Positions 1-64,000 of a stretch of DNA of 64,000 nucleotides are shown in pieces. Numbering within the stretch: position 1 is the first letter of the stretch; the number at the start of each line of letters is the position of its first letter. This DNA comes from Fimbriimonadaceae bacterium. Its GTDB lineage: Bacteria > Armatimonadota > Fimbriimonadia > Fimbriimonadales > Fimbriimonadaceae. The stretch covers positions 289,564-353,563 of the forward strand of contig CP075366.1 in the NCBI GenBank assembly GCA_019454145.1, in the 5' to 3' direction. The notes below the pieces were generated by a model that did no database searches, was not told where the DNA came from, and was given only the letters and a program-made list of their open reading frames with translations. The translations under genes were made by a program, and so were the position numbers.

Positions 1-1
1 G

Positions 2-1927
2 GGAAGCTTAGCCCCACTCGGGCAAACAAGTAAAGGTCTTTATTATCCTATCGATCCTGTTGGGCATATTATTAGAGAGAAAAATATAGATGATATAACT
101 TGGGTTCCTAACGACCTACTTTCATATACCGCACAGGTTAGAGACGAATACTATAAAGGGAAACATTCTAGCGAGAAAGAAGAGATTGATTTGAAGCCGC
201 TTCTATTTTTGCTCACTATACTTTCTAAATCTCTAGATTTAGTGGCAGTTTGCACTGAAACTAATGCTAAGAATTGTAATCAATGCTCCGATTTCAGAAA
301 GTTCGTAAATGAGCTCAAGTACAGTAATATTCTTTCTGTAAGTGGGGTTATTGAAAATTCAAATGCAAAGCTCCAGTTAAGCGGCGACAAAGGGGACATT
401 GACAAGTATATTTTTTGGTTGCAATCAATAATAGAAGGTTGCGTTTCGCATCATGCCGCAGCAGATGAAGAAAAAATATTAGTTATTGCGAATTGGATTG
501 ATAAGTTAAGATCACGAAACCGGCCTAAAGTGCAGGTTCTAATCAGGGATTTAATGTCGCATATACGTTCTGATTTTCAAGAAGCTGACCGTATTTCAGA
601 GCTTGAGATTCCGTACAGAATCATTGATTCTGTACAGAAGCGGAGAATTGGATTAGAAAGGGAGAGTGATCCAATATCAAAAAGACTGTTGCATCAAGGC
701 TACTTTGATAGCACTTGGTGGAGCTTTTTAGGAGAACGTGTGATTGAGTCAGCCGAATCTTCTTCAAGGGGTCGAATCTGTGAAGAAGAGATTATGATGG
801 AGATTGCTGAGGCATACCTTAAAAAGGGTGCTACTGGTATTTCTGATCGGAAGCTTGTCAGCGCAAAGTATGGCAGTTTTATTAGTTACAATCGAGCAGA
901 AATTGAAGGAATTCGAAATGTAGCTTCGATTATTCGAACATATCTTGAACGGTCTGGAACTGGTCAAGATAGCGCTAGACCCCTGAATCTGGCGGTTTTT
1001 GGGCCTCCAGGCGCAGGTAAAGGATATGCTGTCAATGCAGTTATCCGCTCGCTATCTCTGGAAAGCATTGCAAAAGAGAAGTTGACTTTTAACGTTTCGC
1101 AATTCAAAGATCCCTCTGAAATTTTCCAAGCTCTTCATACTGTGCGAGATGTGGCCATTAAGGGCAAAGTGCCGCTCGTTTTTTGGGACGAGTACGACAC
1201 TAGCTTCAACGGTGAAGCATTTGGCTGGCTACGTTATTTTATTGGTCCAATGTGGGACGGCGTTTTTCAGGAAGGTCAACTTACCCGTCCAATCGGGAGA
1301 GCAATTTTTGTCTTTGCTGGTAGTCGCTTTACAAGTCAGCTTTCTCTTGAAGCTGGGCTAATTCTTGATCGAGAAAACCTGCTTGAAATCTCAAACGATA
1401 TGCCGCAGGAACTTCGTTTATTCCATGATTTTAAAGCCGCGAAGGGGCTAGATTTTAAGAGTCGGCTACTAGGTTATCTCGACATAATGGATGTTAATCC
1501 AACTCTTAGTGTGCCCGAGGTTCTTGATTACGCGAAGTTAGTTCTAAATCGGCAGCAGACCTCAGATATTAAGCATGTAAATATGCGGTCGGACTATGGC
1601 TTAGGTCGCCACCTTGATCCAGGTTGGAGGGACTATTACTTGCTTCGCCGCGCTCTTCTCCTCAGATCAGAATTAGAGCGATCTGCTCCGACATTGTTCA
1701 GTAATGGTTCGAGAGGTACGTTAAACATAGAGCAAGCTGTACAGAATTCATTCCTCAGGGCACGACGATATCATCACGGAGCTCGTAGCTTATCTGCCAT
1801 AGTTCAGATGAGCAACCTGGAAGCATTACGAACGTACGAAATGTCTGCTTTGCCGGGAGGAGAGCAAATGCGACTTCACGTCGAGCCATCAGAATTCGAA
1901 AGCTCGTATGAGGATTTTGATAAATAA
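2..1927 (+). CDS. AAA-type ATPase of unknown role, 5'-truncated by the window edge
   Basis: The reading frame is open from base 2, with no stop before the first possible start (TTG at 191). The gene therefore almost certainly begins outside the window, and 641 residues are visible. A Walker A motif, GPPGAGKG, lies near visible residue 334, and a Walker B motif, LVFWDEYD, near residue 392. Together they indicate a P-loop AAA/STAND-like ATPase. The roughly 330 residues before the P-loop are hydrophilic and I do not recognise them. No membrane segment or signal peptide is evident. The gene is clearly richer in A+T than the hut genes that follow, which suggests horizontal acquisition. The role is unknown; a defence or stress ATPase is possible, but no partner gene is visible. 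Confidence 0.7.
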   Translation, partial: GSLAPLGQTSKGLYYPIDPVGHIIREKNIDDITWVPNDLLSYTAQVRDEYYKGKHSSEKEEIDLKPLLFLLTILSKSLDLVAVCTETNAKNCNQCSDFRKFVNELKYSNILSVSGVIENSNAKLQLSGDKGDIDKYIFWLQSIIEGCVSHHAAADEEKILVIANWIDKLRSRNRPKVQVLIRDLMSHIRSDFQEADRISELEIPYRIIDSVQKRRIGLERESDPISKRLLHQGYFDSTWWSFLGERVIESAESSSRGRICEEEIMMEIAEAYLKKGATGISDRKLVSAKYGSFISYNRAEIEGIRNVASIIRTYLERSGTGQDSARPLNLAVFGPPGAGKGYAVNAVIRSLSLESIAKEKLTFNVSQFKDPSEIFQALHTVRDVAIKGKVPLVFWDEYDTSFNGEAFGWLRYFIGPMWDGVFQEGQLTRPIGRAIFVFAGSRFTSQLSLEAGLILDRENLLEISNDMPQELRLFHDFKAAKGLDFKSRLLGYLDIMDVNPTLSVPEVLDYAKLVLNRQQTSDIKHVNMRSDYGLGRHLDPGWRDYYLLRRALLLRSELERSAPTLFSNGSRGTLNIEQAVQNSFLRARRYHHGARSLSAIVQMSNLEALRTYEMSALPGGEQMRLHVEPSEFESSYEDFDK

Positions 1928-2072
1928 CCCAAGGAATTAACATTAAGCACTTTTCTGCCTAATTTTTGAAGCGGTCTAATAGTGAGGCTTTCAAACTCAC
2001 TACCTATTCTTTGATTATCAAAGCTTGCGACTTTTGCGCGACTAGCCATTGTATTTTGGTACGATTCTGCTC

Positions 2073-3371
2073 ATGCGGTTTGCGTTTCTTGCCTTTGCGG
2101 CGGTTATGGGAGTGGGAGGAGTTAGTAGTGTTCAACATAACCTAACTCCGATTAAGAATATCGAGATCGGAAAGCTCGTCGGAAATGGATATTCGCCCTG
2201 CGAACCGAGCATAGCAATCAGTAAACGTGACCCGAATGTGATTGTTGCGGGCGCAGTTTTGGATTATGTGATGACCACGAGCGACGGCGGCAAAACCTGG
2301 GATCAAAGTAGGCTCAAGTCTTCAATGGGTGTGTTTGGCGATCCAGCGGTGTTCTCGGATGCCGAAGGTAATTTCTACTATCTGCACTTGGCGACAAATC
2401 GTGGCCCAAACGGACATCTGGATCGGATCGTTTGCCAAAAATCCACTGATGGTGGCAAGACGTGGTCAGATGGGGTAAGCATTGGTCACAATCCGCCAAA
2501 ACAGCAAGATAAACAGTGGGCGGCAACCCATCCGAGCAAGCCAATCGTCGCCGTTACCTGGACTCAGTTTGATAAATACGGAGTAAAGGATCCTGCCATG
2601 CGCTCGAACATCATGTTTAGCCTTTCTCAAGATGGGGGTGCAACTTTTACGCAGCAAATTGCGATTAATGAACTTTCTGGTGACTGCACCGATGACGATA
2701 CAACGACCGAGGGAGCGGTTCCAGTAATCGGAAAAGATGGAGCTATCTCGGTTGTTTGGGGGCTGAACGAAAAACTTTACTTTGATCGGTCTACCGACAA
2801 TGGCAGAACGTGGATGGCTACCGATCAAGTAATTGGGAACCAGTTCGGCGGTTGGAACATGGAAATTCCCGGAGTAGGTCGGTGCAACGGCATGCCAGTT
2901 CTGATGATTGACAACAGTTCGGGCAAATACGCGGGATCACTTTACGTTTTATTCGCCGATCAGCGCAACGGAGGAGATGACACGGACATTTTCTTGATCA
3001 AGAGCCGCGATAATGGCAAAACCTGGTCGCAACCGCTCCGAGTTAATAAAGATGGCGCCGGCAAACAACAGTTCTTTCCTTGGTTAGCGGTTGATCAAAC
3101 CACGGGTTACTTATACGCTGTTTATTACGACCGCCGCGCTCATTCTAATATGCAGACCGACGTTTACTTGGCTTATTCCAAAGATGGCGGGCAATCCTTT
3201 ACCGAGCGCAAGATCAGCGAATCCCCATTTGTGACTTCGGGCAAAGGGTTCTTTGGAGACTACAATAACATCTCTGCAAGTAATGGCGTGATCGCTCCAA
3301 TTTGGACGAGGGATGATAACGGAAAAACGTCAGTTTGGACAGCGGTAATTCGGCAATCAGATTTAAATTAA
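2073..3371 (+). CDS. Exported Asp-box (BNR/sialidase-fold) repeat protein
   Basis: About 432 residues from ATG 2073. An in-frame TTG at 2049 would add eight residues, but the ATG begins a good signal peptide (MRFAFLAFAAVMGV). Six Asp-box-like repeats are visible (DGGKTW twice, DGGATF, DNGRTW, DNGKTW, DGGQSF). This is the signature of six-bladed sialidase/BNR beta-propellers. Such folds occur in sialidases, other glycosidases and non-enzymatic surface proteins, so the substrate cannot be named. A TACGAT box lies 7 nt before the ATG, suggesting a leaderless message. The 3' end overlaps convergent hutI by 9 nt. Confidence 0.8.
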   Translation: MRFAFLAFAAVMGVGGVSSVQHNLTPIKNIEIGKLVGNGYSPCEPSIAISKRDPNVIVAGAVLDYVMTTSDGGKTWDQSRLKSSMGVFGDPAVFSDAEGNFYYLHLATNRGPNGHLDRIVCQKSTDGGKTWSDGVSIGHNPPKQQDKQWAATHPSKPIVAVTWTQFDKYGVKDPAMRSNIMFSLSQDGGATFTQQIAINELSGDCTDDDTTTEGAVPVIGKDGAISVVWGLNEKLYFDRSTDNGRTWMATDQVIGNQFGGWNMEIPGVGRCNGMPVLMIDNSSGKYAGSLYVLFADQRNGGDDTDIFLIKSRDNGKTWSQPLRVNKDGAGKQQFFPWLAVDQTTGYLYAVYYDRRAHSNMQTDVYLAYSKDGGQSFTERKISESPFVTSGKGFFGDYNNISASNGVIAPIWTRDDNGKTSVWTAVIRQSDLN

Positions 3372-4568
3372 CCGCCCATTTTTCCAGCTTTGCTTCAGCC
3401 GAGGGGCGGTGATTTTCGCGACTAAGTCACGAGGGTGATCTATCTTCCACAACGAGAGATCGGCTTGTTTGCCAACTTCCAGCGAACCGACTTTATCCTG
3501 AATTCCAAGAGCCTTTGCCGCATTGATTGTCACTCCGAGAAGAGATTCGACTGGCGTTAAGCCGAACAGAGTGGATGCCATATTCATAGCGAGGAGAAGG
3601 TTGGTGCTGGGCGACGTTCCTGGATTGCAATCGGTAGAAACCGCCATTGGTACGCTATGTTTTCTTAACTCCTCAATAGGAGGAAGCTGTGTTTCCCTCA
3701 AGAAGTAAAACGCAGTTGGAAGCAGACCAGCTACTGTTCCAGCGTTTGCCATCTTGGCGACAGATTCTTCAGATGTGAATTCAACGTGATCGGCTGAGAG
3801 TGCCATAAAGTCGGCGGCAAGACTGGCTCCTTCTAAGTTAGATAACTGGTCGGCATGAAGCCGAACAGGCAAGCCATAGCGTTGAGCGGCGGTGAACAGT
3901 TTTTTGGTTTGCTCTGGCGTGAATCCGACAGTTTCCGTAAACGCATCCACGTAATCGGCAAGGTTTTGTTCCGCTACGACCGGGAGGATTTCGTTGATGA
4001 TGTAATCAATGTAGTCATCTGCGCGACCAGTAAACTCGGGCGGGCAAGTATGGGCGGCAAGGAGTCCGACTTTCACATCCATTGTGTAGTCGCTACCAAG
4101 CCGTCGGGCAACTCGCATCATTTTGAGTTCGGATTCTAATGTCAGGCCGTATCCAGATTTGATGTCAATTGTGGTCACGCCCTGCGAAACAAAATCCATG
4201 AGGCGAGGGAAGCTGACTTGGAAAAGCTCGTCTTCCGTTGCCTCCCTGGTTGCCTGCACAGTAGAAAGAATTCCGCCACCCGCGTTGCAAATCTCTTGGT
4301 AAGTGGTGCCGCAAAGCCGGGCTTCATATTCATGTGCGCGGCACCCGGCGTAAACAAGGTGGGTGTGACAGTCAATCAATCCGGGCAGGAGCCAGGCACC
4401 CTCGGCATCGTATTCTTCGGCTGAAGGGATTGAAGGCAAGTCGGTTTCAGAGCCCACCCACGAAATCTTGCCATCGGTGACAACCAAAACTCCATCCAAG
4501 TTTTCGCCCAATCCGCCCCGAGTCATTGTGGCAATGTGGCAATTTCGGATGATAAGGTCGGGCGTCAC
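3363..4568 (-). CDS. hutI: Imidazolonepropionase
   Basis: This enzyme hydrolyses 4-imidazolone-5-propanoate to N-formimino-L-glutamate, the third step of histidine degradation. At 401 residues it has the usual family length. The amidohydrolase metal motif HTH is at residues 68-70, followed by LVYAG. Further conserved blocks are LHADQLSN, the ADHVEF segment and the STDCNPGTSP loop. The start is GTG at 4568. A TATCAT box lies 8 nt upstream, so the message looks leaderless. The gene is separated from hutG by two small genes on the other strand, so it needs its own promoter. Its last 9 nt overlap the convergent BNR gene. Confidence 0.96.
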   Translation of the reverse strand: MTPDLIIRNCHIATMTRGGLGENLDGVLVVTDGKISWVGSETDLPSIPSAEEYDAEGAWLLPGLIDCHTHLVYAGCRAHEYEARLCGTTYQEICNAGGGILSTVQATREATEDELFQVSFPRLMDFVSQGVTTIDIKSGYGLTLESELKMMRVARRLGSDYTMDVKVGLLAAHTCPPEFTGRADDYIDYIINEILPVVAEQNLADYVDAFTETVGFTPEQTKKLFTAAQRYGLPVRLHADQLSNLEGASLAADFMALSADHVEFTSEESVAKMANAGTVAGLLPTAFYFLRETQLPPIEELRKHSVPMAVSTDCNPGTSPSTNLLLAMNMASTLFGLTPVESLLGVTINAAKALGIQDKVGSLEVGKQADLSLWKIDHPRDLVAKITAPRLKQSWKNGRLI

Positions 4569-4620
4569 TGGAATAAATGATACTTTGTGAAGTGGAACGA
4601 ACGTATATGGTTAACCGTTT

Positions 4621-5070
4621 ATGAGATACGGAGCGAGAACATGGGGCAAAAAAATGTCTTTTGGGCTGGGGCAATATGTGCAGGGGTTATGGCGATCGGG
4701 ATTTGATCATTTTTTTGCTGTGGCAAAATTTTGGGAAGGTTTTGGTAAAGGGAAGCCAACTTCGCAACTCATATCCCGCCAGGAGTCACTTGATGTTTGC
4801 AGCGCTTACGTCGGCGACTTGTGCCAACAGCTTGATAATCACTTTCAAAAGGGCGAACTCATTGTGGAAGATGGAATGCTTGGTTCAAGCTGGCATATGA
4901 TTACCTACAAAATGGCTCCTGAGAAACGAAGTGAGATATTAAAGTCTTTTGAAAAGGGTGGCGCAACACTTGATTCAGATAACGCTCTTGTTTGTGTTAA
5001 GGATGGCGCGGCTTATGAAGCCAAGGTAATCGGTTCAAACGAAATCCTATTATCAATCTACTGGGATTAA
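4621..5070 (+). CDS. Small protein of unknown function, start uncertain
   Basis: Up to 149 residues with no recognisable domain. ATG 4621 and the in-frame ATG 4654 are both possible starts. A better ribosome-binding site (GGAG at 4630-4633) sits 7 nt before an out-of-frame ATG at 4641. That frame opens with a hydrophobic, membrane-helix-like stretch and stops after 21 codons. This raises the possibility of a single-base indel near 4700, with a membrane anchor then joined to the soluble body. The C-terminal part has ordinary codon use and is probably a real coding region. It lies with the next gene between hutG and hutI. Confidence 0.5.
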   Translation: MRYGARTWGKKMSFGLGQYVQGLWRSGFDHFFAVAKFWEGFGKGKPTSQLISRQESLDVCSAYVGDLCQQLDNHFQKGELIVEDGMLGSSWHMITYKMAPEKRSEILKSFEKGGATLDSDNALVCVKDGAAYEAKVIGSNEILLSIYWD

Positions 5071-5167
5071 CTTGCTGTCATACGGTAATCCGAATGGTCA
5101 GTGAATTTGTGCCATCTGAGAAGGTGCCTTGATTCGTTTGAGTCGCTTCTGTCGTAATCTTAATGTA

Positions 5168-5533
5168 ATGAGCGCAGAAATGAAGTTTAAATATGTATCC
5201 AAAAGTGCTCAATGGATTGGGGTGCTCCTTTTCCTTGTCGCTATTTACGGTTGTTGGGTAATTGCATTAGCGAGAAAATTAAGCGCAGAAGTCCGGTACG
5301 CCGCAGATATCTTTTTAGCCGACCCGCAAAACTCAGGATTAACTGTGATGTTTGAAGGAGAATTAGGATCGCCACCAAAGGAATTCGGTAGAAATTGCTC
5401 AAAGTCGAATGAAATTCAGCAAATTACTGGTGCGCCATACGAATTTACTGCGGTTTGCCCAAGTGGTGAGCAGTATTCAGTAGTTGTCGAAAGCTCTGAT
5501 TGGATTAAGGTTTACAAGTCTTCAAAGCATTAA
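5168..5533 (+). CDS. Small single-pass membrane protein, unknown function
   Basis: 121 residues from ATG 5168. A longer TTG-started form from 5129 is possible, but a TAATCT box ends 7 nt before 5168, a spacing seen for several leaderless starts in this window. A single membrane segment (WIGVLLFLVAIYGCWVIAL) lies near the N terminus, followed by a soluble domain of about 80 residues. That domain has two Cys residues and no recognised motif. It is not convincingly related to the preceding small gene by sequence. It converges on hutG with only 11 nt between stops. Confidence 0.6.
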   Translation: MSAEMKFKYVSKSAQWIGVLLFLVAIYGCWVIALARKLSAEVRYAADIFLADPQNSGLTVMFEGELGSPPKEFGRNCSKSNEIQQITGAPYEFTAVCPSGEQYSVVVESSDWIKVYKSSKH

Positions 5534-5544
5534 AAAGCTTCTTG

Positions 5545-6489
5545 TCAGCTCATCTGCACCGGCGCGGCTACTGTGTTCGCAATCACGTAGACCAACCTCG
5601 CGGCAAGCCGAGCAGTGCGATTATCAATATCGTGCGATGGATTAAGCTCGGCAACATCCGCAACCGCAAGTTTTCCGCTTGATGCGGCTAACCGAACCAA
5701 AGGCTCAATGACTTCGTAACAAACGCCACGGGTGGCAGGCGCACTGACGCCTGGCGCTTCGTGGCTCGGGAAGCAGTCCAGATCAATGGTCATGTAAAGA
5801 GTTTCGATGGTGGCAAACCAGTTGGTGAGCGTGGCGGCGGCTTCCATGGCATGATTTGCGGTCATGTGGTCATCTAACCGGAACTGAACATTGTTCTTCT
5901 GTGCGGTGCGGAACAAGGCTTGGGTGTTATTAGGCGCAGAAATTCCCATCGCGAAATAACTTGTATCGAGCGGAGAGTGCTCAAGCGCATCCAGGAAGCC
6001 GGTGCCGGAAGTTCGGAACTTATCGCGGCGCAGATCAAAGTGAGCATCAAAATTGAGGATTCCGATTTTGGCTTTGGGTTTAGCTTGCCGCAAGGCTAGG
6101 TAGCTGGCGAATGCGATCTCATGCCCACCGCCCATACCGATGAGAATCTGATCCCGGCTGACGACGTGAGCACCCATAACTGCGTATTCGGCTTGCGCCG
6201 ATTCTAGGTTTTTATCGTGGCAAGCCACATCACCCAAGTCATGTAATTGGATCGGTTGATGCACCGCGAGGTTGGCAAGCGCGGCTCGGATGTGCGGCGG
6301 CCCGTTTTTTGCTCCGATCCGGCCCTGGTTTCGGAAAACTCCCTCATCACAAGCGAACCCGAGCAGATTAACCGATTTTTCCTGCCGTGATGGCCCGAGT
6401 TGGATGATGTGATGGATACGGTTGCCATCGATGCCGTCGAGCGGGTCGGTACGCCCCTTCCAAGATTGCGGCGTGGGTTCTACGATCAT
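5545..6489 (-). CDS. hutG: Formimidoylglutamase (arginase/agmatinase family)
   Basis: This enzyme hydrolyses N-formimino-L-glutamate to glutamate and formamide, the last step of the hut pathway. At 314 residues it has the ureohydrolase family length. The dinuclear manganese-binding motifs are present in order: GGGHE (residues 120-124), DAHFD (148-152) and DLD (236-238). Arginase and agmatinase share these motifs. The assignment to formimidoylglutamase rests on its position beside hutH, hutU and hutI. A TATCAT box lies 6 nt before the ATG, so it appears to have its own leaderless promoter. The gap to hutH holds a palindromic repeat. Confidence 0.88.
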   Translation of the reverse strand: MIVEPTPQSWKGRTDPLDGIDGNRIHHIIQLGPSRQEKSVNLLGFACDEGVFRNQGRIGAKNGPPHIRAALANLAVHQPIQLHDLGDVACHDKNLESAQAEYAVMGAHVVSRDQILIGMGGGHEIAFASYLALRQAKPKAKIGILNFDAHFDLRRDKFRTSGTGFLDALEHSPLDTSYFAMGISAPNNTQALFRTAQKNNVQFRLDDHMTANHAMEAAATLTNWFATIETLYMTIDLDCFPSHEAPGVSAPATRGVCYEVIEPLVRLAASSGKLAVADVAELNPSHDIDNRTARLAARLVYVIANTVAAPVQMS

Positions 6490-6547
6490 AGATTTATGAT
6501 ACTGGGTGATGTGAGAATTCAGAGATTACTTTGCTTCTAATCCTTAC

Positions 6548-6585
6548 AACCCCACCCAACCCTCCCCAGACTTGGGGAGGGAATT
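6548..6585. repeat. GC-rich palindromic repeat, copy 1
   Basis: The core CCTCCCCA-GACT-TGGGGAGG spans 6561-6580 and is preceded by CAACCCCACCC. It lies in the 137-nt gap between hutH and hutG. It belongs to the same repeat family as the copies near 34.6 kb and 61.8-62.3 kb. As RNA it forms an 8-bp hairpin that could attenuate or stabilise the hut message. Confidence 0.75.
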
Positions 6586-6626
6586 GGATAACGCAGACAA
6601 CCAAAAATAGGTTCGCCTAGCGGCTA

Positions 6627-8153
6627 TTAGTGCTGGCTTGGCAATAAACGCGAAGCAGAACTCGTCAAGCGATCATCTTTAATGAGTTCGGAGATTGCCG
6701 AAATATCCGGTGCAAAATAGCGGTCTTCGTTGTACGCCGAGACAGACTCACGGATCAAAGAATGAAGATTCTCGATTGAATCACTAGACTTTAAGGGGCG
6801 GTGGAATTCTATGCCTTGTGCGGCGGCAAGGAGTTCGATCGCGATGACTTGGCGGACGTTTTCCGCGATCGTGTTCAGCTTTCGAGCGGCAAAGGTCGCC
6901 ATGCTCACATGGTCTTCTTGGTTTGCGCTGGTTGGCAGAGAATCCACACTTGCAGGGTGGGCAAGGGTTTTGTTTTCACTGACTAAAGCGGCGGCGGTTA
7001 CATGAGCGATCATGAATCCGCTGTTTAATCCGGGGTTGGGAGTGAGGAAGGCGGGCAGTCCGCTGAGAGTGCTGTCGATCAGCAGAGCGATACGGCGCTC
7101 GCTAAGGCCGCCAATTTCTGCGCAAGCGTTGGCCAGCGCATCAGCCGCAAGGGCAACTGGTTCGGCGTGGAAGTTTCCACCACTTAGTACATCGCCAGAT
7201 TCAGGAAAAACGAGCGGGTTATCCGTGACGCCATTTGCTTCGATAAGAAGAATGCGGGCTTGGGCATTGATTTGTTGAAGAATCGCCCCCATGACCTGAG
7301 GTTGGCAACGCAGAGAATAAGGGTCTTGAACTTTGTCGTCGCCTTCTAAATGACTGGCGCGAATTGCCGAGCCTTTGAGTAGGTCACGATAAGTTTTGGC
7401 GACTTCGATTTGTTCCTGGTGACCGCGAACCTCGTGAATTCTAGGATCAAACGGGGCATCGGAACCCTTGGCGGCATCTACCGACATGGCTCCTGCGAGG
7501 ACTGCGGCGGCGAACACTTGCTCGGTTTTGAAAAGCCCTTGCAAAGCAATCGCGGTGCTGACTTGAGTACCGTTGAGAAATGCAAGTCCCTCTTTAGCGT
7601 GGAGTTCAAGCGGCTTGATATTCGCTTGTTTGAGAGCATCTGCGGCCGGCATCAGAGAGCCCTTGTAATAAGCTTCGCCTTCACCCATCAGCGCAAGCGT
7701 GTAATGGGCGAGTGGGGCGAGGTCGCCCGACGCTCCAACTGATCCTTGTGCTGGGATTGCTGGGAGCAAATCAGCGTTATAGCAATCAATCGCGGTTTGG
7801 AGAGACTCAGGCTGAATTCCCGAAAACCCTTGCGCGAGAGAAGCAATTTTCAGGAGAGCGATAAGACGCGTTGTGGGGGCATCTAAGAAGTCGCCTACGC
7901 CAACGGCATGGCTCCGCACAAGGTTGACCTGCAACTGGGCAAGCTGATCATCAAGAATATGAACCTTGGCGAGTTTGCCGAATCCAGTATTGATGCCGTA
8001 AGCTGGTTCACCTTTGGCAACAATCTTTGCGACCGTTTCCGCACCCGCCTTTACTTTGCCCCACGATTCTTTGCTAAGTTGTATTTGCGCGTGCGATTCA
8101 CTCATCTCTCGTATTTGAGTGAGAGTGAGTTTGCCTGGCTCTAGATTGAACAC
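6627..8153 (-). CDS. hutH: Histidine ammonia-lyase
   Basis: This enzyme deaminates L-histidine to trans-urocanate, the first step of histidine degradation. It has 508 residues, the usual length. The MIO cofactor precursor Ala-Ser-Gly is at residues 141-143 within GSVGASGDLAPLAH. The catalytic tyrosine region YGINTGFG is at 52-59. The start is a GTG directly abutting the hutU stop codon (no spacer), so translation is probably coupled to hutU. It is the second gene of a hutU-hutH unit and lies upstream of hutG. Confidence 0.97.
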   Translation of the reverse strand: MFNLEPGKLTLTQIREMSESHAQIQLSKESWGKVKAGAETVAKIVAKGEPAYGINTGFGKLAKVHILDDQLAQLQVNLVRSHAVGVGDFLDAPTTRLIALLKIASLAQGFSGIQPESLQTAIDCYNADLLPAIPAQGSVGASGDLAPLAHYTLALMGEGEAYYKGSLMPAADALKQANIKPLELHAKEGLAFLNGTQVSTAIALQGLFKTEQVFAAAVLAGAMSVDAAKGSDAPFDPRIHEVRGHQEQIEVAKTYRDLLKGSAIRASHLEGDDKVQDPYSLRCQPQVMGAILQQINAQARILLIEANGVTDNPLVFPESGDVLSGGNFHAEPVALAADALANACAEIGGLSERRIALLIDSTLSGLPAFLTPNPGLNSGFMIAHVTAAALVSENKTLAHPASVDSLPTSANQEDHVSMATFAARKLNTIAENVRQVIAIELLAAAQGIEFHRPLKSSDSIENLHSLIRESVSAYNEDRYFAPDISAISELIKDDRLTSSASRLLPSQH

Positions 8154-9833
8154 TTATTGATGCCCCATGGGAATGTTCAATCCTTGAGCAACGGCGGTTT
8201 CTTGAGCGATATCGTATCCCGCGTCAGCGTGGCGAATAACCCCAAGCGCAGGGTCATTGAACAGCACCCGCGCAAGACGCTCATCGGCTTCTGCCGAGCC
8301 ATCGGCAACGATCACCACTCCAGAGTGTTGCGAATAACCCATGCCGACCCCGCCTCCATGGTGAAGGCTCACCCAAGTCGCTCCACCCGCAACGGCGGAC
8401 ATCGCATTGAGCAGCGGCCAGTCGCTGACCGCGTCGCTTCCGTCTTTCATAGATTCCGTTTCACGGTTGGGGCTGGCTACCGAGCCAGTGTCCAAATGGT
8501 CGCGCCCGATGACGATTGGCGCGGACAGCTCGCCGTTCCGAACCATCTCGTTGAACGCCAGAGCGGCTTTATGCCGATCTCCAAGCCCAAGCCAGCAAAT
8601 CCGAGCGGGAAGTCCTTGGAAGGCGATTCTTTCTTTGGCCAAGGTCAGCCAGCGATGCAGAGGTTTGTTATCCGGGAACAGTTCTTTGATTTTCGCGTCG
8701 GTTTTGTAGATGTCTTCCGCATCACCGCTAAGGGCGACCCATCGGAACGGACCCTTGCCTTCGCAAAAGAGAGGCCGAATGCAAGCGGGAACAAACCCAG
8801 GGAAATCAAACGCGTTTGAAACGCCTTCATCCAACGCGACTTGGCGGATGTTATTACCGTAATCAATGGTTGGGATTCCCATCTCGTGAAAATCGAGCAT
8901 TGCCTGAACGTGGGTTGCGCATGATGCCGCCGCCGCTTGAGTGAGTTCCTTTTGATCGGCGGAAGAACCTTTGCGTTTTGATTCCCATTGATCGAGAGTC
9001 CAACCGGCGGGAAGATAGCCGTTCACCAAGTCATGCGCGGATGTTTGATCGGTGACGGCATGAGGGCGTGGCCCACCGGATTTTGCGATCTTCACAAATT
9101 CGGGCATGAGTTCCGCCGCATTTCCGAGAAGTCCAATGCTGATCGGTTCAGTGGCATTTTCAAGCAAGTTAAAAACTTCTTCAATCGTCGTGGCTTTGTG
9201 GTCAACGTACTTGGTGCGGAGCCGGAAATCAATTCGGGATTCTTGGCATTCGATGACAACACAATGCGCTCCGGCAAGAACCGCAGCGAGTGGTTGAGCC
9301 CCACCCATGCCCCCTAGGCCAGCGGTGAGAATCCATTTATTCGTCCAATCGCCGTTGTAATGTTGGCGACCGAGTTCGACAAAGGTTTCGTGCGTGCCTT
9401 GAACAATGCCTTGGCTGCCGATGTAAATCCACGAACCAGCCGTCATTTGCCCGTACATCATCAAACCTTTTCGGTCGAGTTCGTGAAAGTGCTCCCAGGT
9501 CGCCCATTTCGGAACGAGGTTTGAGTTCGCGATCAAAACTCTAGGCGCATCGGTTTGGGTTCGGAACACAGCCACCGGCTTGCCCGATTGAACCAGTAGA
9601 GTTTGGTTCGGCTCCAGATTTTCCAGAGCCTTGAGAATCGCTTCAAAAGCGGGCCAATTACGAGCCGCTTTGCCGATTCCGCCGTATACGACGAGGTCTT
9701 CTGGACGCTCTGCGACCTCTGGGTCGAGATTGTTCTGAATCATGCGGTAAGCAGCTTCTATCAGCCAATTCTTACAGGTCAGAGTGTTGCCTCGTGGGGC
9801 GCGAATGGTTCGCGAGCCGAGGGTTGTGTTCAT
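8154..9833 (-). CDS. hutU: Urocanate hydratase (urocanase)
   Basis: This enzyme converts urocanate to imidazolonepropionate with tightly bound NAD+. At 559 residues it has the usual family length. The glycine-rich NAD site GLGGMGG is at residues 172-178, and family blocks such as YGNNIRQVA and [15 protein letters not shown] are intact. It is the first gene of the hutUH operon. A TAAACT box at 9840-9845 lies 6 nt before the ATG, so the operon message is probably leaderless. No operator palindrome for a hut repressor is obvious in the 180-nt upstream gap. Confidence 0.97.
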
Positions 9834-9839
9834 GCCGGC

Positions 9840-9845
9840 AGTTTA
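9840..9845 (-). promoter_or_regulatory. -10 box of the leaderless hutU promoter
   Basis: TAAACT read on the minus strand, with 6 nt to the hutU ATG. The same AAAGTAAACT-N6-ATG arrangement occurs before the PII gene (61769-61774), and TAAACT-N6-ATG occurs before the DinB gene (15806-15811). Confidence 0.55.
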
Positions 9846-10015
9846 CTTTGTCGCTCTGCTAAACCTATGGTTCGCGAATTTCATGGTGAGAAGAGGCCTT
9901 GAGGAGTTTGCTGATTCAATAGACATGTGAATTGTTTCGGGTGGCATGAACTCTCCGTAAAGCCAAATTTTTTAAGTGCGGATTTATCGTATTTGATGGT
10001 TAAAGGACAAAACAA

Positions 10016-10273
10016 ATGCCTGAAAGAGACAACAAACGAAAATACACCGACAAGCAAAAACGAATGGCAAAACACATCGAAGAAAGCTACGAGGAAAAAG
10101 GAGTTTCAAAAGATGAAGCCGAAGCTCGTGCTTGGGCAACCGTGAACAAAGAAACGGGTGGTGGACGCCGTACTGGGGGTTCTGGACAGGGAATGAGTAA
10201 ATCAGAAGAGCACCGACGGCGTTCCGGAGCCGCGAAGAAAGGTTGGGCGAATCGCCGGCGAAGAAGCTCATAA
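10016..10273 (+). CDS. Small basic 'plasmid stabilisation'-type protein
   Basis: 85 residues, very rich in Lys, Arg and Glu, with an N-terminal half (DKQKRMAKHIEESYEEKG) followed by EAEARAWATVNKETGGG. This matches a widespread family of short proteins often labelled plasmid stabilisation protein. That label is historical and the function is not established. The C terminus (RRSGAAKKGWANRRRR) is Arg/Lys-rich and could bind nucleic acid. The SRAP gene starts 12 nt downstream on the same strand, so the two are probably cotranscribed. Confidence 0.75.
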   Translation: MPERDNKRKYTDKQKRMAKHIEESYEEKGVSKDEAEARAWATVNKETGGGRRTGGSGQGMSKSEEHRRRSGAAKKGWANRRRRSS

Positions 10274-10285
10274 TTGCACTTACGG

Positions 10286-10864
10286 ATGTGCAATTTCTTC
10301 AAGCTTTTACACAAGAGCGCGACTCGAGCCGCGAAAAAGTTGAAGCTTGAATTCAACTTGGGATCGGAGTGCTTTGGAGATAAGAACCCGACCGACAAAA
10401 TCTGCATTATTCGACCGAACGAAATGGCTCTTGCTAGGTGGAGCTTGATTCCAAGTTGGTCGAAAGAGGTGCCTGGCGTGCTGATGACAAACGCCCGCTC
10501 CGAAACGCTTGAAGAAAAACCAGCCTACAGAGGCCTCGTTGAAACCAATCGATGCCTGATAGTTGTAGATGGCTTTTACGAGTGGTTCAATAAACACAAA
10601 ACGTTGATTAGCCGCGAGGATGGAACGGAGATGTATTTCGCCGGATTGTGGGATGAGTGGCAAGGCGAAAAATCCGCAACGATCATCACAACCGCTCCTA
10701 GCGAGTGGGTAAGCCAATACCAAGATCGGATGCCATTGATTTTGGAAGCAGATGAAATAGAAACTTGGCTTTACGGAACAGCAGAGGAAGCCAGGGCGCT
10801 GATTTTCGCGCGCGATCCTGATTTGACCGCAGAAACGGTGAATGGTCAGCAGAGTTTGTTTTAA
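10286..10864 (+). CDS. Divergent SRAP (YedK/HMCES-like) abasic-site protein
   Basis: SRAP proteins crosslink to abasic sites in single-stranded DNA through the alpha-amine and thiol of Cys2. I chose ATG 10286, not the upstream TTG at 10274, because it places Cys immediately after Met, as the mechanism requires. The protein has 192 residues. It keeps the Asn motif (MTNARSET) and the Glu motif (DGFYEW). The usual His in IHDRxP is replaced by Gln (YQDRMP), and the usual CGR start is CNF. The N-terminal part is shorter than in E. coli YedK. Abasic-site binding is thus likely, but reversal or auto-proteolysis chemistry may be altered. Confidence 0.8.
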   Translation: MCNFFKLLHKSATRAAKKLKLEFNLGSECFGDKNPTDKICIIRPNEMALARWSLIPSWSKEVPGVLMTNARSETLEEKPAYRGLVETNRCLIVVDGFYEWFNKHKTLISREDGTEMYFAGLWDEWQGEKSATIITTAPSEWVSQYQDRMPLILEADEIETWLYGTAEEARALIFARDPDLTAETVNGQQSLF

Positions 10865-10869
10865 AAATA

Positions 10870-10945
10870 TGGCGCGCTCGAGAGGATTCGAACCTCCGAC
10901 CCCCAGCTCCGCAAGCTGGTGCTCTATCCGCTGAGCTACGAGCGC
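10870..10945 (-). tRNA. tRNA-Arg, anticodon GCG
   Basis: 76 nt with a full cloverleaf. The acceptor stem is GCGCTCG/CGAGCGC, and the anticodon stem is CCAGC/GCTGG with loop TTGCGGA, giving anticodon GCG (codon CGC). The T loop is TTCGAAT. The discriminator is G and CCA is encoded. A TATAAA-like box lies about 20 nt upstream on the minus strand. Most bacteria read CGC with an inosine-edited ACG tRNA, so GCG is noteworthy. Confidence 0.93.
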
Positions 10946-10990
10946 GCGCGGGTTCTATTTATACCCGGGGCTTAAAAACAAGCACGGGGC

Positions 10991-11419
10991 TTATTTGTCT
11001 TTCACGCGGGTCATGGTGAAGTTCGTACCGTTTGAACCTGTGTACTCCAGGGTGTCGGCATCTTTAAACTTGTAAGTGGAAGTTTCCGCTTTTCCTGCTT
11101 CTTTCGCCATTTGTGCTTCCAACGATGCCTTGGTGAACATTGGATTGGCAGGAATATCGCCTAGGATCTTGAAGTTCTGTGCTGTTGTAGTGATCTGCGT
11201 ATCGGTAGTGGTGTATGTGCCGCTGATTTCTACATTTACACCGGCTTGACCCACAGTAACCACAAAAGTTTTATCGGTTTTGTATTCCACGGTAGCAGGA
11301 ACTGTGGCCCCTTGAACCGCCATGTTGCCCGTCCACTTGCCAACGACTGACGGCTTGGAATTGCATGCAGAAAGGGAGAGAATAGCGGCAACGGCTACGA
11401 AGGCGGCGACTTTTTTCAT
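10991..11419 (-). CDS. Small lipoprotein, paralogue 1 of a tandem family
   Basis: 142 residues. The signal peptide ends in a lipobox (LSAC, lipidated Cys19). The mature part starts with the family motif VVGKWTG, has a beta-rich body, and ends with FKDADTLEYTG...RVK. This N-terminal 'GKW' plus C-terminal 'RVK' pattern resembles lipocalin-like beta-barrel lipoproteins. It is the last of four related genes on this strand. Function is unknown; I infer that it is anchored in the cell envelope. Confidence 0.75.
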   Translation of the reverse strand: MKKVAAFVAVAAILSLSACNSKPSVVGKWTGNMAVQGATVPATVEYKTDKTFVVTVGQAGVNVEISGTYTTTDTQITTTAQNFKILGDIPANPMFTKASLEAQMAKEAGKAETSTYKFKDADTLEYTGSNGTNFTMTRVKDK

Positions 11420-11477
11420 TAGATCACATTATGCTACGGAAGGGTGGGTAAAAGGTTGCTGGAACTGTCAGTAACTG

Positions 11478-11927
11478 CTACTTCACTCGGGTCAATGTAA
11501 GCGGTTGACCATCCTGGCCAGTCAATACTAGGGAATTGGAGTCCGGTAATTCAAAATCAGCGCGGTCGGCGGCATATGCAACTCGAGGTACAGCCATTTC
11601 CAATATGTTTAGGGATAAATCATTAAAAAATTTGTCCACATCCTCTTTAGATTTAGTGGTATTCAGACTCATTGAAAGCTTTTCGTCGTAGACTTGGTAG
11701 CGTCCTGTAAAGGAATATGACATTGAAGTCGTACTAGAATAACTTTGGATATCGAAATTAATTTCAAATGTCCCATCTTGTCGAAAATCCAGATATACGG
11801 GCTGGCCAACTTCATTCATGGGAAACTGCCACTGACCAACCACGGCGTTTTCGCTTCGGCATGCGGTGATAACCAGAGATAGACACAGCAAAACTAAAAG
11901 TATAAGTGATCGGCTGTAATAGTTCAT
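11478..11927 (-). CDS. Small lipoprotein, paralogue 2 of a tandem family
   Basis: 149 residues with an N-terminal signal peptide and lipobox (ITAC, Cys23). The family motif VVGQWQF follows shortly after, and the C terminus reads DSNSLVLTGQDGQPLTLTRVK. The central region carries a Ser/Thr-rich stretch (SYSSTTSMSYS). Base composition is AT-rich compared with gcvPA and hut. It is 40 nt downstream of paralogue 3 and 58 nt upstream of paralogue 1, consistent with one transcript. Function unknown. Confidence 0.72.
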   Translation of the reverse strand: MNYYSRSLILLVLLCLSLVITACRSENAVVGQWQFPMNEVGQPVYLDFRQDGTFEINFDIQSYSSTTSMSYSFTGRYQVYDEKLSMSLNTTKSKEDVDKFFNDLSLNILEMAVPRVAYAADRADFELPDSNSLVLTGQDGQPLTLTRVK

Positions 11928-11967
11928 TCGGCTCTTTCAACAATCTTTTGTGAACTTGCTTGGTCAG

Positions 11968-12372
11968 TCATCTCACTCTTTCAAGGGTAACCGTTTCACC
12001 ATTCAATCCATTGATCACAAGTGTATTCGAATCTTTCATTATGTAGGTAAAAGAATTCGGTTTACCCTGATCCTTTAGCTTCACATCTTCACCCATCTTT
12101 ACTGTAGTGCCACCAGTAATGGTCTTCATAGACATTGACAAAAGGGTGACTTTATCTCCGGAGTATTCATACTTTCCTTCAACCAAAAACTTAGTTTCTC
12201 CTACACCTGACTCCATGGAGTAGTGCTTGTTAGATTTGAACTCATATATTGCTTGCTCGAATTGACCAGGTGTAGAGTTAGCTATTAATTTCCATTTTCC
12301 GACTAAACCAGGCTTACTGCATGCTGTGAGAAGGCCCAGTAGCAAAAGAGGGGTGTAAAGAGCATGTCTCAT
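11968..12372 (-). CDS. Small lipoprotein, paralogue 3 of a tandem family
   Basis: 134 residues with a short signal peptide and lipobox (LTAC, Cys18). The family motif LVGKWKL follows. The C terminus is KDSNTLVINGLNGETVTLERVR, the closest match to paralogue 2. Its ATG overlaps the TGA of the frame-corrected upstream paralogue (ATGA), so translation is likely coupled. Function unknown. Confidence 0.73.
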   Translation of the reverse strand: MRHALYTPLLLLGLLTACSKPGLVGKWKLIANSTPGQFEQAIYEFKSNKHYSMESGVGETKFLVEGKYEYSGDKVTLLSMSMKTITGGTTVKMGEDVKLKDQGKPNSFTYIMKDSNTLVINGLNGETVTLERVR

Positions 12373-12781
12373 TTAACTCGTCTCCAGGTGGCATTGCTTC
12401 GCAGTCCGTCAGTTTGTATTGTATTGCTGTCCTTGAAGTGAACCGTGAATTCCTGCTTACCACCTTCATACAAGGAAATCATTGCGTCAACCAACTGCTC
12501 CTGCTTTTCCATTTTGGCGTTAACTCACCCACTCGTTCGACATTGTAGATCTGGTATGTGCCTTTATCGCCGTGCATTGAATAGTTTGAAGTTGTACGGA
12601 GGTGGAGGCCATCCATTAATGTATCCATCGTCATCTTATTTTTTGTAAAGGTCAGCGTGCAAGCGAAGTTCTTTTCCGTCGGAAAATCACCTTCCCATTT
12701 ACCTTCCAAGCTTGGCTTCATTTGGCAGCCTGACATGGTCAACCAACTTGCAGCAACCGCAACTAGAAAAACTCTTCGCAC
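12369..12781 (-). pseudogene. Frameshifted lipoprotein, paralogue 4 of the tandem family
   Basis: The first part, from GTG 12781, encodes a signal peptide, lipobox (MSGC, Cys19) and the family motif SLEGKWEG. That frame ends at 12479 without the family C terminus. The missing C terminus is intact in the -1 frame: after the four-A run (T run at 12512-12515 on the plus strand) it reads MEKQEQLVDAM..., then FKDSNTIQTDGLRSN...WRRVK and a TGA overlapping the next gene's ATG. A single -1 slip at CCA AAA TGG joins the two. It could be a recent one-base mutation, a sequencing error in the homopolymer, or translational slippage. Confidence 0.7.
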
Positions 12782-12928
12782 ACCTAATATTAGGAGATTA
12801 AGTGGGTGCAGGTTGCAGTTCGTACTTCTGTGTTGAAATGCCAAAGTCCTAAAGTAAGTTTTTGCCGTTCCCAAGTCACCGGGCCTCAACCTCCTTCTTA
12901 GCTATTATTGAGATTAATCCTCACCGTA

Positions 12929-14263
12929 ATGCCATACATTCCCCACACTGAACAAGACGTGCGCGAAATGCTCGCGACCATTGGAGTGGATTCGATTGAC
13001 GACTTGTTTGTCGAAATTCCCGAAGACCTGCGGCTCAAGGGTCAGCTCGATATTCCAAAACAGATGGATGAGCACACCTTGCTGGGCTACATGCAGGGCT
13101 TGAGCGAGCAGAATCTTGACCTCAGCCGAACAGTCTGCTACCTTGGCGCGGGGATTTATGATCGGTTTATTCCGAGCACAGTCGGTGCTGTTCTCAGCCG
13201 GGGCGAATTTTTAACCGCTTACACACCTTATCAACCAGAAGCTAGCCAAGGTTATCTGCAAACAATTTATGAATTCCAAAGCATGGTTGCGGAACTTTAC
13301 GGTATGGATATCGCCAACGCCAGCATGTACGATGGCGCGACCAGCATGGCCGAAGCTGCAATCATGGCGACTGGCATCAAAAAGCGCAATCGGGTTGCGG
13401 CAAGCCGAGCGATTCATCCGAACTCACGCAAGGTTCTGGGAACCTACTGCTGGAGCATGGATGTCCAGGTGGACGATCTGCACACAGAAGATGGCGCAAC
13501 TACCGATTGGAGCAACGTCACTGAAGACACCGCTTGTGTGATAGTCCAGTATCCGAACTTCTACGGAGTAATTGAAGATTTAGCCGCGGCACGAAAAGCA
13601 GCAGATAAAGTCGGTGCGATGTTGATTGTGGTTGCCGACCCAACCGCTTGTGGAATCTTGCCTCCGCCAGGAGAATTCGGTGCAGATGTTGTAGTCGGCG
13701 AAGGCCAGCCGCTAGGAATTCCAATGGGATTCGGCGGGCCATTACTTGGGTTGTTCGCCTGCAAAACTGAATACGTTCGCCTAATCCCTGGCCGGATCGT
13801 CGGGAGAACAACCGATGCAGAAGGCCGCACAGGATTTACGATGACTTTGCGAACCCGCGAGCAAGATATCCGCCGTGAAAAAGCAACGAGCAACATCTGC
13901 ACGAACGAAGCATTGATGGCTCTGGCGAGCACGGTTTACATGAGCGCGCTTGGTAAGAACGGTCTGCGAAAAGTCGCCGAAACAAGTGTTCGCAACACTC
14001 AATATGCAATTCAGAAACTGACCGAGGCTGGCGGTCGATTGCGGTTCGGTGGCAAGGTGTTCGGCGAGTTTGTTTTGGAACTTCCAAAATCCGCGAGCGC
14101 GGTTCGGGATGCCTTGCTTGAGCAGGGAATTCTCGCTGGGTTGCCGCTGGGAGATTACGATCCGACGCTTGAAAACTGCCTGCTTATTGCAGTCACAGAA
14201 GTGCGGACAAAAGCCCAAATCGATGATTTTGCGATGAAGTTGAAGAAGGAGTTGGGGAACTAA
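12929..14263 (+). CDS. gcvPA: Glycine dehydrogenase (decarboxylating) subunit 1
   Basis: This is the N-terminal-half subunit of the two-subunit glycine decarboxylase (P protein) of the glycine cleavage system. I chose ATG 12929 (MPYIPHTEQDV) because it matches the family N terminus; a TTG at 12908 would add seven atypical residues. The protein has 444 residues. Family blocks include YTPYQPEASQG, MYDGATSMAEA and the glycine-rich GFGGPLLG. gcvPB follows 1 nt after the stop, so the two are cotranscribed. I see no convincing glycine riboswitch in the upstream 150 nt. Confidence 0.95.
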   Translation: MPYIPHTEQDVREMLATIGVDSIDDLFVEIPEDLRLKGQLDIPKQMDEHTLLGYMQGLSEQNLDLSRTVCYLGAGIYDRFIPSTVGAVLSRGEFLTAYTPYQPEASQGYLQTIYEFQSMVAELYGMDIANASMYDGATSMAEAAIMATGIKKRNRVAASRAIHPNSRKVLGTYCWSMDVQVDDLHTEDGATTDWSNVTEDTACVIVQYPNFYGVIEDLAAARKAADKVGAMLIVVADPTACGILPPPGEFGADVVVGEGQPLGIPMGFGGPLLGLFACKTEYVRLIPGRIVGRTTDAEGRTGFTMTLRTREQDIRREKATSNICTNEALMALASTVYMSALGKNGLRKVAETSVRNTQYAIQKLTEAGGRLRFGGKVFGEFVLELPKSASAVRDALLEQGILAGLPLGDYDPTLENCLLIAVTEVRTKAQIDDFAMKLKKELGN

Positions 14264-14264
14264 G

Positions 14265-15755
14265 ATGGCTGATCTGCGAATGAAATCGGTGAGGGTTCAA
14301 AACCTCATTTTTGAAAAGTCGATTCCTGGTCGAATCGGCAGCAATGTCCCAAAGGCAGATACGCCCGAAGTTGATCTGAAAGAAGCACTCGGGGCCACAC
14401 GCAAGGAACTCCATCTGCCAGAAGTTGGCGAATTAGAAGTCATGCGCCACTTCGTGAACCTCAGTCACCTCACATACGGAATTGAGACAGGCTTCTATCC
14501 GCTGGGCAGTTGTACGATGAAATACAATCCGCGGATCAACGAAGTCACGGCGAGCCTGAGCGGATTCAAGAACATCCACCCGATGCAGCCAGAATCCACG
14601 GTTCCAGGCGCATTGGAAGTTTTGATGAGCGTCTACGAAATCCTGAGTGAAATCACAGGATTTGATGAAATCACGATGCAGCCAGTCGCTGGAGCCCACG
14701 GCGAAATGACCTGCCTGATGCTGATCAAGGCATACCACGAATCACGTGGAGAAGGCGACAAACGCAAGATCGTTTTGATTCCCGACAGTGCTCACGGAAC
14801 CAACCCGGCCAGTGCCGCACGTTGTGGTTACGATGTAAAAACAATTCCGACCGACAAGGAAGGCAACACCGACCTCGCCGCTTTAGAAGCCGCCCTCGAC
14901 GATACAGTTGCGGCGTTTATGGTCACCAACCCGAGCACACTTGGTTTGTTCGAACCAAACATCACAAAGGTTTGTGAACTCGTTCACTCCGTTGGTGGGC
15001 AAGTGTTCTGCGATGGCGCGAACATGAACGCGATGGTCGGCACGACTCGGCCTGGCGACCACGGTTTTGACTGCATGCATTTGAACTTGCACAAAACCTT
15101 CAGCACGCCACACGGCGGCGGCGGCCCGGGATGTGGGGCAATCGGTTTGCAAAGCCACTTGGAATCTTATCTGCCAGCTCCTGCACTCAAACGCAAAGAT
15201 GGTAAGGCTTACTTCGATCACAACCGACCGCACACAATCGGACGCGTGAGTTCGTTCTATGGTCAGTTCTTGATGGCGGTGCGGGCTCTCACTTATCTGC
15301 TTGCCTATGGGAAAGAATACATGGCGGATATCAGCCGATATAGCGTATTGAACGCGAACTACGTTCAGGCACTGCTAAAAGATGTCTTGCCCGCGGCTCA
15401 TCCTCGACCCTGTATGCACGAATGCGTTTTGACGGCGAAAAAGTACAAAGAGCACGGAGTTCGGGCGCTGGATATCAGTAAACGACTGATTGACTACGGA
15501 TTCCATCCGCCAACCAACTACTTCCCGCTCATTGTTCCTGAGTGTTTGATGATCGAACCAACGGAAACCGAAGCGAAGCAGACCTTGGATGCGTTCTGCC
15601 ATGCCTTAATCAAGATTTGTGAAGAAGCAGTTTCAAATCCAGATATTCTTCACGATGCCCCAACCACGCAGATAGTCGGGCGCTTGGATGAAGCGAAAGC
15701 AGTCAAGATGCTGGACGTCGCTTGGAAGCCGAAACAAGAAACGGCAAACGTTTAA
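14265..15755 (+). CDS. gcvPB: Glycine dehydrogenase (decarboxylating) subunit 2
   Basis: This is the PLP-carrying subunit of the two-subunit P protein. It decarboxylates glycine and passes the aminomethyl group to lipoylated H protein. It has 496 residues. The PLP lysine is Lys277 in NLHKTFSTPHGGGGPG, and the block DSAHGTNPASAA is at 174-184. It starts 1 nt after gcvPA and ends at a strong hairpin terminator. gcvT and gcvH are not in the window, but a lipoate-ligase-like gene lies 1.1 kb downstream. Confidence 0.96.
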   Translation: MADLRMKSVRVQNLIFEKSIPGRIGSNVPKADTPEVDLKEALGATRKELHLPEVGELEVMRHFVNLSHLTYGIETGFYPLGSCTMKYNPRINEVTASLSGFKNIHPMQPESTVPGALEVLMSVYEILSEITGFDEITMQPVAGAHGEMTCLMLIKAYHESRGEGDKRKIVLIPDSAHGTNPASAARCGYDVKTIPTDKEGNTDLAALEAALDDTVAAFMVTNPSTLGLFEPNITKVCELVHSVGGQVFCDGANMNAMVGTTRPGDHGFDCMHLNLHKTFSTPHGGGGPGCGAIGLQSHLESYLPAPALKRKDGKAYFDHNRPHTIGRVSSFYGQFLMAVRALTYLLAYGKEYMADISRYSVLNANYVQALLKDVLPAAHPRPCMHECVLTAKKYKEHGVRALDISKRLIDYGFHPPTNYFPLIVPECLMIEPTETEAKQTLDAFCHALIKICEEAVSNPDILHDAPTTQIVGRLDEAKAVKMLDVAWKPKQETANV

Positions 15756-15767
15756 CCTCACCCCCAA

Positions 15768-15800
15768 CCCCCTCTCCATTAAAACGGAGAGGGGGCTTTT
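15768..15800 (+). terminator. Rho-independent terminator after gcvPB
   Basis: A 10-bp stem CCCCCTCTCC/GGAGAGGGGG with loop ATTAAAAC is followed by CTTTTATTT. The sequence resembles the palindromic repeat family elsewhere in the window and may derive from it. Confidence 0.85.
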
Positions 15801-15817
15801 ATTTGTAAACTATCGTT

Positions 15818-16270
15818 ATGGAATCGCTTGACCCCAAAACCATTGGTCATTTCCTGACTCATATTATTGTAGGTTTCGACATCCCTAAACCTGAGGCCTT
15901 GGTTAAGGTCTCGGGGAAGGTAGCTGTTGAATCGGTCGATCGGATTCCGTATACATTCGCAGAAAATCTATGGCATACGGTTTATTGGCAAAATATCTGG
16001 CTAGACCGGCTTAAAGGCGCACCGAGCCGATCTTCTATGGAGATTTGGCAAGGGGATTGGCAAACCGCCGGTGCCAAAGAATTTCTAGAACTCAAGCAAG
16101 TTTTCATCGCGGGAATAAAAGAAGCCAGAGATATCTGCAATTCAGAACCTTTCACTCATTCGATGAAATCAGATTCGGAAGCAGCTGAAATTCTGATTAG
16201 AATTGCTACGCACGCTGCGTATCACATTGGGCAACTCACACTCATTAAGCGGGCACTCCGTGCGAAATAG
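15818..16270 (+). CDS. DinB-family putative metal-dependent protein
   Basis: 150 residues with the DinB four-helix-bundle pattern: an N-terminal helix, a His in LWHTVYWQN, and a C-terminal HAAYHIGQLTLIKRAL. The histidines are the likely metal ligands. Members include thiol-dependent transferases and damage-inducible proteins, so the reaction is unknown. A TAAACT box lies 6 nt before the ATG (leaderless), only a few nt downstream of the gcvPB terminator. Confidence 0.82.
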   Translation: MESLDPKTIGHFLTHIIVGFDIPKPEALVKVSGKVAVESVDRIPYTFAENLWHTVYWQNIWLDRLKGAPSRSSMEIWQGDWQTAGAKEFLELKQVFIAGIKEARDICNSEPFTHSMKSDSEAAEILIRIATHAAYHIGQLTLIKRALRAK

Positions 16271-16317
16271 CTCAGAAAGCTCGGGGACTGACCAGAATTT
16301 TCAGTAAGATTGAATCT

Positions 16318-16890
16318 ATGAGTGGCGCAGTCACAATTAGCCGATTTTCAATCCCAGCGGGGAAAGAGCGCGAGTATGAAGAAATGCTCCGGTCGTTCGG
16401 CGATGAAGTCGCAGATGATATGGGTTTTGAATCCACTAGTGTTTGGCAGGATTTGAATAAGCCAGACGAATTCCTGCGCCTGACCAGTTTTAAAGACTTC
16501 GACTCCCTGTTCAAATCTTACGATCATATGGTTGAAAGTGGGTTCTTAGAAGGGGCGGTTCTCAAGTGGGGAGTTGCGCCGGATGTCCGTCGTCAGATTC
16601 CAATTTGGTCGCACCATTTTGATTTTGCAAAAGTCCATGAATCTGAAGTTCTATCCTTGAGCGTCCGTGCGATGGAACCGGGCCAAGGTGATTCTTGGAT
16701 AGATAAAATGCGCTACAACTTCACCGAAATGCAGATTCTGCCGGGCATGCATGGCTGTTGGATCGGTCGTTCGGACGAAGTTGACGATGAAATCAGCGGC
16801 ATCGCGACGTGGGCAACGGAAGAAGCTTGCCGGGCCTCAATCCCGCCTCATATCCACTATCCAATTCATGTTTACTGGCGTTATCGCTAA
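16318..16890 (+). CDS. ABM-like (antibiotic biosynthesis monooxygenase-fold) protein
   Basis: 190 residues. The N-terminal half (ISRFSIPAGKEREYEEML, followed by SFKDFDSLFKSY) looks like a dimeric alpha/beta-barrel ABM domain. The second half (RAMEPGQGDSWIDKM, then IATWATEEACRAS) may be a second copy of the same fold. Such domains occur in small oxygenases, isomerases and heme-degrading enzymes; no substrate can be named. A TAAGAT box lies 7 nt before the ATG. The last 23 nt overlap the start of the lipoate-ligase-like gene. Confidence 0.6.
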   Translation: MSGAVTISRFSIPAGKEREYEEMLRSFGDEVADDMGFESTSVWQDLNKPDEFLRLTSFKDFDSLFKSYDHMVESGFLEGAVLKWGVAPDVRRQIPIWSHHFDFAKVHESEVLSLSVRAMEPGQGDSWIDKMRYNFTEMQILPGMHGCWIGRSDEVDDEISGIATWATEEACRASIPPHIHYPIHVYWRYR

Positions 16891-17527
16891 AGTCCGAGTT
16901 TGGGATGACGGGGTGAATGATGGATTCACCAATATGTCCCGCGATGCTGACCTTATCGAACCTGCCATCGCTGGTCAAGGAGCTTGCCGCATTTATGAAT
17001 GGGATGGCCCGTGGGTATCGCTGGGCCGCTCGCAAGTGCCTGAGCTGAGCCTCAGTCCTGGTTGTCCGGTTCCTCATGTCATGCGCCCAACGGGTGGGAA
17101 AGCAGTGCTCCACGGTCACGATCTGACAGTTGGGATTGCCATGCCTGTCAGCATTGACCCGAGGGAAGTCAAAGCGATATATCGCGGGATTGTTCCGATT
17201 TTGGTTGGGGCATTAAATCAAGTTGGAATTCCCGCCGCGCTCGCGGAAGAAACGCCCTTTGTTCGCGCTGCGGGCAAAGTGGCCGATTGTTTTGCTCACG
17301 TTTCCGCGAACGATATTGTGGATCCAGCGAACGGAGCCAAGGTTTGCGGGTGTGCTTTACGGGTTGTGAGCGGAGCCGTGCTAGTGCAGGCGTCAATTCC
17401 AGTCGGAATTCCGACCGTTAATCCAGCTGATGTTTTTCGCGATCCTGCCTTGCCGAATCGGAAGTTTTCGGCGACAAGGGCAGAACTCACGCAGGCTCTA
17501 GAAATCGAATTAGCCAAGTTTGCTTAA
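16868..17527 (+). CDS. Lipoate-protein ligase A-like (biotin/lipoate A/B ligase family)
   Basis: About 219 residues from ATG 16868. That start supplies the family's opening WDD...NMSRDADLI, whereas the upstream TTG at 16751 lies deep in the preceding gene. The family motif RPTGGKAVLHG corresponds to RRxSGGGxVxH of LplA, and KVCGCALRV to the lysine-containing KxxGxAxR block. It probably transfers lipoate or octanoate to a lipoyl domain. The nearby glycine decarboxylase genes suggest H protein as substrate, but this is inference. Confidence 0.75.
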   Translation: MFTGVIAKVRVWDDGVNDGFTNMSRDADLIEPAIAGQGACRIYEWDGPWVSLGRSQVPELSLSPGCPVPHVMRPTGGKAVLHGHDLTVGIAMPVSIDPREVKAIYRGIVPILVGALNQVGIPAALAEETPFVRAAGKVADCFAHVSANDIVDPANGAKVCGCALRVVSGAVLVQASIPVGIPTVNPADVFRDPALPNRKFSATRAELTQALEIELAKFA

Positions 17528-17547
17528 TGGCAGGTAAATTCTGAACC

Positions 17548-17928
17548 GTGAGCAAGCAAATTCACTCCACCGATAAAGCCCCCGGCGCAATTGGCCCGTA
17601 CAGCCAAGCAGTTGAAGCTATCGGCACATTCGTTTTCTGTTCTGGACAAATTCCGCTGACGCCAGAAGGAGTGCTCATTGAAGGCGATATTCAGGCCCAA
17701 ACCAAACAGGTCATGGAGAATATCAGTGGTTTGCTTGGTTCGATGGGATTAGGATTCGGCAACATCGCCAAGACAACGATCTTCCTGAGTTCGATGGATC
17801 ACTTCGCCGCTGTAAATGAGATTTACGGCTCCTATTTTGAATCTGATCCACCTGCTCGTAGCACCGTGGCAGTCGCAGGTTTACCGAAGAACGTTGACGT
17901 CGAAATTGAAGTGATCTGTGTCCGATAG
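17548..17928 (+). CDS. ridA: RidA-family enamine/imine deaminase
   Basis: 126 residues with GTG start. RidA proteins hydrolyse reactive enamine and imine intermediates such as 2-aminoacrylate. Conserved blocks are APGAIGPYSQAV, CSGQIPL, KTTIFLSSM and the active-site region PPARSTV (the catalytic Arg), ending VEIEVIC. A TAAATT box lies 7 nt before the GTG (leaderless pattern). The 3' end overlaps the next gene by 11 nt, so the pair is probably cotranscribed. Confidence 0.92.
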   Translation: MSKQIHSTDKAPGAIGPYSQAVEAIGTFVFCSGQIPLTPEGVLIEGDIQAQTKQVMENISGLLGSMGLGFGNIAKTTIFLSSMDHFAAVNEIYGSYFESDPPARSTVAVAGLPKNVDVEIEVICVR

Positions 17929-18850
17929 CACCGTCAAACGAGTTGTTTCAGTCAGCCTTGGCACAAGCAAGCGCGATAAGGCGCACGAGGCAGAGATTCT
18001 TGGCGAGAAATTTGTCATCGAACGCCGGGGCACCGATGGCGATCGGGCGAAGTTCAAGTCTTTGATGGAGGAGCTTGATGGAAATGTCGCCGCGCTTGGA
18101 GTAGGCGGAGCCGACATCTACATCGCTACAAGCAAAAAGCGATTCGCCTTTCGAGAAATTCTGGGCCTAATAAGTGGCGTTAAAAAAACTCCGGTCGTTG
18201 ATGGAAGCGGGCTAAAACACACTCTGGAACGCGAAACCATCATGCGATTGCAACGCGACGGCATAGTGGATTTTAAGAAGGAGCGTGCTCTTTTGGTTTC
18301 GGCAGTTGACCGATTTGGAATGGCTCAGGCCTTGGATGAAGTCTGCCCAAATGTGGTTTACGGAGACTTTCTGTTTGGCTTGGGGTTACCAGTACCGATC
18401 CGTAGCTACAAAACGGTAGAAGTGTTAGCGGGAATTCTTGCGCCGATAATCACCAAGTTGCCGCTCCAATGGTTTTATCCAACGGGTAGTAAACAAGAAG
18501 AGCGCAAGCCGAGCTTCCCCAAGGTGTTCGCAGAATCTACATTTATCTGTGGAGACTGGCACTACATTCGCCGGTACGCTCCAGATGATCTATCAGGCAA
18601 AACGATCTTGACTCAAACGGTTCGGGCGGCTGACATCGAATGGCTGAAGTCGGCAGGCTTGTGGAGGTTAATTACCACAACCCCAGAAATGGGCGGCGAA
18701 ACGTTTGCCACCAACGTCATGGAAGGGGTGATCGTCGCATTGGTAGGAAAGAAGCCTAGCGACATGACGGACGACGATTACTTGAGCGTATTAAAGAAAT
18801 TAGATTGGTCGCCTGGCGTGATGGAATTGAACCCACCTCCGGTAGACTAA
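17918..18850 (+). CDS. Quinate 5-dehydrogenase-like protein
   Basis: 310 residues, GTG start inside the end of ridA. It resembles a conserved family often annotated 'quinate 5-dehydrogenase' in deep-branching bacteria. I see no strict GxGxxG nucleotide-binding motif, and the biochemical activity is not certain. Notable stretches are VSVSLGTSKRDKAHE at the N terminus, GVGGADIYI and ICGDWHYIRRYAPDDLSGK. It is followed after 21 nt by the acyl-ACP-reductase-like gene and then an ABC ATPase, giving a three-gene operon whose members probably act together. Confidence 0.6.
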   Translation: MSDSTVKRVVSVSLGTSKRDKAHEAEILGEKFVIERRGTDGDRAKFKSLMEELDGNVAALGVGGADIYIATSKKRFAFREILGLISGVKKTPVVDGSGLKHTLERETIMRLQRDGIVDFKKERALLVSAVDRFGMAQALDEVCPNVVYGDFLFGLGLPVPIRSYKTVEVLAGILAPIITKLPLQWFYPTGSKQEERKPSFPKVFAESTFICGDWHYIRRYAPDDLSGKTILTQTVRAADIEWLKSAGLWRLITTTPEMGGETFATNVMEGVIVALVGKKPSDMTDDDYLSVLKKLDWSPGVMELNPPPVD

Positions 18851-18871
18851 AATAACCTAACGGGCACTACT

Positions 18872-19942
18872 TTGACAAAGTTCGCATTCCTGATCCATCC
18901 GCTGTCGGCAAAAGATTTGGCAAGAAAATGGCCAATAGCCGGGATATTTTCGGAGCGGTTTTTGGAATGGGTTCTCGGAAAAATGAGTCCGCGGATCATG
19001 AGCCATGTGAAGGGGATTAAATCTCTTACTGGGCAGGAAACTGAAGGCTATTTTATTGCCGTACCTCTGACTCCGCACATGTTCATGACTTATCCGTTGG
19101 AAAAGGTGTACGCCAAGATGGCGGCGGCGGTGGAATTAGCTCGAGAACAAGGCGTTGAAATTGTCGGCCTAGGCGCCTTTACGAGTGTGGTTGGTGATGG
19201 CGGAGAGACGCTCCACAAAATGACCGGAATGCCAATCACGACCGGGAATAGCTATACAGTGGCTACCGCGATTGAAGGCACCCTCGATGCGTGTGACCGG
19301 GTTGGTATTGACCGAAAAACCGCGACATTAGCCGTTATTGGAGCAACTGGATCAATCGGGCGGTGCTGTGCCGAAGTCATGGGCAAAGAATTCGGAAAAA
19401 CTATATTGGTCGGACGCGACTTTGCCAAAACGGAGCTGGTAGCGAAGGATATTCCAAATGCCGTGCCGACAGCGACCCTTGATTCGGTAATTGATGCTGA
19501 TGTCGTGGTGACGGTCACAAGTGCCGATGCTCCGGTTCTGTTGCCCGAACACCTGAAACAAGGGGCGGTGATATGTGACGTTGCTCGTCCACGTGATGTC
19601 AGCGTTCGAGTCGCTAAAGAGCGTCCTGATGTATTAGTGATCGAAGGAGGCGTGATAGAAGTTCCTGGACCGGTAGATTTTGGACTCGATTTCGGATTCC
19701 CTGAGAAAACCGCTTACGCTTGCATGAGCGAGACATTTATGCTTGCCCTGGAGGATCGTAAAGAGTCGTTCACATTAGGCAAACACGTTTACGCGGATCA
19801 AGTTCGCGAAATGCAGGAAATGGCAAAGCGACACGGATTCAAACTAGCGGGGTACCGGAGTTTTGAACGAGCGGTTTCCGAAGATCAGATCGAACGGGTT
19901 CGCGAATCACGCCAAGCTGCGATTGCTGTGGCAGGGAGCTGA
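18872..19942 (+). CDS. Long-chain acyl-ACP reductase-like dehydrogenase
   Basis: 356 residues from TTG 18872. The sequence aligns by eye with cyanobacterial fatty acyl-ACP reductase (AAR). Shared features are GLGAFTSV (99-106), TTGNSYTVA (123-131), a Rossmann motif GATGSIG (157-163) and the Cys in YACMSETFML (Cys284). That Cys corresponds to the AAR nucleophile that forms the acyl thioester. It may reduce acyl-ACP or acyl-CoA to aldehyde, but shikimate-dehydrogenase-like annotations also exist. No aldehyde-deformylating oxygenase is in the window. Confidence 0.72.
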   Translation: MTKFAFLIHPLSAKDLARKWPIAGIFSERFLEWVLGKMSPRIMSHVKGIKSLTGQETEGYFIAVPLTPHMFMTYPLEKVYAKMAAAVELAREQGVEIVGLGAFTSVVGDGGETLHKMTGMPITTGNSYTVATAIEGTLDACDRVGIDRKTATLAVIGATGSIGRCCAEVMGKEFGKTILVGRDFAKTELVAKDIPNAVPTATLDSVIDADVVVTVTSADAPVLLPEHLKQGAVICDVARPRDVSVRVAKERPDVLVIEGGVIEVPGPVDFGLDFGFPEKTAYACMSETFMLALEDRKESFTLGKHVYADQVREMQEMAKRHGFKLAGYRSFERAVSEDQIERVRESRQAAIAVAGS

Positions 19943-19944
19943 CC

Positions 19945-20679
19945 TTGCTAAAAGTAGAGTCTGTTTCCCACAAATTCGGCGAACGGCTTGTTCTTAAAGA
20001 TATTTCTTTTGAAGTCGGTGAGCGAGAAATCGCCGTCATCATGGGCAGCAGTGGAGGCGGAAAAACAACGCTTCTGAAGTGCATAACAGGATTGCTCAAA
20101 CCGACCAGTGGCTCAATAACCGTAGACGGTGTTGATGTTGTCGCTGAGCCAGATTTAGCCCGAGGGAAAATGGGGTTAGTGTTCCAATACGCCGCTTTAT
20201 TCGACTCGCTCAACGTCCGCGACAACATTCTTTTTGGCTTGCGCAGACAAAAGCACCTAAGCCGAACTGAAGAAGACGAGGTTCTTGCGAAGCTTCTGGA
20301 TCAAGTGGGATTAGAAGGTGTGGAACGCATGATGCCTTCGGAACTCAGCGGTGGCATGAGAAAGCGGGTTGGGTTAGCCCGTGCCCTCTGCATGGAACCC
20401 CAGCTTCTACTCTACGATGAACCAACGAGCGGGCTTGATCCAGTTACGGCTTACAGCATTGACCGCTTGATTGTAGATACCCGCGATCGTTTAGGCTTAA
20501 CCAGCGTAGTCGTCAGTCACGATGTCAGCAGTATTTTTCGGGTGGCAGATCGTATTCTTTTTCTTCACCAAGGTGAGTTACTTTTCAACGGTTCGCCAGA
20601 AGCTTTCCGAAGCGAAAAAAATGGCCCGATTGGTGAGTTGATCCAAAAGGCGAAATCGGAAAGCCTAGCTAGAAAATAG
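19945..20679 (+). CDS. ABC transporter ATP-binding protein, MlaF-like
   Basis: 244 residues, TTG start 2 nt after the preceding stop. All ABC ATPase motifs are present: Walker A GSSGGGKT (34-41), Q-loop near 81, signature LSGGM (134-138), Walker B LLLYDEP, and the switch His in VVSHD. The sequence SGGMRKRVGLARAL after the signature is typical of the MlaF/Ttg2A class that moves lipids between membranes. No MlaE permease or MlaD gene is adjacent, so its membrane partner must be elsewhere. Confidence 0.88.
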   Translation: MLKVESVSHKFGERLVLKDISFEVGEREIAVIMGSSGGGKTTLLKCITGLLKPTSGSITVDGVDVVAEPDLARGKMGLVFQYAALFDSLNVRDNILFGLRRQKHLSRTEEDEVLAKLLDQVGLEGVERMMPSELSGGMRKRVGLARALCMEPQLLLYDEPTSGLDPVTAYSIDRLIVDTRDRLGLTSVVVSHDVSSIFRVADRILFLHQGELLFNGSPEAFRSEKNGPIGELIQKAKSESLARK

Positions 20680-20776
20680 GCCATCTGAACATATTTATTA
20701 CTACCTGTGAACTGATTGAAAATTGCAGCGTTTGACTGTACGTGCCTTTCTAAAAAAGCGCAATCAGGGAATTTAG

Positions 20777-21301
20777 ATGAAAAAGAGTCTGATCACAGTT
20801 TTCGCCGTCGTTGTGATGGCAGCATTAGCAACGGGTAGCTTTGCCCAAAGCGCTGGCCCACGAGGTGGCGCACAAGGCGGACAACAAGGCGGAGGCCAAC
20901 GACAAGGCGGTATGCGCAATAACCCAGAGCTTCAAAAGAAAGTTGAAGCAGCCAAGAAAAAGGTTCTTGCTGAACTCAAATTGACCGCTGATCAATCAAA
21001 GAAAGTCGCTGCGGCTGAAAAGAAGCAAGCAGACGCAATGAAGAAGCTTCGCGACGAAATGGTGAAGGCGCGAGAAGCAAAAAAAGAAATCAATCGGCAA
21101 GATATGCAAGCCAAATTCAAGAAGATCAACGATACCTACGTTGCGGAAATGAAAAAGGCCATGGGCAATGATAAGTACACCAAGTACGAATCACGCATGA
21201 AGGAAGAAATCAAGAAGATCATGGAAGCCGAAGCCAAGAAGAATGGCGGCGCAGCTGGTCGAAGCGGCGGCGGCGGTGCTAAAGCAGGCGGCGGCAACTA
21301 A
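20777..21301 (+). CDS. Periplasmic Spy/CpxP-like helical protein with Gly-rich arms
   Basis: 174 residues with a signal peptide cleaved near SFAQ. A Gly/Gln-rich linker follows, then a highly charged helical core with an LTxxQ-like motif (LKLTADQSKKV), and a Gly-rich tail. The LTxxQ motif and Lys/Glu-rich helices recall Spy/CpxP periplasmic chaperones, but the Gly-rich ends are not typical. It is monocistronic and ends at a hairpin terminator shared with era. Confidence 0.6.
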   Translation: MKKSLITVFAVVVMAALATGSFAQSAGPRGGAQGGQQGGGQRQGGMRNNPELQKKVEAAKKKVLAELKLTADQSKKVAAAEKKQADAMKKLRDEMVKAREAKKEINRQDMQAKFKKINDTYVAEMKKAMGNDKYTKYESRMKEEIKKIMEAEAKKNGGAAGRSGGGGAKAGGGN

Positions 21302-21323
21302 ACTCAATATAAAAGTAAAACTG

Positions 21324-21353
21324 AAATCCCGAAGTTATACTTCGGGATTTTTA
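21324..21353. terminator. Bidirectional terminator between the Spy-like gene and era
   Basis: A 12-bp perfect stem AAATCCCGAAGT/ACTTCGGGATTT with a TAT loop. It is flanked by T-rich sequence on the plus side and an A/T-rich run on the other, so it can serve both converging genes. The era stop codon abuts it. Confidence 0.85.
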
Positions 21354-22244
21354 TTGTAAATAATCCAGTTCACGGAGCCAGCGAGGCGATTGGCGCCAGT
21401 CCGCCCGAACTTTGACGAACAGTTCCAAATAGATTTTTTGATCAACCATTTCCTCAATTTCTGAGCGAGCCGCAGAACCAATTTTTTTGATCATGTCGCC
21501 TTTGTGCCCGAGCAGAATCGCTTTTTGGCTGTCACGCTCAGTGAGCAAAACGATCCGCATGAAAATGCGGCCTTCTTCCTGCTCCCATTCTTCGCAGAAC
21601 GTGGCAAGTGAGTGAGGAACTTCCTTATGGGTTAGATTGAGCGCCTTTTCACGAACAATTTCCGCCGCCATGAAAGCCATTGGCTGATCTGTATACAGAT
21701 CGTCGGGATAAAAAGTTGGGTTTTCCGGGAGAAGATTGAACAGTTTTCCGCTGAGAATATCAACGTTTTGACTCTTGGTGAGAGAGGTCATGATCGTGTT
21801 TTCAGTTTTGAACAACTCAGTGTAGGCTTCGTAGTTTCGCTCTACGTCTTCTGCCTTTAGCTTGTCCATTTTGTTGAGGCAAAGAATGACGTTGGAATCA
21901 GATTTCAGTAGGCCGGCCTCGGTAAGGATTTGGGCAACATTCTTATCTTCCTGGCTCGGCATGCGCGAGCAATCCACCATGATAAGCAAGACATCAATCC
22001 CGTGGAGCGACTGCTTAGCGGTTTCGTTGAGGGCGGCCCCTAATTTGTGTTTAGGGCGGTGAATGCCAGGAGTATCTACGAAGACCATCTGGTATTCGTC
22101 GGTGGTTGCTATTCCCAAAACCCGCTTGCGCGTGGTCTGGGGTTTGTCGCTGACAATGCTCACCTTGTGACCAACAAGCGTGTTGATCAAGGTGCTTTTG
22201 CCAACATTTGGCTTGCCAATTACCGCAACGACTCCGGCCTTCAT
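21351..22244 (-). CDS. era: GTPase Era
   Basis: Era is an essential GTPase that binds 16S rRNA during 30S subunit maturation. It has 297 residues, the family length. The P-loop GKPNVGKS is at 10-17 and the G2 region is SDKPQTTR. The remaining G motifs are DTPG and NKMD, followed by a C-terminal KH domain with GHKGDMIKKIG. It lies 3 nt downstream of the very large basic/glycosidase-like gene, so the two share a transcript. Confidence 0.97.
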   Translation of the reverse strand: MKAGVVAVIGKPNVGKSTLINTLVGHKVSIVSDKPQTTRKRVLGIATTDEYQMVFVDTPGIHRPKHKLGAALNETAKQSLHGIDVLLIMVDCSRMPSQEDKNVAQILTEAGLLKSDSNVILCLNKMDKLKAEDVERNYEAYTELFKTENTIMTSLTKSQNVDILSGKLFNLLPENPTFYPDDLYTDQPMAFMAAEIVREKALNLTHKEVPHSLATFCEEWEQEEGRIFMRIVLLTERDSQKAILLGHKGDMIKKIGSAARSEIEEMVDQKIYLELFVKVRADWRQSPRWLRELDYLQ

Positions 22245-22247
22245 GGA

Positions 22248-25200
22248 TTAGTCTCGTTTCCGGAAGACGATGCTGACTCCGGTTTCTCCAAACTCTTGGT
22301 CTCGCGGGCCACGACGTGGTTCCTTATCGTTACCGCGTCGTCGGCGTTGCCGTCGGCGACCAGTTGAACGACCACGGTCATCACGCTCTGGTTCGATTTC
22401 GGTGGTGAGTTCTTCGCCGAGGTCGTTTTCGATCATGGAAGGCCGTAAGAGAAGGTCGTCAGCATGTTCTTCTGACCAGTTATCTTCCACCCATTCGTCG
22501 AGCTTCATCACTTGAACATCAAAGTTCACGCGATCCCAATGAAGGGTATTTTCAGCTCTGACAATCGGTTCAGTAACGGTGATGAGTTCTTGCTTATCGG
22601 CCTTGAGGATGGATTGGATATCGCCCATTGTTCCGACGAGGAATGTGTGAGTTGAACCGTCCACCGCTCGGAATTTGATCGAGTTGTTTTCGACCGGCAT
22701 GTACTCCTTGTCATCCAAGTGGTACGCGGCCCAATTGTCCGGGAGCATCAACGTGCGGCTACCAGTGCCGGAACAGTGAATGGTAACGAACGGGGCGTTT
22801 GCATGAACCAGGTCGTTATCAAAACTCCAAACGTGCGCGCCCGCTTTATGAGCGAGGGCTCGGAATAATCCAGGACTGACAATTGGTTCGCCCAGGAATA
22901 CGCTTGTCCATTTTTCGTCTGGCTGATCGCCGACAAAATGCCGAACAACAAAACTGGGCAAACCAGTATCTGTGTATTCACCAAGAACAGCCGCATCTTC
23001 TGGAATAGCAAAGTAACTTGGCTCAAGTTGTCCGCCTTCGGCAAGTTCTTCTTGAGGAAGCTGACTGCTCAGCTCATCGCGTGTGTTGAGCAGAGTAGTT
23101 CCCGATTTGCAGTTGAACGGTTGCGGTCGCAAAGCGATTCCGGTGACTTCACGGACTCGCTCTAGACTGTCGCGTCCGGCTTCAAATAGACCGGCTGTGT
23201 AAAGCCAGAGCAAAGTTTTGCCGTTGCGTTGGAGGCGAGATTTGATTGCACTCCGAACTTCAGGCCGAATATCCCAAGCATTGACAAAGACGTATAACTT
23301 GCTTTCTGGGAAGTTCTCACGGTGGGCAAGATCACTGAGTAGATAGAAACCAACGCTCAGACCAGAGCGAAGCATTGATTCACGCGATTGCTGAACCAAG
23401 ACTTCAAATGCGCGTGGATCAGTGAGGTAAGTGAGGGATCGTTCGTCAACAAAGAAGGCAACATCTGGAGAAGTTTTGTACGCGGCTAAGCTCCGGGTGA
23501 GAAGGTCGTGTACATCGTTGCCACGTTGCCAAATTCCAGGCGAATTCAGCCAGCCGCCGCCATTGGAATCCATCCAGATCACACCGCCTTCGTGGGCAAG
23601 CGCACCGCCGATACCGCGCCAGTGAGCGGCTTCCAACGCTTGTGGCGTTTTCATAATCGGGTTGTGGGCCTGGTGTTCTTCTCGCCCGCTGATCGGGGTT
23701 CGGAAATCATCCTCGCTCATATACAACTTGCCGTTCAGCGCGAAGCTATCCACGGGGAATGGGAACGCGGCGGTTCCACCTGGTTCTCGGTCGCGATAAC
23801 TGCTCGGGCCAGCGGCGTAATCGAGTTCAGGGCATCGCAGGAGCTTGCCGAGACTGAGGTGACCACTGTATGGGTGAGACCATTCAAAGGTAAATCCGTA
23901 GCTCGCACCGACTAAGTAATCGCCGTCGGAAGCTTTTTTCGCCGCGTAGCACATTTGACCAATACGGTCAACGATTTCATCGCTGCAGAACAAGTGGTAG
24001 TCCACCCAGCGGCGGGCGCGTCTATCAGTGCGGACGAACTCTTCTCCACCCAAGCCTTCTTGGAAGTCGGGAATTTGGATGGAGTCAAATTGGGCGGAGC
24101 CATCAAACCACGAGGCCCTGAGTGAAACGATGTCGTTTCGGTAGCGGAAACGAAGCCATTCTTGGAATTTTTTAACTGCGGCGGCGGAAACATCGTAGCC
24201 GTCGCCGTCTTCTAGGAACCATTCCTCTTGGTCGAAGTGAACACCCAGAATGCAGTCTTTGTATTTGGACTCGCGGAGACCTTGGATAACCGCGACCAAA
24301 GTATTTTCCGCTTCGCCCCAATAAGCGTCATCGCAAACGCTAGGGTCAGCGGTTTCCCGCTTTGCAGTTTGGTAAACACAATCAGGGAACTTGGACATCC
24401 AGTCGCTCGCATGCTTAAACGAGATGCGAGGAACGACTTGGATATTTGGCGCAACTGCCACTGCTTGCTCAAGAATATCGAGCGTGAATTGGATAGATTT
24501 TGATGCGCTCTCAACGTCAACCTGAACATCGACCAGGAATGAGAAAACTTGGATGCCTTGGTCAGCGGCTTCCTTCAGTTCCTCCATCACGATGCCACGC
24601 TGACTGTGCAGCCGAGCATCGGCATAAAAGAAGATCGGGGAAATAACGCTCTTATTTTTGATGATCGCCGGGTGCCCTCGGTGCAAGGCAACTTGAGCCG
24701 CTTCTTCACTGCGATGAATCGGTGGACGCGGTTCTTGGACTGGCTCTTTAATCTCAGGTTCAGCTTCTTCTCGCTTGCGGAACGCGACTGATTCTTCTAT
24801 GTCGTCGAGACTAAACGGCGGAGTAACAACATCGGTTGAACCGTCGTTATCATCTCTATCCTTTCGTCGCCGATTACGGGATCTACGGGGCGCAAGGTTG
24901 GCTTCTTCCTCGGCTTTGTCCGAATCAGCGTTAGCAGGAGATTTCCCGGCGGTGCGCCACTCAGTGATAAAAACCCGCCCTTCAGAATCGCCCAGATCCT
25001 CTATTCGCTCAGGTCGAACCGGTGCTGTGTACGACTCTTCTTCAGGTACATCCTTAACTTCGGATGGCTTCCGATCATCTCTCCGTGATCGTCGTTCCGG
25101 CTTCTCAGTTTTTTCATCAGTACCAGTGCGGCTTCGCCATTGCAGAGTGAAAATCCCGTCGGTATCAGAAACATCATCGGCTGATGCTTGTTCTGGCTCT

Positions 25201-25700
25201 GAGGACTTGCTTGCCCGTCGCGTTCGACGTGGCCTTTCTGCTTCTACAGTCGGGGTGGGAGTACTTTTCTTTGGCTGAGGATTCGCTTTTTCCTCGGCAA
25301 CTTCCTCAGCTAAAGTTTTGACGACTGGCTTTCTAAAGAGCGGAGTTTTGGTGCTCGCCGATTCTGCAACTGGTTGGACCACAGGTGCGGCTGATTCTTT
25401 GGCCTTGGCAGTGGCTCGAGTTCGAGGGGCACGTTTCGTTGGAGCGGCTTTGGCTGGAGGCTCGGCCTTCTCAGCTGGCTTTTCAACTTTGGTTTCCGCA
25501 TTTGCCGCTGTTTTGCGGACGCGGGGAGCCCGTTTCGGCTTTTCGGCTGGTGTAGGAGTAGCAGGTTCTGCAGCCGCTAAGATGTCGTCTGCAGTTCGCC
25601 GTTTTCTTTTTTTTGTAGTGGACTCAGTAGAGTCAGTATTACTTTTTGCAACGCGGCCTTTTTCGGTCGCGGTTTCGAGTTCTTCTTTCTTTTTGGGCAT
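22248..25700 (-). CDS. Giant protein: basic disordered arm, glycosidase-like core, Arg-rich tail
   Basis: 1150 residues without a signal peptide. Residues 1 to about 340 are low-complexity and rich in Lys, Arg, Ala, Pro and Glu, with repeated short basic clusters. From about 345 a TIM-barrel-like region resembles GH42-type beta-galactosidases. It has an acidic motif GVHFDQEEW near 490 and YMSEDDFRT near 660, followed by a trimerisation-like alpha/beta domain (about 760-860). The C terminus is Arg-rich (RRRQRRRRG). Such tails usually bind RNA or other polyanions. A cytoplasmic glycosidase-like fold with nucleic-acid-like arms, cotranscribed with era, is unusual. Function is unknown. Confidence 0.6.
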   Translation of the reverse strand: MPKKKEELETATEKGRVAKSNTDSTESTTKKRKRRTADDILAAAEPATPTPAEKPKRAPRVRKTAANAETKVEKPAEKAEPPAKAAPTKRAPRTRATAKAKESAAPVVQPVAESASTKTPLFRKPVVKTLAEEVAEEKANPQPKKSTPTPTVEAERPRRTRRASKSSEPEQASADDVSDTDGIFTLQWRSRTGTDEKTEKPERRSRRDDRKPSEVKDVPEEESYTAPVRPERIEDLGDSEGRVFITEWRTAGKSPANADSDKAEEEANLAPRRSRNRRRKDRDDNDGSTDVVTPPFSLDDIEESVAFRKREEAEPEIKEPVQEPRPPIHRSEEAAQVALHRGHPAIIKNKSVISPIFFYADARLHSQRGIVMEELKEAADQGIQVFSFLVDVQVDVESASKSIQFTLDILEQAVAVAPNIQVVPRISFKHASDWMSKFPDCVYQTAKRETADPSVCDDAYWGEAENTLVAVIQGLRESKYKDCILGVHFDQEEWFLEDGDGYDVSAAAVKKFQEWLRFRYRNDIVSLRASWFDGSAQFDSIQIPDFQEGLGGEEFVRTDRRARRWVDYHLFCSDEIVDRIGQMCYAAKKASDGDYLVGASYGFTFEWSHPYSGHLSLGKLLRCPELDYAAGPSSYRDREPGGTAAFPFPVDSFALNGKLYMSEDDFRTPISGREEHQAHNPIMKTPQALEAAHWRGIGGALAHEGGVIWMDSNGGGWLNSPGIWQRGNDVHDLLTRSLAAYKTSPDVAFFVDERSLTYLTDPRAFEVLVQQSRESMLRSGLSVGFYLLSDLAHRENFPESKLYVFVNAWDIRPEVRSAIKSRLQRNGKTLLWLYTAGLFEAGRDSLERVREVTGIALRPQPFNCKSGTTLLNTRDELSSQLPQEELAEGGQLEPSYFAIPEDAAVLGEYTDTGLPSFVVRHFVGDQPDEKWTSVFLGEPIVSPGLFRALAHKAGAHVWSFDNDLVHANAPFVTIHCSGTGSRTLMLPDNWAAYHLDDKEYMPVENNSIKFRAVDGSTHTFLVGTMGDIQSILKADKQELITVTEPIVRAENTLHWDRVNFDVQVMKLDEWVEDNWSEEHADDLLLRPSMIENDLGEELTTEIEPERDDRGRSTGRRRQRRRRGNDKEPRRGPRDQEFGETGVSIVFRKRD

Positions 25701-25965
25701 TGGTTCAACGCCAGGTTTAAAATCTGTTTAGGTTCGCCTTCCGTGGCGGGATTTTGATCGGAGCTTGCAACCCAGGTGAAGGGGAATTGCGACAAGCTAC
25801 TACGATTAAAATCCCTTAAAGCATCCCTCTCCGCAAGTATGACAGAGATAGCATTGTGTGACTAGGGTCAATTGAACGAGAAAATCTAGAGATTTTTCTG
25901 CAGAGCCTGCAAAAAGTACGAGGAACGTCCGAGTATGAAGAACAAGCCACAGAGCGAGTAGAAAA

Positions 25966-27888
25966 ATGCAAATGATTCAATTGATGGGTGATCCATCGGT
26001 TGGTCGGCAGCAACTCGGGAAATGCGGAGTCGATTCCAATACAACGGAAGAGATAAAAGGTACGACAGGAACGGAGTTCTTGGAAGCACTGGATGCTGCA
26101 ATTTCTGATGGTCAGGATAAGGAAGTAGATCCAAACGGGCTGATTGCCCAGTTGATCGCGCTGGACCTTCTCCCTGGCCCCATGCCCGATCAGTCGATCG
26201 AAATAGGGAAGTTGGGATTCGACAGCAATTCCATGATGACGGTTGGCATTAGCCCCTCTCATGTTGCTCAAGTCCTGGCAGAAAACTACAATTCCTCTAC
26301 CGGAGAATTTGATCTCGCCGGTGTAGTCAAAGGCTTAAGTGAGTTTGGCCTGCCGTTCGGCGCACAGGATATTTCCGCACTTAACGAGGTGATATCTCAG
26401 CGAGCAGTTGACCTGGGCTCGGATCGAGATACTTTTGCTCAAATCCAAAATGCGCTGCAAGAAGTGAAACTGGATGGAGACAAGTATCAGGTTCGCTTAG
26501 TTCAGGAAATCCTTTCTCTTACTAAGCAGAAAATCAGTTCGGGTTCACAACCGCCAATTGATCTTTCAGATTCGAATTCAACTAAGAAGGACATCTCTGG
26601 ACTTATTTCGGGAAATCCGAATGCGACGAAGATTCCAGCCCCAATTCCTCGGCCAAACCTTGAGCCAAGTTCTAAAGCAGAAGCGTTAGCCGCTTCTCAA
26701 AAGAAAGGAACAAGTAGATCGGCTGAGTATGGTAGCCAAAGCCGTCCGGTTCCCAAGCAGGATTCAGGTTATCAAGTTCCCACTGGTGAATCAAAGGGTG
26801 GCCGCCGTGATCTGTTGCTAGGAAAGCAGCCACACGTATTGAGCAAACAAGAGTTCTTCTCTAACCGATCCTTGTTCTTTGGTCAAGCCAAAGTTCTGGA
26901 GAATGTTGGCGGAAACTCGCCAGAACTTGATTTGGCGTCCTCTTTGGATGTGACTTCGCTCAATGAATTTGCGAGTAAGTTCGCAAGCACACACAAAGAT
27001 CAGATCAATATACAGGCATCCACGCAAGTGGCAGTTGCAGAGGCAGCTGAAGTTCAGCCAATCGTTCTTTCGCAGTTGTTACGTGAGCCAATGGTTGCAA
27101 CAGAACTGAGTGACACTGGATCTGCTAAGCCGATCAATAAGGCCGGAAAGAGCATTAATGCAAAAACTGAAAATCCAGTAGGAAAAGCAATTTTAGAATC
27201 CGAAGATGCTGCTAGCGATGAACCTGTAAAAGTTTCATCTGATCTTAAAATTGATGCGGCGATCAAAAAGGGAAATTCAGCAGCGACTAAATTTGATACT
27301 GAGCAGGAAATTGACTTAGATAACGTGTTCAAACAGGAAAACACGGCAGATAGAAAGCTGGTGGATGAAGTTATGCCTCCAACTCATGCAGTTGTAGGAA
27401 AGATGACTAGCTCTAAGGCGATGAATGCTTCTCAATTGGAGCGCGCTGATACAGCCGTCCTTAACCATGCAAATGAAGTGGCGGAAGCGGTTAGCGATCT
27501 CATCGCTTCGCGAAGACCATCCTCAATCAAAATCGAACTTAATCCACAGGATTTGGGGACGATTGAGGTTGCAGTTCGGCAAGTAGGTCACCGCGCCGAC
27601 GTGGATCTTCGCGCAAGCGACGAAGGGGTTCGACAATCTCTTCAAACTCACCGTCAAGAGCTAGTTCAAAGCATTGAAAGCAAAGGAACCAGCCTGGGCT
27701 CTTTGAACGTGGGTCATCACGATGGAAATCAGGCACAACAGCAGGGTCAAAACCATCGCGATTCTATGAGGGAATCTCTCAACCAAGCGGCTCATCTGAG
27801 CCAATTTGGTACGACCACTGAGACTCAACCTATGGCGCAACCGTCTTATCGGTCGTCACATACCGGTCGAGTTGATTACGCAGCTTAA
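25966..27888 (+). CDS. fliK: Flagellar hook-length control protein
   Basis: 640 residues. FliK acts as the secreted ruler that sets hook length and switches export specificity. Only the C-terminal domain (about 515-600) is conserved. It carries SIKIELNPQDLGTIEVAV, then RADVDLRASDEGVRQSL, the Flg_hook pattern. The rest is variable, Gln/Ser/Lys-rich and probably extended. It opens a flagellar cluster with flgD 17 nt downstream. The 265-nt region before it holds an AT-rich hairpin (AAAATCT-AG-AGATTTT) near 25.88 kb. Confidence 0.88.
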   Translation: MQMIQLMGDPSVGRQQLGKCGVDSNTTEEIKGTTGTEFLEALDAAISDGQDKEVDPNGLIAQLIALDLLPGPMPDQSIEIGKLGFDSNSMMTVGISPSHVAQVLAENYNSSTGEFDLAGVVKGLSEFGLPFGAQDISALNEVISQRAVDLGSDRDTFAQIQNALQEVKLDGDKYQVRLVQEILSLTKQKISSGSQPPIDLSDSNSTKKDISGLISGNPNATKIPAPIPRPNLEPSSKAEALAASQKKGTSRSAEYGSQSRPVPKQDSGYQVPTGESKGGRRDLLLGKQPHVLSKQEFFSNRSLFFGQAKVLENVGGNSPELDLASSLDVTSLNEFASKFASTHKDQINIQASTQVAVAEAAEVQPIVLSQLLREPMVATELSDTGSAKPINKAGKSINAKTENPVGKAILESEDAASDEPVKVSSDLKIDAAIKKGNSAATKFDTEQEIDLDNVFKQENTADRKLVDEVMPPTHAVVGKMTSSKAMNASQLERADTAVLNHANEVAEAVSDLIASRRPSSIKIELNPQDLGTIEVAVRQVGHRADVDLRASDEGVRQSLQTHRQELVQSIESKGTSLGSLNVGHHDGNQAQQQGQNHRDSMRESLNQAAHLSQFGTTTETQPMAQPSYRSSHTGRVDYAA

Positions 27889-27905
27889 ACACAAAAGGAA
27901 ACAAG

Positions 27906-28331
27906 ATGAACGCAATTGATCCAACCGGGGCTTTAACCTATACCAATATAGGTGGCCAGGCAGTCAAGAAAAGTGACCTTGATATGGACACTTTCCTGCG
28001 ATTGCTGACCGTACAGTTAGCCAATCAGAATCCTCTGGAACCAATGAACGACCGGGACTTTTTTGCTCAAATGGCGCAATTAGGTCAGGTCGAAGGAATG
28101 GACAGCTTGAAAACAAGCATGGACACATTGAACGGAGCGACTATGATCGGCCGAACAGTAACTGCGGTAAGACCAATGACCGATGTGAATTCGGGCGGGG
28201 CTAACAGTTTAGTTACTGGACAAGTTACGCGAATTACCATGAGAGACGGAAAACAAATTCTTGGTTTGCGAGAAGCAAACGGAGGAATTGTAGAAGTTGA
28301 GATTGGTAACGTGCGAGAAATCGCATACTAA
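27906..28331 (+). CDS. flgD: Flagellar hook capping protein
   Basis: 141 residues, shorter than enterobacterial FlgD, which carries an additional Ig-like domain. The conserved N-terminal region is present: MDTFLRLLTVQLANQNPLEPM, then a MAQLGQVEGM block. FlgD caps the growing hook and is removed later. A good ribosome-binding site (AAAGGAAA) precedes the ATG. The TIGR02530-type gene follows after 8 nt. Confidence 0.93.
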   Translation: MNAIDPTGALTYTNIGGQAVKKSDLDMDTFLRLLTVQLANQNPLEPMNDRDFFAQMAQLGQVEGMDSLKTSMDTLNGATMIGRTVTAVRPMTDVNSGGANSLVTGQVTRITMRDGKQILGLREANGGIVEVEIGNVREIAY

Positions 28332-28339
28332 GGAACACT

Positions 28340-28714
28340 ATGAGTAGTCCGATACAGAATAACAAGGTTGCTGATCTATTACAGAATAGGCCAGTAACTG
28401 CGCCAAAGCCAGGAGTCTCTACTCCGGGTACTGGGCCGGACTTTAGTACAATCCTTGCCGACCGTTTGAAAGTGAGCAATCACGCTCAAACACGCTTGCA
28501 AAGTCGAGATATTCAACTCGATGCTGCGAAATGGGAAAGGGTTCTGCAAGGGGTGGAAAGAGCCGCTCAAAAAGGAGCCAAAGAATCTTTAGTGATGGTG
28601 GATGATGTTGCTTTGGTGGTAAGTGTTCGCAACCGAACAGTTATTACTGCAGTTGATCAACAACATCTTAAAGAAAATGTCTTCACAAATATCGATTCGG
28701 CGGTAATTGTTTAA
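28340..28714 (+). CDS. Flagellar operon protein, TIGR02530 family
   Basis: 124 residues. The core has NHAQTRLQSRDI followed by a block around KGAKESLVMVDDVALVVSV and a terminal NIDSAVIV. This is the pattern of the small flagellar-operon protein found between flgD and flgE in Firmicutes and others. It is thought to take part in hook assembly, but its role is poorly defined. The neighbours (fliK, flgD, flgE) match the usual order. A 139-nt structured gap separates it from flgE. Confidence 0.88.
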   Translation: MSSPIQNNKVADLLQNRPVTAPKPGVSTPGTGPDFSTILADRLKVSNHAQTRLQSRDIQLDAAKWERVLQGVERAAQKGAKESLVMVDDVALVVSVRNRTVITAVDQQHLKENVFTNIDSAVIV

Positions 28715-28740
28715 CAAAACAGTACCGACAATGACAATAA

Positions 28741-28828
28741 GACTGGGAGCTATGAGAAGTGGTCTCAACTGTAAAAGGTTGAGGACTTTGGCAAAGCCAA
28801 GAAGTGGCAAGTCTTCCTCCCAGCATAG
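28741..28828 (+). ncRNA. Candidate structured RNA leader upstream of flgE
   Basis: A closing stem CTGGGAG (28743-28749) pairs with CTCCCAG (28817-28823). It encloses hairpin CTCAAC/GTTGAG (28764-28769 with 28778-28783) and an arm GACTT/AAGTC (28784-28788 with 28809-28813) that contains TTGGC-AAA-GCCAA. CTATG (28750-28754) can also pair with CATAG (28824-28828) across the closing stem as a pseudoknot. It does not match any riboswitch I know. Confidence 0.45.
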
Positions 28829-28853
28829 TAAGTAACAAACAAGAAGGAAAACT

Positions 28854-30107
28854 ATGCTACAAGCAATGCTCGCTGGCGTCGCCAGCATCAAAGCGCAACA
28901 AACGCGCATGAATGTTATTGGGAACAACTTGGCTAACGTGAACACCACTGCTTATAAAGGCAGCCGGGTCACCTTCCAAGATATGCTTGCACAAACCGTT
29001 CGAGGTGCCAGCCGACCAAGTGCCGCACTTGGTGGTACAAACGCCATCCAATACGGTCTTGGTGTTTTGGTTGCTGGTACGGATATCAATCAAGAGCAAG
29101 GATCGCTAAACGCAACCAACCGACCAACCGACTTCGCGATTCAAGGGAACGGCTTCTTTATGGTCAGCAACGGCGACCGCCTTGCTTACACCCGAGATGG
29201 TTCGTTTGACCTTGATGCAGCGGGTGATCTTGTTCACCGCGCTACGGGCGAACGCCTGATGGGCTGGACGGCTGATCCGGCAACGGGGCAGATCAATACT
29301 AATGCACCAATCGGCCCAGCTTCTAGAATTACGATTCCTATCGGTGCTCGGACTGCAGTTCAAGAAACCACCAACGTAACTTGGGCCGGGAACTTGGATT
29401 CACGCGAATTCAATCTTCCTGGTTTAGCGACCGTAAATAGCGTCGTGCGAGTTTACGATTCACTGGGCGGTTCACACGAGGTTTCGATTACTCTAACCGA
29501 ATCAGCGACTCCGAACGAATGGAACTGGACTGTAGCAGGTAGCGCAGGTACCACCGCCACTGGTTCGGGCACGCTCGTTTACGATCCAAGCAACGGTCAA
29601 ATGCTTAGCGGTAGCCCAGGAAGCATCACTGTAACTCCTGCCGCTGCAACTGGTGTTCCTGCGTTCCCAATTGATCTGGATTTCTCCGCGATTTCACAGC
29701 TCGCAACCGAAATGCAGGTTCAAGCCAGCAGCCAAAACGGTTTTGAGCCAGGTTCATTGAGTTCATTCAGCGTCAACCCAGATGGCATCGTTGTCGGTCT
29801 TTATACTAACGGTCTGACTCGCCCGCTTGGTCAAATCGCCCTTGCGATTTTCCCGAACGCGAACGGTCTGGAGCGACAAGGTAGCAACCTCTGGCGCAAC
29901 ACCGATAACTCCGGTATCCCAGTTGTGGGTACACCACGAACTGGTGGTCGCGGACAAATCAACTCAGGGTTCCTTGAGCAGTCCAACATCGACATCGGTA
30001 ACGAGTTCACTGAGCTTATCATCACCCAACGTGGCTTCCAGGCAAACACCCGAGTTGTCACCACGGTTGATGAAATGCTCCAAGAGCTGATCAACATGAA
30101 GCGGTAA
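28854..30107 (+). CDS. flgE: Flagellar hook protein
   Basis: 417 residues. The N terminus (IGNNLANVNTTAYKGSRV) is the conserved rod/hook/filament D0 motif, and the C-terminal (IITQRGFQANTRVVTTVD) is the matching D0 helix. FlgE polymerises into the hook outside the cell. A ribosome-binding site (GAAGGAAAA) precedes the ATG. It is the last flagellar gene here and is followed by a strong terminator. Confidence 0.95.
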   Translation: MLQAMLAGVASIKAQQTRMNVIGNNLANVNTTAYKGSRVTFQDMLAQTVRGASRPSAALGGTNAIQYGLGVLVAGTDINQEQGSLNATNRPTDFAIQGNGFFMVSNGDRLAYTRDGSFDLDAAGDLVHRATGERLMGWTADPATGQINTNAPIGPASRITIPIGARTAVQETTNVTWAGNLDSREFNLPGLATVNSVVRVYDSLGGSHEVSITLTESATPNEWNWTVAGSAGTTATGSGTLVYDPSNGQMLSGSPGSITVTPAAATGVPAFPIDLDFSAISQLATEMQVQASSQNGFEPGSLSSFSVNPDGIVVGLYTNGLTRPLGQIALAIFPNANGLERQGSNLWRNTDNSGIPVVGTPRTGGRGQINSGFLEQSNIDIGNEFTELIITQRGFQANTRVVTTVDEMLQELINMKR

Positions 30108-30130
30108 CGCTAGGTTAGGTTTTTCTTGGG

Positions 30131-30160
30131 AGTGGGCTGGCTTCGGCTAGCCCACTTTTT
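30131..30160 (+). terminator. Terminator after flgE
   Basis: AGTGGGCTGGC-TTCG-GCTAGCCCACT, an 11-bp stem with a TTCG tetraloop and one G-T pair, followed by a T5 run. It ends the fliK-flgD-flgE cluster. Confidence 0.92.
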
Positions 30161-30194
30161 ATGTTGATTTAATCAGTTTGGTTAGACAAAGTCC

Positions 30195-32372
30195 TTAGTT
30201 TTTGGTATAACGGCCCCGCGTTGCGTTTGCGTACTCCATGATTTTCGCGGTAATAAACTGTTGGTAACCCACGTCGCCGTTCATTCCCCCTCCCATGTGG
30301 TTTATGATCAAGAGACGGTCGCCGTAGTCGTGAACCGCATGGCCCAGGAGAGACGTCCCGCCTGACGATGCCCGAGGTATCTGGTTGCGAGGATCACGTA
30401 CGGTCGGCGTCACTGGCCCGCTCCACGCAGGTATGTTCCAAGTGGCTGTGTATGTTCCGTTGAGCGCCGCTTCTGGGTGACCGGAGATCGTCGCCGTGTA
30501 ATTGAGCTGGAACGCTGCGTAAACGCCATTAACTGGCGGTGGTTTCATAATCCAGTCTCCACTGACGATTGTGTAATAGTTGGCACCAAATTGACTATCG
30601 CTAAATGTGATTGGATGGAATTCCAAGTGCCCAACTGGTGTGTAGCGCACCTCAAGTTCATCGGTTTGTGGGGTGTTATCGGAATCCGTGTACATCACGG
30701 TGACTTTTACAACCGCGATTCCCACCGTGCTTTGAGTGCTAAGCAAATAGCATGTCTTGCTGGATGTTGTGAAACTCACACCAAAATGACCAGCGTTGTC
30801 ATTGAGATACACTTCGGTTGCGCTTCCGGGGCCTTCTAAAATCTCCCATTTGTATGTAATTGGCCCAATGGTGTCACGACTAAAATTTGTGGTCATCAGC
30901 ATGCTCTGATTAGGAGTAAATTCACTGTTGTTAGGCGGAGTGATTGAAAATTCGATGTGTGCCAATACCCCACGGCTGAAATTAGCTCGACTTCCAGTTT
31001 GTAGGTCAGCCGCTATCCGACCAGCTTGGGCTGAATACTGCACCGATCCCATAATGGAAAGAATGCGCATTGTTCCCCGGAAACCCTGAATTTGGGCCGA
31101 GGTCAAGTTGCGGTTTGCCAGGCGTTGGGCAAGTTCTGGATAGCTGTTCTGCAATAGTGGCGCGAGCGCCGCGAGAGTTGCAAACGCCGCTTCTTCATCA
31201 CCAGCCGGAATACTTGCAAGTTGCGAAACGAGCGACGAGAGTCCTTCGCCGCCATCGGCTGCGATAAACACCGCCGCTGCGCCACTTACGCTGGCTAGTT
31301 GTGTTGCCGATGCTGATAACGAGTCTTTCGTCAAATCAACTTGGGGAGCACCGAATGCATCGAGCATGGTGGTTCCGGCAACAGAGACGAGGCCCCGCCG
31401 GAACATATTGCTTAAGCTCGCCCTCCAGGTGGGCACGACTGCTGCGTAGTCGGGGTTAGAAAATACCGCTGGTTCGGGAGCATCAAAAACCGGCTGCAAA
31501 GCAATAACTCCGAACAATTCGGCGTTGTGATCACCCTCAATTGAAAGTTGGACTGGTTCCGTTATCGTGCCGGGAGCAAAAGCAATTTCGCCACCCACTG
31601 CTTCAGCGGTTGTGTTATGGGTGGCGTTATCACTATCTCGATAACCAACGTTATAGATAAATGCCGATCCTTCAATTTTGGAAAACAGGTTGTCGAACTT
31701 GACGCCATCATTGGCGGGAGTGATCTGCGCTCGTCGGTTTTGGGGAAGTGCTTCTCCTGTTAATATGAATTGTGGAACCTCGACCGCTCGACCTCGATTT
31801 GTTGGAGGAGTCGACAGCTTAATCGGAGCAACTAGCCCCGCTACTGCTGAATCCAAGGCGGTCTTGATCGCGGTATTCCCGTTTTCGAGTGCGTAAGGAT
31901 CCGTTGTAATTTCGGCGGAGATTACGTCCGCGAGGGTTTCGTCTTCCGAACTGTCAACGATTGCATCCCAGAGCGCGAGGCGATCTTCTTGGGAAAGTTG
32001 CGAACCTCCAATAGTGAGGAACATGAGGGTGCGGGCACAATTCAGCGCGTCGAGCGAAACCGATCCGTTGCGGGGATCGCGCATTCCGATAAGGATTGTC
32101 TTTCCGGTAGTCGCATCTGTTGCTGCAATTGTCGTGAATTGTCCGGCGACAACGGATATGGTGAATTGGTTAGATGCTACTGGCGAATCGCTCCCGCCCG
32201 AGGAGATACGCAAATCCAGAGTCGGCGAACCAGGTACGACAATGTTCCCGGTAATGGTTTGTTCACTACCCGATGCAGCTGATGAACCGGAACCTCCACA
32301 AGCAACCAGCACCGAGAGTACTGCTAGAATTGCGACCGTTAAGGCAACAACAGATTTAGTTGAACGAACCAT
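30195..32372 (-). CDS. Large exported lipoprotein of unknown function
   Basis: About 725 residues from ATG 32372, chosen because GAGGTGG lies just upstream; the longer form from 32414 lacks a good ribosome-binding site. The N terminus has a signal peptide with lipobox (LVAC, Cys25) followed by a Gly/Ser linker. The mature protein is mainly beta-rich, with Ig-like segments (GPITYKWEILEGPGSATEVY). Near the middle, about residue 430, is an Ala/Leu-rich helical part. I recognise no catalytic motif. It may be a surface or adhesion-type protein. Confidence 0.7.
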   Translation of the reverse strand: MVRSTKSVVALTVAILAVLSVLVACGGSGSSAASGSEQTITGNIVVPGSPTLDLRISSGGSDSPVASNQFTISVVAGQFTTIAATDATTGKTILIGMRDPRNGSVSLDALNCARTLMFLTIGGSQLSQEDRLALWDAIVDSSEDETLADVISAEITTDPYALENGNTAIKTALDSAVAGLVAPIKLSTPPTNRGRAVEVPQFILTGEALPQNRRAQITPANDGVKFDNLFSKIEGSAFIYNVGYRDSDNATHNTTAEAVGGEIAFAPGTITEPVQLSIEGDHNAELFGVIALQPVFDAPEPAVFSNPDYAAVVPTWRASLSNMFRRGLVSVAGTTMLDAFGAPQVDLTKDSLSASATQLASVSGAAAVFIAADGGEGLSSLVSQLASIPAGDEEAAFATLAALAPLLQNSYPELAQRLANRNLTSAQIQGFRGTMRILSIMGSVQYSAQAGRIAADLQTGSRANFSRGVLAHIEFSITPPNNSEFTPNQSMLMTTNFSRDTIGPITYKWEILEGPGSATEVYLNDNAGHFGVSFTTSSKTCYLLSTQSTVGIAVVKVTVMYTDSDNTPQTDELEVRYTPVGHLEFHPITFSDSQFGANYYTIVSGDWIMKPPPVNGVYAAFQLNYTATISGHPEAALNGTYTATWNIPAWSGPVTPTVRDPRNQIPRASSGGTSLLGHAVHDYGDRLLIINHMGGGMNGDVGYQQFITAKIMEYANATRGRYTKN

Positions 32373-32538
32373 TGATTTCCACCTCGCCGAAAACCGCATG
32401 CTTCGGCAGTTCAATGGTGTAGCGGGCTGGCAGAAATAATAAAAATCTAAGCAATTATTAACGCAAAAATTGCGATTGGTTAGTTCGCCCTACATCTTGA
32501 AGTATTGGCTAGGGAGGGTGAATCCTTTGGACTTGGTC

Positions 32539-34575
32539 TCAGTCTTGCGAAGCGATGAGCACCGAAAGATCAAAGGTGTGCAGGATTCCGCGGAATGTTG
32601 CGGCATATAGTTTGCGGTTGTGAATGAGCGGGGTGCTGAGGAACAGGCCGCCGAGCCGATGCTGAGTTAGCAGTTTTCCATCACGGGTTCGGATGACATT
32701 TAGGATTCCTTCGGCGTTTCCGATTGCGAGTAACCCGTGCCCGATGGTAGGGCTACTATCGTAGATCACCGAACCAGTTTTGCATTCCCAGATGATCTCG
32801 CCCGTTTTGGCACTCACGCACCAGACGCTGCCGTTATCGCCAAGCCCACCAGCGTAAATGCGGCCTGCATGATGAACTGGCGAACTATGACCAAATTTAT
32901 CGCCAGGGGCCGCAACTTCATAATGCTGTTCACCCGTGAGCTTGTTGAACCGGAACAACCCGTTGCCGTTTGCAACGCAGTAAACACTGTCGTCATCCAA
33001 GCAGGGTGAGCCGATAGCCGGGGAGAAAGCGAAAGTGCGTTCTTGGCAAGGTTTGCGCCACACAATTTCGCCAGTTTTGGCATCAAGGCAGTAGATGTGG
33101 CTGTCCCAGCAGGTGATGTAGACGCGGGTGCCGTCGGTACAGGGAACGCTTTGACTAAACGCCGTATTGCTTTTAGGCATTGGAGTCTGCCAGCGGGATT
33201 CGCCAGTTTTGGCATCAAATGCATGGAAGATGCCATCGCCTCCGCAGTGAATGACATTATCTTGAGCGAGCGCAAACCCTGCATACGCTGGCCCGTTGAT
33301 CTTGGTTTGCCAATCAATCGCCTTACTTTTGCGGTTGTACGCGCGAATAGCTCCAGTTGAAAATCCGACGTACACCCGATCTGCATCAGAAGCGGGAGTA
33401 GAATGGCTGTATCCATCGGCTTTGAATGTAAGGGAATACCGGTTGGTTTCAGAGGTGTAGGCAAAGAGTTGCCCGCCTAAAGTGGAGACTAAGATTTGAC
33501 CATCGTCCGTGGGCGTGAGATGGCTCATTACCTCGCCACGCGCAGAGGATTCGGACTGGAGTGACCGCGCTTTCAGGAGCAATGGGCTTCCCGGTGGGCT
33601 AGCTTGGTACCACGCAAGACCTTCCTCGTTCCGGAAGTAAATGAGGTTCTCTCCGTCAATCAGAGAAAGTTTTTCGAGTTCGGCAATCGGTTGCCAAGCC
33701 TTGTCATTGACCCGAAAATCGGCAGAATTTCGCTCAGTGATGTAGTAGCTTTTGTGGATTGCCGGACGCTCCTGGTATTCCAACGGAATCTGCGTGAGAA
33801 GTTTGAGCGTGCCCGTTTCTTTTGTGTAGCGAGCGAGCCGGATTTCATTGAGCGTTCGATCAACTTCTACCGTCTGCCATGAACCTTGGTAGAGACCGCG
33901 GTTCATGGTGCATTGGTATGTATCCCACTTCCAGAGCAGATCATTGTGGCCGTGGCCAGTGAGGATGAGTTTGATATTGAACGGACGGATCACTTGGAGT
34001 AGGTCAAGTTCGTTAAATATCATGACTTGATCACGCCCAACCCAGTGATGGATTGCAAGAATGACAGGGGTGCCTTTAGGCAGGTTCTCAAGTTGCTTTA
34101 ATAGGGCTCCGAGTTGGTGGTTAGTCACGTGTCCCCAGTGGCTAAGTGGCACCGTGGAATCGAGCACCGCGAAGAACACTCCTTGGTGTATGAAAAATTG
34201 ATAACTAGGGCCAAGCCGTTCTTTGAATATCTTTTCGCCTTGAGGTGACCAGCGCACATCATGGTTCCCCATGTTTTCGTAGGTTTTGATGCCGAATTCG
34301 TCCTTTAGTTTCTGGTAGTTATCATATTCACCCGCCCAACCATAATCGGTGACGTCTCCTCCATTGATCGCAAATGCAGGGGAAGATTCGCCTTTGATCG
34401 CGGTGAACATCTCCGCGTTTTCTTTGATGTTGCGGTCAAGCGCAACGTGGGTATCTGAGAAGTAAACGAATTCAAAAGATTCGGGGGCAACCGGGAAGGA
34501 GAAAGATCTTGTAGCCAGTGCAACACCCGTCGCACTGGCGGTGGTTAGTAGCTCGCGTCGGGAGAGCTTGGGCAT
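32539..34575 (-). CDS. Metallophosphoesterase fused to a PQQ-type beta-propeller
   Basis: 678 residues with a Tat-type signal (SRRELL at 5-10). Calcineurin-like phosphoesterase motifs are in order: DTH (41-43), GGDVTD, GNHDVRW and GHGHND. The C-terminal half (about 350-678) has repeated PQQ-like propeller blades, for example YCLDAKTGEIVW and WCVSAKTGEIIW. Export by Tat implies folding with metal in the cytoplasm. The substrate is unknown. A TATCCT box lies 9 nt before the ATG. Confidence 0.85.
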   Translation of the reverse strand: MPKLSRRELLTTASATGVALATRSFSFPVAPESFEFVYFSDTHVALDRNIKENAEMFTAIKGESSPAFAINGGDVTDYGWAGEYDNYQKLKDEFGIKTYENMGNHDVRWSPQGEKIFKERLGPSYQFFIHQGVFFAVLDSTVPLSHWGHVTNHQLGALLKQLENLPKGTPVILAIHHWVGRDQVMIFNELDLLQVIRPFNIKLILTGHGHNDLLWKWDTYQCTMNRGLYQGSWQTVEVDRTLNEIRLARYTKETGTLKLLTQIPLEYQERPAIHKSYYITERNSADFRVNDKAWQPIAELEKLSLIDGENLIYFRNEEGLAWYQASPPGSPLLLKARSLQSESSARGEVMSHLTPTDDGQILVSTLGGQLFAYTSETNRYSLTFKADGYSHSTPASDADRVYVGFSTGAIRAYNRKSKAIDWQTKINGPAYAGFALAQDNVIHCGGDGIFHAFDAKTGESRWQTPMPKSNTAFSQSVPCTDGTRVYITCWDSHIYCLDAKTGEIVWRKPCQERTFAFSPAIGSPCLDDDSVYCVANGNGLFRFNKLTGEQHYEVAAPGDKFGHSSPVHHAGRIYAGGLGDNGSVWCVSAKTGEIIWECKTGSVIYDSSPTIGHGLLAIGNAEGILNVIRTRDGKLLTQHRLGGLFLSTPLIHNRKLYAATFRGILHTFDLSVLIASQD

Positions 34576-34636
34576 GGCCCCTTTAGGATACCGAGGAGAA
34601 TGCGAACACCACCATAGATGTTGGGTTAATTTTGAA

Positions 34637-34680
34637 AACCCCTCCCTTCATCCCTCCCCAGTATTGGGGAGAGATGAAGC
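34637..34680. repeat. GC-rich palindromic repeat, copy 2 / likely ahcY terminator
   Basis: CTTCATCCCTCCCCA-GTAT-TGGGGAGAGATGAAG (34646-34679) forms a 15-bp stem with one mismatch. It is preceded by AAAACCCCTCCC. It lies directly after ahcY on the minus strand and probably ends that transcript, although no strong T run follows. Confidence 0.7.
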
Positions 34681-34697
34681 ACCGACTGCTAAACTGA

Positions 34698-36110
34698 TTA
34701 GTATCGGTACGTTTCTGGCTTGTAAGGCCCTTCGATTTCGACGCCGATGTAGTCGGCTTGCTCGGGCCGCAGGACAGTGAGTTGGGCGTCGAGCTTATCG
34801 AGTTGCAATCGCGCGACTTTCTCGTCGAGCACTTTGGGGAGGACATAAACGCCGGGGGCGTATTCGCCTTTATTCGTCCACAACTCGATTTGGGCGAGCA
34901 CTTGGTTGGCGAACGAAGACGACATCACGTAGCTCGGGTGGCCGGTGCCGCAGCCGAGGTTGATGAGGCGGCCTTTAGCGAGCAGGATGATGCGTTTGCC
35001 GTCGGGGAAGATCACGTGGTCAACTTGAGGTTTGATTTCTTCCCATTCATAACTCTCCATCGAGGCGACATCGATTTCGTTATCGAAGTGGCCGATGTTG
35101 CAGACGATGGCGTTGTTCTTCATCGCCTTCAGGTGGTTGTGGGTAATGACGTGGTAGTTGCCGGTGGCGGTGACGAAAATATCGGCTTTGTCGGCGGCAT
35201 AGTCCATGGTCACGACCTTGTAGCCCTCCATCGCGGCTTGCAGGGCGCAGATCGGGTCGACTTCGGTGACCCACACTTGGGCGCTGAGGGCACGGAGGGC
35301 TTGAGCCGAGCCTTTGCCGACATCGCCATAGCCGCAGACGAGGGCGATTTTCCCGGCGACCATCACATCGGTTGCGCGTTTGATACCATCGACTAACGAT
35401 TCGCGGCAACCGTAGAGATTATCGAACTTGCTTTTGGTGACGCTGTCGTTCACATTGAAGCAAGGGAAGGGGAGTTCGCCTTTCTTTTGGAGTTCGTAGA
35501 GTCGGTGGACGCCAGTGGTAGTTTCTTCGCTGACGCCTTGGATGTTGGCTTTGATCCGGCTGTAGAAGGTCGGGTCGGTTTTAAGCTTGGCCTTAATGGA
35601 ATTGTATAGGCAGACGGCTTCTTCGCTCGTCGGGTTATCGAGGACGGAGATGTCTTGTTCGGCTTTGCTGCCAAGCAGGATGAGCATGGTGGCGTCGCCT
35701 CCGTCATCGAGGATCATGTTGGGGGTGCCGCCATCGTGCCACTCCATGATGCGGTGGGTGAACTCCCAGTATTCGTCGAGGTTTTCGCCCTTGAATGCGT
35801 AGACGGGGATGCCTTGATCGGCAATCGCGGCGGCGGCGTGGTCTTGGGTGGAGTAGATGTTGCAGCTGGCCCAGCGGACTTCGGCACCGAGGGCGATCAG
35901 GGTTTCGATGAGCACCGCGGTTTGGACGGTCATGTGGAGCGAACCGGCGATGCGGGCTCCGGCGAGGGGCTTAGCGCCGGCGAATTCGTCGCGGATCGCC
36001 ATGAGTCCGGGCATTTCGGTTTCGGCGATCCGGATTTCTTTGTGCCCCCATGCGGCGAGGGTTGGATCGGCGATGCGGTGGTCGGTGTTGTTTGCGCTGA
36101 TCGTGCTCAT
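34698..36110 (-). CDS. ahcY: S-adenosylhomocysteine hydrolase
   Basis: This enzyme cleaves S-adenosylhomocysteine reversibly to adenosine and homocysteine with bound NAD, recycling the product of methyl transfer. At 470 residues it has the family length. Conserved blocks are [14 protein letters not shown], the glycine-rich NAD motif [19 protein letters not shown] and the C-terminal [10 protein letters not shown]. An S-adenosylhomocysteine riboswitch precedes it on the same strand. The message ends at a hairpin repeat. Confidence 0.98.
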
Positions 36111-36143
36111 TGTATTGTTCCTTTTGCTTTTGGTTGGGGTTTA

Positions 36144-36184
36144 AATGAAAATGCGCCCGCAACCTTGAATTGATTGCGAGCGCA
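36144..36184 (-). terminator. Intrinsic terminator in the ahcY leader
   Basis: Minus-strand TGCGCTCGCAA and TTGCGGGCGCA pair over an 11-nt loop with one T-G wobble, then TTTTCATTT. Its 5' arm contains the GCGCTC segment that the riboswitch needs for its pseudoknot, so aptamer and terminator exclude each other. Ligand binding should therefore permit read-through into ahcY. Confidence 0.75.
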
Positions 36185-36250
36185 GTTCTTGTCCCGCTTG
36201 TGGCGGGGTGGTCGAGCCTGGTCTCTTGCGATCGCAGCGCTCCTCGACGT
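36176..36250 (-). promoter_or_regulatory. S-adenosylhomocysteine (SAH) riboswitch aptamer
   Basis: On the minus strand the leader contains GTCGAGGAGCGCTGC, then CCAGGCTCGAC, then CTGCGCTCGC. These match the conserved core of the SAH riboswitch. P1 is GTCGAG/CTCGAC. The pseudoknot is GAGCGC with GCGCTC (36178-36183). The CCCCGC/GCGGG hairpin lies between. The downstream gene is ahcY, the usual target of this switch. Confidence 0.9.
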
Positions 36251-36289
36251 TGCAAGGGATTTTACCTGAGGATTTGGACACGGAGAGAG

Positions 36290-37711
36290 CTATTTGCCCT
36301 GCATAAGGTCAGCCGCATCCTTAGCATTCTTTAAGAATGATGAAATGACTTTTGTGTCTGTTGGGCCACCTAACCTTCGTTGACCAAAAACCCTTTCAGT
36401 AGGTGACTCAAATATGATGCCAACGCTATTAATAAGAAAGTCTGCAAATTTAGCTTTGTCTTCAGGCGTTAAAGTATCTACCGCTTCTTCAACGAGCTCT
36501 CTGTAAACTTCTAACGATAAAGAGATTTTTGATTTAAACGCATACTCTTCTCTTAGCCTGCGCTCCCTACCATATTGCCCTAGCGCAAAACCAGCTAAGA
36601 GGATAGCTGGTAGACTAAGTGCAATCTTGATGTAAGCGACAGCGTCCATTGGTTGACCCGCTAGTTTCTCAAGTGTTACGGTTGTAATATATAAGGCGGA
36701 CCCAGCTGCTCCAACCGCAAATAAGAGCCAGAAGACGTGCCCAAGTGACCACTTTCGCTTCTCTTCAAATGCATGAAATAGTGAGATGCCAGTCGCATTA
36801 CGTAACTTGTCATGAATATCAAGCTCCACTATTTCCATTCGCTCAAGCAGATCAATGAGTCTATCCTGTGATTGCTCTTTGAATTTGTCGACGTCCGTAC
36901 TAGAGTCTTTGATATAGTCGGAGTACTCTTTTGTTTTGGTTTGAATAAATTCGTTTACTTTCTGAATTGCTTCGGCAAGTTTCTGTTCATTTTCATCTAC
37001 TCGAGACAAAAAATCTTGAAGTCTCTTTTCGCTTGTTGCTGCGGTTTCAGCTTTAGCTTGAGCTGTATTTGAATTATCGTTGATCATCTTTATCAGAGAA
37101 TCTACATTCTCAAGTTGTGAATCGAGTTCTTCCTCCGCATCTATCGCCTTTGAATGCAGTGTATCTACTTTTGTTACCTTCGATTCTATTGAATTACTCA
37201 GCAACTGAAGTTGTTTATCTAGTTCTGCGATCTCCTCACTTATCTCTCGAATTGTTGATAGGATTTCTTCAGCATCAGATTCCCTTTGTTTTATTTTTTC
37301 GATTTCCGCTGAAAGCTGGGATATTTGTTTGTATTTTTGCTCATAGCCAACAATCTTTTTGCCGCGGTAGCGAAATCCACCTTGCCAAATCTTTTGATGT
37401 AGCCTGTCAATTTCGTCGACCAAGCTGGCTACATGATTATTCCCAGAAATTAAATTGGTCATATGACTCCATATATTTTGCAGATGCGACTGAATATCTT
37501 GCAATGTGCCAATCGGAAATTCGTCTACAAGTCCTTGTTTTTCAGCATCTATAAGTTCACGTAATAGGTTCTTCAAAACTCCGATTGCATCAGCATAAGG
37601 GCGAACCCCTCCGGAATCTTGCCATCCGTTTCTGTACACAGCCTTAGAAGACTGATCAATAAACTCGAAATTGAGTTGTTCCAGGTGGGGCGACAAACTT
37701 GCCATTATCAT
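36290..37711 (-). CDS. Coiled-coil membrane protein, unknown function
   Basis: 473 residues. A long Glu/Lys/Gln-rich coiled coil occupies about residues 125-310. Two membrane segments follow (VFWLLFAVGAAGSALYI and IALSLPAILLAGFALGQYG). The C-terminal cytoplasmic domain of about 90 residues ends FGQRRLGGPTDTKVISS. No catalytic motif is visible. The gene is AT-rich compared with ahcY and the VWA gene beside it, which suggests recent transfer. This architecture recurs in membrane sensors and some phage-defence effectors, but nothing here proves such a role. Confidence 0.7.
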   Translation of the reverse strand: MIMASLSPHLEQLNFEFIDQSSKAVYRNGWQDSGGVRPYADAIGVLKNLLRELIDAEKQGLVDEFPIGTLQDIQSHLQNIWSHMTNLISGNNHVASLVDEIDRLHQKIWQGGFRYRGKKIVGYEQKYKQISQLSAEIEKIKQRESDAEEILSTIREISEEIAELDKQLQLLSNSIESKVTKVDTLHSKAIDAEEELDSQLENVDSLIKMINDNSNTAQAKAETAATSEKRLQDFLSRVDENEQKLAEAIQKVNEFIQTKTKEYSDYIKDSSTDVDKFKEQSQDRLIDLLERMEIVELDIHDKLRNATGISLFHAFEEKRKWSLGHVFWLLFAVGAAGSALYITTVTLEKLAGQPMDAVAYIKIALSLPAILLAGFALGQYGRERRLREEYAFKSKISLSLEVYRELVEEAVDTLTPEDKAKFADFLINSVGIIFESPTERVFGQRRLGGPTDTKVISSFLKNAKDAADLMQGK

Positions 37712-37787
37712 TTCTCAGAACTAGAGAAATGACGTCGATTCTGGTCAAATAGGAGCGCGTATTGATGCAACTCTAGAGTTGCGGTGG

Positions 37788-39200
37788 CTACTGACTCTTA
37801 CCTTGATCCAGGTGAACCATAGTTCCCATGAGGGTTTTTTCGGCTCCGCCGATATCCCCGCGCTGGATAGCCTGCATCGCCATGGTGACTTCCTGAGCGT
37901 CGGCGGATTTGCCTTGACTCACCAGCAGAGCCTGGGTTTTGGCAAGATCGGCAAGGGCGGCTTGCGAAGTGATCGCCTGAGTTTTGAGCCCCATGATCGT
38001 TTTTTCAACGACGCGGCTAGCCGCGCTGATTTCCGCGGCGGCAGAAACTTTGGGGTTTGGCATCGCCATGAATCGGGCTTGCTCGGCGGTGAATTCCATC
38101 ACTAGATCAACATCCACGGTTTGAGTTCCACCCGTGATGGAATCGTAGTGGAGTTTTCCGGCCCCGACCCGGTAGTGACCAAGCGGATGGTTGTCGAATT
38201 CCAGATCAACCACAACTTGGATCGTTGCGCCGCGTTCGATATCGGCAAGGTTGACCGAGATTTCTCGTTCTCCCGGTGTGCCAGCATAACCAGTACATGA
38301 TTTAAGTGACACCCATCGGGCAAATTTGAGATCAAACCGCAGATTAACCCCGGTGGTGCTCACCATTTTATTGAACTCGGTTCGGAAGATTTCTGGGATC
38401 AACTGAGGCTGAGGAATGTAGTAGTAGTTCCCGCCAGACTTCTTCGCCATCGCCGCGAGAAGTTCTTCGTTGTATTCCGCGCCGAACCCAAGGTAGGTGG
38501 TGGTGATGCCTTTATCTTTGATTTCTCCGGCATGGTTTACAAGCGGTTGAAAATCTTTTATTCCGGCGGTTGGCTCGCCATCGGTGAGAACAACCATTCG
38601 GGTAACGCGGCCAGATTCGATCATCTGCGCGAGTTGCTGACTGCCAAGGGTCAAGCCATCGTAGAGGTTGGTCGTATAACCCGGTTGGAGTTGATTGATG
38701 CCGTTTTTGACGAGTTGCTTATCGGTCACGCGCTGGGGAGGCATGAGAACCTCGACAACTTCATCGAAGACGACGATGCTGAGAATATCGTTGGGTGATA
38801 GCAGATCCACAACCTGATTGCACGCTTGTTTTGCGTATTCAATCGGCTGGCCTTCCATACTGCCACTGCGGTCGATCACCAGGCAGAGGTTCAGCGGAGC
38901 GCGGTCACCAGCAACCGACATTCCGCTCAGACCTGGCTCGCTTGGAGCCGTGATTTCAAGCAGAAATTGTTCGCGGGCGGGGCCGTTCGCCATGGTAGCT
39001 TCGCGGCTGGGGGTGAGGACAAAACTTAATGGAGAACTTGGTGACCAAGCGGTGGTTCGGTTCGGGTCGCCCGCCACTGGTGGAGAAGCCATGGCTTGGG
39101 TGCGTCCCATGTCTCCCGGCTGACCGATCATCGTGCGGTTCGGGTCGATGGCGCCGGGGGGCTGGCTCATCACGGTTCGGTTCGGGTCTTGAGGATTCAT
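37788..39200 (-). CDS. VWA-domain protein with DPNRT-repeat N-terminal tail
   Basis: 470 residues. The N-terminal 60 residues are low-complexity and contain DPNRT three times (5-9, 19-23, 45-49). A von Willebrand A domain follows, with MIDAS motif DRSGSM (110-115) and later LTDGEPT. The C-terminal region is beta-rich then helical. There is no signal peptide, so it is probably cytoplasmic. It is the last gene of an operon with two FHA proteins. Because FHA domains bind phosphothreonine, the repeated Thr motifs may be their docking sites; no kinase is seen here. Confidence 0.85.
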   Translation of the reverse strand: MNPQDPNRTVMSQPPGAIDPNRTMIGQPGDMGRTQAMASPPVAGDPNRTTAWSPSSPLSFVLTPSREATMANGPAREQFLLEITAPSEPGLSGMSVAGDRAPLNLCLVIDRSGSMEGQPIEYAKQACNQVVDLLSPNDILSIVVFDEVVEVLMPPQRVTDKQLVKNGINQLQPGYTTNLYDGLTLGSQQLAQMIESGRVTRMVVLTDGEPTAGIKDFQPLVNHAGEIKDKGITTTYLGFGAEYNEELLAAMAKKSGGNYYYIPQPQLIPEIFRTEFNKMVSTTGVNLRFDLKFARWVSLKSCTGYAGTPGEREISVNLADIERGATIQVVVDLEFDNHPLGHYRVGAGKLHYDSITGGTQTVDVDLVMEFTAEQARFMAMPNPKVSAAAEISAASRVVEKTIMGLKTQAITSQAALADLAKTQALLVSQGKSADAQEVTMAMQAIQRGDIGGAEKTLMGTMVHLDQGKSQ

Positions 39201-39209
39201 GAGGTTAAT

Positions 39210-40607
39210 TTATGCGGACTCCACTCGGAAGCTGGTTGCCCCTATTCTTATGACGCTCCCAACCGGGGCGACGGCTTCGGGAATTCGTTGACCGTTCAAA
39301 TGAGTTCCGTTGGTGCTACCCAAATCTTTAACAATCACTCCTTGCGGGCCGGGAGAAAGTAGTGCGTGTTTACGCGACGACTGAGCATCAAACGAAAGGT
39401 TGATTCCCTGGGCTTCGCGACCGACTTCTATCGCGTGCGAAACCGGGAAACGCTGCCCAGTGATCGGTCCATCTATCGCTACTACTGCGAATCCACTGAC
39501 TGCGGCCTGTGCAACAGTTGGATTAGAAATAGGAGCCTGAGCAACCGTTGGGTATGATTGCTGAATTGGGGTGATTGGCTGGACTGTCTGCATTGGCTGT
39601 GCAGGTTGACCAGGCTGCATTTGCGGCTGACCGTAACCCATCGGAACCGCTTGAGCGCGGCCTTCGGTGATTCGCCGTGCGGCGGTGCCTTTCACTAGAA
39701 ATTGGAGTTGATGCGCTCCAACCTGGAAAGTATCTCCCGGTTGGAGCGCGACTGGTTGCATCATCCGTACGCCTTGATAACCGACTCCTAGCGGAGTGCC
39801 AGCATCGTGAAGGATGTATTGGTGCCCTTGCCGGACAATCGTTGCATGGAGCGGAGCGACATTGTTGTCGCCGAAAAGTGGAACCTGTGCGCGTTCGTCG
39901 CGCCCGATGTGGGTTTGAGCCGCGTCTATCGGCCACTCACGGCCTTCGTTCCGCCCGAGCACTAAACGAACCCATGCTTGGCGAGTAGCTTGTTCTAGCC
40001 AAGCGGTGAAGAGTCCGACAGTGAATCCGATGAGAGGAAACATGATCGCTCGTCCAGGGGCGCCTTGCTCAGCGGCCCCTGGATCAAACAATCCTGCCGC
40101 CTTCATTAACGGACTTGTAGCCATTCCCACTACGTCGAATGTTAGTCCTGCAATGCCGCCCCCGATCAAACCACCGAATGCCCCAGCAATTAGAATGCGG
40201 GTACGAAATTGAGTAAGCCCGATGCCTGCTCCCAAGAACGCTCCAAGAAAGCTAAAGGTAATAGTCCTTGGAACGATTATTAGTGGGAATGGAACAAGTT
40301 GCGTCCACGCGGGGCCATATACGCCTCCGCTGATGCCTCCGCCAAACTGATATCCGAGAACGCCCCCAATAAGACCAAAAACTGCTCCCAGAGCACTTCC
40401 AAAAAAAATATTTCGAATTCCCGTTTTCATATAGCCTTGATGGAAACCAGCGGCAAGGCTAATCAATAAGAGTGTCAGGAATACCATGCGGAATTCTGCG
40501 GCACTCCAATCTGCATTTACAGTTTTTGGAAGAAACGGTTCAGTAAGAATCCAGCCAACCAACCCGGCGAGGGCACACAAAAACGCACGGGCAAGCATCT
40601 TTCCCAT
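39210..40607 (-). CDS. Polytopic membrane protein with two FHA domains
   Basis: 465 residues. The N-terminal half holds about six hydrophobic segments, several Gly-rich (LIGGVLGYQFGGG, AFGGLIGGGIAG). Two FHA domains follow in the cytoplasmic half. The first is at about 225-310 (THIGRDERAQVPL, NNVAPLHATI). The second is at about 385-465 (IEVGREAQ, SSRKHALL, LGSTNGTHLNG). Between them is a Gln/Pro-rich linker with PTVAQA twice. FHA domains bind phosphothreonine peptides. The VWA gene begins 10 nt downstream. Confidence 0.88.
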   Translation of the reverse strand: MGKMLARAFLCALAGLVGWILTEPFLPKTVNADWSAAEFRMVFLTLLLISLAAGFHQGYMKTGIRNIFFGSALGAVFGLIGGVLGYQFGGGISGGVYGPAWTQLVPFPLIIVPRTITFSFLGAFLGAGIGLTQFRTRILIAGAFGGLIGGGIAGLTFDVVGMATSPLMKAAGLFDPGAAEQGAPGRAIMFPLIGFTVGLFTAWLEQATRQAWVRLVLGRNEGREWPIDAAQTHIGRDERAQVPLFGDNNVAPLHATIVRQGHQYILHDAGTPLGVGYQGVRMMQPVALQPGDTFQVGAHQLQFLVKGTAARRITEGRAQAVPMGYGQPQMQPGQPAQPMQTVQPITPIQQSYPTVAQAPISNPTVAQAAVSGFAVVAIDGPITGQRFPVSHAIEVGREAQGINLSFDAQSSRKHALLSPGPQGVIVKDLGSTNGTHLNGQRIPEAVAPVGSVIRIGATSFRVESA

Positions 40608-40646
40608 TACTCATCCACTCCTGTTAGAATTGTGGGGTGTTTTGCG

Positions 40647-41843
40647 TTATTCCTCATACCGATATTGAACGGCCCCGAACTGAACTGTGTCTCCTGGGTT
40701 TAAGACGCGAGGGCTATCTATCTTGATGCCATTTAAGTAAGTTCCGTTCGTGCTTCCGTTATCGGAAAGAGTGATGGAATCGCCAGATCGTTCAAGCGTA
40801 GCGTGAACACGGCTAACACTGGATTCTCCCGCGAGAGTGAGAGCGGCTCCTTCGCGCCCGACGGTAGAGTTGCCTTCTTGAATCATGAAGATGTCGCCAT
40901 CGGAGGTGACTAGCCTTGGATTCTTGACCGCTGGAGCTGCAGCGGCCATGGGGGCGGCGGCGGTTGGTTCTGCACCAGAACCAAGATCAATTTTTTGCAA
41001 CTCTCGCTTGACTGGCTCTGGAGGAAGTGCACCAGTTGGATCTGCATTTTGCTGGGGGTTCAGTCCAGCTTGATTAGCGAGTTTTTCGACCACTTGCTGG
41101 TTGTTTTTGTAGTACCAATAGGCTCCATAACCGAGCGCGCCCACTACGACTAGCCCAACCAAAAGTTGGAAGAACGATTGCAATGGGTTTTTACTTTCGG
41201 GTGCTTTGGGTGGGTCACGTTCACCGCCTTTCTGATCTACGGGGGTTGTTGGCGAAGTAGATGCGAACTGTTCGGGAATTACGATGGTGACGTTGTGTGG
41301 CGAGAGTCCTTTAGGAATATCAACTGTTGTTGCCGTGGATTTTTTTTCGCCTTTGTGTTCGTAATCCAGGGTGAATTTGATGCTGGCATCGGGCCAAAAA
41401 CTGAAGTGGGCTTGATTGTTTGAAGACTCGGTGATAAGTACCGACTCGTTCTTGTTTTTTGACTCTAGCTTGAGGTTGCCTGCCGGGAGTTTCCCGCCTG
41501 CTGTTTGAATCGTCACATCAATTTGCGCGATAAGGGTGAATGCTTCTGCTTTTGGAGCCCACTTATCGGTTTTGAGCACGGTTGCCATGTCGGTTTTGGC
41601 AGCCCGGTTGGTATCCAGGTTGATCAAGTAGATGGAAACGCCGTTGGGATCTTCTGGAACGATGACCTCGGCTTTGTCAGAATCCATCTTGATGGGCTCG
41701 CGGCTTTCCGATGCTTTTTGCATCACATACGCATAATTGCCCTTGGCTGGGGCGGATATTTGAAACATGTGATAGGGCGATGTTTGAGCCAAGCTGATGG
41801 CAAAAGTGGTGATCAGGAGCAGTAAACAACCCAGTAATTTCAC
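40647..41843 (-). CDS. Single-pass membrane protein with C-terminal FHA domain
   Basis: 398 residues, GTG start overlapping the nnr stop by 4 nt (GTGA). It has a signal peptide (1-20) and an extracytoplasmic beta-rich region. A membrane segment (LLVGLVVVGALGYGAYWYY) lies near 225-243, followed by an Ala/Pro-rich linker. The FHA domain is at about 315-398 (NSTVGREGAAL, VSRVHATL, NGSTNGTYLNG). It probably couples an outside domain to phosphothreonine recognition inside. It precedes the other FHA gene and the VWA gene in one operon. Confidence 0.87.
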   Translation of the reverse strand: MKLLGCLLLLITTFAISLAQTSPYHMFQISAPAKGNYAYVMQKASESREPIKMDSDKAEVIVPEDPNGVSIYLINLDTNRAAKTDMATVLKTDKWAPKAEAFTLIAQIDVTIQTAGGKLPAGNLKLESKNKNESVLITESSNNQAHFSFWPDASIKFTLDYEHKGEKKSTATTVDIPKGLSPHNVTIVIPEQFASTSPTTPVDQKGGERDPPKAPESKNPLQSFFQLLVGLVVVGALGYGAYWYYKNNQQVVEKLANQAGLNPQQNADPTGALPPEPVKRELQKIDLGSGAEPTAAAPMAAAAPAVKNPRLVTSDGDIFMIQEGNSTVGREGAALTLAGESSVSRVHATLERSGDSITLSDNGSTNGTYLNGIKIDSPRVLNPGDTVQFGAVQYRYEE

Positions 41844-43363
41844 GATGAAATGATTTTAGCCCGCGCTTGCGGTAAATAGCTTGCAACATCACTGGCGGTA
41901 AAGCCAACTTTGCCTATTTCTTGAGCGCAGAGGTCACCGGCAAAACCGTGCCAGTAAGCTCCGAGCATCGCCGCATCGTACGGCTCTAAGTTCTGGGCTA
42001 GCAAAGTGCCGATCACGCCGCTAAGCACGTCCCCCATTCCTCCAGTAGCCATGCCTGGGTTTCCAGTTGGGTTGACGGCGATAGGTTCATTAGTGTAAGC
42101 GATCATCGTGTAGGCACCCTTAAGCAGAACAGTTTGGTTAAATTTCCCAACCGCCTTTTCGATGGTTTTAAATCGGTTAGCTTGAACTTCACTTGTTTGC
42201 ATCTCTAGTAGTCGCGCCATTTCTCCTGGGTGAGGAGTGAGCACGCACGAGGAATGAGGAAGCGAGACACCTTGACTGACCACGTTAAGCGCATCTGCAT
42301 CAATCACCGCTGGAATGTACCAACTATCCCAAAGCTGAGCAAGGAGTTCTTGAATCGGTTCACCTTGAGTCAATCCTGGCCCGAATACAGCGGCGGAGAA
42401 CTTTGTCTGCATTTCGCCAAGCACCCGGCTGGCTAGTGGGGCGAGAACCCCTTCATTTTCTGGGAGGGGCAAAAGCAGAGCCTCAGGACAGTGGTGTGAA
42501 ACGGCTTGGCAAACTTTTTCCGTGCTGGCGATGGTGACGAGCCCGATTCCCGAATGCAGGGCGGCCTTGGTTGCCAGAACCGCCGCTCCCGGCATTAGGT
42601 TGCTTCCGGCAACGATGAGGAGGTGTCCATTCGATCCTTTATGCGAGGATTTGGTGCGACTTGGAAATAGCGCAGAGATATATGAGCCAGTCATCTCCGC
42701 TTCCGTCGTTTGATCCAAAAGCATTCGCGGAAATCCTATATCAGCGATCACCCAATCACCGCTGGCTTCTAGTCCATCGCCTTGAAAAAAGCAGGGTTTA
42801 GGAAGCCCAAAAGAAATCGTCTTGTTGGCAATTACATGCGCTCCTAGTGAACGCCCAGTATTGGTTTCGATTCCGCTGGGCACGTCCACAGCAACCACGA
42901 TAGCGGAGGATTCATTGATCGCAGTAATAGCATTGCGTTGCGGCCCAAGAACAGAACCATGGGCACCTGTTCCCAGTAAAGCGTCAACGATGATTGATTG
43001 ATTCGCTAAATTCGAAAGTGCCTCACGGAAATTTGCATTATCGGAAAATAGAGGTTCGATTCCCGCTTCGCGGGCAAGTTTAAGCTGGTGCGAGCAGTTC
43101 TCGTTTAGTTCAAATTCGGGAGAGGCTATGATGCAGAGAACTTTGTAAGCGTGGCTCGAATGCCTTGCAACCACAAGACCATCGCCGCCGTTATTCCCCC
43201 GCCCACAGACGATCCCTAACCACGGCTTTTCTGGGTTGAGTCGCAGGACTTCGGCGTAAACCGCTTCGCCTGCTCGCTCCATGAGTTCTTCGCTCGAAAT
43301 CCCAAATTCCGCAGTAGCCCGGCGGTCGATTCCTTGACATTGGCGTTGGTTGGCGATCCACAC
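41840..43363 (-). CDS. nnr: Bifunctional NAD(P)H-hydrate epimerase / dehydratase
   Basis: About 507 residues. I chose GTG 43363 (VWIANQRQCQGIDRRA); the open frame extends to 43414 inside the ASCH gene, but those residues are atypical. The N-terminal epimerase domain has GRGNNGGDGLVVARH. The C-terminal ADP-dependent dehydratase has GHLLIVAGS and NPTGNPGMATGGMGDVLSG. It repairs NADHX and NADPHX. The stop overlaps the next gene's start, so it is translationally coupled to the FHA gene. Confidence 0.95.
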   Translation of the reverse strand: MWIANQRQCQGIDRRATAEFGISSEELMERAGEAVYAEVLRLNPEKPWLGIVCGRGNNGGDGLVVARHSSHAYKVLCIIASPEFELNENCSHQLKLAREAGIEPLFSDNANFREALSNLANQSIIVDALLGTGAHGSVLGPQRNAITAINESSAIVVAVDVPSGIETNTGRSLGAHVIANKTISFGLPKPCFFQGDGLEASGDWVIADIGFPRMLLDQTTEAEMTGSYISALFPSRTKSSHKGSNGHLLIVAGSNLMPGAAVLATKAALHSGIGLVTIASTEKVCQAVSHHCPEALLLPLPENEGVLAPLASRVLGEMQTKFSAAVFGPGLTQGEPIQELLAQLWDSWYIPAVIDADALNVVSQGVSLPHSSCVLTPHPGEMARLLEMQTSEVQANRFKTIEKAVGKFNQTVLLKGAYTMIAYTNEPIAVNPTGNPGMATGGMGDVLSGVIGTLLAQNLEPYDAAMLGAYWHGFAGDLCAQEIGKVGFTASDVASYLPQARAKIISS

Positions 43364-43377
43364 GGCGTTGCCCGATG

Positions 43378-43725
43378 CTATTCGTCGATGCGGCTGAAAT
43401 AAATCACAGTACACGCATGAGCCGGGGTAATGAAATCATCGTACACCCGTGAGAGGAACGAAATCATTTCATCTTGACTTCGGATTTCAGGGTTTTCACG
43501 CTCAATATCGCGGGGCGATAGGTCGGAAATCTGCTTGACTTCAACCCGGTCGAGAATAGCCGCGTATAGTTTTTGTCGGCGACCGAATCGCGGGCCAACG
43601 GTGACCCAAACGACCATGCCTTCTTGGTATTTGCTCGTTTTATCACCAAGGCGGATCGTAACGGTCTTACGACCTCCGTGCAGCAATTCATCGTATAGTT
43701 CGGTGTAAAAGTTCAGTGCGAACAT
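43378..43725 (-). CDS. ASCH-domain protein
   Basis: 115 residues with the ASCH pattern: GRKTVTIRLGD near the N terminus, MVVWVTVGPRFG in the middle, then KQISDLSPRD. ASCH domains are PUA-related and thought to bind RNA; some have amidohydrolase activity. A TACAAT box lies 14 nt before the ATG. It sits just upstream of nnr on the same strand, with its stop 14 nt before the chosen nnr start. Confidence 0.8.
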   Translation of the reverse strand: MFALNFYTELYDELLHGGRKTVTIRLGDKTSKYQEGMVVWVTVGPRFGRRQKLYAAILDRVEVKQISDLSPRDIERENPEIRSQDEMISFLSRVYDDFITPAHACTVIYFSRIDE

Positions 43726-43788
43726 GGCGTGGAACTTAGATTGTAGCAGGGATGAAGCGAGTTCGGATACCAGGAGGGGAAGTAAAGC

Positions 43789-44667
43789 ATGGAGATTTTA
43801 GTTGCAGTTGTTTTAACTCTATTTGTGATTGCGTTCTTGATTTACGCTGGTGTGCAAGTCGGCGCGGTGAGAGCCAGTCTCTTTCCGATCCGGATTCACC
43901 AATTTGTTTCGCCGGGGATTATGGGGTTTCGGCAAGATTCGTTTCAGGTGAAGACCGAAGATGGCGTTCTGATAGATGGTTGGGTAGCCAGAGGCGACGA
44001 TAAGACGATCTTTATCTGCGCTCACGGTTATCTGGTCAACAGGTGTGAATGGGTTCCGATCTGTCAACACTTGGTTCCTAAGGGTGCAACGATGGTTTTT
44101 TTCGATCACCGAGGTCATGGTCGGAGCGGCAAAGCCAAGGTCACGCTCGGTAAAGATGAAAAGCTCGATGTGCTCGCCGTATGCAACTGGGCGCGTACAC
44201 AGTGGCCCAAGGCGAAAATTGTGTTGATGGGGAGCTCTATGGGCGGGGTTGCTTGTGCTCTTGCGGCAGAACAAGTCAAACCCGACGCCGTAATTTTAGA
44301 TGCGCCTTTCCGCAATATGCGTGAGGCATCCGATGCTTGGTGGCTCTTTCTGGCGGGAGAATCGGCGGCGAAGTTGATGAAGCCAACAAGTTGGATCGGC
44401 CCTTGGATGCTGGGATTCCGGCCCGAAACAATCAAAGTTGATGATGCGCTTTCAGTTCTTGATAGCAACGTACCGGTTTTGCTTTACTTTGGAACGGATG
44501 ATCCCATCGTGCCCGTGAAATCCGGGGAAGCTTTGAAAGCTTCCGTGAAAGGGCCTGTGGATGCGGTTTGGTTCGAAGGTTCAACTCACGGAGCGGGGCG
44601 GCTCAATCATCCTGTTCAGTTCAGAGAGGCACTTGATAAATTCCTGGACAAACATAAGTTGTTATGA
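43789..44667 (+). CDS. Alpha/beta hydrolase with N-terminal membrane anchor
   Basis: 292 residues from ATG 43789, preceded by a strong ribosome-binding site (AGGAGGGG). The first 20 residues form one membrane segment (LVAVVLTLFVIAFLIYAGV). The fold follows with the nucleophile elbow GSSMGG, the acid region FGTDDPIV and the catalytic His in STHGAGRLNH. It belongs to the peptidase S9/BEM46-like alpha/beta-hydrolase class. The substrate is unknown. It diverges from the ASCH gene. Confidence 0.88.
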   Translation: MEILVAVVLTLFVIAFLIYAGVQVGAVRASLFPIRIHQFVSPGIMGFRQDSFQVKTEDGVLIDGWVARGDDKTIFICAHGYLVNRCEWVPICQHLVPKGATMVFFDHRGHGRSGKAKVTLGKDEKLDVLAVCNWARTQWPKAKIVLMGSSMGGVACALAAEQVKPDAVILDAPFRNMREASDAWWLFLAGESAAKLMKPTSWIGPWMLGFRPETIKVDDALSVLDSNVPVLLYFGTDDPIVPVKSGEALKASVKGPVDAVWFEGSTHGAGRLNHPVQFREALDKFLDKHKLL

Positions 44668-44788
44668 TTTTGTTAGGGTGCGTCCTTTTGTAACCTGGTT
44701 GCGTCTAACTCCATGGCGGCCCTAGAGCCAAGAACAATGATGTTCGATGATCTAAAGATGGATCAGTTTGGGCCAAGGATGGAAATAC

Positions 44789-45283
44789 ATGACACATTTT
44801 GAAGGCGAACACTGGTTGTTGCCTCAGCTTCGCAGGCTTTCAAAAATCAAGCCGGGAGCATTTGACGAAGTTGTAACCCACCTGCGCGAGTTCCACCCTG
44901 GACTTTACGAGGAACTCTGCTTGATGGCGGTCGAACATGGCGATTTAGAAGCATCGGAATGCGCGGTTTGCTTGGCAACCGACGTATCAAGCCTGGCTGT
45001 ACGACTCGAAATTTACCGATCTGATACGGGCAACGACGAAAACGCAATCATGATTGAAAGCGATGAAAACGGCGTTGCAAGTTTGGTCGGGAGCCGGATT
45101 TTTGTTTGGGAAATCGTGCGTGAATACCGACGATTGGGTTCATTAACGGCATTGAAAGAAGCTTACGCGGCCCTGACAGAAGGCGAACTTCGGGCGGCGT
45201 TAAGATACGCTGAACGACACGAAACGGAAATCGAAAACAAGATTCGAGCGTACGAAGATCGTTTTGCTCGTCGGAATATCTAG
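44789..45283 (+). CDS. DUF433-containing protein
   Basis: 164 residues from ATG 44789, chosen because AAGGA lies 9 nt upstream; a TTG at 44768 is less likely. The C-terminal 70 residues match DUF433: SRIFVWEIVREYRRLGS, followed by EAYAALTEGELRAALRYAERH. DUF433 domains are winged-helix-like and often antitoxin components. The N-terminal half is not recognised. No toxin gene is adjacent, so a solo regulatory role is also possible. Confidence 0.72.
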   Translation: MTHFEGEHWLLPQLRRLSKIKPGAFDEVVTHLREFHPGLYEELCLMAVEHGDLEASECAVCLATDVSSLAVRLEIYRSDTGNDENAIMIESDENGVASLVGSRIFVWEIVREYRRLGSLTALKEAYAALTEGELRAALRYAERHETEIENKIRAYEDRFARRNI

Positions 45284-45319
45284 TCTTAGCTGGGAATTAA
45301 GGATATTCTAGGGCCTGTA

Positions 45320-46207
45320 ATGGCCCTAACTTCCACGCATCTCGCTCAACTCGGCAAACCCCGAACGGGGAAAGTGCGTGAGGTTTACGACTTAGGTTCA
45401 GAGTTGCTTATTGTCACCACTGATCGCATCAGCGCGTTTGATGTGATCATGGCAAACGGGATTCCCGATAAAGGCCGGATTTTGAACCAGATGAGCGCGT
45501 TTTGGTTCGAGAAATTTGCCGACCAAGTACCGCACCACATGATCACGATTGATGACGCTGAAGTGGCAAGATTGGTGGGCGAAGATAATGCCAATTTGCG
45601 CGGTCGGTGCATGATTTCCCGCAAAGCGCAGCCGCTCACAATTGAGTGCGTGGCTCGCGGATACATTTGTGGCTCGCTATACAAGGAATATGTCCGTGAT
45701 TCCAGCGTTCACGATCTTGGATTGCCAGCGGGGTTAGTAGACGGTTCTCAATTGTCGGAACCGATTTTCACTCCTGCAACAAAAGCCGAAGAAGGGCATG
45801 ACCAAAACATTTCGTTTACCAGAGCATCCGACATGGTTGGGCGTGAAGTCGCCGAGCAGGTTCGGGACTGGACGCTAATGCTTTACAAAGAAGCCGCAAT
45901 TCATGCGGCGAAAGCCGGGCTGATCCTCGCCGACACAAAGTTTGAATTTGGCCTTACCGATGATGGTGTGATTTGGATTGACGAGGCGTTATCGCCAGAT
46001 TCCAGCCGATACTGGGAGGCAACGCTTTACGCTCCGGGCGGCCCGCAGCCGAGTTTTGATAAGCAGTACGTTCGCGATTATCTTGAAACTCTAAACTGGG
46101 ATAAAACTCCTCCTGGCCCAGAACTCCCGAACGAAGTTGTAATGAACACGCGGGCAAAATACGTCGAAGCGTTTGAGCGCATCACTGGTCGGCAATTTAC
46201 GAGCTAA
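45320..46207 (+). CDS. purC: Phosphoribosylaminoimidazole-succinocarboxamide synthase
   Basis: This enzyme (SAICAR synthetase) joins CAIR and aspartate with ATP in purine synthesis. It has 295 residues. Conserved blocks are GKVREVYDLG, DRISAFDVIMANGIPDKG, ECVARGYICGS and DEALSPDSSRYW. The last base of its TAA is the first base of the waaA ATG, so translation is coupled. A TATTCT box lies 10 nt before the ATG. Confidence 0.96.
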   Translation: MALTSTHLAQLGKPRTGKVREVYDLGSELLIVTTDRISAFDVIMANGIPDKGRILNQMSAFWFEKFADQVPHHMITIDDAEVARLVGEDNANLRGRCMISRKAQPLTIECVARGYICGSLYKEYVRDSSVHDLGLPAGLVDGSQLSEPIFTPATKAEEGHDQNISFTRASDMVGREVAEQVRDWTLMLYKEAAIHAAKAGLILADTKFEFGLTDDGVIWIDEALSPDSSRYWEATLYAPGGPQPSFDKQYVRDYLETLNWDKTPPGPELPNEVVMNTRAKYVEAFERITGRQFTS

Positions 46208-47466
46208 TGTTCTGGATTTATAACTTTTTGCTCACGATCACGGCTCCGTTTTGGGTTCCGTGGATGCTGTGGCGAGCAAACAAACGAGCAGAAAAAGTTG
46301 ATTGGAAGCAGCGGTCGGGCGAATACCGGATGCAGATGCGAAAAGGAAGCGACCGCATCTGGTTTCATGCGGTGAGCGTAGGGGAAGTGGTTGCGGCTCT
46401 GCCGATTTTGCGCGAGATCCGCGCGTTGGCCCCCGAAGCAGAAATCGTACTGAGCATCACGACATCCAGCGGATATTCCACCGCCGAAAAGCAAGCGGAA
46501 GGCCTGTACGATCATCTGGTTTATTTTCCGATTGATGTTCCCCGGTTTTGCCTTGGTGCGATGGTGAAAGTAAAGCCCAAAGTTGTTGCGGTTATGGAAA
46601 CCGAGCTGTGGTTTAACTTCTTCTGGGCGGCTAAGGTGGTGGAAGCGAAGACGTTGGTCATTAACGGGCGGGTAAGCGACCGATCTTTTCCACGTTCCAG
46701 CAAACTCAAATTCTTTTATAGACCGCTGTTGGCTCAAGTAGATGAAGTATTGGTGCAATCCCCGGTTGATGCCGAGCGAATGACTGCACTAGGAGCGCAG
46801 AAAACGGAAGTTCTCGGTAACTGCAAGTTCGATCAAGCTTTGGAAGGAGTAGATGCCGACCCAAACGAATGGCGCAAGTTACTAGGGATTGATCCAGATC
46901 GCCCGGTTGTGGTGATTGGTTCTACTCGCGGGGAATTTGAAGAGGAGTTGGTTGTCAAAGCCCTTTCTGATGAGCGGCTTGCCCCAGTGCAAGTGATCCA
47001 CGCGCCTAGGCATTTGGAAACAGTTTCGGGCTTGGCAGATCGAGTCAAGCGAGCATTCGGCTCGGTTGCCCTCCGATCCAAAGGCGAGACAGGGAAGTAT
47101 TTGATTCTCGACACTTATGGTGAACTCAGCAAAGTCTATTCAGTAGCCGATGTGGTGGTGATCGGCGGCGGTTTTGATAAACTCGGCGGGCAGAATCTGA
47201 TTCAAGCTCTTGCCCACGGCAAGCCAGTGATTCACGGCCCAAATATGAACAACTTCCGGGATTCAGCGGATTTGGCCTTACGGGCGGGTGCTTCGCACGT
47301 TGCAGATTCGGCGGAATCTTTGGCGGCTGAGTTAGTTGCGATTCTTGGAGATTCGGTAGTCGCGGAATCAATGGGGCGAGCGGCGAAAGCGTTAGTGGCT
47401 CAGAACTTGGGTGCGAGCAAGCGGTACGCTCAACGCATTGTTGATGGATTGAATGGAGATGAGTAA
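46207..47466 (+). CDS. waaA: 3-deoxy-D-manno-octulosonic acid (Kdo) transferase
   Basis: This enzyme transfers Kdo from CMP-Kdo to lipid A precursor, so the organism probably has an LPS-type outer membrane. It has 419 residues. The N terminus has a membrane anchor ([20 protein letters not shown]). Then come the family blocks [34 protein letters not shown] and, in the C-terminal GT-B domain, [19 protein letters not shown]. Its start overlaps the purC stop and its end overlaps the pseudopilin gene. Confidence 0.94.
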
Positions 47467-48121
47467 ACGAGCCTTTACCTTGATTGAACTGCTGGTCGTG
47501 ATTGCGATCATTGCGATTCTTGCCGCGATTTTGTTCCCAGTTTTTGCCCAAGCCAAAGGCGCAGCCAAGGCAACCCAGTGCCTAAGCAACCAACGGAATC
47601 TTGGACTTGCGATGATCCTTTACCAAAACGATTACGACGACACTTTTCCCCTGGCGGCTTATCCAACAGATACGGCGTTTGTGCTGTGGCTCGATATCGT
47701 TGATCCTTACGTCAAAAACAAGCAGATTTGGCTATGCCCGGGTTCGACGGTGGCGGAAAAGGATACAACGGGTGAACTCACCAGTCACTTTGGATACAAC
47801 GAACTGTATCTGACCACAATTTTGACTGACTTCAGTAACGTGTTCACACATCGGGCGGTTTCGGCAACGGCTCTGGGTTCACCAGCAGAAACGGTGGTTT
47901 TGAGTTCGGCGAAATCCAGCATTCAAGGAAGTTGGTGCGGCGATGATGGCAAGCATTTGCTCCCGCCCAGCGCAATGGATACGGATTGCTGGGGTCGGCC
48001 CGACCCAACTTTTGCTCAAGGCGCAACTGTGTTCTGGGCGGATGGTCATTCCAAGCGGCTGAGGCTGGGGCAGTTTTATACCGGTCTAACTCCGGCGGAT
48101 CAGTATTTCGATTTGGACTAA
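47459..48121 (+). CDS. Type II pseudopilin-like protein with N-methylation motif
   Basis: About 220 residues from ATG 47459 (an ATG two codons earlier is possible). The prepilin cleavage/methylation motif FTLIELLVV starts at residue 6, followed by the membrane helix and FPVFAQAK. The body contains [12 protein letters not shown], as in DUF1559-type pseudopilins. It starts within the last codons of waaA. The same N-terminal motif occurs in the protein at 52774-53739. Role in a secretion or pilus system is unassigned. Confidence 0.88.
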
Positions 48122-48124
48122 TAT

Positions 48125-48171
48125 CTAAACAAAATCGCCCTCTCTACTAAAGAGAGGGCGATTTTGTTTAG
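48125..48171. terminator. Bidirectional terminator, 21-bp perfect stem
   Basis: The arm starting CTAAACAAAATCGCC at 48125 pairs perfectly over 21 bp with the arm ending at 48171, with a 5-nt loop ACTAA. It lies between convergent genes and includes the stop codon of the minus-strand gene. T-rich sequence flanks both sides. Confidence 0.93.
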
Positions 48172-51100
48172 TTTCCTGTGATGACGATCTTGCGATAACT
48201 CACCGGATCGCCATGATCTTGGAACACAATGTGCCCTCGTTTCACCTTGCCGTACCCAGGCATATCTTTGAACTTGCTTGCCATCACCTTATCCGCAAAG
48301 TCTTTGCTGTTTAGGTCAGCGGAAACAATGAGCTTGTGGTTAAGCCAGTGCTCGACCTTGCCATCTTTCACGACTAAGCGGCTGACATTCCATTCCCCAA
48401 CTGGGCGGGTGTAATCGAAGTCAATCGGATAGACCGCATAGAGGGAGGCGGCAGAAGTTAGCGGATTGAGCCCGTCGGCGTGCTTGGAGTTATCCAGAAT
48501 TTGGTATTCCGGGCCAGTTTCCCACGGGTAGCCGCTACCTTTATCTTCGCTGAGGTAAATCACGCCGCTATTGCCGCCTGGGCCGATCTTCCATTCCCAT
48601 GTCATCTCGAAATTGGAATAGGTTTTGACGGTTTTTAAGTCGCCACCGCCCGCGCCAGGAGTGAAGGAAAGGATTCCGCCTTGCAGTTTCCATCCCGCCG
48701 GAACTGGCTTATTGTTCCAGCCAGTGAAGTTGTTCATGCTGCTGGTAAGCATGGTTGGCTTTGCTGGCTCGGTGGCGGGCGGAACTTGCTTGACAACTGC
48801 TCCCATCGAGTTCGGGATTTTATTGATCGTCATCCAGGCTTCCGTAGACCATGCGAATTCGTGATCAACCGATTGAAGGCTTGGGTGAACTCGAATGTAA
48901 GCGACGTGGCCCTCTTTCAGTCCGTTGAGTTCAAGGAACACAGACTTACGGTCTTTACTGACGGTCACTGATTTGACCGTGAGATTTTCTTCATCTACTT
49001 TTGGCCCGCCGTACTCTTTGGTCGGCACATAGTGCCACTGCTGAACCTCGTAGTAAGCCGGAACATTGCCGACCATCGGGTCAAGCGGTTCGGTGAATCT
49101 CACAACAACGCCATTCTTACGTGGGCTTGCGCTTAGCATTTCGAACGTGGACTTTTTGTTGAAGACCAGTCGCTGTAAGCCGTAGCTGACTTTGCCAGTT
49201 TGACCCCAGTTTCCGCTAGAACCGATCCCACCTAGCACAAAGCTTCCATCAGGAGCGAGAACCACTCGGTTGACGCCTGCTTCGATGCCTTGAGTCATAC
49301 GGAAGACAGTGCCTTGAAGCACGCCGTCAACTTCTTCAACGAAGACTCTTTTGAGGCCGCCGTGGGTCACGTCGCCGTGAACCATCTGGCCTTTGTAAAC
49401 ACCATCGTTGAGAGCAGCGATTTGGCTAGGGGAGTTGCCGATTTCGTTTTGAGGAAGCCATACAACCGGCGGATCTTCAGGCGTGTTTGCCTTAGCTACT
49501 GGCTCTACTGAGCGGTTGCCGTAGAATGCACCTTCTTTCACCAGCATAATCTTGCTGCTAGGAAGCCAGTCGCCTTGGTTGTCGCTGATGTAGAGCTTTC
49601 CTAGCGCACCAAACCCAATGCCATTGGGGGTTCGCAGACCAGCAAGTATGAAGTGGTACTCACCAGTTTTTTCGTCAATCTCCAGGGTTCGCCCTCGATC
49701 TGGATTTTGAGGCTGAGTTGAACTCCCGCCAGGGTTGATCGCAGTGGCAAGATTTCCGTAGAATTTGCCGTCCTTGTATTCCAGACCAAAGCAGAACTCG
49801 TGGAAGTTGGCAGTCACGCCCCAACCATTTGCAACGCAACGGTACTCATCAATAACACCATCTTTATCGTTATCAATTAGTTCAGAAAGTTCTTGTTTTT
49901 GCAGAACGTAAATTCGCCCTTTAACGACTTTCAAACCAAGTGGCTCTGCTAACCCAGCGGCGATCCGCTTAACCTTGATTTTTTCACGAGGGCCAGTCCA
50001 ACCCGAAAGCTGGTAGACGGCTCCATCTGGATCCCATGTGCAGACCAGCATATCGCCGTTCGGCAGGAACCCGATTCCACCAACCCGGGGCTTGAATGAC
50101 TCCGGTCTAACTGTGGTGAGGTTGTAGCTAGGGTGCACATCTTCCAGCGGGCGGCGGTCGCCGGGGCGGAAGTTGTCTATGCCAATAACTCGCTTCTTTC
50201 CTGGGGCAGTGACCCGCACTTCGCCAGCGGGAGTAGAAAGTGCACTTGCTGGAACGAGCGTGAATTCCTTATCGCCGGGTTTCTTCCATCGGAGTTCTAA
50301 GGCGGCGTCTGCATAGTTTTCAAACATCTCAATAAAGATGCGGTTTTCACCCTTCACCATTTCCGCGCGGCCAGTCTTCGCGGTCTTGCCGTGGAGGCCA
50401 TCGTGATCTACGATCAGGTTGTCGCCGATCATCAGGCGAGAACCATCGTCGCTGGAAAGCTCGAATTCATAAGAACCAGCTTCCGGCGCGGTGATGAACC
50501 CGGTTACGTGAAGGAGGAAGTTGTCATCGTATTCATCGAATGAATCGCTCCCCAACTTAACTTGCGGGATGATGACGCTGTAGTTCGGCGTTTGCCCGGA
50601 GATCAACTGCGGGATTTTGTTCATGTCAATGCCGATGTAGTACAGCCGCATTGAAAGGCCAGGCTCGCGCTCTTTGCTGACATCTTGTTGCGGAGCAGGA
50701 GCAGGCGTTGGATCGCCATCTTCATCCTGATGGACTCCGCCGGGAGTTCCAGATTTAGGGAAGGCAAGTGTGAGCTTGGAGGTTCCGTTTTTGACCATAA
50801 ACGCATGGGTCGGAACATTTGGATCGCCAGGCGGAACGATTCCGGTATTGGAAGGTGTGACCGTGGTTCCACTGGAAACCAACCTAGCGTTATTGGCTTG
50901 GAACAATGTGAGTCGCAGATTTTGCGAGGGTTTCAAACCGGAAACGGTGAAAGTGCGCTCAAGCGTGACTGTCCCAGATGCTGAAGGAACGTACTCGGGA
51001 ACTTCTGTTATCTGTACTTTTTGCTTGTCTTCAGCTGTCAGTTCAAATCGAAACTGTAACTGCTTGTTGACAATTTTGTAGCCGAGGTAACGAGGTTTGA

Positions 51101-51410
51101 CTTCGGTCGGGCCAAAGCTCCAGGTGTTTTTTGCTCGGTTGAGCAGATAAGGTTCGCCGATACTGGTTGGCTGTGGCCCATGGACGGTTGTGTAAACCGC
51201 GCCATCAAATTTCACGCCGCCCGTCCACGCTTTGTAAAGCGAACAGGTTTTGGTGTCGTATGCCACCCACAGGTCGTTGCTCAGGGCGGCGGTGAGCATC
51301 CGCGCATTTTGGTCGAGCACCGAGCGGAACACCCAAATATCTCTGGGCCGCTGGGGTGCGGGTTGGGCAGGCTGCGCAAGCAGAAGGGCTGTGACCAGTG
51401 TCGTCAGCAT
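48168..51410 (-). CDS. Exported multidomain protein: PA14, beta-propeller, DUF1080
   Basis: About 1080 residues from ATG 51410 (an upstream start would add seven). A signal peptide (MLTTLVTALLLAQPAQP) opens it. After an unrecognised N-terminal region come a PA14 domain (about 250-405; FELSSDDGSRLMIG, HDGLHG) and a glucose/sorbosone-dehydrogenase-like propeller (about 430-800; GGIGFLPNGDMLVCTWDPDG). The C terminus is a DUF1080 / 3-keto-glycoside hydrolase-like domain (about 895-1080; GNSGVIYLSED). It likely acts on extracellular carbohydrate. Confidence 0.85.
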   Translation of the reverse strand: MLTTLVTALLLAQPAQPAPQRPRDIWVFRSVLDQNARMLTAALSNDLWVAYDTKTCSLYKAWTGGVKFDGAVYTTVHGPQPTSIGEPYLLNRAKNTWSFGPTEVKPRYLGYKIVNKQLQFRFELTAEDKQKVQITEVPEYVPSASGTVTLERTFTVSGLKPSQNLRLTLFQANNARLVSSGTTVTPSNTGIVPPGDPNVPTHAFMVKNGTSKLTLAFPKSGTPGGVHQDEDGDPTPAPAPQQDVSKEREPGLSMRLYYIGIDMNKIPQLISGQTPNYSVIIPQVKLGSDSFDEYDDNFLLHVTGFITAPEAGSYEFELSSDDGSRLMIGDNLIVDHDGLHGKTAKTGRAEMVKGENRIFIEMFENYADAALELRWKKPGDKEFTLVPASALSTPAGEVRVTAPGKKRVIGIDNFRPGDRRPLEDVHPSYNLTTVRPESFKPRVGGIGFLPNGDMLVCTWDPDGAVYQLSGWTGPREKIKVKRIAAGLAEPLGLKVVKGRIYVLQKQELSELIDNDKDGVIDEYRCVANGWGVTANFHEFCFGLEYKDGKFYGNLATAINPGGSSTQPQNPDRGRTLEIDEKTGEYHFILAGLRTPNGIGFGALGKLYISDNQGDWLPSSKIMLVKEGAFYGNRSVEPVAKANTPEDPPVVWLPQNEIGNSPSQIAALNDGVYKGQMVHGDVTHGGLKRVFVEEVDGVLQGTVFRMTQGIEAGVNRVVLAPDGSFVLGGIGSSGNWGQTGKVSYGLQRLVFNKKSTFEMLSASPRKNGVVVRFTEPLDPMVGNVPAYYEVQQWHYVPTKEYGGPKVDEENLTVKSVTVSKDRKSVFLELNGLKEGHVAYIRVHPSLQSVDHEFAWSTEAWMTINKIPNSMGAVVKQVPPATEPAKPTMLTSSMNNFTGWNNKPVPAGWKLQGGILSFTPGAGGGDLKTVKTYSNFEMTWEWKIGPGGNSGVIYLSEDKGSGYPWETGPEYQILDNSKHADGLNPLTSAASLYAVYPIDFDYTRPVGEWNVSRLVVKDGKVEHWLNHKLIVSADLNSKDFADKVMASKFKDMPGYGKVKRGHIVFQDHGDPVSYRKIVITGN

Positions 51411-51482
51411 GACTTGCAGGTTACCTGGCACAAATTAGATTTTCCTTGACCAAACTATTCTTTTCAAAGCAATACTAACGAA

Positions 51483-52241
51483 ATGGGTTTGAAAGGCGTT
51501 GTTCGCAAGTTGCTGGAATCGCAAGGGTATCGGGTGGAACTGATTCAGCCGGAACCAGAAAACATTTACAACCAAGATGGACTGCGATCAATTCACAACC
51601 ACGATTTCATGAATGACGCTCGGTTTCAATCTGCCTACACACGGGGAATGCTGGCGAGTGAAAAGGATTACACCTGGCACTGGCGCGTTCATGTGGGATT
51701 ATGGGCGGCATCTGTGGCGGCTAAATTGCCTGGAGATTTTATTGAATGCGGGGTGAATCGCGGGTTTTTGAGTTCGGCGATCATGCACGACCTAAACTGG
51801 GATGAATTCGATAAGACTTTCTGGTTGCTGGATACCTTTGCCGGAATAGACCCCCGGTTTGTGAGCGACGAAGAAAAGACCAGCGGAATACTTGAACGGA
51901 ATGAGGGCGAATTTTATGTCGGCGGAGTAGATATTGTTCGGAAAAACTTTAGCGAATGGAAGAACGTTCAGATAGTAGTTGGAGCGATTCCCGAAACTCT
52001 GGCGCAAGTGGCCTGTGATCAGGTTGCGTATTTGCATTTGGATATGAACTGCGCTCCCCCGGAGGTTGCCGCGTTTGAGTATTTCTGGCCGAAGTTGGTA
52101 CCAGGTGGGGTTGTGCTTCTGGACGATTACGCTTATCGGGGGTACGAATCGCAGAAGGCGGCAATGGATCGTTGCGCTATGGCAGTTGGTGTCCGGATTT
52201 TGAGTCTGCCAACGGGACAGGGATTAATGATCAAGCCATAG
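51483..52241 (+). CDS. TylF/MycF-type class I methyltransferase
   Basis: 252 residues. The SAM-binding part has DFIECGVNRGFLSS. The family signature VAYLHLDMNCAPPEVAAFEYFW then VPGGVVLLDDYAYRGY matches the TylF (macrocin O-methyltransferase) family, which usually methylates sugar hydroxyls and needs a divalent metal. It is divergent from the preceding large gene and 2 nt from the convergent EamA gene. No sugar biosynthesis cluster surrounds it, so the substrate is unknown. Confidence 0.87.
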   Translation: MGLKGVVRKLLESQGYRVELIQPEPENIYNQDGLRSIHNHDFMNDARFQSAYTRGMLASEKDYTWHWRVHVGLWAASVAAKLPGDFIECGVNRGFLSSAIMHDLNWDEFDKTFWLLDTFAGIDPRFVSDEEKTSGILERNEGEFYVGGVDIVRKNFSEWKNVQIVVGAIPETLAQVACDQVAYLHLDMNCAPPEVAAFEYFWPKLVPGGVVLLDDYAYRGYESQKAAMDRCAMAVGVRILSLPTGQGLMIKP

Positions 52242-52242
52242 C

Positions 52243-52656
52243 CTAATTCAGAGTAACAAGAACCCCGGCAATGATCAAAGCGCATCCGCCGAGTACCTTT
52301 GGCTCAACTTTTTCTTTTAGGAATATGAAACCCAGCACCACAGCAATGACGAAGCTCAGTTTGTCAATGGGCGCGACTTGAGCCACTGGCCCGCCCTGCA
52401 ATGCTCGAAAATAACAGAGCCACGAAAGGAACGTCGCCACCGCGCTCAGTCCAAGAAAGAGCCAGTTCTGCTTGGTCAGGTTCGTGAAATCTGCTTCGCG
52501 GGCGCTCAGCGCTAGTACGATGCTGAATGCAAGCACAAATGCGACTCGAACCATCAGGGCAAGGTTTGCCGGAACGCCATCCACGCCTTTTTTGGCAAGG
52601 ACGGCGGTTACACCGGCGAAGATTGCGGAAAGAATCGCCCAAATGCGAAAGTCCAT
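52243..52656 (-). CDS. EamA-family half transporter
   Basis: 137 residues with four to five membrane segments, starting FRIWAILSAIFAGVTAVLAKKGVDGVP. This is the single-repeat EamA/DMT size, so it probably works as a dimer. The end FLKEKVEPKVLGGCALIIAG is typical. It exports or imports small metabolites, unassigned. It converges with the TylF gene. Confidence 0.85.
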   Translation of the reverse strand: MDFRIWAILSAIFAGVTAVLAKKGVDGVPANLALMVRVAFVLAFSIVLALSAREADFTNLTKQNWLFLGLSAVATFLSWLCYFRALQGGPVAQVAPIDKLSFVIAVVLGFIFLKEKVEPKVLGGCALIIAGVLVTLN

Positions 52657-52725
52657 TTATTCAGTATGCAACTTGGCTAATAGATTTAATTCAAAGATCA
52701 TTACAAATAGAATTCACATAATGCA

Positions 52726-52755
52726 AAACGCCTCCGCATTTAAGCGAAGGCGTTT
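52726..52755 (-). terminator. Terminator after the pseudopilin gene
   Basis: AAACGCCTCCGC-ATTTAA-GCGAAGGCGTTT, a 12-bp stem with one mismatch, with TTTTGC on the minus strand. It lies 18 nt after the stop of the downstream-ending pseudopilin gene. Confidence 0.85.
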
Positions 52756-52773
52756 CTGTAGTTAGATTGGTTT

Positions 52774-53739
52774 TTACTGAACTGGATTGCCAGTGAGAGG
52801 ATCAACGATGACTGAACCGCCGAGCGAGTAGGCTTCCTTACCCCAAGCGAACTTCGTTGGGCTGAGGGTGGAATATGTTTCTCGGAACTTTGCGCTGGTG
52901 TCGGAGAAAACATAGTTGTTTCCTCGATCGAATCGACCGCTGTGGCTATAGCGCAGAGTGTGATCAAGTGAGTTGGGAAGCACGGTTCCAGTGGTGCAGG
53001 TAAACACTTGTTTAGCGGTTGCAATGCTGATTGCTTCCAGAGGAAACGCACCTGCCGCAGTTGGTGTGCTGCTAAAGCCATCTGGAATTTGACCTCGGAG
53101 AGAAATTCCAATTGCATTGCGATAAGTACGGTATTCACCGTCTTTTTGCATGCACTGCTTGCTTTCCGTCATTGGAGCGAGGAGGATGGTTCCGGAAACG
53201 TCATCAATTTGGGTTTGGGTCACCGTGGTTGAAGTATCGTTTGCTGTTCGCTTTCTCGGCATCAGGAGCTGGTTGCCGGTGTAGCTGAGTCTTCCAACTT
53301 GGGTGGTGTAGATTCCAGCGTTGTATCCAGCGATTGAACAAGCAGCGGCGGATGAAACGTCGCTTTGCACTGAAGGAACGCCGAATCCTCGGTTGTTATT
53401 GGTGCCGTTCCAGCAGCTAGGTGCCCAACCACCGTTTTTGTCGGCCGGGCTGACAAAAATCTGCTCATTTTTCATGTAAGACAACACCATCCACGACCAG
53501 TGAACTTCACCGAATGCCGATGAGTTTGCGTTGCGGTAGTTCGCCATCGGGAACGTATCGTCGTAGTCAATTAAATAGATATTCAGTCCGATACCGATTT
53601 GCTTTGTGTTGCTCAGGTCAGAAGTTTTTTTGGCGGCCATTTTTGCTTGAGCAAAAACTGGGAACAGGATAGCGGCAAGGATCGCGATAATTGCGATAAC
53701 GACGAGGAGTTCAATGAGGGTAAAAGCACGCCTTATCAT
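52774..53739 (-). CDS. DUF1559-like pseudopilin
   Basis: 321 residues. The N terminus [14 protein letters not shown] carries the prepilin peptidase site and membrane helix. It is followed by [17 protein letters not shown] and [11 protein letters not shown]. The C-terminal domain is large and Ser/Thr-rich, with several Cys. The closest relative in the window is the 47459 gene. These pseudopilin-like proteins are abundant in Armatimonadota and Planctomycetes, and their roles are largely unknown. Confidence 0.9.
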
Positions 53740-53838
53740 GATTCTACGTATTTATGAGCACCGGCATTAAATCAGTGTTAACGAATAATTTTCTTAACAA
53801 AGTAAGGGTCTTTGTACTAATGTGAACCGAAATGTAGA

Positions 53839-53924
53839 TGGTGGGCGAGGAGAGACTCGAACTCTCACAGCTATTAACCGCTGGAACCTAAACCCAGTGC
53901 GTCTACCAATTCCGCCACTCGCCC
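53839..53924 (-). tRNA. tRNA-Leu, anticodon TAG
   Basis: 86 nt with acceptor GGGCGAG/CTCGCCC, anticodon stem CTGGG/TCCAG and loop TTTAGGT, giving anticodon TAG (codon CTA). A long variable arm is present as expected for class II tRNA. CCA is encoded. TACAAT at 53938-53943 (minus strand) is its likely -10 box. Confidence 0.94.
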
Positions 53925-53971
53925 GAGTGCGGTCTGGATTGTACCGAACCGCACACGGATGGCCTGAATCT

Positions 53972-54667
53972 TTAGGCGAATTCAAGAAGGTCGTCTAACT
54001 TCAATCGCCCGGTATAAATTGCCATTCCAAGGGCGACTTGGATGTTGGCTTGGACTAACTCGCGCACTTCGTCGAGGCCAGCAATCCCTCCGGCGGCAAT
54101 GATGTTTTTGCTCGTTGCAGCCCTTAGCGAACGAAAGAGATTCAAATCTGTGCCCCGCATGGTGCCCTCGTTGTCCACAAAAGTGCAGAGGAAACCTCCG
54201 CAATACGGTTCAAGTAGTTTGATGGCCTCAACGGGAGTCATGCGAATATTTTCTCGCCAGCCCTTGATCGCGACCTGTCCGGCCAGGCTGTCAATGGCAA
54301 TGATTATCCGATCAGTTTCGATTTCATTTGTGAGGGAGGTTAAGAATTTGTGATCCACCCCGCTTTCGGCAAATGCCCGGGTGCCAACAATGACTTGCTC
54401 TGCCCCAGTGTCAATCAGTTGCTGAGCACGTTCAACGGATCGCACTCCTCCGCCAACACTGGCGCGCTTTTTCCTCACGATATCTTCAACAAGCGCGTCG
54501 TTATTTCCTTGCCCCATTGCCGCATCAAGATCAATGACGTTGATGAGCGGAAATGCTTGAAACAGGCGAAGTGCGTCGTCAACTGAATCAAGTTCTAGCG
54601 CGGGGGTTTTGCCCTGAATAAGTTGAACGACTTTGCCGCCCATGAGGTCAATACAGGGAATAATCAT
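53972..54667 (-). CDS. hisA: ProFAR isomerase
   Basis: This enzyme (phosphoribosylformimino-AICAR phosphate isomerase) catalyses the fourth step of histidine synthesis. It has 231 residues, a TIM barrel. Conserved blocks are [15 protein letters not shown], with the catalytic Asp in CID, and [11 protein letters not shown]. It overlaps hisF by 4 nt (ATGA) and is the last gene of the his operon. Confidence 0.95.
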
Positions 54668-55425
54668 GCGGTTCTCCGGACTGTGATTTTATTGGCGCTT
54701 AGATACTCTTTGAGATCGGGAATTTTTATTTCTCCAAAGTGGAACACGGATGCCGCAAGAGCGGCGTGGGTACTGGTTTGCTGAAAGAGGTTTAGAAAGT
54801 GTTCCTTTGTTCCGGCTCCGCCCGAGGCAATTACGGGGACATCCACCGCATTTAATATCGTTTGGTTAAGGGGAAAGTCGAATCCGGATTTTGCACCGTC
54901 CGCATCCATTAAGGTCAGCAGTATTTCGCCAGCACCGAGCACAACACCTCGTTCAATCCACTCAATTGCGTCTAAGTCGGTTGCAATTCGGCCACCGTTG
55001 ACCGTGACTTCCCAAGCGGATGCCTTTCGCCGCGCATCAACGGCGAGCACTACTGCTTGAGAACCAAAATTATCCGCCAGTTCGCGAATCAGTTGCGGGT
55101 TTCGAACGGCGGCACTGTTGACTCCAATCTTATCTGCGCCTGATCGGAGCAGTTTTTTTGCTTGTTCAACGGTAGAAATTCCACCTCCAACCGTTAATGG
55201 AATGAATACCTGCTCAGCAATTTTTGCCACAACATCCAGCATTGTTTGGCGACCTTCATGGGTCGCACTGATGTCGAGTAATACAATTTCATCCGCACCT
55301 TCGTCGTTGTATCGTTTGGCGAGTTCTACTGGATCGCCGGCATCCCGGAGATTGACGAAGTTGACACCTTTGACAACTCTGCCGTTGTCAACGTCAAGGC
55401 ACGGAATGATACGCTTTGCTAGCAT
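54664..55425 (-). CDS. hisF: Imidazole glycerol phosphate synthase, cyclase subunit
   Basis: 253 residues. HisF uses ammonia from HisH to make imidazole glycerol phosphate and AICAR. The TIM-barrel opening [19 protein letters not shown] carries the first catalytic Asp. [10 protein letters not shown] and the phosphate loops follow. It overlaps hisH by 7 nt and hisA by 4 nt, so the three are tightly coupled. Confidence 0.97.
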
Positions 55426-56003
55426 GGTGGCATCTCACAAAACTGCTTAAGGAGTTGCAATCCCGCGGTGCCGGATTTTTCGGGATGAAACTGAACACCG
55501 ATCGCATTGCCAACTCTGAGGGCGGCTGAAAAAGGAATTCCATAATGGCAGGTTGCTATTGTCACTTTTTGCACAGGCACGTAATAAGAGTTTGCAAACG
55601 TGTACCAACCAGCAGGAACCAGTGCGTCAGCTGGAACTACCTCATTCCAGCCCATGTGCGGAACCGCGAGATCAAGTTGGAATTTTTTAACTGCGCCGGT
55701 AAGTATCCCAAGGCCGGGCAGTTCAGAAGCTTCTTCGCTTGATTCAAACATCGCTTGCATGCCAAGGCATATTCCCAGAAAGGGCCGCCCATCCGTTGCA
55801 GCTTTGTACAAGCATTCTCGCAGATTGAGATCATCTATGGACTTGATCATCTGACCAAAGTTGCCGACGCCCGGCAAAATAACACGCTCGGCGGATTCAA
55901 TTTCTTGTGGAAATGCAGTTGTTCGATATTGCACTCCTAAATGTCGAAGGGCATTCTCGACCGAATGCAGGTTTCCCGATCCGTAATCAACAATTGCTAG
56001 CAT
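55419..56003 (-). CDS. hisH: Imidazole glycerol phosphate synthase, glutaminase subunit
   Basis: 194 residues, a class I glutamine amidotransferase that supplies ammonia to HisF. The nucleophile Cys is in [10 protein letters not shown], and the catalytic His and Glu are in [10 protein letters not shown]. The N terminus ([16 protein letters not shown]) is typical. The gene starts 3 nt after hisG. Confidence 0.97.
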
Positions 56004-56006
56004 TGT

Positions 56007-56876
56007 TTACACCACGATCTTGTTGAGAGGGTATTCAACGATTCCAGTAGCACCAGCTTGTTTCAGCTTCGGAATAATCGCACGCACACTGGATTCGGGC
56101 AAAACCGTGTTTATTGCAACCCAAGTTCCATCGGCTAGGGGTGAGATCGTTGGACTGTTCAGAGCGGGCAAAACATCGAGAACCTCTGGCAAATTGTCGG
56201 AAGCTACGTTGAGCATCAGTCCCACACATCCAACTGCGGCGATTGCCCCTTCCAGCAATAGCTTCATATCTTGAAGTTTCTGTTGCTTCCAAGGATCATG
56301 CCACGCTGACTTATTGGCAATGAGCTGAGTGTTAGATTCCAAAACTGTTTCGACAATGCGGAGCTTATTCGCGCGTAGGGAAGACCCTGTTTCAGTGACT
56401 TCTACAATCGCATCAGCGAGAATTGGCGGCTTAACTTCGGTTGCGCCCCAGCTGAATTCGACTTTAGCTGAAACTCCGTTTTTCGCAAGATAGTTTTGGG
56501 TGGCTCCTACCAACTCAGTGGCGATGACTTTGCCTTCCAAATCCATTACTGACTGAATCGGAGAATCTTCAGGAACGGCCAAAACCCAGCGGACTTTGCC
56601 AAAACTCTGCCGCGCGTACACCAAGTCGGCAACGGGAAGCACGTCGGTGTTTGATTCCGTAATCCAGTCCATCCCGGTCAGGCCAGCATCCAGAATTCCT
56701 TGATCAACGTACCGGGCCATCTCTTGAGCCCGGATGAGCATGCATTCTATTTCAGGATCATCAATAGTAGGGAAGTAAGAACGGTTGCTGACTGAAATGG
56801 CCCACCCCGCACGCCGGAAAAGTTCAACAGTTGCTGACTCTAAGCTTCCTTTTGGAATACCGAGTCTGAGTTTCAC
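56007..56876 (-). CDS. hisG: ATP phosphoribosyltransferase, long form
   Basis: This is the first committed enzyme of histidine synthesis, condensing ATP and PRPP. At 289 residues it is the long form with a C-terminal regulatory ACT-like domain, so it does not need HisZ. Conserved blocks are [20 protein letters not shown] and [17 protein letters not shown]. The long form is expected to be inhibited by histidine, which complements the attenuator upstream. It overlaps hisI by 4 nt. Confidence 0.95.
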
Positions 56877-57253
56877 GGTTTCACCTCGTAAGTGGCTTGC
56901 TCGTCATAGACTTTTTCCTCGGTGACTTGCCATTCGCCGTCTTCAAGCGTCCGAAAGAAACAGCTTTCATACCCTTCGTGGCAAACACCTTTTACTGTTG
57001 GATTAACCTGAACGAGGATCGCATCTTGATCGCAATCGGTTTGCAAGCCCACAACTTCTAATGTGTGCCCGCTTTGCTCACCTTTAACCCACAATTTGTT
57101 GCGGCTGCGACTGAAGAAAGTTGCTTTCTTCGTCTCAACCGTCATCTCCCAAGCAAGTTGGTTCATCATTGCAAGCATCAAAACACGACCAGTCGTCGCA
57201 TCTTGGACGATCGCCGGCACCAGCCCTCCAGATTTTTCAAAGTCAATTTTCAT
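56873..57253 (-). CDS. hisI: Phosphoribosyl-AMP cyclohydrolase
   Basis: 126 residues, monofunctional. It opens the adenine ring of PR-AMP in the third step. Zinc and magnesium motifs are present: [11 protein letters not shown] and [11 protein letters not shown]. It is the first gene of the hisI-G-H-F-A operon. The start lies just after the attenuator terminator (57266-57308). Confidence 0.95.
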
Positions 57254-57265
57254 TTCAAGCTCTCG

Positions 57266-57308
57266 AATAAAAAAAGCGAGCCCACCGTTTTCACGGTGGG
57301 CTCGCTTT
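57266..57308 (-). terminator. his operon attenuator terminator
   Basis: On the minus strand, AAAGCGAGCCCACCGT (57308-57293) pairs perfectly over 16 bp with ACGGTGGGCTCGCTTT, a 4-nt GAAA loop, then a run of T. It lies between the His leader peptide and hisI. The antiterminator candidate is CGGTGCTTG in the leader, which can pair with the 5' arm of this hairpin. Confidence 0.88.
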
Positions 57309-57326
57309 CGATTCTGTTCTAGATTC

Positions 57327-57401
57327 TTACACGATCAAGCACCGCTGCCAATTGGTAGCGTGATGATGATGGATCGCTTGAATCAAGAACATCTGACGCA
57401 T
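57327..57401 (-). CDS. hisL: His operon leader peptide
   Basis: A 24-codon frame, ATG at 57401 to TAA at 57327, with four consecutive His codons CAT CAT CAT CAC (57371-57360) at residues 11-14, preceded by QAI and followed by ATNWQRC. Directly at the fourth His codon begins a hairpin CACGCTACC-AATT-GGCAGCGGTG. The ribosome can therefore melt it when His-tRNA is scarce, releasing CGGTGCTTG to pair with the terminator arm. This is the classic attenuation arrangement. Confidence 0.88.
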   Translation of the reverse strand: MRQMFLIQAIHHHHATNWQRCLIV

Positions 57402-57444
57402 AAGTTACCTACTTTAAATGGTCGGGTCGGGACTGCCTATACAC

Positions 57445-57479
57445 ATAAAAAATTGGCCTGGAATTTCTCCAGGCCAATT
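57445..57479 (-). terminator. Terminator after the PEP-CTERM protease-like gene
   Basis: AATTGGCCTGGA-N5-TCCAGGCCAATT, a 12-bp perfect stem, followed on the minus strand by TTTTTTATG. It ends the upstream gene 13 nt after its stop, and insulates the his leader. Confidence 0.93.
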
Positions 57480-57492
57480 CAACAGAAAGGGT

Positions 57493-58332
57493 TTACGCTG
57501 AGTTACGTCGTCGCCGAGCAACCCATGCAAGAGCCAATCCCGAAAGAACCATAGTCGTTGGCTCTGGAACTGCTTGGATTCCCGAAGTTTGGGTGATCCA
57601 ATCCATGTTTGTATGGAGAGTGCTGAAGTAGGCTTGGTCGCCGTACTGCGAGTTATTGTCGGTGCCCCATGAAGTCACGCCAGCAAGTAACCAAGTGCTA
57701 CCTTCTTGGAAGAAGAATCCGCCACCGGAGTCACCGGATGCAGTGGTACCTTCAAGCGGCAATACACCGCCTTGGGTTGGAGTCTGAAACGTGGTTCTCC
57801 AGAAGTTTTGGTTAGTACCAAAACTTTGGAAAGTATCAATAGTGTTGTTCGCCGCCCGTCGTTGATTGTCGCTAATAAGGTTAGTATTGTTACCAACCCC
57901 GCTCAAACCATATCCAGCGAACATCGACGTCAGCCCTGCTATATCAGATCGCATAGACATTCCTACAGCAGTTAGTCCCGGATTGGAAGCAAATCGAACC
58001 AGAGCGACATCTGACCGTAGAGTTCCAGCGTTGTAATCAGAAGGTCGGAAGCTTCCGTTTAAGGAAAAGTTTGTATTATTGATGCGAAATGTTGTTAGTG
58101 CACCTGCATCAAGGACGTGGCCAGCGGTGAGAGCCCAGTGAGCACCATTTCCGAACCCGATGTAGGTCGCACTGCCGGCCAGTGAGCCGTTAAAAACGAG
58201 CCCAACGCTTGCCGATGCACCCACATTCCCAAGGGCTAAGTAATTGGAATCTGCGACATCATGCCGCCGAACAATGGCTTGGCTTTGGGCGACGATTCCA
58301 AACGCCAAAACCATGATTAAAGTTTTCTTCAC
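57493..58332 (-). CDS. PEP-CTERM trypsin-like serine protease
   Basis: 279 residues, GTG start. Signal peptide ends near SQA. The chymotrypsin-fold triad is visible: His72 (LTAGHVL), Asp108 (SDVALVRF) and Ser about 202 (GDSGGG). The C terminus has the PEP-CTERM sorting signal VPEPTTM, a hydrophobic helix and RRRRNSA, implying exosortase-dependent surface processing. It is monocistronic with its own terminator. Confidence 0.92.
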   Translation of the reverse strand: MKKTLIMVLAFGIVAQSQAIVRRHDVADSNYLALGNVGASASVGLVFNGSLAGSATYIGFGNGAHWALTAGHVLDAGALTTFRINNTNFSLNGSFRPSDYNAGTLRSDVALVRFASNPGLTAVGMSMRSDIAGLTSMFAGYGLSGVGNNTNLISDNQRRAANNTIDTFQSFGTNQNFWRTTFQTPTQGGVLPLEGTTASGDSGGGFFFQEGSTWLLAGVTSWGTDNNSQYGDQAYFSTLHTNMDWITQTSGIQAVPEPTTMVLSGLALAWVARRRRNSA

Positions 58333-58496
58333 TATGCAAATCCTCTCTTGTCCATCCGACTAACGCCCGACGGAACAGTGCTGGAAATGAATCACAACAC
58401 CGTAAGTAAGAGTAGCAGAAATAACTAATCAGTTCAACAAAACGCAAGTTGGAAACCAAAGATTGTTGAAGAAGCTAGTATTTTCACTAGGCGAAT

Positions 58497-58817
58497 TTAC
58501 TCCTCATACTGGCGCTTTAAACGATCTAGCCGTTGATCCCATTGATCTGCAAGCGATTGGATCCAAGCTTCTGTCCCCCGAAGGGGCGCAGGATTCAACT
58601 CTCTCAGTATCACCCGACCATGCCGACGGCTGGTGATTAGCCCGGATGATTCGAGGGTCGCCAGGTGCCGTGAAGCACCTTGGCGAGTCATTCCCATTCG
58701 ACTGGTGAGCGCGCCAGTTGTTTGCGGCCCACCACGGGAAAGCCGAGTCAGAATTTCTCGCCGCACCGGGTCAGCTAATGCGGCAAAGACTTCATCGGAC
58801 ACGTTTGTCATTCTCAT
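58497..58817 (-). CDS. ArsR-family HTH repressor
   Basis: 106 residues from ATG 58817, which overlaps the SRPBCC stop by 4 nt (ATGA). Winged-helix motif: FAALADPVRREILTRLS, followed by TSRMGMTRQGASRHLATLESSGLI. No Cys-rich metal site is obvious, which fits the ArsR group paired with SRPBCC proteins. Such pairs usually regulate themselves; the palindrome upstream of the operon is the likely operator. Confidence 0.87.
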   Translation of the reverse strand: MRMTNVSDEVFAALADPVRREILTRLSRGGPQTTGALTSRMGMTRQGASRHLATLESSGLITSRRHGRVILRELNPAPLRGTEAWIQSLADQWDQRLDRLKRQYEE

Positions 58818-59248
58818 GATTGGTAAGTAGAAGCCATTTTTGGCAAGACAATATCCCAACCTTCTTCGTTGCCCTTGAATGCATCTGAATAACGAGGTTC
58901 GGGTATGTTGCTGAATCCAGATTCAACTACTGTCACTTTCGTGCCCTCGGGATGAGTTTCTAGCGTAAAGGTGTCGGTTGTCATCTCCGACTCAGGAAAA
59001 TCTGAGAGTCTAAATGCGCCTCCAGTATGTCCACGCCAGACTAGCTTATGTGGTGCGTCAATTTCCAGAATCTGAGCTTGCGCCACCTGTTCACCGCAGT
59101 CGAATGTGAGGATACTGCCTACCTCGAAAGAACCTTCGATAGTAGGCAGGAACCAAGTGGTCAGCGCGTCGAGCGAACCAAACGATTTTTCCCATACAGT
59201 TAGTGGATCGGCGGGAAGAATGATTTCTCGAACGATGGAATCTTGCAT
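58814..59248 (-). CDS. SRPBCC (AHSA1-type) domain protein B
   Basis: 144 residues with a START-like fold. It begins SIVREIILPADPLTVWEKSFGS, with a core of FEVGSILTFDCG and PHKLVWRGHTGGAFR. It is a paralogue of the adjacent gene (tandem duplication), with shared VWEKSFGS. Substrate and partner unknown. It abuts the upstream SRPBCC gene with no spacer. Confidence 0.85.
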   Translation of the reverse strand: MQDSIVREIILPADPLTVWEKSFGSLDALTTWFLPTIEGSFEVGSILTFDCGEQVAQAQILEIDAPHKLVWRGHTGGAFRLSDFPESEMTTDTFTLETHPEGTKVTVVESGFSNIPEPRYSDAFKGNEEGWDIVLPKMASTYQS

Positions 59249-59686
59249 TTAGGCCTCGTATTGCTTGGGGAGTTTTGCGAGTTCTTCGTCCCATCCACCA
59301 CTGTTCTCCTTGAGGGCATGGGCGTGGCGAGGATCGGGAATATTCGCAAATCCAGATTCCACCATTTTAACCATAGTGCCGTCTGCATGAGGTGAGAGGG
59401 TGAACGTGACAGTTGTGAGTTCCGCTTCGGGATGAGAGTCAAGGTTGTAAACATCCCCTGGATGCCATTGGTACGACATAGTTGTCGTTGGGTTGAGCTC
59501 AATGAGCCTACATTGGCATCTGTGCTCGCCCCAACTCATAAAAAAGACTCCGCCGGGCGTGTAATCACCCTCAACTTTTTCAGGGAACCAGGCGGCTAGG
59601 GCATCGCCCGATCCAAACGACTTTTCCCAAACCGTTTCAATCGGTGCGGGAAGAATTAATTCGCGTTCGATAGCATTTGTTTTCAT
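59249..59686 (-). CDS. SRPBCC (AHSA1-type) domain protein A
   Basis: 145 residues from ATG 59686. It shares VWEKSFGSGDALAAWFPE with its neighbour. The domain binds hydrophobic ligands in a cavity. It is the first gene of a three-gene operon with the ArsR regulator. Its promoter region holds a perfect inverted repeat centred 14 nt upstream of the ATG. Confidence 0.86.
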   Translation of the reverse strand: MKTNAIERELILPAPIETVWEKSFGSGDALAAWFPEKVEGDYTPGGVFFMSWGEHRCQCRLIELNPTTTMSYQWHPGDVYNLDSHPEAELTTVTFTLSPHADGTMVKMVESGFANIPDPRHAHALKENSGGWDEELAKLPKQYEA

Positions 59687-59688
59687 GA

Positions 59689-59710
59689 TATGCAACAATA
59701 GTGTTGCATA
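59689..59710 (-). promoter_or_regulatory. Candidate ArsR operator
   Basis: TATGCAACA-ATAG-TGTTGCATA, 9-bp arms and a 4-nt spacer, placed immediately upstream of the SRPBCC A start. It lies over the likely -10 region of the minus-strand promoter whose -35 is TTGACA at 59723-59728. Confidence 0.7.
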
Positions 59711-59721
59711 TATAAATTAGG

Positions 59722-59751
59722 TTGTCAAGGGGGCAGGAAAAATCATAGAAT
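59722..59751 (+). promoter_or_regulatory. Promoter of the GNAT-galE operon
   Basis: TTGTCA (59722-59727), 18 nt, TAGAAT (59746-59751). It overlaps the opposite TTGACA at 59723-59728, so the two operons have divergent promoters sharing the -35 site. Confidence 0.65.
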
Positions 59752-59767
59752 TTGGTAGCATGGCGGC

Positions 59768-60265
59768 ATGAGCGGCGTTGTTGTCGAGCAATTCAAAGGT
59801 GATTTGCGAGACCTCATGCCGCTTTTTCAACTTTCCACCGGATGCGATAAACCAGCGATAGAAAAGCTCATCCGCATTGAAGAAACTAAAGGCACTGAAT
59901 ACGGAGTGATTCGACTTGGTGGTCAAGCGGTCGGATTCATCGGCATCTATATTGATGAGAATTTGGGCGTTCGCGAACTGGAGCAATGCCAAGTGATTGA
60001 CCTCGCCGTTCTTCCTGAGTTTCAAGGGAAGGGCTTTTCCCGCTTGCTCATGGATTGGGCGGTAAACAAAGTCAAAGCGGCGGGTGAGCGGATCATCTGG
60101 CTCTACACAGGTGCCGCCAGCGAAAGAAACGTTGCCGTCTACACAAAACTTGGCTTCGAACTCAAAGCGGTCATGCCGGATTTTTGGGGAGAAGGGGAAG
60201 GCAAGGCGTGGTTTCGCCTAGAAATTGGGGCCCCCCAGCCCGACAATGGAATTGAAAACTCATGA
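59768..60265 (+). CDS. GNAT N-acetyltransferase
   Basis: 165 residues. The acetyl-CoA site is VIDLAVLPEFQGKGFSRLLMDWA, the standard Q/RxxGxG/A motif. After it come a helix and NVAVYTKLGFELKAVMPDF. The acceptor substrate is unknown. A GalE gene follows with a 4-nt ATGA overlap, so the pair is translationally coupled. Confidence 0.9.
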   Translation: MSGVVVEQFKGDLRDLMPLFQLSTGCDKPAIEKLIRIEETKGTEYGVIRLGGQAVGFIGIYIDENLGVRELEQCQVIDLAVLPEFQGKGFSRLLMDWAVNKVKAAGERIIWLYTGAASERNVAVYTKLGFELKAVMPDFWGEGEGKAWFRLEIGAPQPDNGIENS

Positions 60266-61245
60266 TTTTGGTTTGCGGAGGAGCAGGATATATCGGGTCG
60301 CACATGATCAAACTTCTGAGGGCAGAAGGCATTGATCATGTGGTTTTTGATAATTTAGAACGGGGCAACGCTCCGGCCGTAAAAGACTCTCGTTTTGAAA
60401 AAGGCGACCTGCGCAACCGCGCCGACATCGCTCGAGTTTTAGACCAGTATCCAATAAGCCTGGTGATGCACTTTGCGGCTTATATCGAAGTTGGCGAGAG
60501 CGTTAAAGATCCATCTGCGTTTTGGGAGAACAACGTGATCGCGGTCTGGAATCTGCTGGAAGAATCCCGAAAGCGCGACATTAAGCAGATCGTTTTCAGT
60601 TCTACCGCCGCAGTTTATGGCGAACCGAGCATGATTCCAATCCCAGAAGATCATCCTAAGAATCCGGCGAATCCGTACGGCGAAACAAAGCTCGCGGTCG
60701 AGCGGATGCTCGGCGGATACAACGACGCTTACGGAATGAGAAGCGTTTGCCTGCGCTACTTCAACGCTTGCGGTGCCGACCCAGCGGGCGAACTTGGGGA
60801 GGATCACCGACCCGAAACCCACCTCATCCCTCGCGTTTTGCTTGCCGCGGCAGGCCGCGCACCGGAAATCACGGTGTTCGGCACCGATTACGAAACTCCC
60901 GATGGAACCTGCATCCGCGATTACGTTCATGTGAGCGATATCGCCGATGCTCATTTGCTCGCCATCCGGTATTTGGAAAACGGAGGCGAGTCGAATCAAT
61001 TCAATCTCGGCAGTGGAAACGGCTTTAGCGTTAAGGAAGTGATTTCGGCGGCGAAGGAAGTTGTCGGGCACGATTTTCCCGTCGGTTACGGATCTCGGCG
61101 GGCAGGCGATCCGGCAAGGTTGATCGCCGATTCCGCCAAAGCGCGTCAGGTTCTGGGTTGGGAGCCTAAGTTTGATGATGTCAAGGTGTGCGTTCAGCAC
61201 GCTTGGAACTGGATGCAGGCGAATCCAGACGGGTATCCGCGCTAG
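60262..61245 (+). CDS. galE: UDP-glucose 4-epimerase
   Basis: 327 residues. It interconverts UDP-glucose and UDP-galactose with bound NAD+. The Rossmann motif GGAGYIGSH is at 6-14. The catalytic SST...YGETK is visible: FSSTAAVYGEP and NPYGETKLAVERM. The family ending GSRRAGDPARLIADS is present. It supplies precursors for envelope polysaccharide. Confidence 0.95.
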   Translation: MILVCGGAGYIGSHMIKLLRAEGIDHVVFDNLERGNAPAVKDSRFEKGDLRNRADIARVLDQYPISLVMHFAAYIEVGESVKDPSAFWENNVIAVWNLLEESRKRDIKQIVFSSTAAVYGEPSMIPIPEDHPKNPANPYGETKLAVERMLGGYNDAYGMRSVCLRYFNACGADPAGELGEDHRPETHLIPRVLLAAAGRAPEITVFGTDYETPDGTCIRDYVHVSDIADAHLLAIRYLENGGESNQFNLGSGNGFSVKEVISAAKEVVGHDFPVGYGSRRAGDPARLIADSAKARQVLGWEPKFDDVKVCVQHAWNWMQANPDGYPR

Positions 61246-61293
61246 GCTTGCCGTTCGCCTGGGACCACCGCGCATTAAGGGGCAATTAACGCC

Positions 61294-61299
61294 TATAAT
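61294..61299 (+). promoter_or_regulatory. -10 box of the initiator tRNA gene
   Basis: TATAAT, a perfect consensus, only 5 nt before mature tRNA position 1 at 61305. The primary transcript therefore starts almost at the mature 5' end. Confidence 0.75.
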
Positions 61300-61304
61300 T
61301 CTTG

Positions 61305-61381
<77 letters not shown>

Positions 61382-61420
61382 AATAGATTTAGAGACGCTG
61401 GTTGGCGTCTTTTTTTGTGC

Positions 61421-61762
61421 TTAGGTTAATGCGTCGTTTCCGCGCTCTCCCGTCCGAATCCGAACCGCGTCTTCGATCTCGCTTACAAAAATCTTGCCAT
61501 CTCCTAACTCCCCGGTTTGGGCGGCGGAGATAATGGCTTCCAGGCAGTCGTCGAGTTGGTCATCCAAAATCACGATGTCGAGTTTGATTTTGGGAACAAG
61601 GTTGAGCGCGTAAGTGGAACCCCGAAAATCGGCAGTTTGGCCTTGCTGACGCCCGAATCCGCGGGTTTCAAGCACCGAGAGGCCGAGGATGCCTCGTTCG
61701 GCGAGCGCATCCTTCACCTGTTCCAGGCGGTTCATGCGGATATATGCTTGCACTCGCTTCAT
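61421..61762 (-). CDS. glnB: PII nitrogen regulatory protein
   Basis: 113 residues. The T-loop GFGRQQGQTADFRGSTY keeps Tyr51, the uridylylation site in proteobacterial GlnB, and has Phe46 in place of the usual Tyr46. Ser49, the cyanobacterial phosphorylation site, is also present. The C-terminal signature is TGELGDGKIFV, followed by VRIRTGE. It senses ATP/ADP and 2-oxoglutarate. A TAAACT box lies 6 nt before the ATG. No amtB or glnA is next to it, so glnB versus glnK cannot be decided. Confidence 0.9.
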   Translation of the reverse strand: MKRVQAYIRMNRLEQVKDALAERGILGLSVLETRGFGRQQGQTADFRGSTYALNLVPKIKLDIVILDDQLDDCLEAIISAAQTGELGDGKIFVSEIEDAVRIRTGERGNDALT

Positions 61763-61768
61763 GCGCGC

Positions 61769-61774
61769 AGTTTA
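61769..61774 (-). promoter_or_regulatory. -10 box of the leaderless PII promoter
   Basis: TAAACT on the minus strand, 6 nt before the ATG, in the same AAAGTAAACT context as at hutU. Confidence 0.55.
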
Positions 61775-61792
61775 CTTTGCTTGCAGGCGTTT

Positions 61793-62271
61793 TCAACCCC
61801 TCCCGATCGCTTCGCGACCACCCTCCCCGACCTTCGGGGCGGGAATTAAAGCATAACAATTTGCCCTTACTGCCTTTGCAAGGAGAGTTCTGAATTCTCT
61901 CCCCAAAGTTTGGGGAGAGATTAAGAGAGGGGTTGATCAATGCTGCATCTCACTTTCAACCCAACCCCTCCCGATCGCTTCGCGACCACCCTCCCCGATC
62001 TTCGGGGCGGGAATGCAACACTCTTGTAACCAAGAACTAGCGAGGATGTTTTATGCGAGATTTGGTTTTCAGATTCTCTCCCCAAAGTTTGGGGAGAGAC
62101 CAAGAGAGGGGTTGTAGTGTTGCGGATCAACCCCGCCCTGCCCTCCCCAGGCTTGGGGAGGGAATTCAAACCACCAAGTTTGGGTGGCACGGGTTTCTAA
62201 CACGTGATCTAGCAGAAATACATAAATCAACCCCGCCCTACCCTGCCCAAGCTTGGAGAGGGAAATCAAGC
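61793..62271. repeat. Array of GC-rich palindromic repeats (564-nt gap without a gene)
   Basis: Six palindromic units lie in this gap. Unit A at 61793-61846 is nearly identical to the copy at 61967-62013: CAACCCCTCCC, then GATCGCTTCGCGACC, then CCTCCCCGA/TCGGGGCGGG. Each is followed by unit B (61896-61934 and about 62077-62116): TCTCTCCCCA-AAGTT-TGGGGAGAGA, ending GAGAGGGGTTG. A plus B thus forms a 142-150-nt module bounded by CAACCCCTC and GAGGGGTTG, present twice. Two single units follow at about 62129-62165 and 62228-62271. No open frame here looks protein-coding. Confidence 0.85.
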
Positions 62272-62326
62272 ACTGCCCCATTAAGAAACGCATTCAGTCT
62301 GGTATCACGCCTGTTAAGAGTCAGAT

Positions 62327-63568
62327 TTGGATTGGTTGAAATTCGCCCCGGTTTTTGGTGGGCTCGCCATTTTGGCCGGAGCCGTGGGCTTGGTTGTGCC
62401 GGAAGCAAAATCTCTAGCTTTGGTCGCAATCGCTTTATTCGGTTTTGCTGGGTTGGTGGGGTGGATTCAAACCGCGCGGGAGCTCGGTGCCTCCCGAGAC
62501 GAACTCGGTGGCTTGGAACGAGAGCGGCATCAATTGGAAGGTGAGGTCGCCCGCCACCGTGACGCCTTAGACGACCTGGCGGACGGTTTGGACTCATTGA
62601 TCTTTTTGCTCGACCGCGACCAGCGGATCCTCTACGCAAACCGTCAAGCGCAGCAGCTGCTACGCTTAAACCAGCCGAAGGGCGAGAACCTCAAAGCTGC
62701 GACTTTATCCAGCGAACTTTCGGAACTTGTGGAATCGGTGAAATCTTCGGGGGACGCTGTCTCGCACGAAATCACTCTGCGCCATCCGACGGAACGGGTG
62801 TTCCAAGCACGTGTTTGGCATGAAGGGTACGGGCATGAGCGAGTGTTTCTTTCGCTTCACGATGTAACCGACCTGCGCCGATTGGAGACAGTCCGAAGAG
62901 ACTTTGTTGCGAACGTAAGCCATGAACTGCGGACGCCGATGACGACGATCCGAGCAATGGCAGAAACGCTGGAGGAAAGTGCAGACGATGCTGAGCTTGA
63001 GTCGCGCTACTTAGGCAAGATCATTCGCGAGGTTGATCGCCTTACCCGGATTACCGATGATTTACTTACGCTTTCAATCGCAGAAGGCGGAACCGTTAGC
63101 AAAACCGAATGTGATTTCGATGAAGTCGCGGCGAGCGTTGTCACTCAACTAGAATCAAAAGCTCGCGAAAAAGGACTGAAGCTCAGTTTCAAAAAGGAAG
63201 GGGAGTATGTGGTTCAGGCGAATGAAACTCAACTCACTCAGATTGTCTTCAACTTGGTAGACAATGCTTTGAATTACACAGCAGAAGGTTCGGTTTCCGT
63301 ATCAATGTCGTCTGATCAAGATGAAGCCGTTTTAACTATCGCCGATACGGGAATCGGCATTGCCAGCGAACACCTTCCGCGGATATTTGAACGGTTTTAT
63401 CGGGTGGATAAGGGCCGCTCTCGGGCCAGCGGAGGAACTGGGCTTGGCCTGGCAATTGTCCGCCACCTTGCTGAACTGCACGGCGGGTCTGTCTCGGTTC
63501 AGAGTGAGCTGAACCGAGGAACCACGTTTACGGTTAGGATCCCGCTTGCGACAACCGATAACCCTTAA
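62327..63568 (+). CDS. PhoR-like sensor histidine kinase
   Basis: 413 residues, TTG start. Two membrane segments open it (FAPVFGGLAILAGAVGLVV and LALVAIALFGFAGLVGW), with almost no loop between. A coiled linker and a PAS domain follow (LDRDQRILYANRQAQQLL). H-box VSHELRTPM has His199. N-box NLVDNALNYT, G1 DTGIGI, F FERFYRVD and G2 GGTGLGLAIV are intact. No response regulator gene is in the window, so its partner is presumably just outside or elsewhere. The 3' end overlaps the next gene by 35 nt. Confidence 0.9.
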   Translation: MDWLKFAPVFGGLAILAGAVGLVVPEAKSLALVAIALFGFAGLVGWIQTARELGASRDELGGLERERHQLEGEVARHRDALDDLADGLDSLIFLLDRDQRILYANRQAQQLLRLNQPKGENLKAATLSSELSELVESVKSSGDAVSHEITLRHPTERVFQARVWHEGYGHERVFLSLHDVTDLRRLETVRRDFVANVSHELRTPMTTIRAMAETLEESADDAELESRYLGKIIREVDRLTRITDDLLTLSIAEGGTVSKTECDFDEVAASVVTQLESKAREKGLKLSFKKEGEYVVQANETQLTQIVFNLVDNALNYTAEGSVSVSMSSDQDEAVLTIADTGIGIASEHLPRIFERFYRVDKGRSRASGGTGLGLAIVRHLAELHGGSVSVQSELNRGTTFTVRIPLATTDNP

Positions 63569-64000
63569 CTGTTTCAGCCGGGCTGAGTTTTCCTGAGCGA
63601 TCCATAACGCTGACAAAGATCGTACTGTTCGCATCCCGAACGGTTTGCACAGTTGTGCTTTCTCGCATATTGATCACGATCCCTTTTGTATCCTGGAAAA
63701 CGAACCATTGAACTGCATCTGGCTTTGGCACAGAAACATGAAGTCCAGGAGGCATTTTCTTGTCCATGATCAGGCTCAGCTTTCCAGGCGCGGGAACTTT
63801 GTTCCAAGGTGAAGCAGGAACTAGCGCAGGCTTGGCGTAAGAGCGCTTTAGCTCATCCGAAATTCCGTTCCAGTTATTCATCAGCGCTTTCATGCTGAAG
63901 TGAACCGTGCCTGTGGAACCTTTCTGTTTCCGAACTAAATTGATCTGGTCTGTGACTTCGGTTGCCTTCCAGTTGCCGCCTTTGGGATCAGTCCGGCTAG
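63534..64000 (-). CDS. Glycosyl-hydrolase-like protein, 5' part outside the window
   Basis: The frame is open from the stop at 63534 to 63998, with 35 codons upstream of the first Met (63893). The gene therefore begins beyond the right edge. The visible 154 residues resemble the C-terminal end of GH10-like (DUF187) proteins: TDPKGGNWKATEVTDQINL and STGTVHFSMKAL, then a fibronectin-like tail ending TVKGYRLS. The activity cannot be stated from this part. It overlaps the converging kinase gene by 35 nt. Confidence 0.65.
   Translation of the reverse strand, partial: SRTDPKGGNWKATEVTDQINLVRKQKGSTGTVHFSMKALMNNWNGISDELKRSYAKPALVPASPWNKVPAPGKLSLIMDKKMPPGLHVSVPKPDAVQWFVFQDTKGIVINMRESTTVQTVRDANSTIFVSVMDRSGKLSPAETVKGYRLSQAGS

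Follow-up and report, generated by a model that had tools for sequence, protein, structure and literature searches.

A probable histidine attenuator upstream of hisIGHFA in a Fimbriimonadaceae bacterium and its likely acquisition from Acidobacteriota

Leader-peptide attenuation is best documented in the Proteobacteria, the Actinobacteria and a few Firmicutes, and leaderless attenuators occur in the Actinobacteria. A stretch of 64,000 nt from a Fimbriimonadaceae bacterium of the Armatimonadota (hereafter the window) carries a short open reading frame with a run of histidine codons, followed by a terminator, in front of the hisIGHFA operon. This raises the question whether transcription of these genes is controlled by a His attenuator and, if so, how such a switch came to be present in this phylum. 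The initial annotation of the locus proposed a classical His attenuator, and this is still the best reading: the His codons and the pairing between regions 2 and 3 of the leader (2:3) are kept in relatives, and the response to histidine is putative. We consider it very likely that the element is a histidine-responsive, ribosome-mediated transcription attenuator of hisIGHFA, and that it and the operon were acquired jointly, the donor being a Bryobacterales-like acidobacterium. Comparison with related sequences establishes the His run, the terminator, the order of the parts, the 2:3 complementarity, the -10-to-start spacing and the horizontal origin.

Table 1. Features of the hisIGHFA operon and its putative leader; positions are those of the window
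Feature	Position	Strand	Basis or remark
Upstream gene's own terminator	57450..57480	(-)	Separate from the leader terminator
Predicted -10 element AGG-TAACTT	57402..57410 (hexamer 57407-57402)	(-)	9 nt 5' of leader ATG
His leader peptide ORF, MFLIQAIHHHHATNWQRCLIV and stop	57327..57392	(-)	ATG 57392 conserved in nearest relative (G081)
Four regulatory His codons, CAT CAT CAT CAC	57360..57371	(-)	Sequence reading and chance estimate
Region 1, CACGCTACC	57354..57362	(-)	Part of putative 1:2 protector structure
Region 2, GGCAGCGGTGCTTG	57336..57349	(-)	Partner is region 1 or region 3; ends immediately 5' of leader stop codon
Region 3, terminator 5' arm, GAAAGCGAGCCCACCGT	57293..57309	(-)	Antiterminator partner of region 2
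Region 4, terminator 3' arm and U tract	57268..57288	(-)	Folding
hisI, phosphoribosyl-AMP cyclohydrolase, first structural gene	56873..57253	(-)	NF000768, 143.7 bits (cutoff 126); ATG at 57253
hisG, long-form ATP phosphoribosyltransferase	56007..56876	(-)	TIGR00070 and TIGR03455 above cutoff; trees
hisH	55419..56003	(-)	TIGR01855 above cutoff
hisF	54664..55425	(-)	TIGR00735 above cutoff
hisA	53972..54667	(-)	Best match TIGR00007, 171.7 bits, under its cutoff of 228.95

The minus-strand frame 57401-57327 with CAT CAT CAT CAC reads as annotated, with the run at 57371-57360. Four consecutive CAY codons occur twice in the window, where chance predicts 0.08 occurrences; the other run (38497-38508) is located within a long ORF, in a different frame. 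The terminator had been described as a 16-bp stem (57293-57308), but its stem comprises 17 bp (57309-57293 paired with 57288-57272, minus strand) and is followed by a U tract. Its energy is -33.2 kcal/mol, corresponding to a z-score of -9.9 relative to shuffled sequences, and the 135-nt leader as a whole has a z-score of -6.9, with none of the shuffles as good. Both the terminator and the His run are far beyond chance. The elements of attenuation stand in the correct order, as had been noted, and the terminator is close to the start of hisI, at 18 nt 5' of the gene.

The gene upstream of the leader (57493-58332) encodes a trypsin-like protein that carries a PEP-CTERM sorting domain, and it precedes the operon in G081 too, and a gene for a protein with a prepilin-type N-terminal domain (TIGR02532; 52774-53739) is located 3' of hisA. 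Within the genus of the window, hisH, hisF and hisA directly follow hisG; in G035 (L088), hisH begins 2.9 kb after hisG, with space enough for hisD, hisC and hisB. The hisD gene of the source genome is far off (C1:713877-715091), directly after an ORF resembling glutamyl-tRNA synthetase; it adjoins this preceding ORF and no His leader was found before it.

The initial annotation had proposed to check its reading against homologous upstream regions, and this comparison came out in its favor, with the His codons found in 7/7 loci of the family and 68/77 relatives and the 2:3 pairing maintained. Searches for HisG and HisI in 85 Fimbriimonadaceae genomes identified the hisI type of the window in seven (G000, G081, G035, G036, G037, G056, and G084). 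In the first six of these hisI adjoins hisG, and in G084 hisI was found and hisG gave no match. All seven loci have a short His-run ORF that ends 72-114 nt 5' of hisI, with a terminator behind it. Outside the His run the leader peptides of the family differ considerably (MFLIQAIHHHHATNWQRCLIV, MARFHSAQHHHATNGLRCCRA, VRNFSHRHLHHNAHPLRQFGTTE, MAIRTVHHRHHHHAGLFRRARR, VKFSLNALHHHHVNAIHPRRGSRL), and a MAFFT alignment of six family leaders is poor except at the His codons and the terminator. At the other hisI loci of the family, a weak His-rich ORF was seen in 1/23 (by hand calculation, the hypergeometric probability of 7/7 vs. 1/23 is about 4e-6), and at the other hisG loci of the phylum in 1/48.

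The relatives outside the Armatimonadota are 77 hisG loci, close relatives that are nearly all from Acidobacteriota, and 68 of them carry the leader ORF and terminator 5' of hisI; for some of the remaining nine, a complete hisI or upstream region is lacking. Four Bryobacterales loci (L123, L133, L157, and L158) retain the TATACT promoter-like box and have lost the His run, so that the switch is dispensable. At L133, the promoter is almost directly followed by a terminator. The leader was also found in 28/29 further Acidobacteriota loci, with HisG identities to the window protein down to 60%. Judged by eye, it is present at 20 of an additional 40 Acidobacteriota loci; of the remaining 20, all but about one have hisI directly behind another coding sequence, in most cases the end of hisF, so that it is not the first gene. 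Across the leader set, the median peptide length is 22 residues and the median number of His is 5 (3 to 10). In all, His leaders recur before hisI in more than 100 loci of two phyla, and do not at control loci.

An antiterminator formed by regions 2 and 3 had been part of the original proposal. It can be drawn as described and is conserved across relatives, but for the window alone it does not exceed chance (p about 0.1-0.3): the z-score is -1.2, 21/200 shuffles are equally good, and in the test that covered the leader set the window itself has p = 0.30. As the 2:3 energy of the window is not unusual, the mechanism rests on comparison. RNAfold does return the 2:3 pairing of the window if the stretch as far as the last His codon is deleted. 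The median energy of the 2:3 duplex is -17.5 kcal/mol among 75 leaders, compared to -13.7 for dinucleotide shuffles, and 30 leaders reach p < 0.05; Fisher's combined p (5e-24) counts related sequences as independent and should not be read literally. Swapping partners between all loci does not discriminate, as the GCCCGCC core is almost identical everywhere, and permutation on non-redundant loci was used instead. In 52 non-redundant acidobacterial loci, the own 2:3 partners outpair permuted partners (P = 0.0016) despite the near-invariant core. The automatic choice of terminator in the leader set was wrong for G035 (L059). In G037 the antiterminator comprises 12 pairs, and its sequence (CGGCAGTTCGGC paired to GCCGAGCCTGCCG) is quite different (p = 0.003).

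Over the leader set as a whole, the antiterminator and the terminator are mutually exclusive, and the leader stop is placed such that a terminating ribosome would cover region 2. This region lies mostly inside the 26 nt preceding the leader stop and starts mostly 6-16 nt past the last His codon, so that a ribosome at the stop codon would cover it and a ribosome on the His run would not. For the 1:2 hairpin that had been placed at the last His codon, the sequences of regions 1 and 2 are as annotated and the structure in the window reaches back to the start of the ORF, but statistical support for the pairing is weak: p < 0.05 in 13/71 leaders, slightly above shuffles, and p = 0.065 in the window. 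The codons right before the His run in L115, L095, L112 and similar loci (VAR, GTCGCCCGC) resemble region 3 (GCCCGCC), and in many acidobacterial leaders regions 1 and 3 look like near-copies in competition for region 2.

The leaders also share a promoter-like element close to the start codon. With any in-frame start codon allowed, the motif G-n-TAnnnT is found 7-11 nt 5' of a start in 67/75 leaders, against a mean of 1.35 and a maximum of 5 in mononucleotide shuffles, and a TA...T hexamer with at least 4/6 matches to TATAAT is located 7-10 nt 5' of the start codon in 60/75, other spacings giving 0-3. The consensus from the 75 leaders is TGnTATACT, without conservation at -35. The -10 hexamer of the window is a poor one (3/6 to TATAAT) but is conserved in G081, as TAAGTT, at equal spacing. 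A Shine-Dalgarno-like 4-mer is present in just 5/75 leaders. Leaderless genes, which make up 13.3% on average in Acidobacteria, are recognized by a -10 box some 12 nt upstream of the start codon and the lack of a Shine-Dalgarno sequence (PMC3160421), and the leaders show both features. The leader mRNA is thus probably almost leaderless, with a predicted transcription start at about 57395 in the window. Translated from the ATG at 57401, the frame would yield MRQMFLIQAIHHHHATNWQRCLIV, which by direct reading of the sequence adds MRQ to MFLIQAIHHHHATNWQRCLIV; with a start near 57395, this ATG would not be transcribed. The equivalent ATG is missing in G081, the nearest relative, where only that of 57392 is kept, and the true leader start is likely 57392 rather than 57401.

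A His attenuator was regarded as unexpected in what looked like an Armatimonadota genome. The genome does belong to this phylum. The switch is widespread in Acidobacteriota, and acquisition of the operon from there would explain the unexpected occurrence. HisG of the window is 72-78% identical to proteins from Bryobacterales and other Acidobacteriota, and 53-62% to its closer matches in other Armatimonadota. A HisG tree of 92 rows places the six sequences of the hisI-hisG type and 38 of the Acidobacteriota type on a branch with 100% support, apart from 48 other Armatimonadota. When a tree of 59 rows is rooted on the other Armatimonadota, the deeper Acidobacteriota split first and the Fimbriimonadaceae HisG are placed with the Bryobacterales type (100/93); five of them cluster together (99/94), with G056 placed among the Bryobacterales, consistent with one or two transfers. 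Both trees are of the HisG protein alone, and the number and place of transfers differ between them (six sequences together in the 92-row tree, five plus one in the 59-row tree). The source genome is one complete contig, so the foreign-type operon is no binning error. The identities of HisG and its nesting within the Acidobacteriota suggest that the operon and the attenuator were transferred together, and their joint arrival by horizontal transfer from Acidobacteriota is well supported by these sequence data. Bryobacterales-type his operons were also seen in L091 (labeled 'Arcobacter'), L161 and L164 (labeled 'Chthoniobacterales'), which are probably mislabelled or mixed MAGs.

One alternative is that the intergenic hairpin simply terminates the upstream gene, the His run being a chance ORF. 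A strong terminator between two genes on the same strand would agree with this, as would the antiterminator that is not significant in the window alone, but the upstream PEP-CTERM gene ends in its own terminator at 57480-57450 and thus has no need of the one at 57309-57272. Together with the His-rich leaders at the same place in more than 100 loci of two phyla, and their absence at control loci, this makes a fortuitous arrangement extremely improbable. A vestigial leader on an operon controlled by another sensor, for example a T-box or a repressor site, would fit the related loci at which the leader was lost and the operon kept. However, the T-box (RF00230) was found in 0/85 family genomes by a search that was positive in known T-box genomes, on which basis we reject T-box control of the operon, and distant leaders keep the His codons, the frame and the position of the stop while other residues have changed; another sensor is very improbable.

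Attenuation could also be real on an mRNA with a normal 5' untranslated region, the distance from the -10 element to the AUG being a by-product of compact promoters. The poor match of the window hexamer (3/6) speaks for such an arrangement, but given the motif at 7-11 nt in 67/75 leaders, against 1.35 on average in shuffles, and the 5/75 leaders with a Shine-Dalgarno-like 4-mer, we regard it as unlikely. With respect to the origin, the operon might be native to Fimbriimonadaceae and have been donated to Acidobacteriota, or derive from a common ancestor. Trees of a single protein that vary in the number and exact place of transfers leave room for this, whereas the restriction of the hisI type to 7/85 family genomes and the rooted tree, with deep Acidobacteriota first and Fimbriimonadaceae with the Bryobacterales types, render a native operon quite unlikely. 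Our preferred reading remains a His attenuator that came with its operon from Acidobacteriota.

For such an attenuator the following mechanism can be envisaged, in which we infer the transcription start, the ribosome positions and the histidine response. RNA polymerase would start a few nt 5' of the leader AUG, and a ribosome would load with almost no 5' untranslated region. With ample His-tRNA, the ribosome would pass the His codons and reach the stop codon just behind region 2; with this region covered, regions 3 and 4 would pair and transcription would end before hisI. When His-tRNA is scarce, the ribosome would stall on the His run and mask region 1, leaving region 2 free to pair with region 3, such that no terminator forms and transcription continues into the operon. 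Without translation of the leader, region 2 would be held in a 5' hairpin, allowing the terminator to form. More broadly, we think it likely that the locus belongs to a widespread, undescribed class of nearly leaderless His attenuators with an extended -10 element (TGnTATACT) by the leader AUG, by which hisI-first operons in Acidobacteriota would normally be controlled and which would move between phyla as a self-contained unit of operon and switch that is kept in the new host. As the switch needs only ribosome, RNA polymerase and tRNA-His, no partner protein should be required for it to function in a new host, and this independence can help account for the transfer.

Judged by its anatomy, the element is an attenuator of the His leader-peptide kind. 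The phyla are new for this kind, the leader is probably near-leaderless, and the transfer is well supported. It provides a named candidate attenuator for Acidobacteriota that is open to test, and a putative case of a cis-acting RNA switch crossing a phylum border along with its operon. In the near-leaderless layout, the timing of the first ribosome would be tied directly to the start of transcription.

No Rfam family reached its gathering score in 19 loci, including the His_leader family (RF00514), which was also absent from the matches of the window stretch up to E = 1. The only leader-type match in the window, to the Thr leader (31.6 bits vs. a gathering score of 55), was rejected and apparently stems from the CAY/ACC repeats and the terminator; a match to SorX (23.3 vs. 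46.6 bits) was likewise rejected, as it corresponds to the terminator of the upstream gene. Our literature search found no his leader from Acidobacteriota or Armatimonadota, though an earlier mention for Acidobacteria in a survey (PubMed 20198868) is possible. According to PMC2965389, predicted attenuators in Acidobacteria are almost all without assigned function.

Among Firmicutes, His leader attenuators are reported for the Bacillus cereus group, Peptostreptococcaceae and Erysipelotrichales, with a proposed transfer of an attenuated his operon (Lutispora) (PMC9413887), and a His leader is described for Bacillus hisS/hisZ (PMC2965389). As far as the available parts of these papers go, they resemble the present case as comparative predictions of a His leader peptide, terminator and antiterminator outside the Proteobacteria; they differ in that they concern other phyla, the transfer is within one phylum, and the leaderless arrangement is not mentioned. 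The trpL leader of Sinorhizobium meliloti, in the available part of PMC7298713, shares with our leaders an attenuator leader-peptide mRNA whose 5' end coincides with the start codon or adjoins it. The two differ in amino acid, operon and phylum, and the leaderless state here is read solely from the -10 spacing. Like hisL of E. coli and Salmonella (RF00514), the window locus has a His codon run in a short leader peptide, a Rho-independent terminator before the first his gene, and mutually exclusive pairing. In contrast to hisL, its operon is hisI-first rather than hisG-first, its leader is shorter, and its mRNA is probably near-leaderless.
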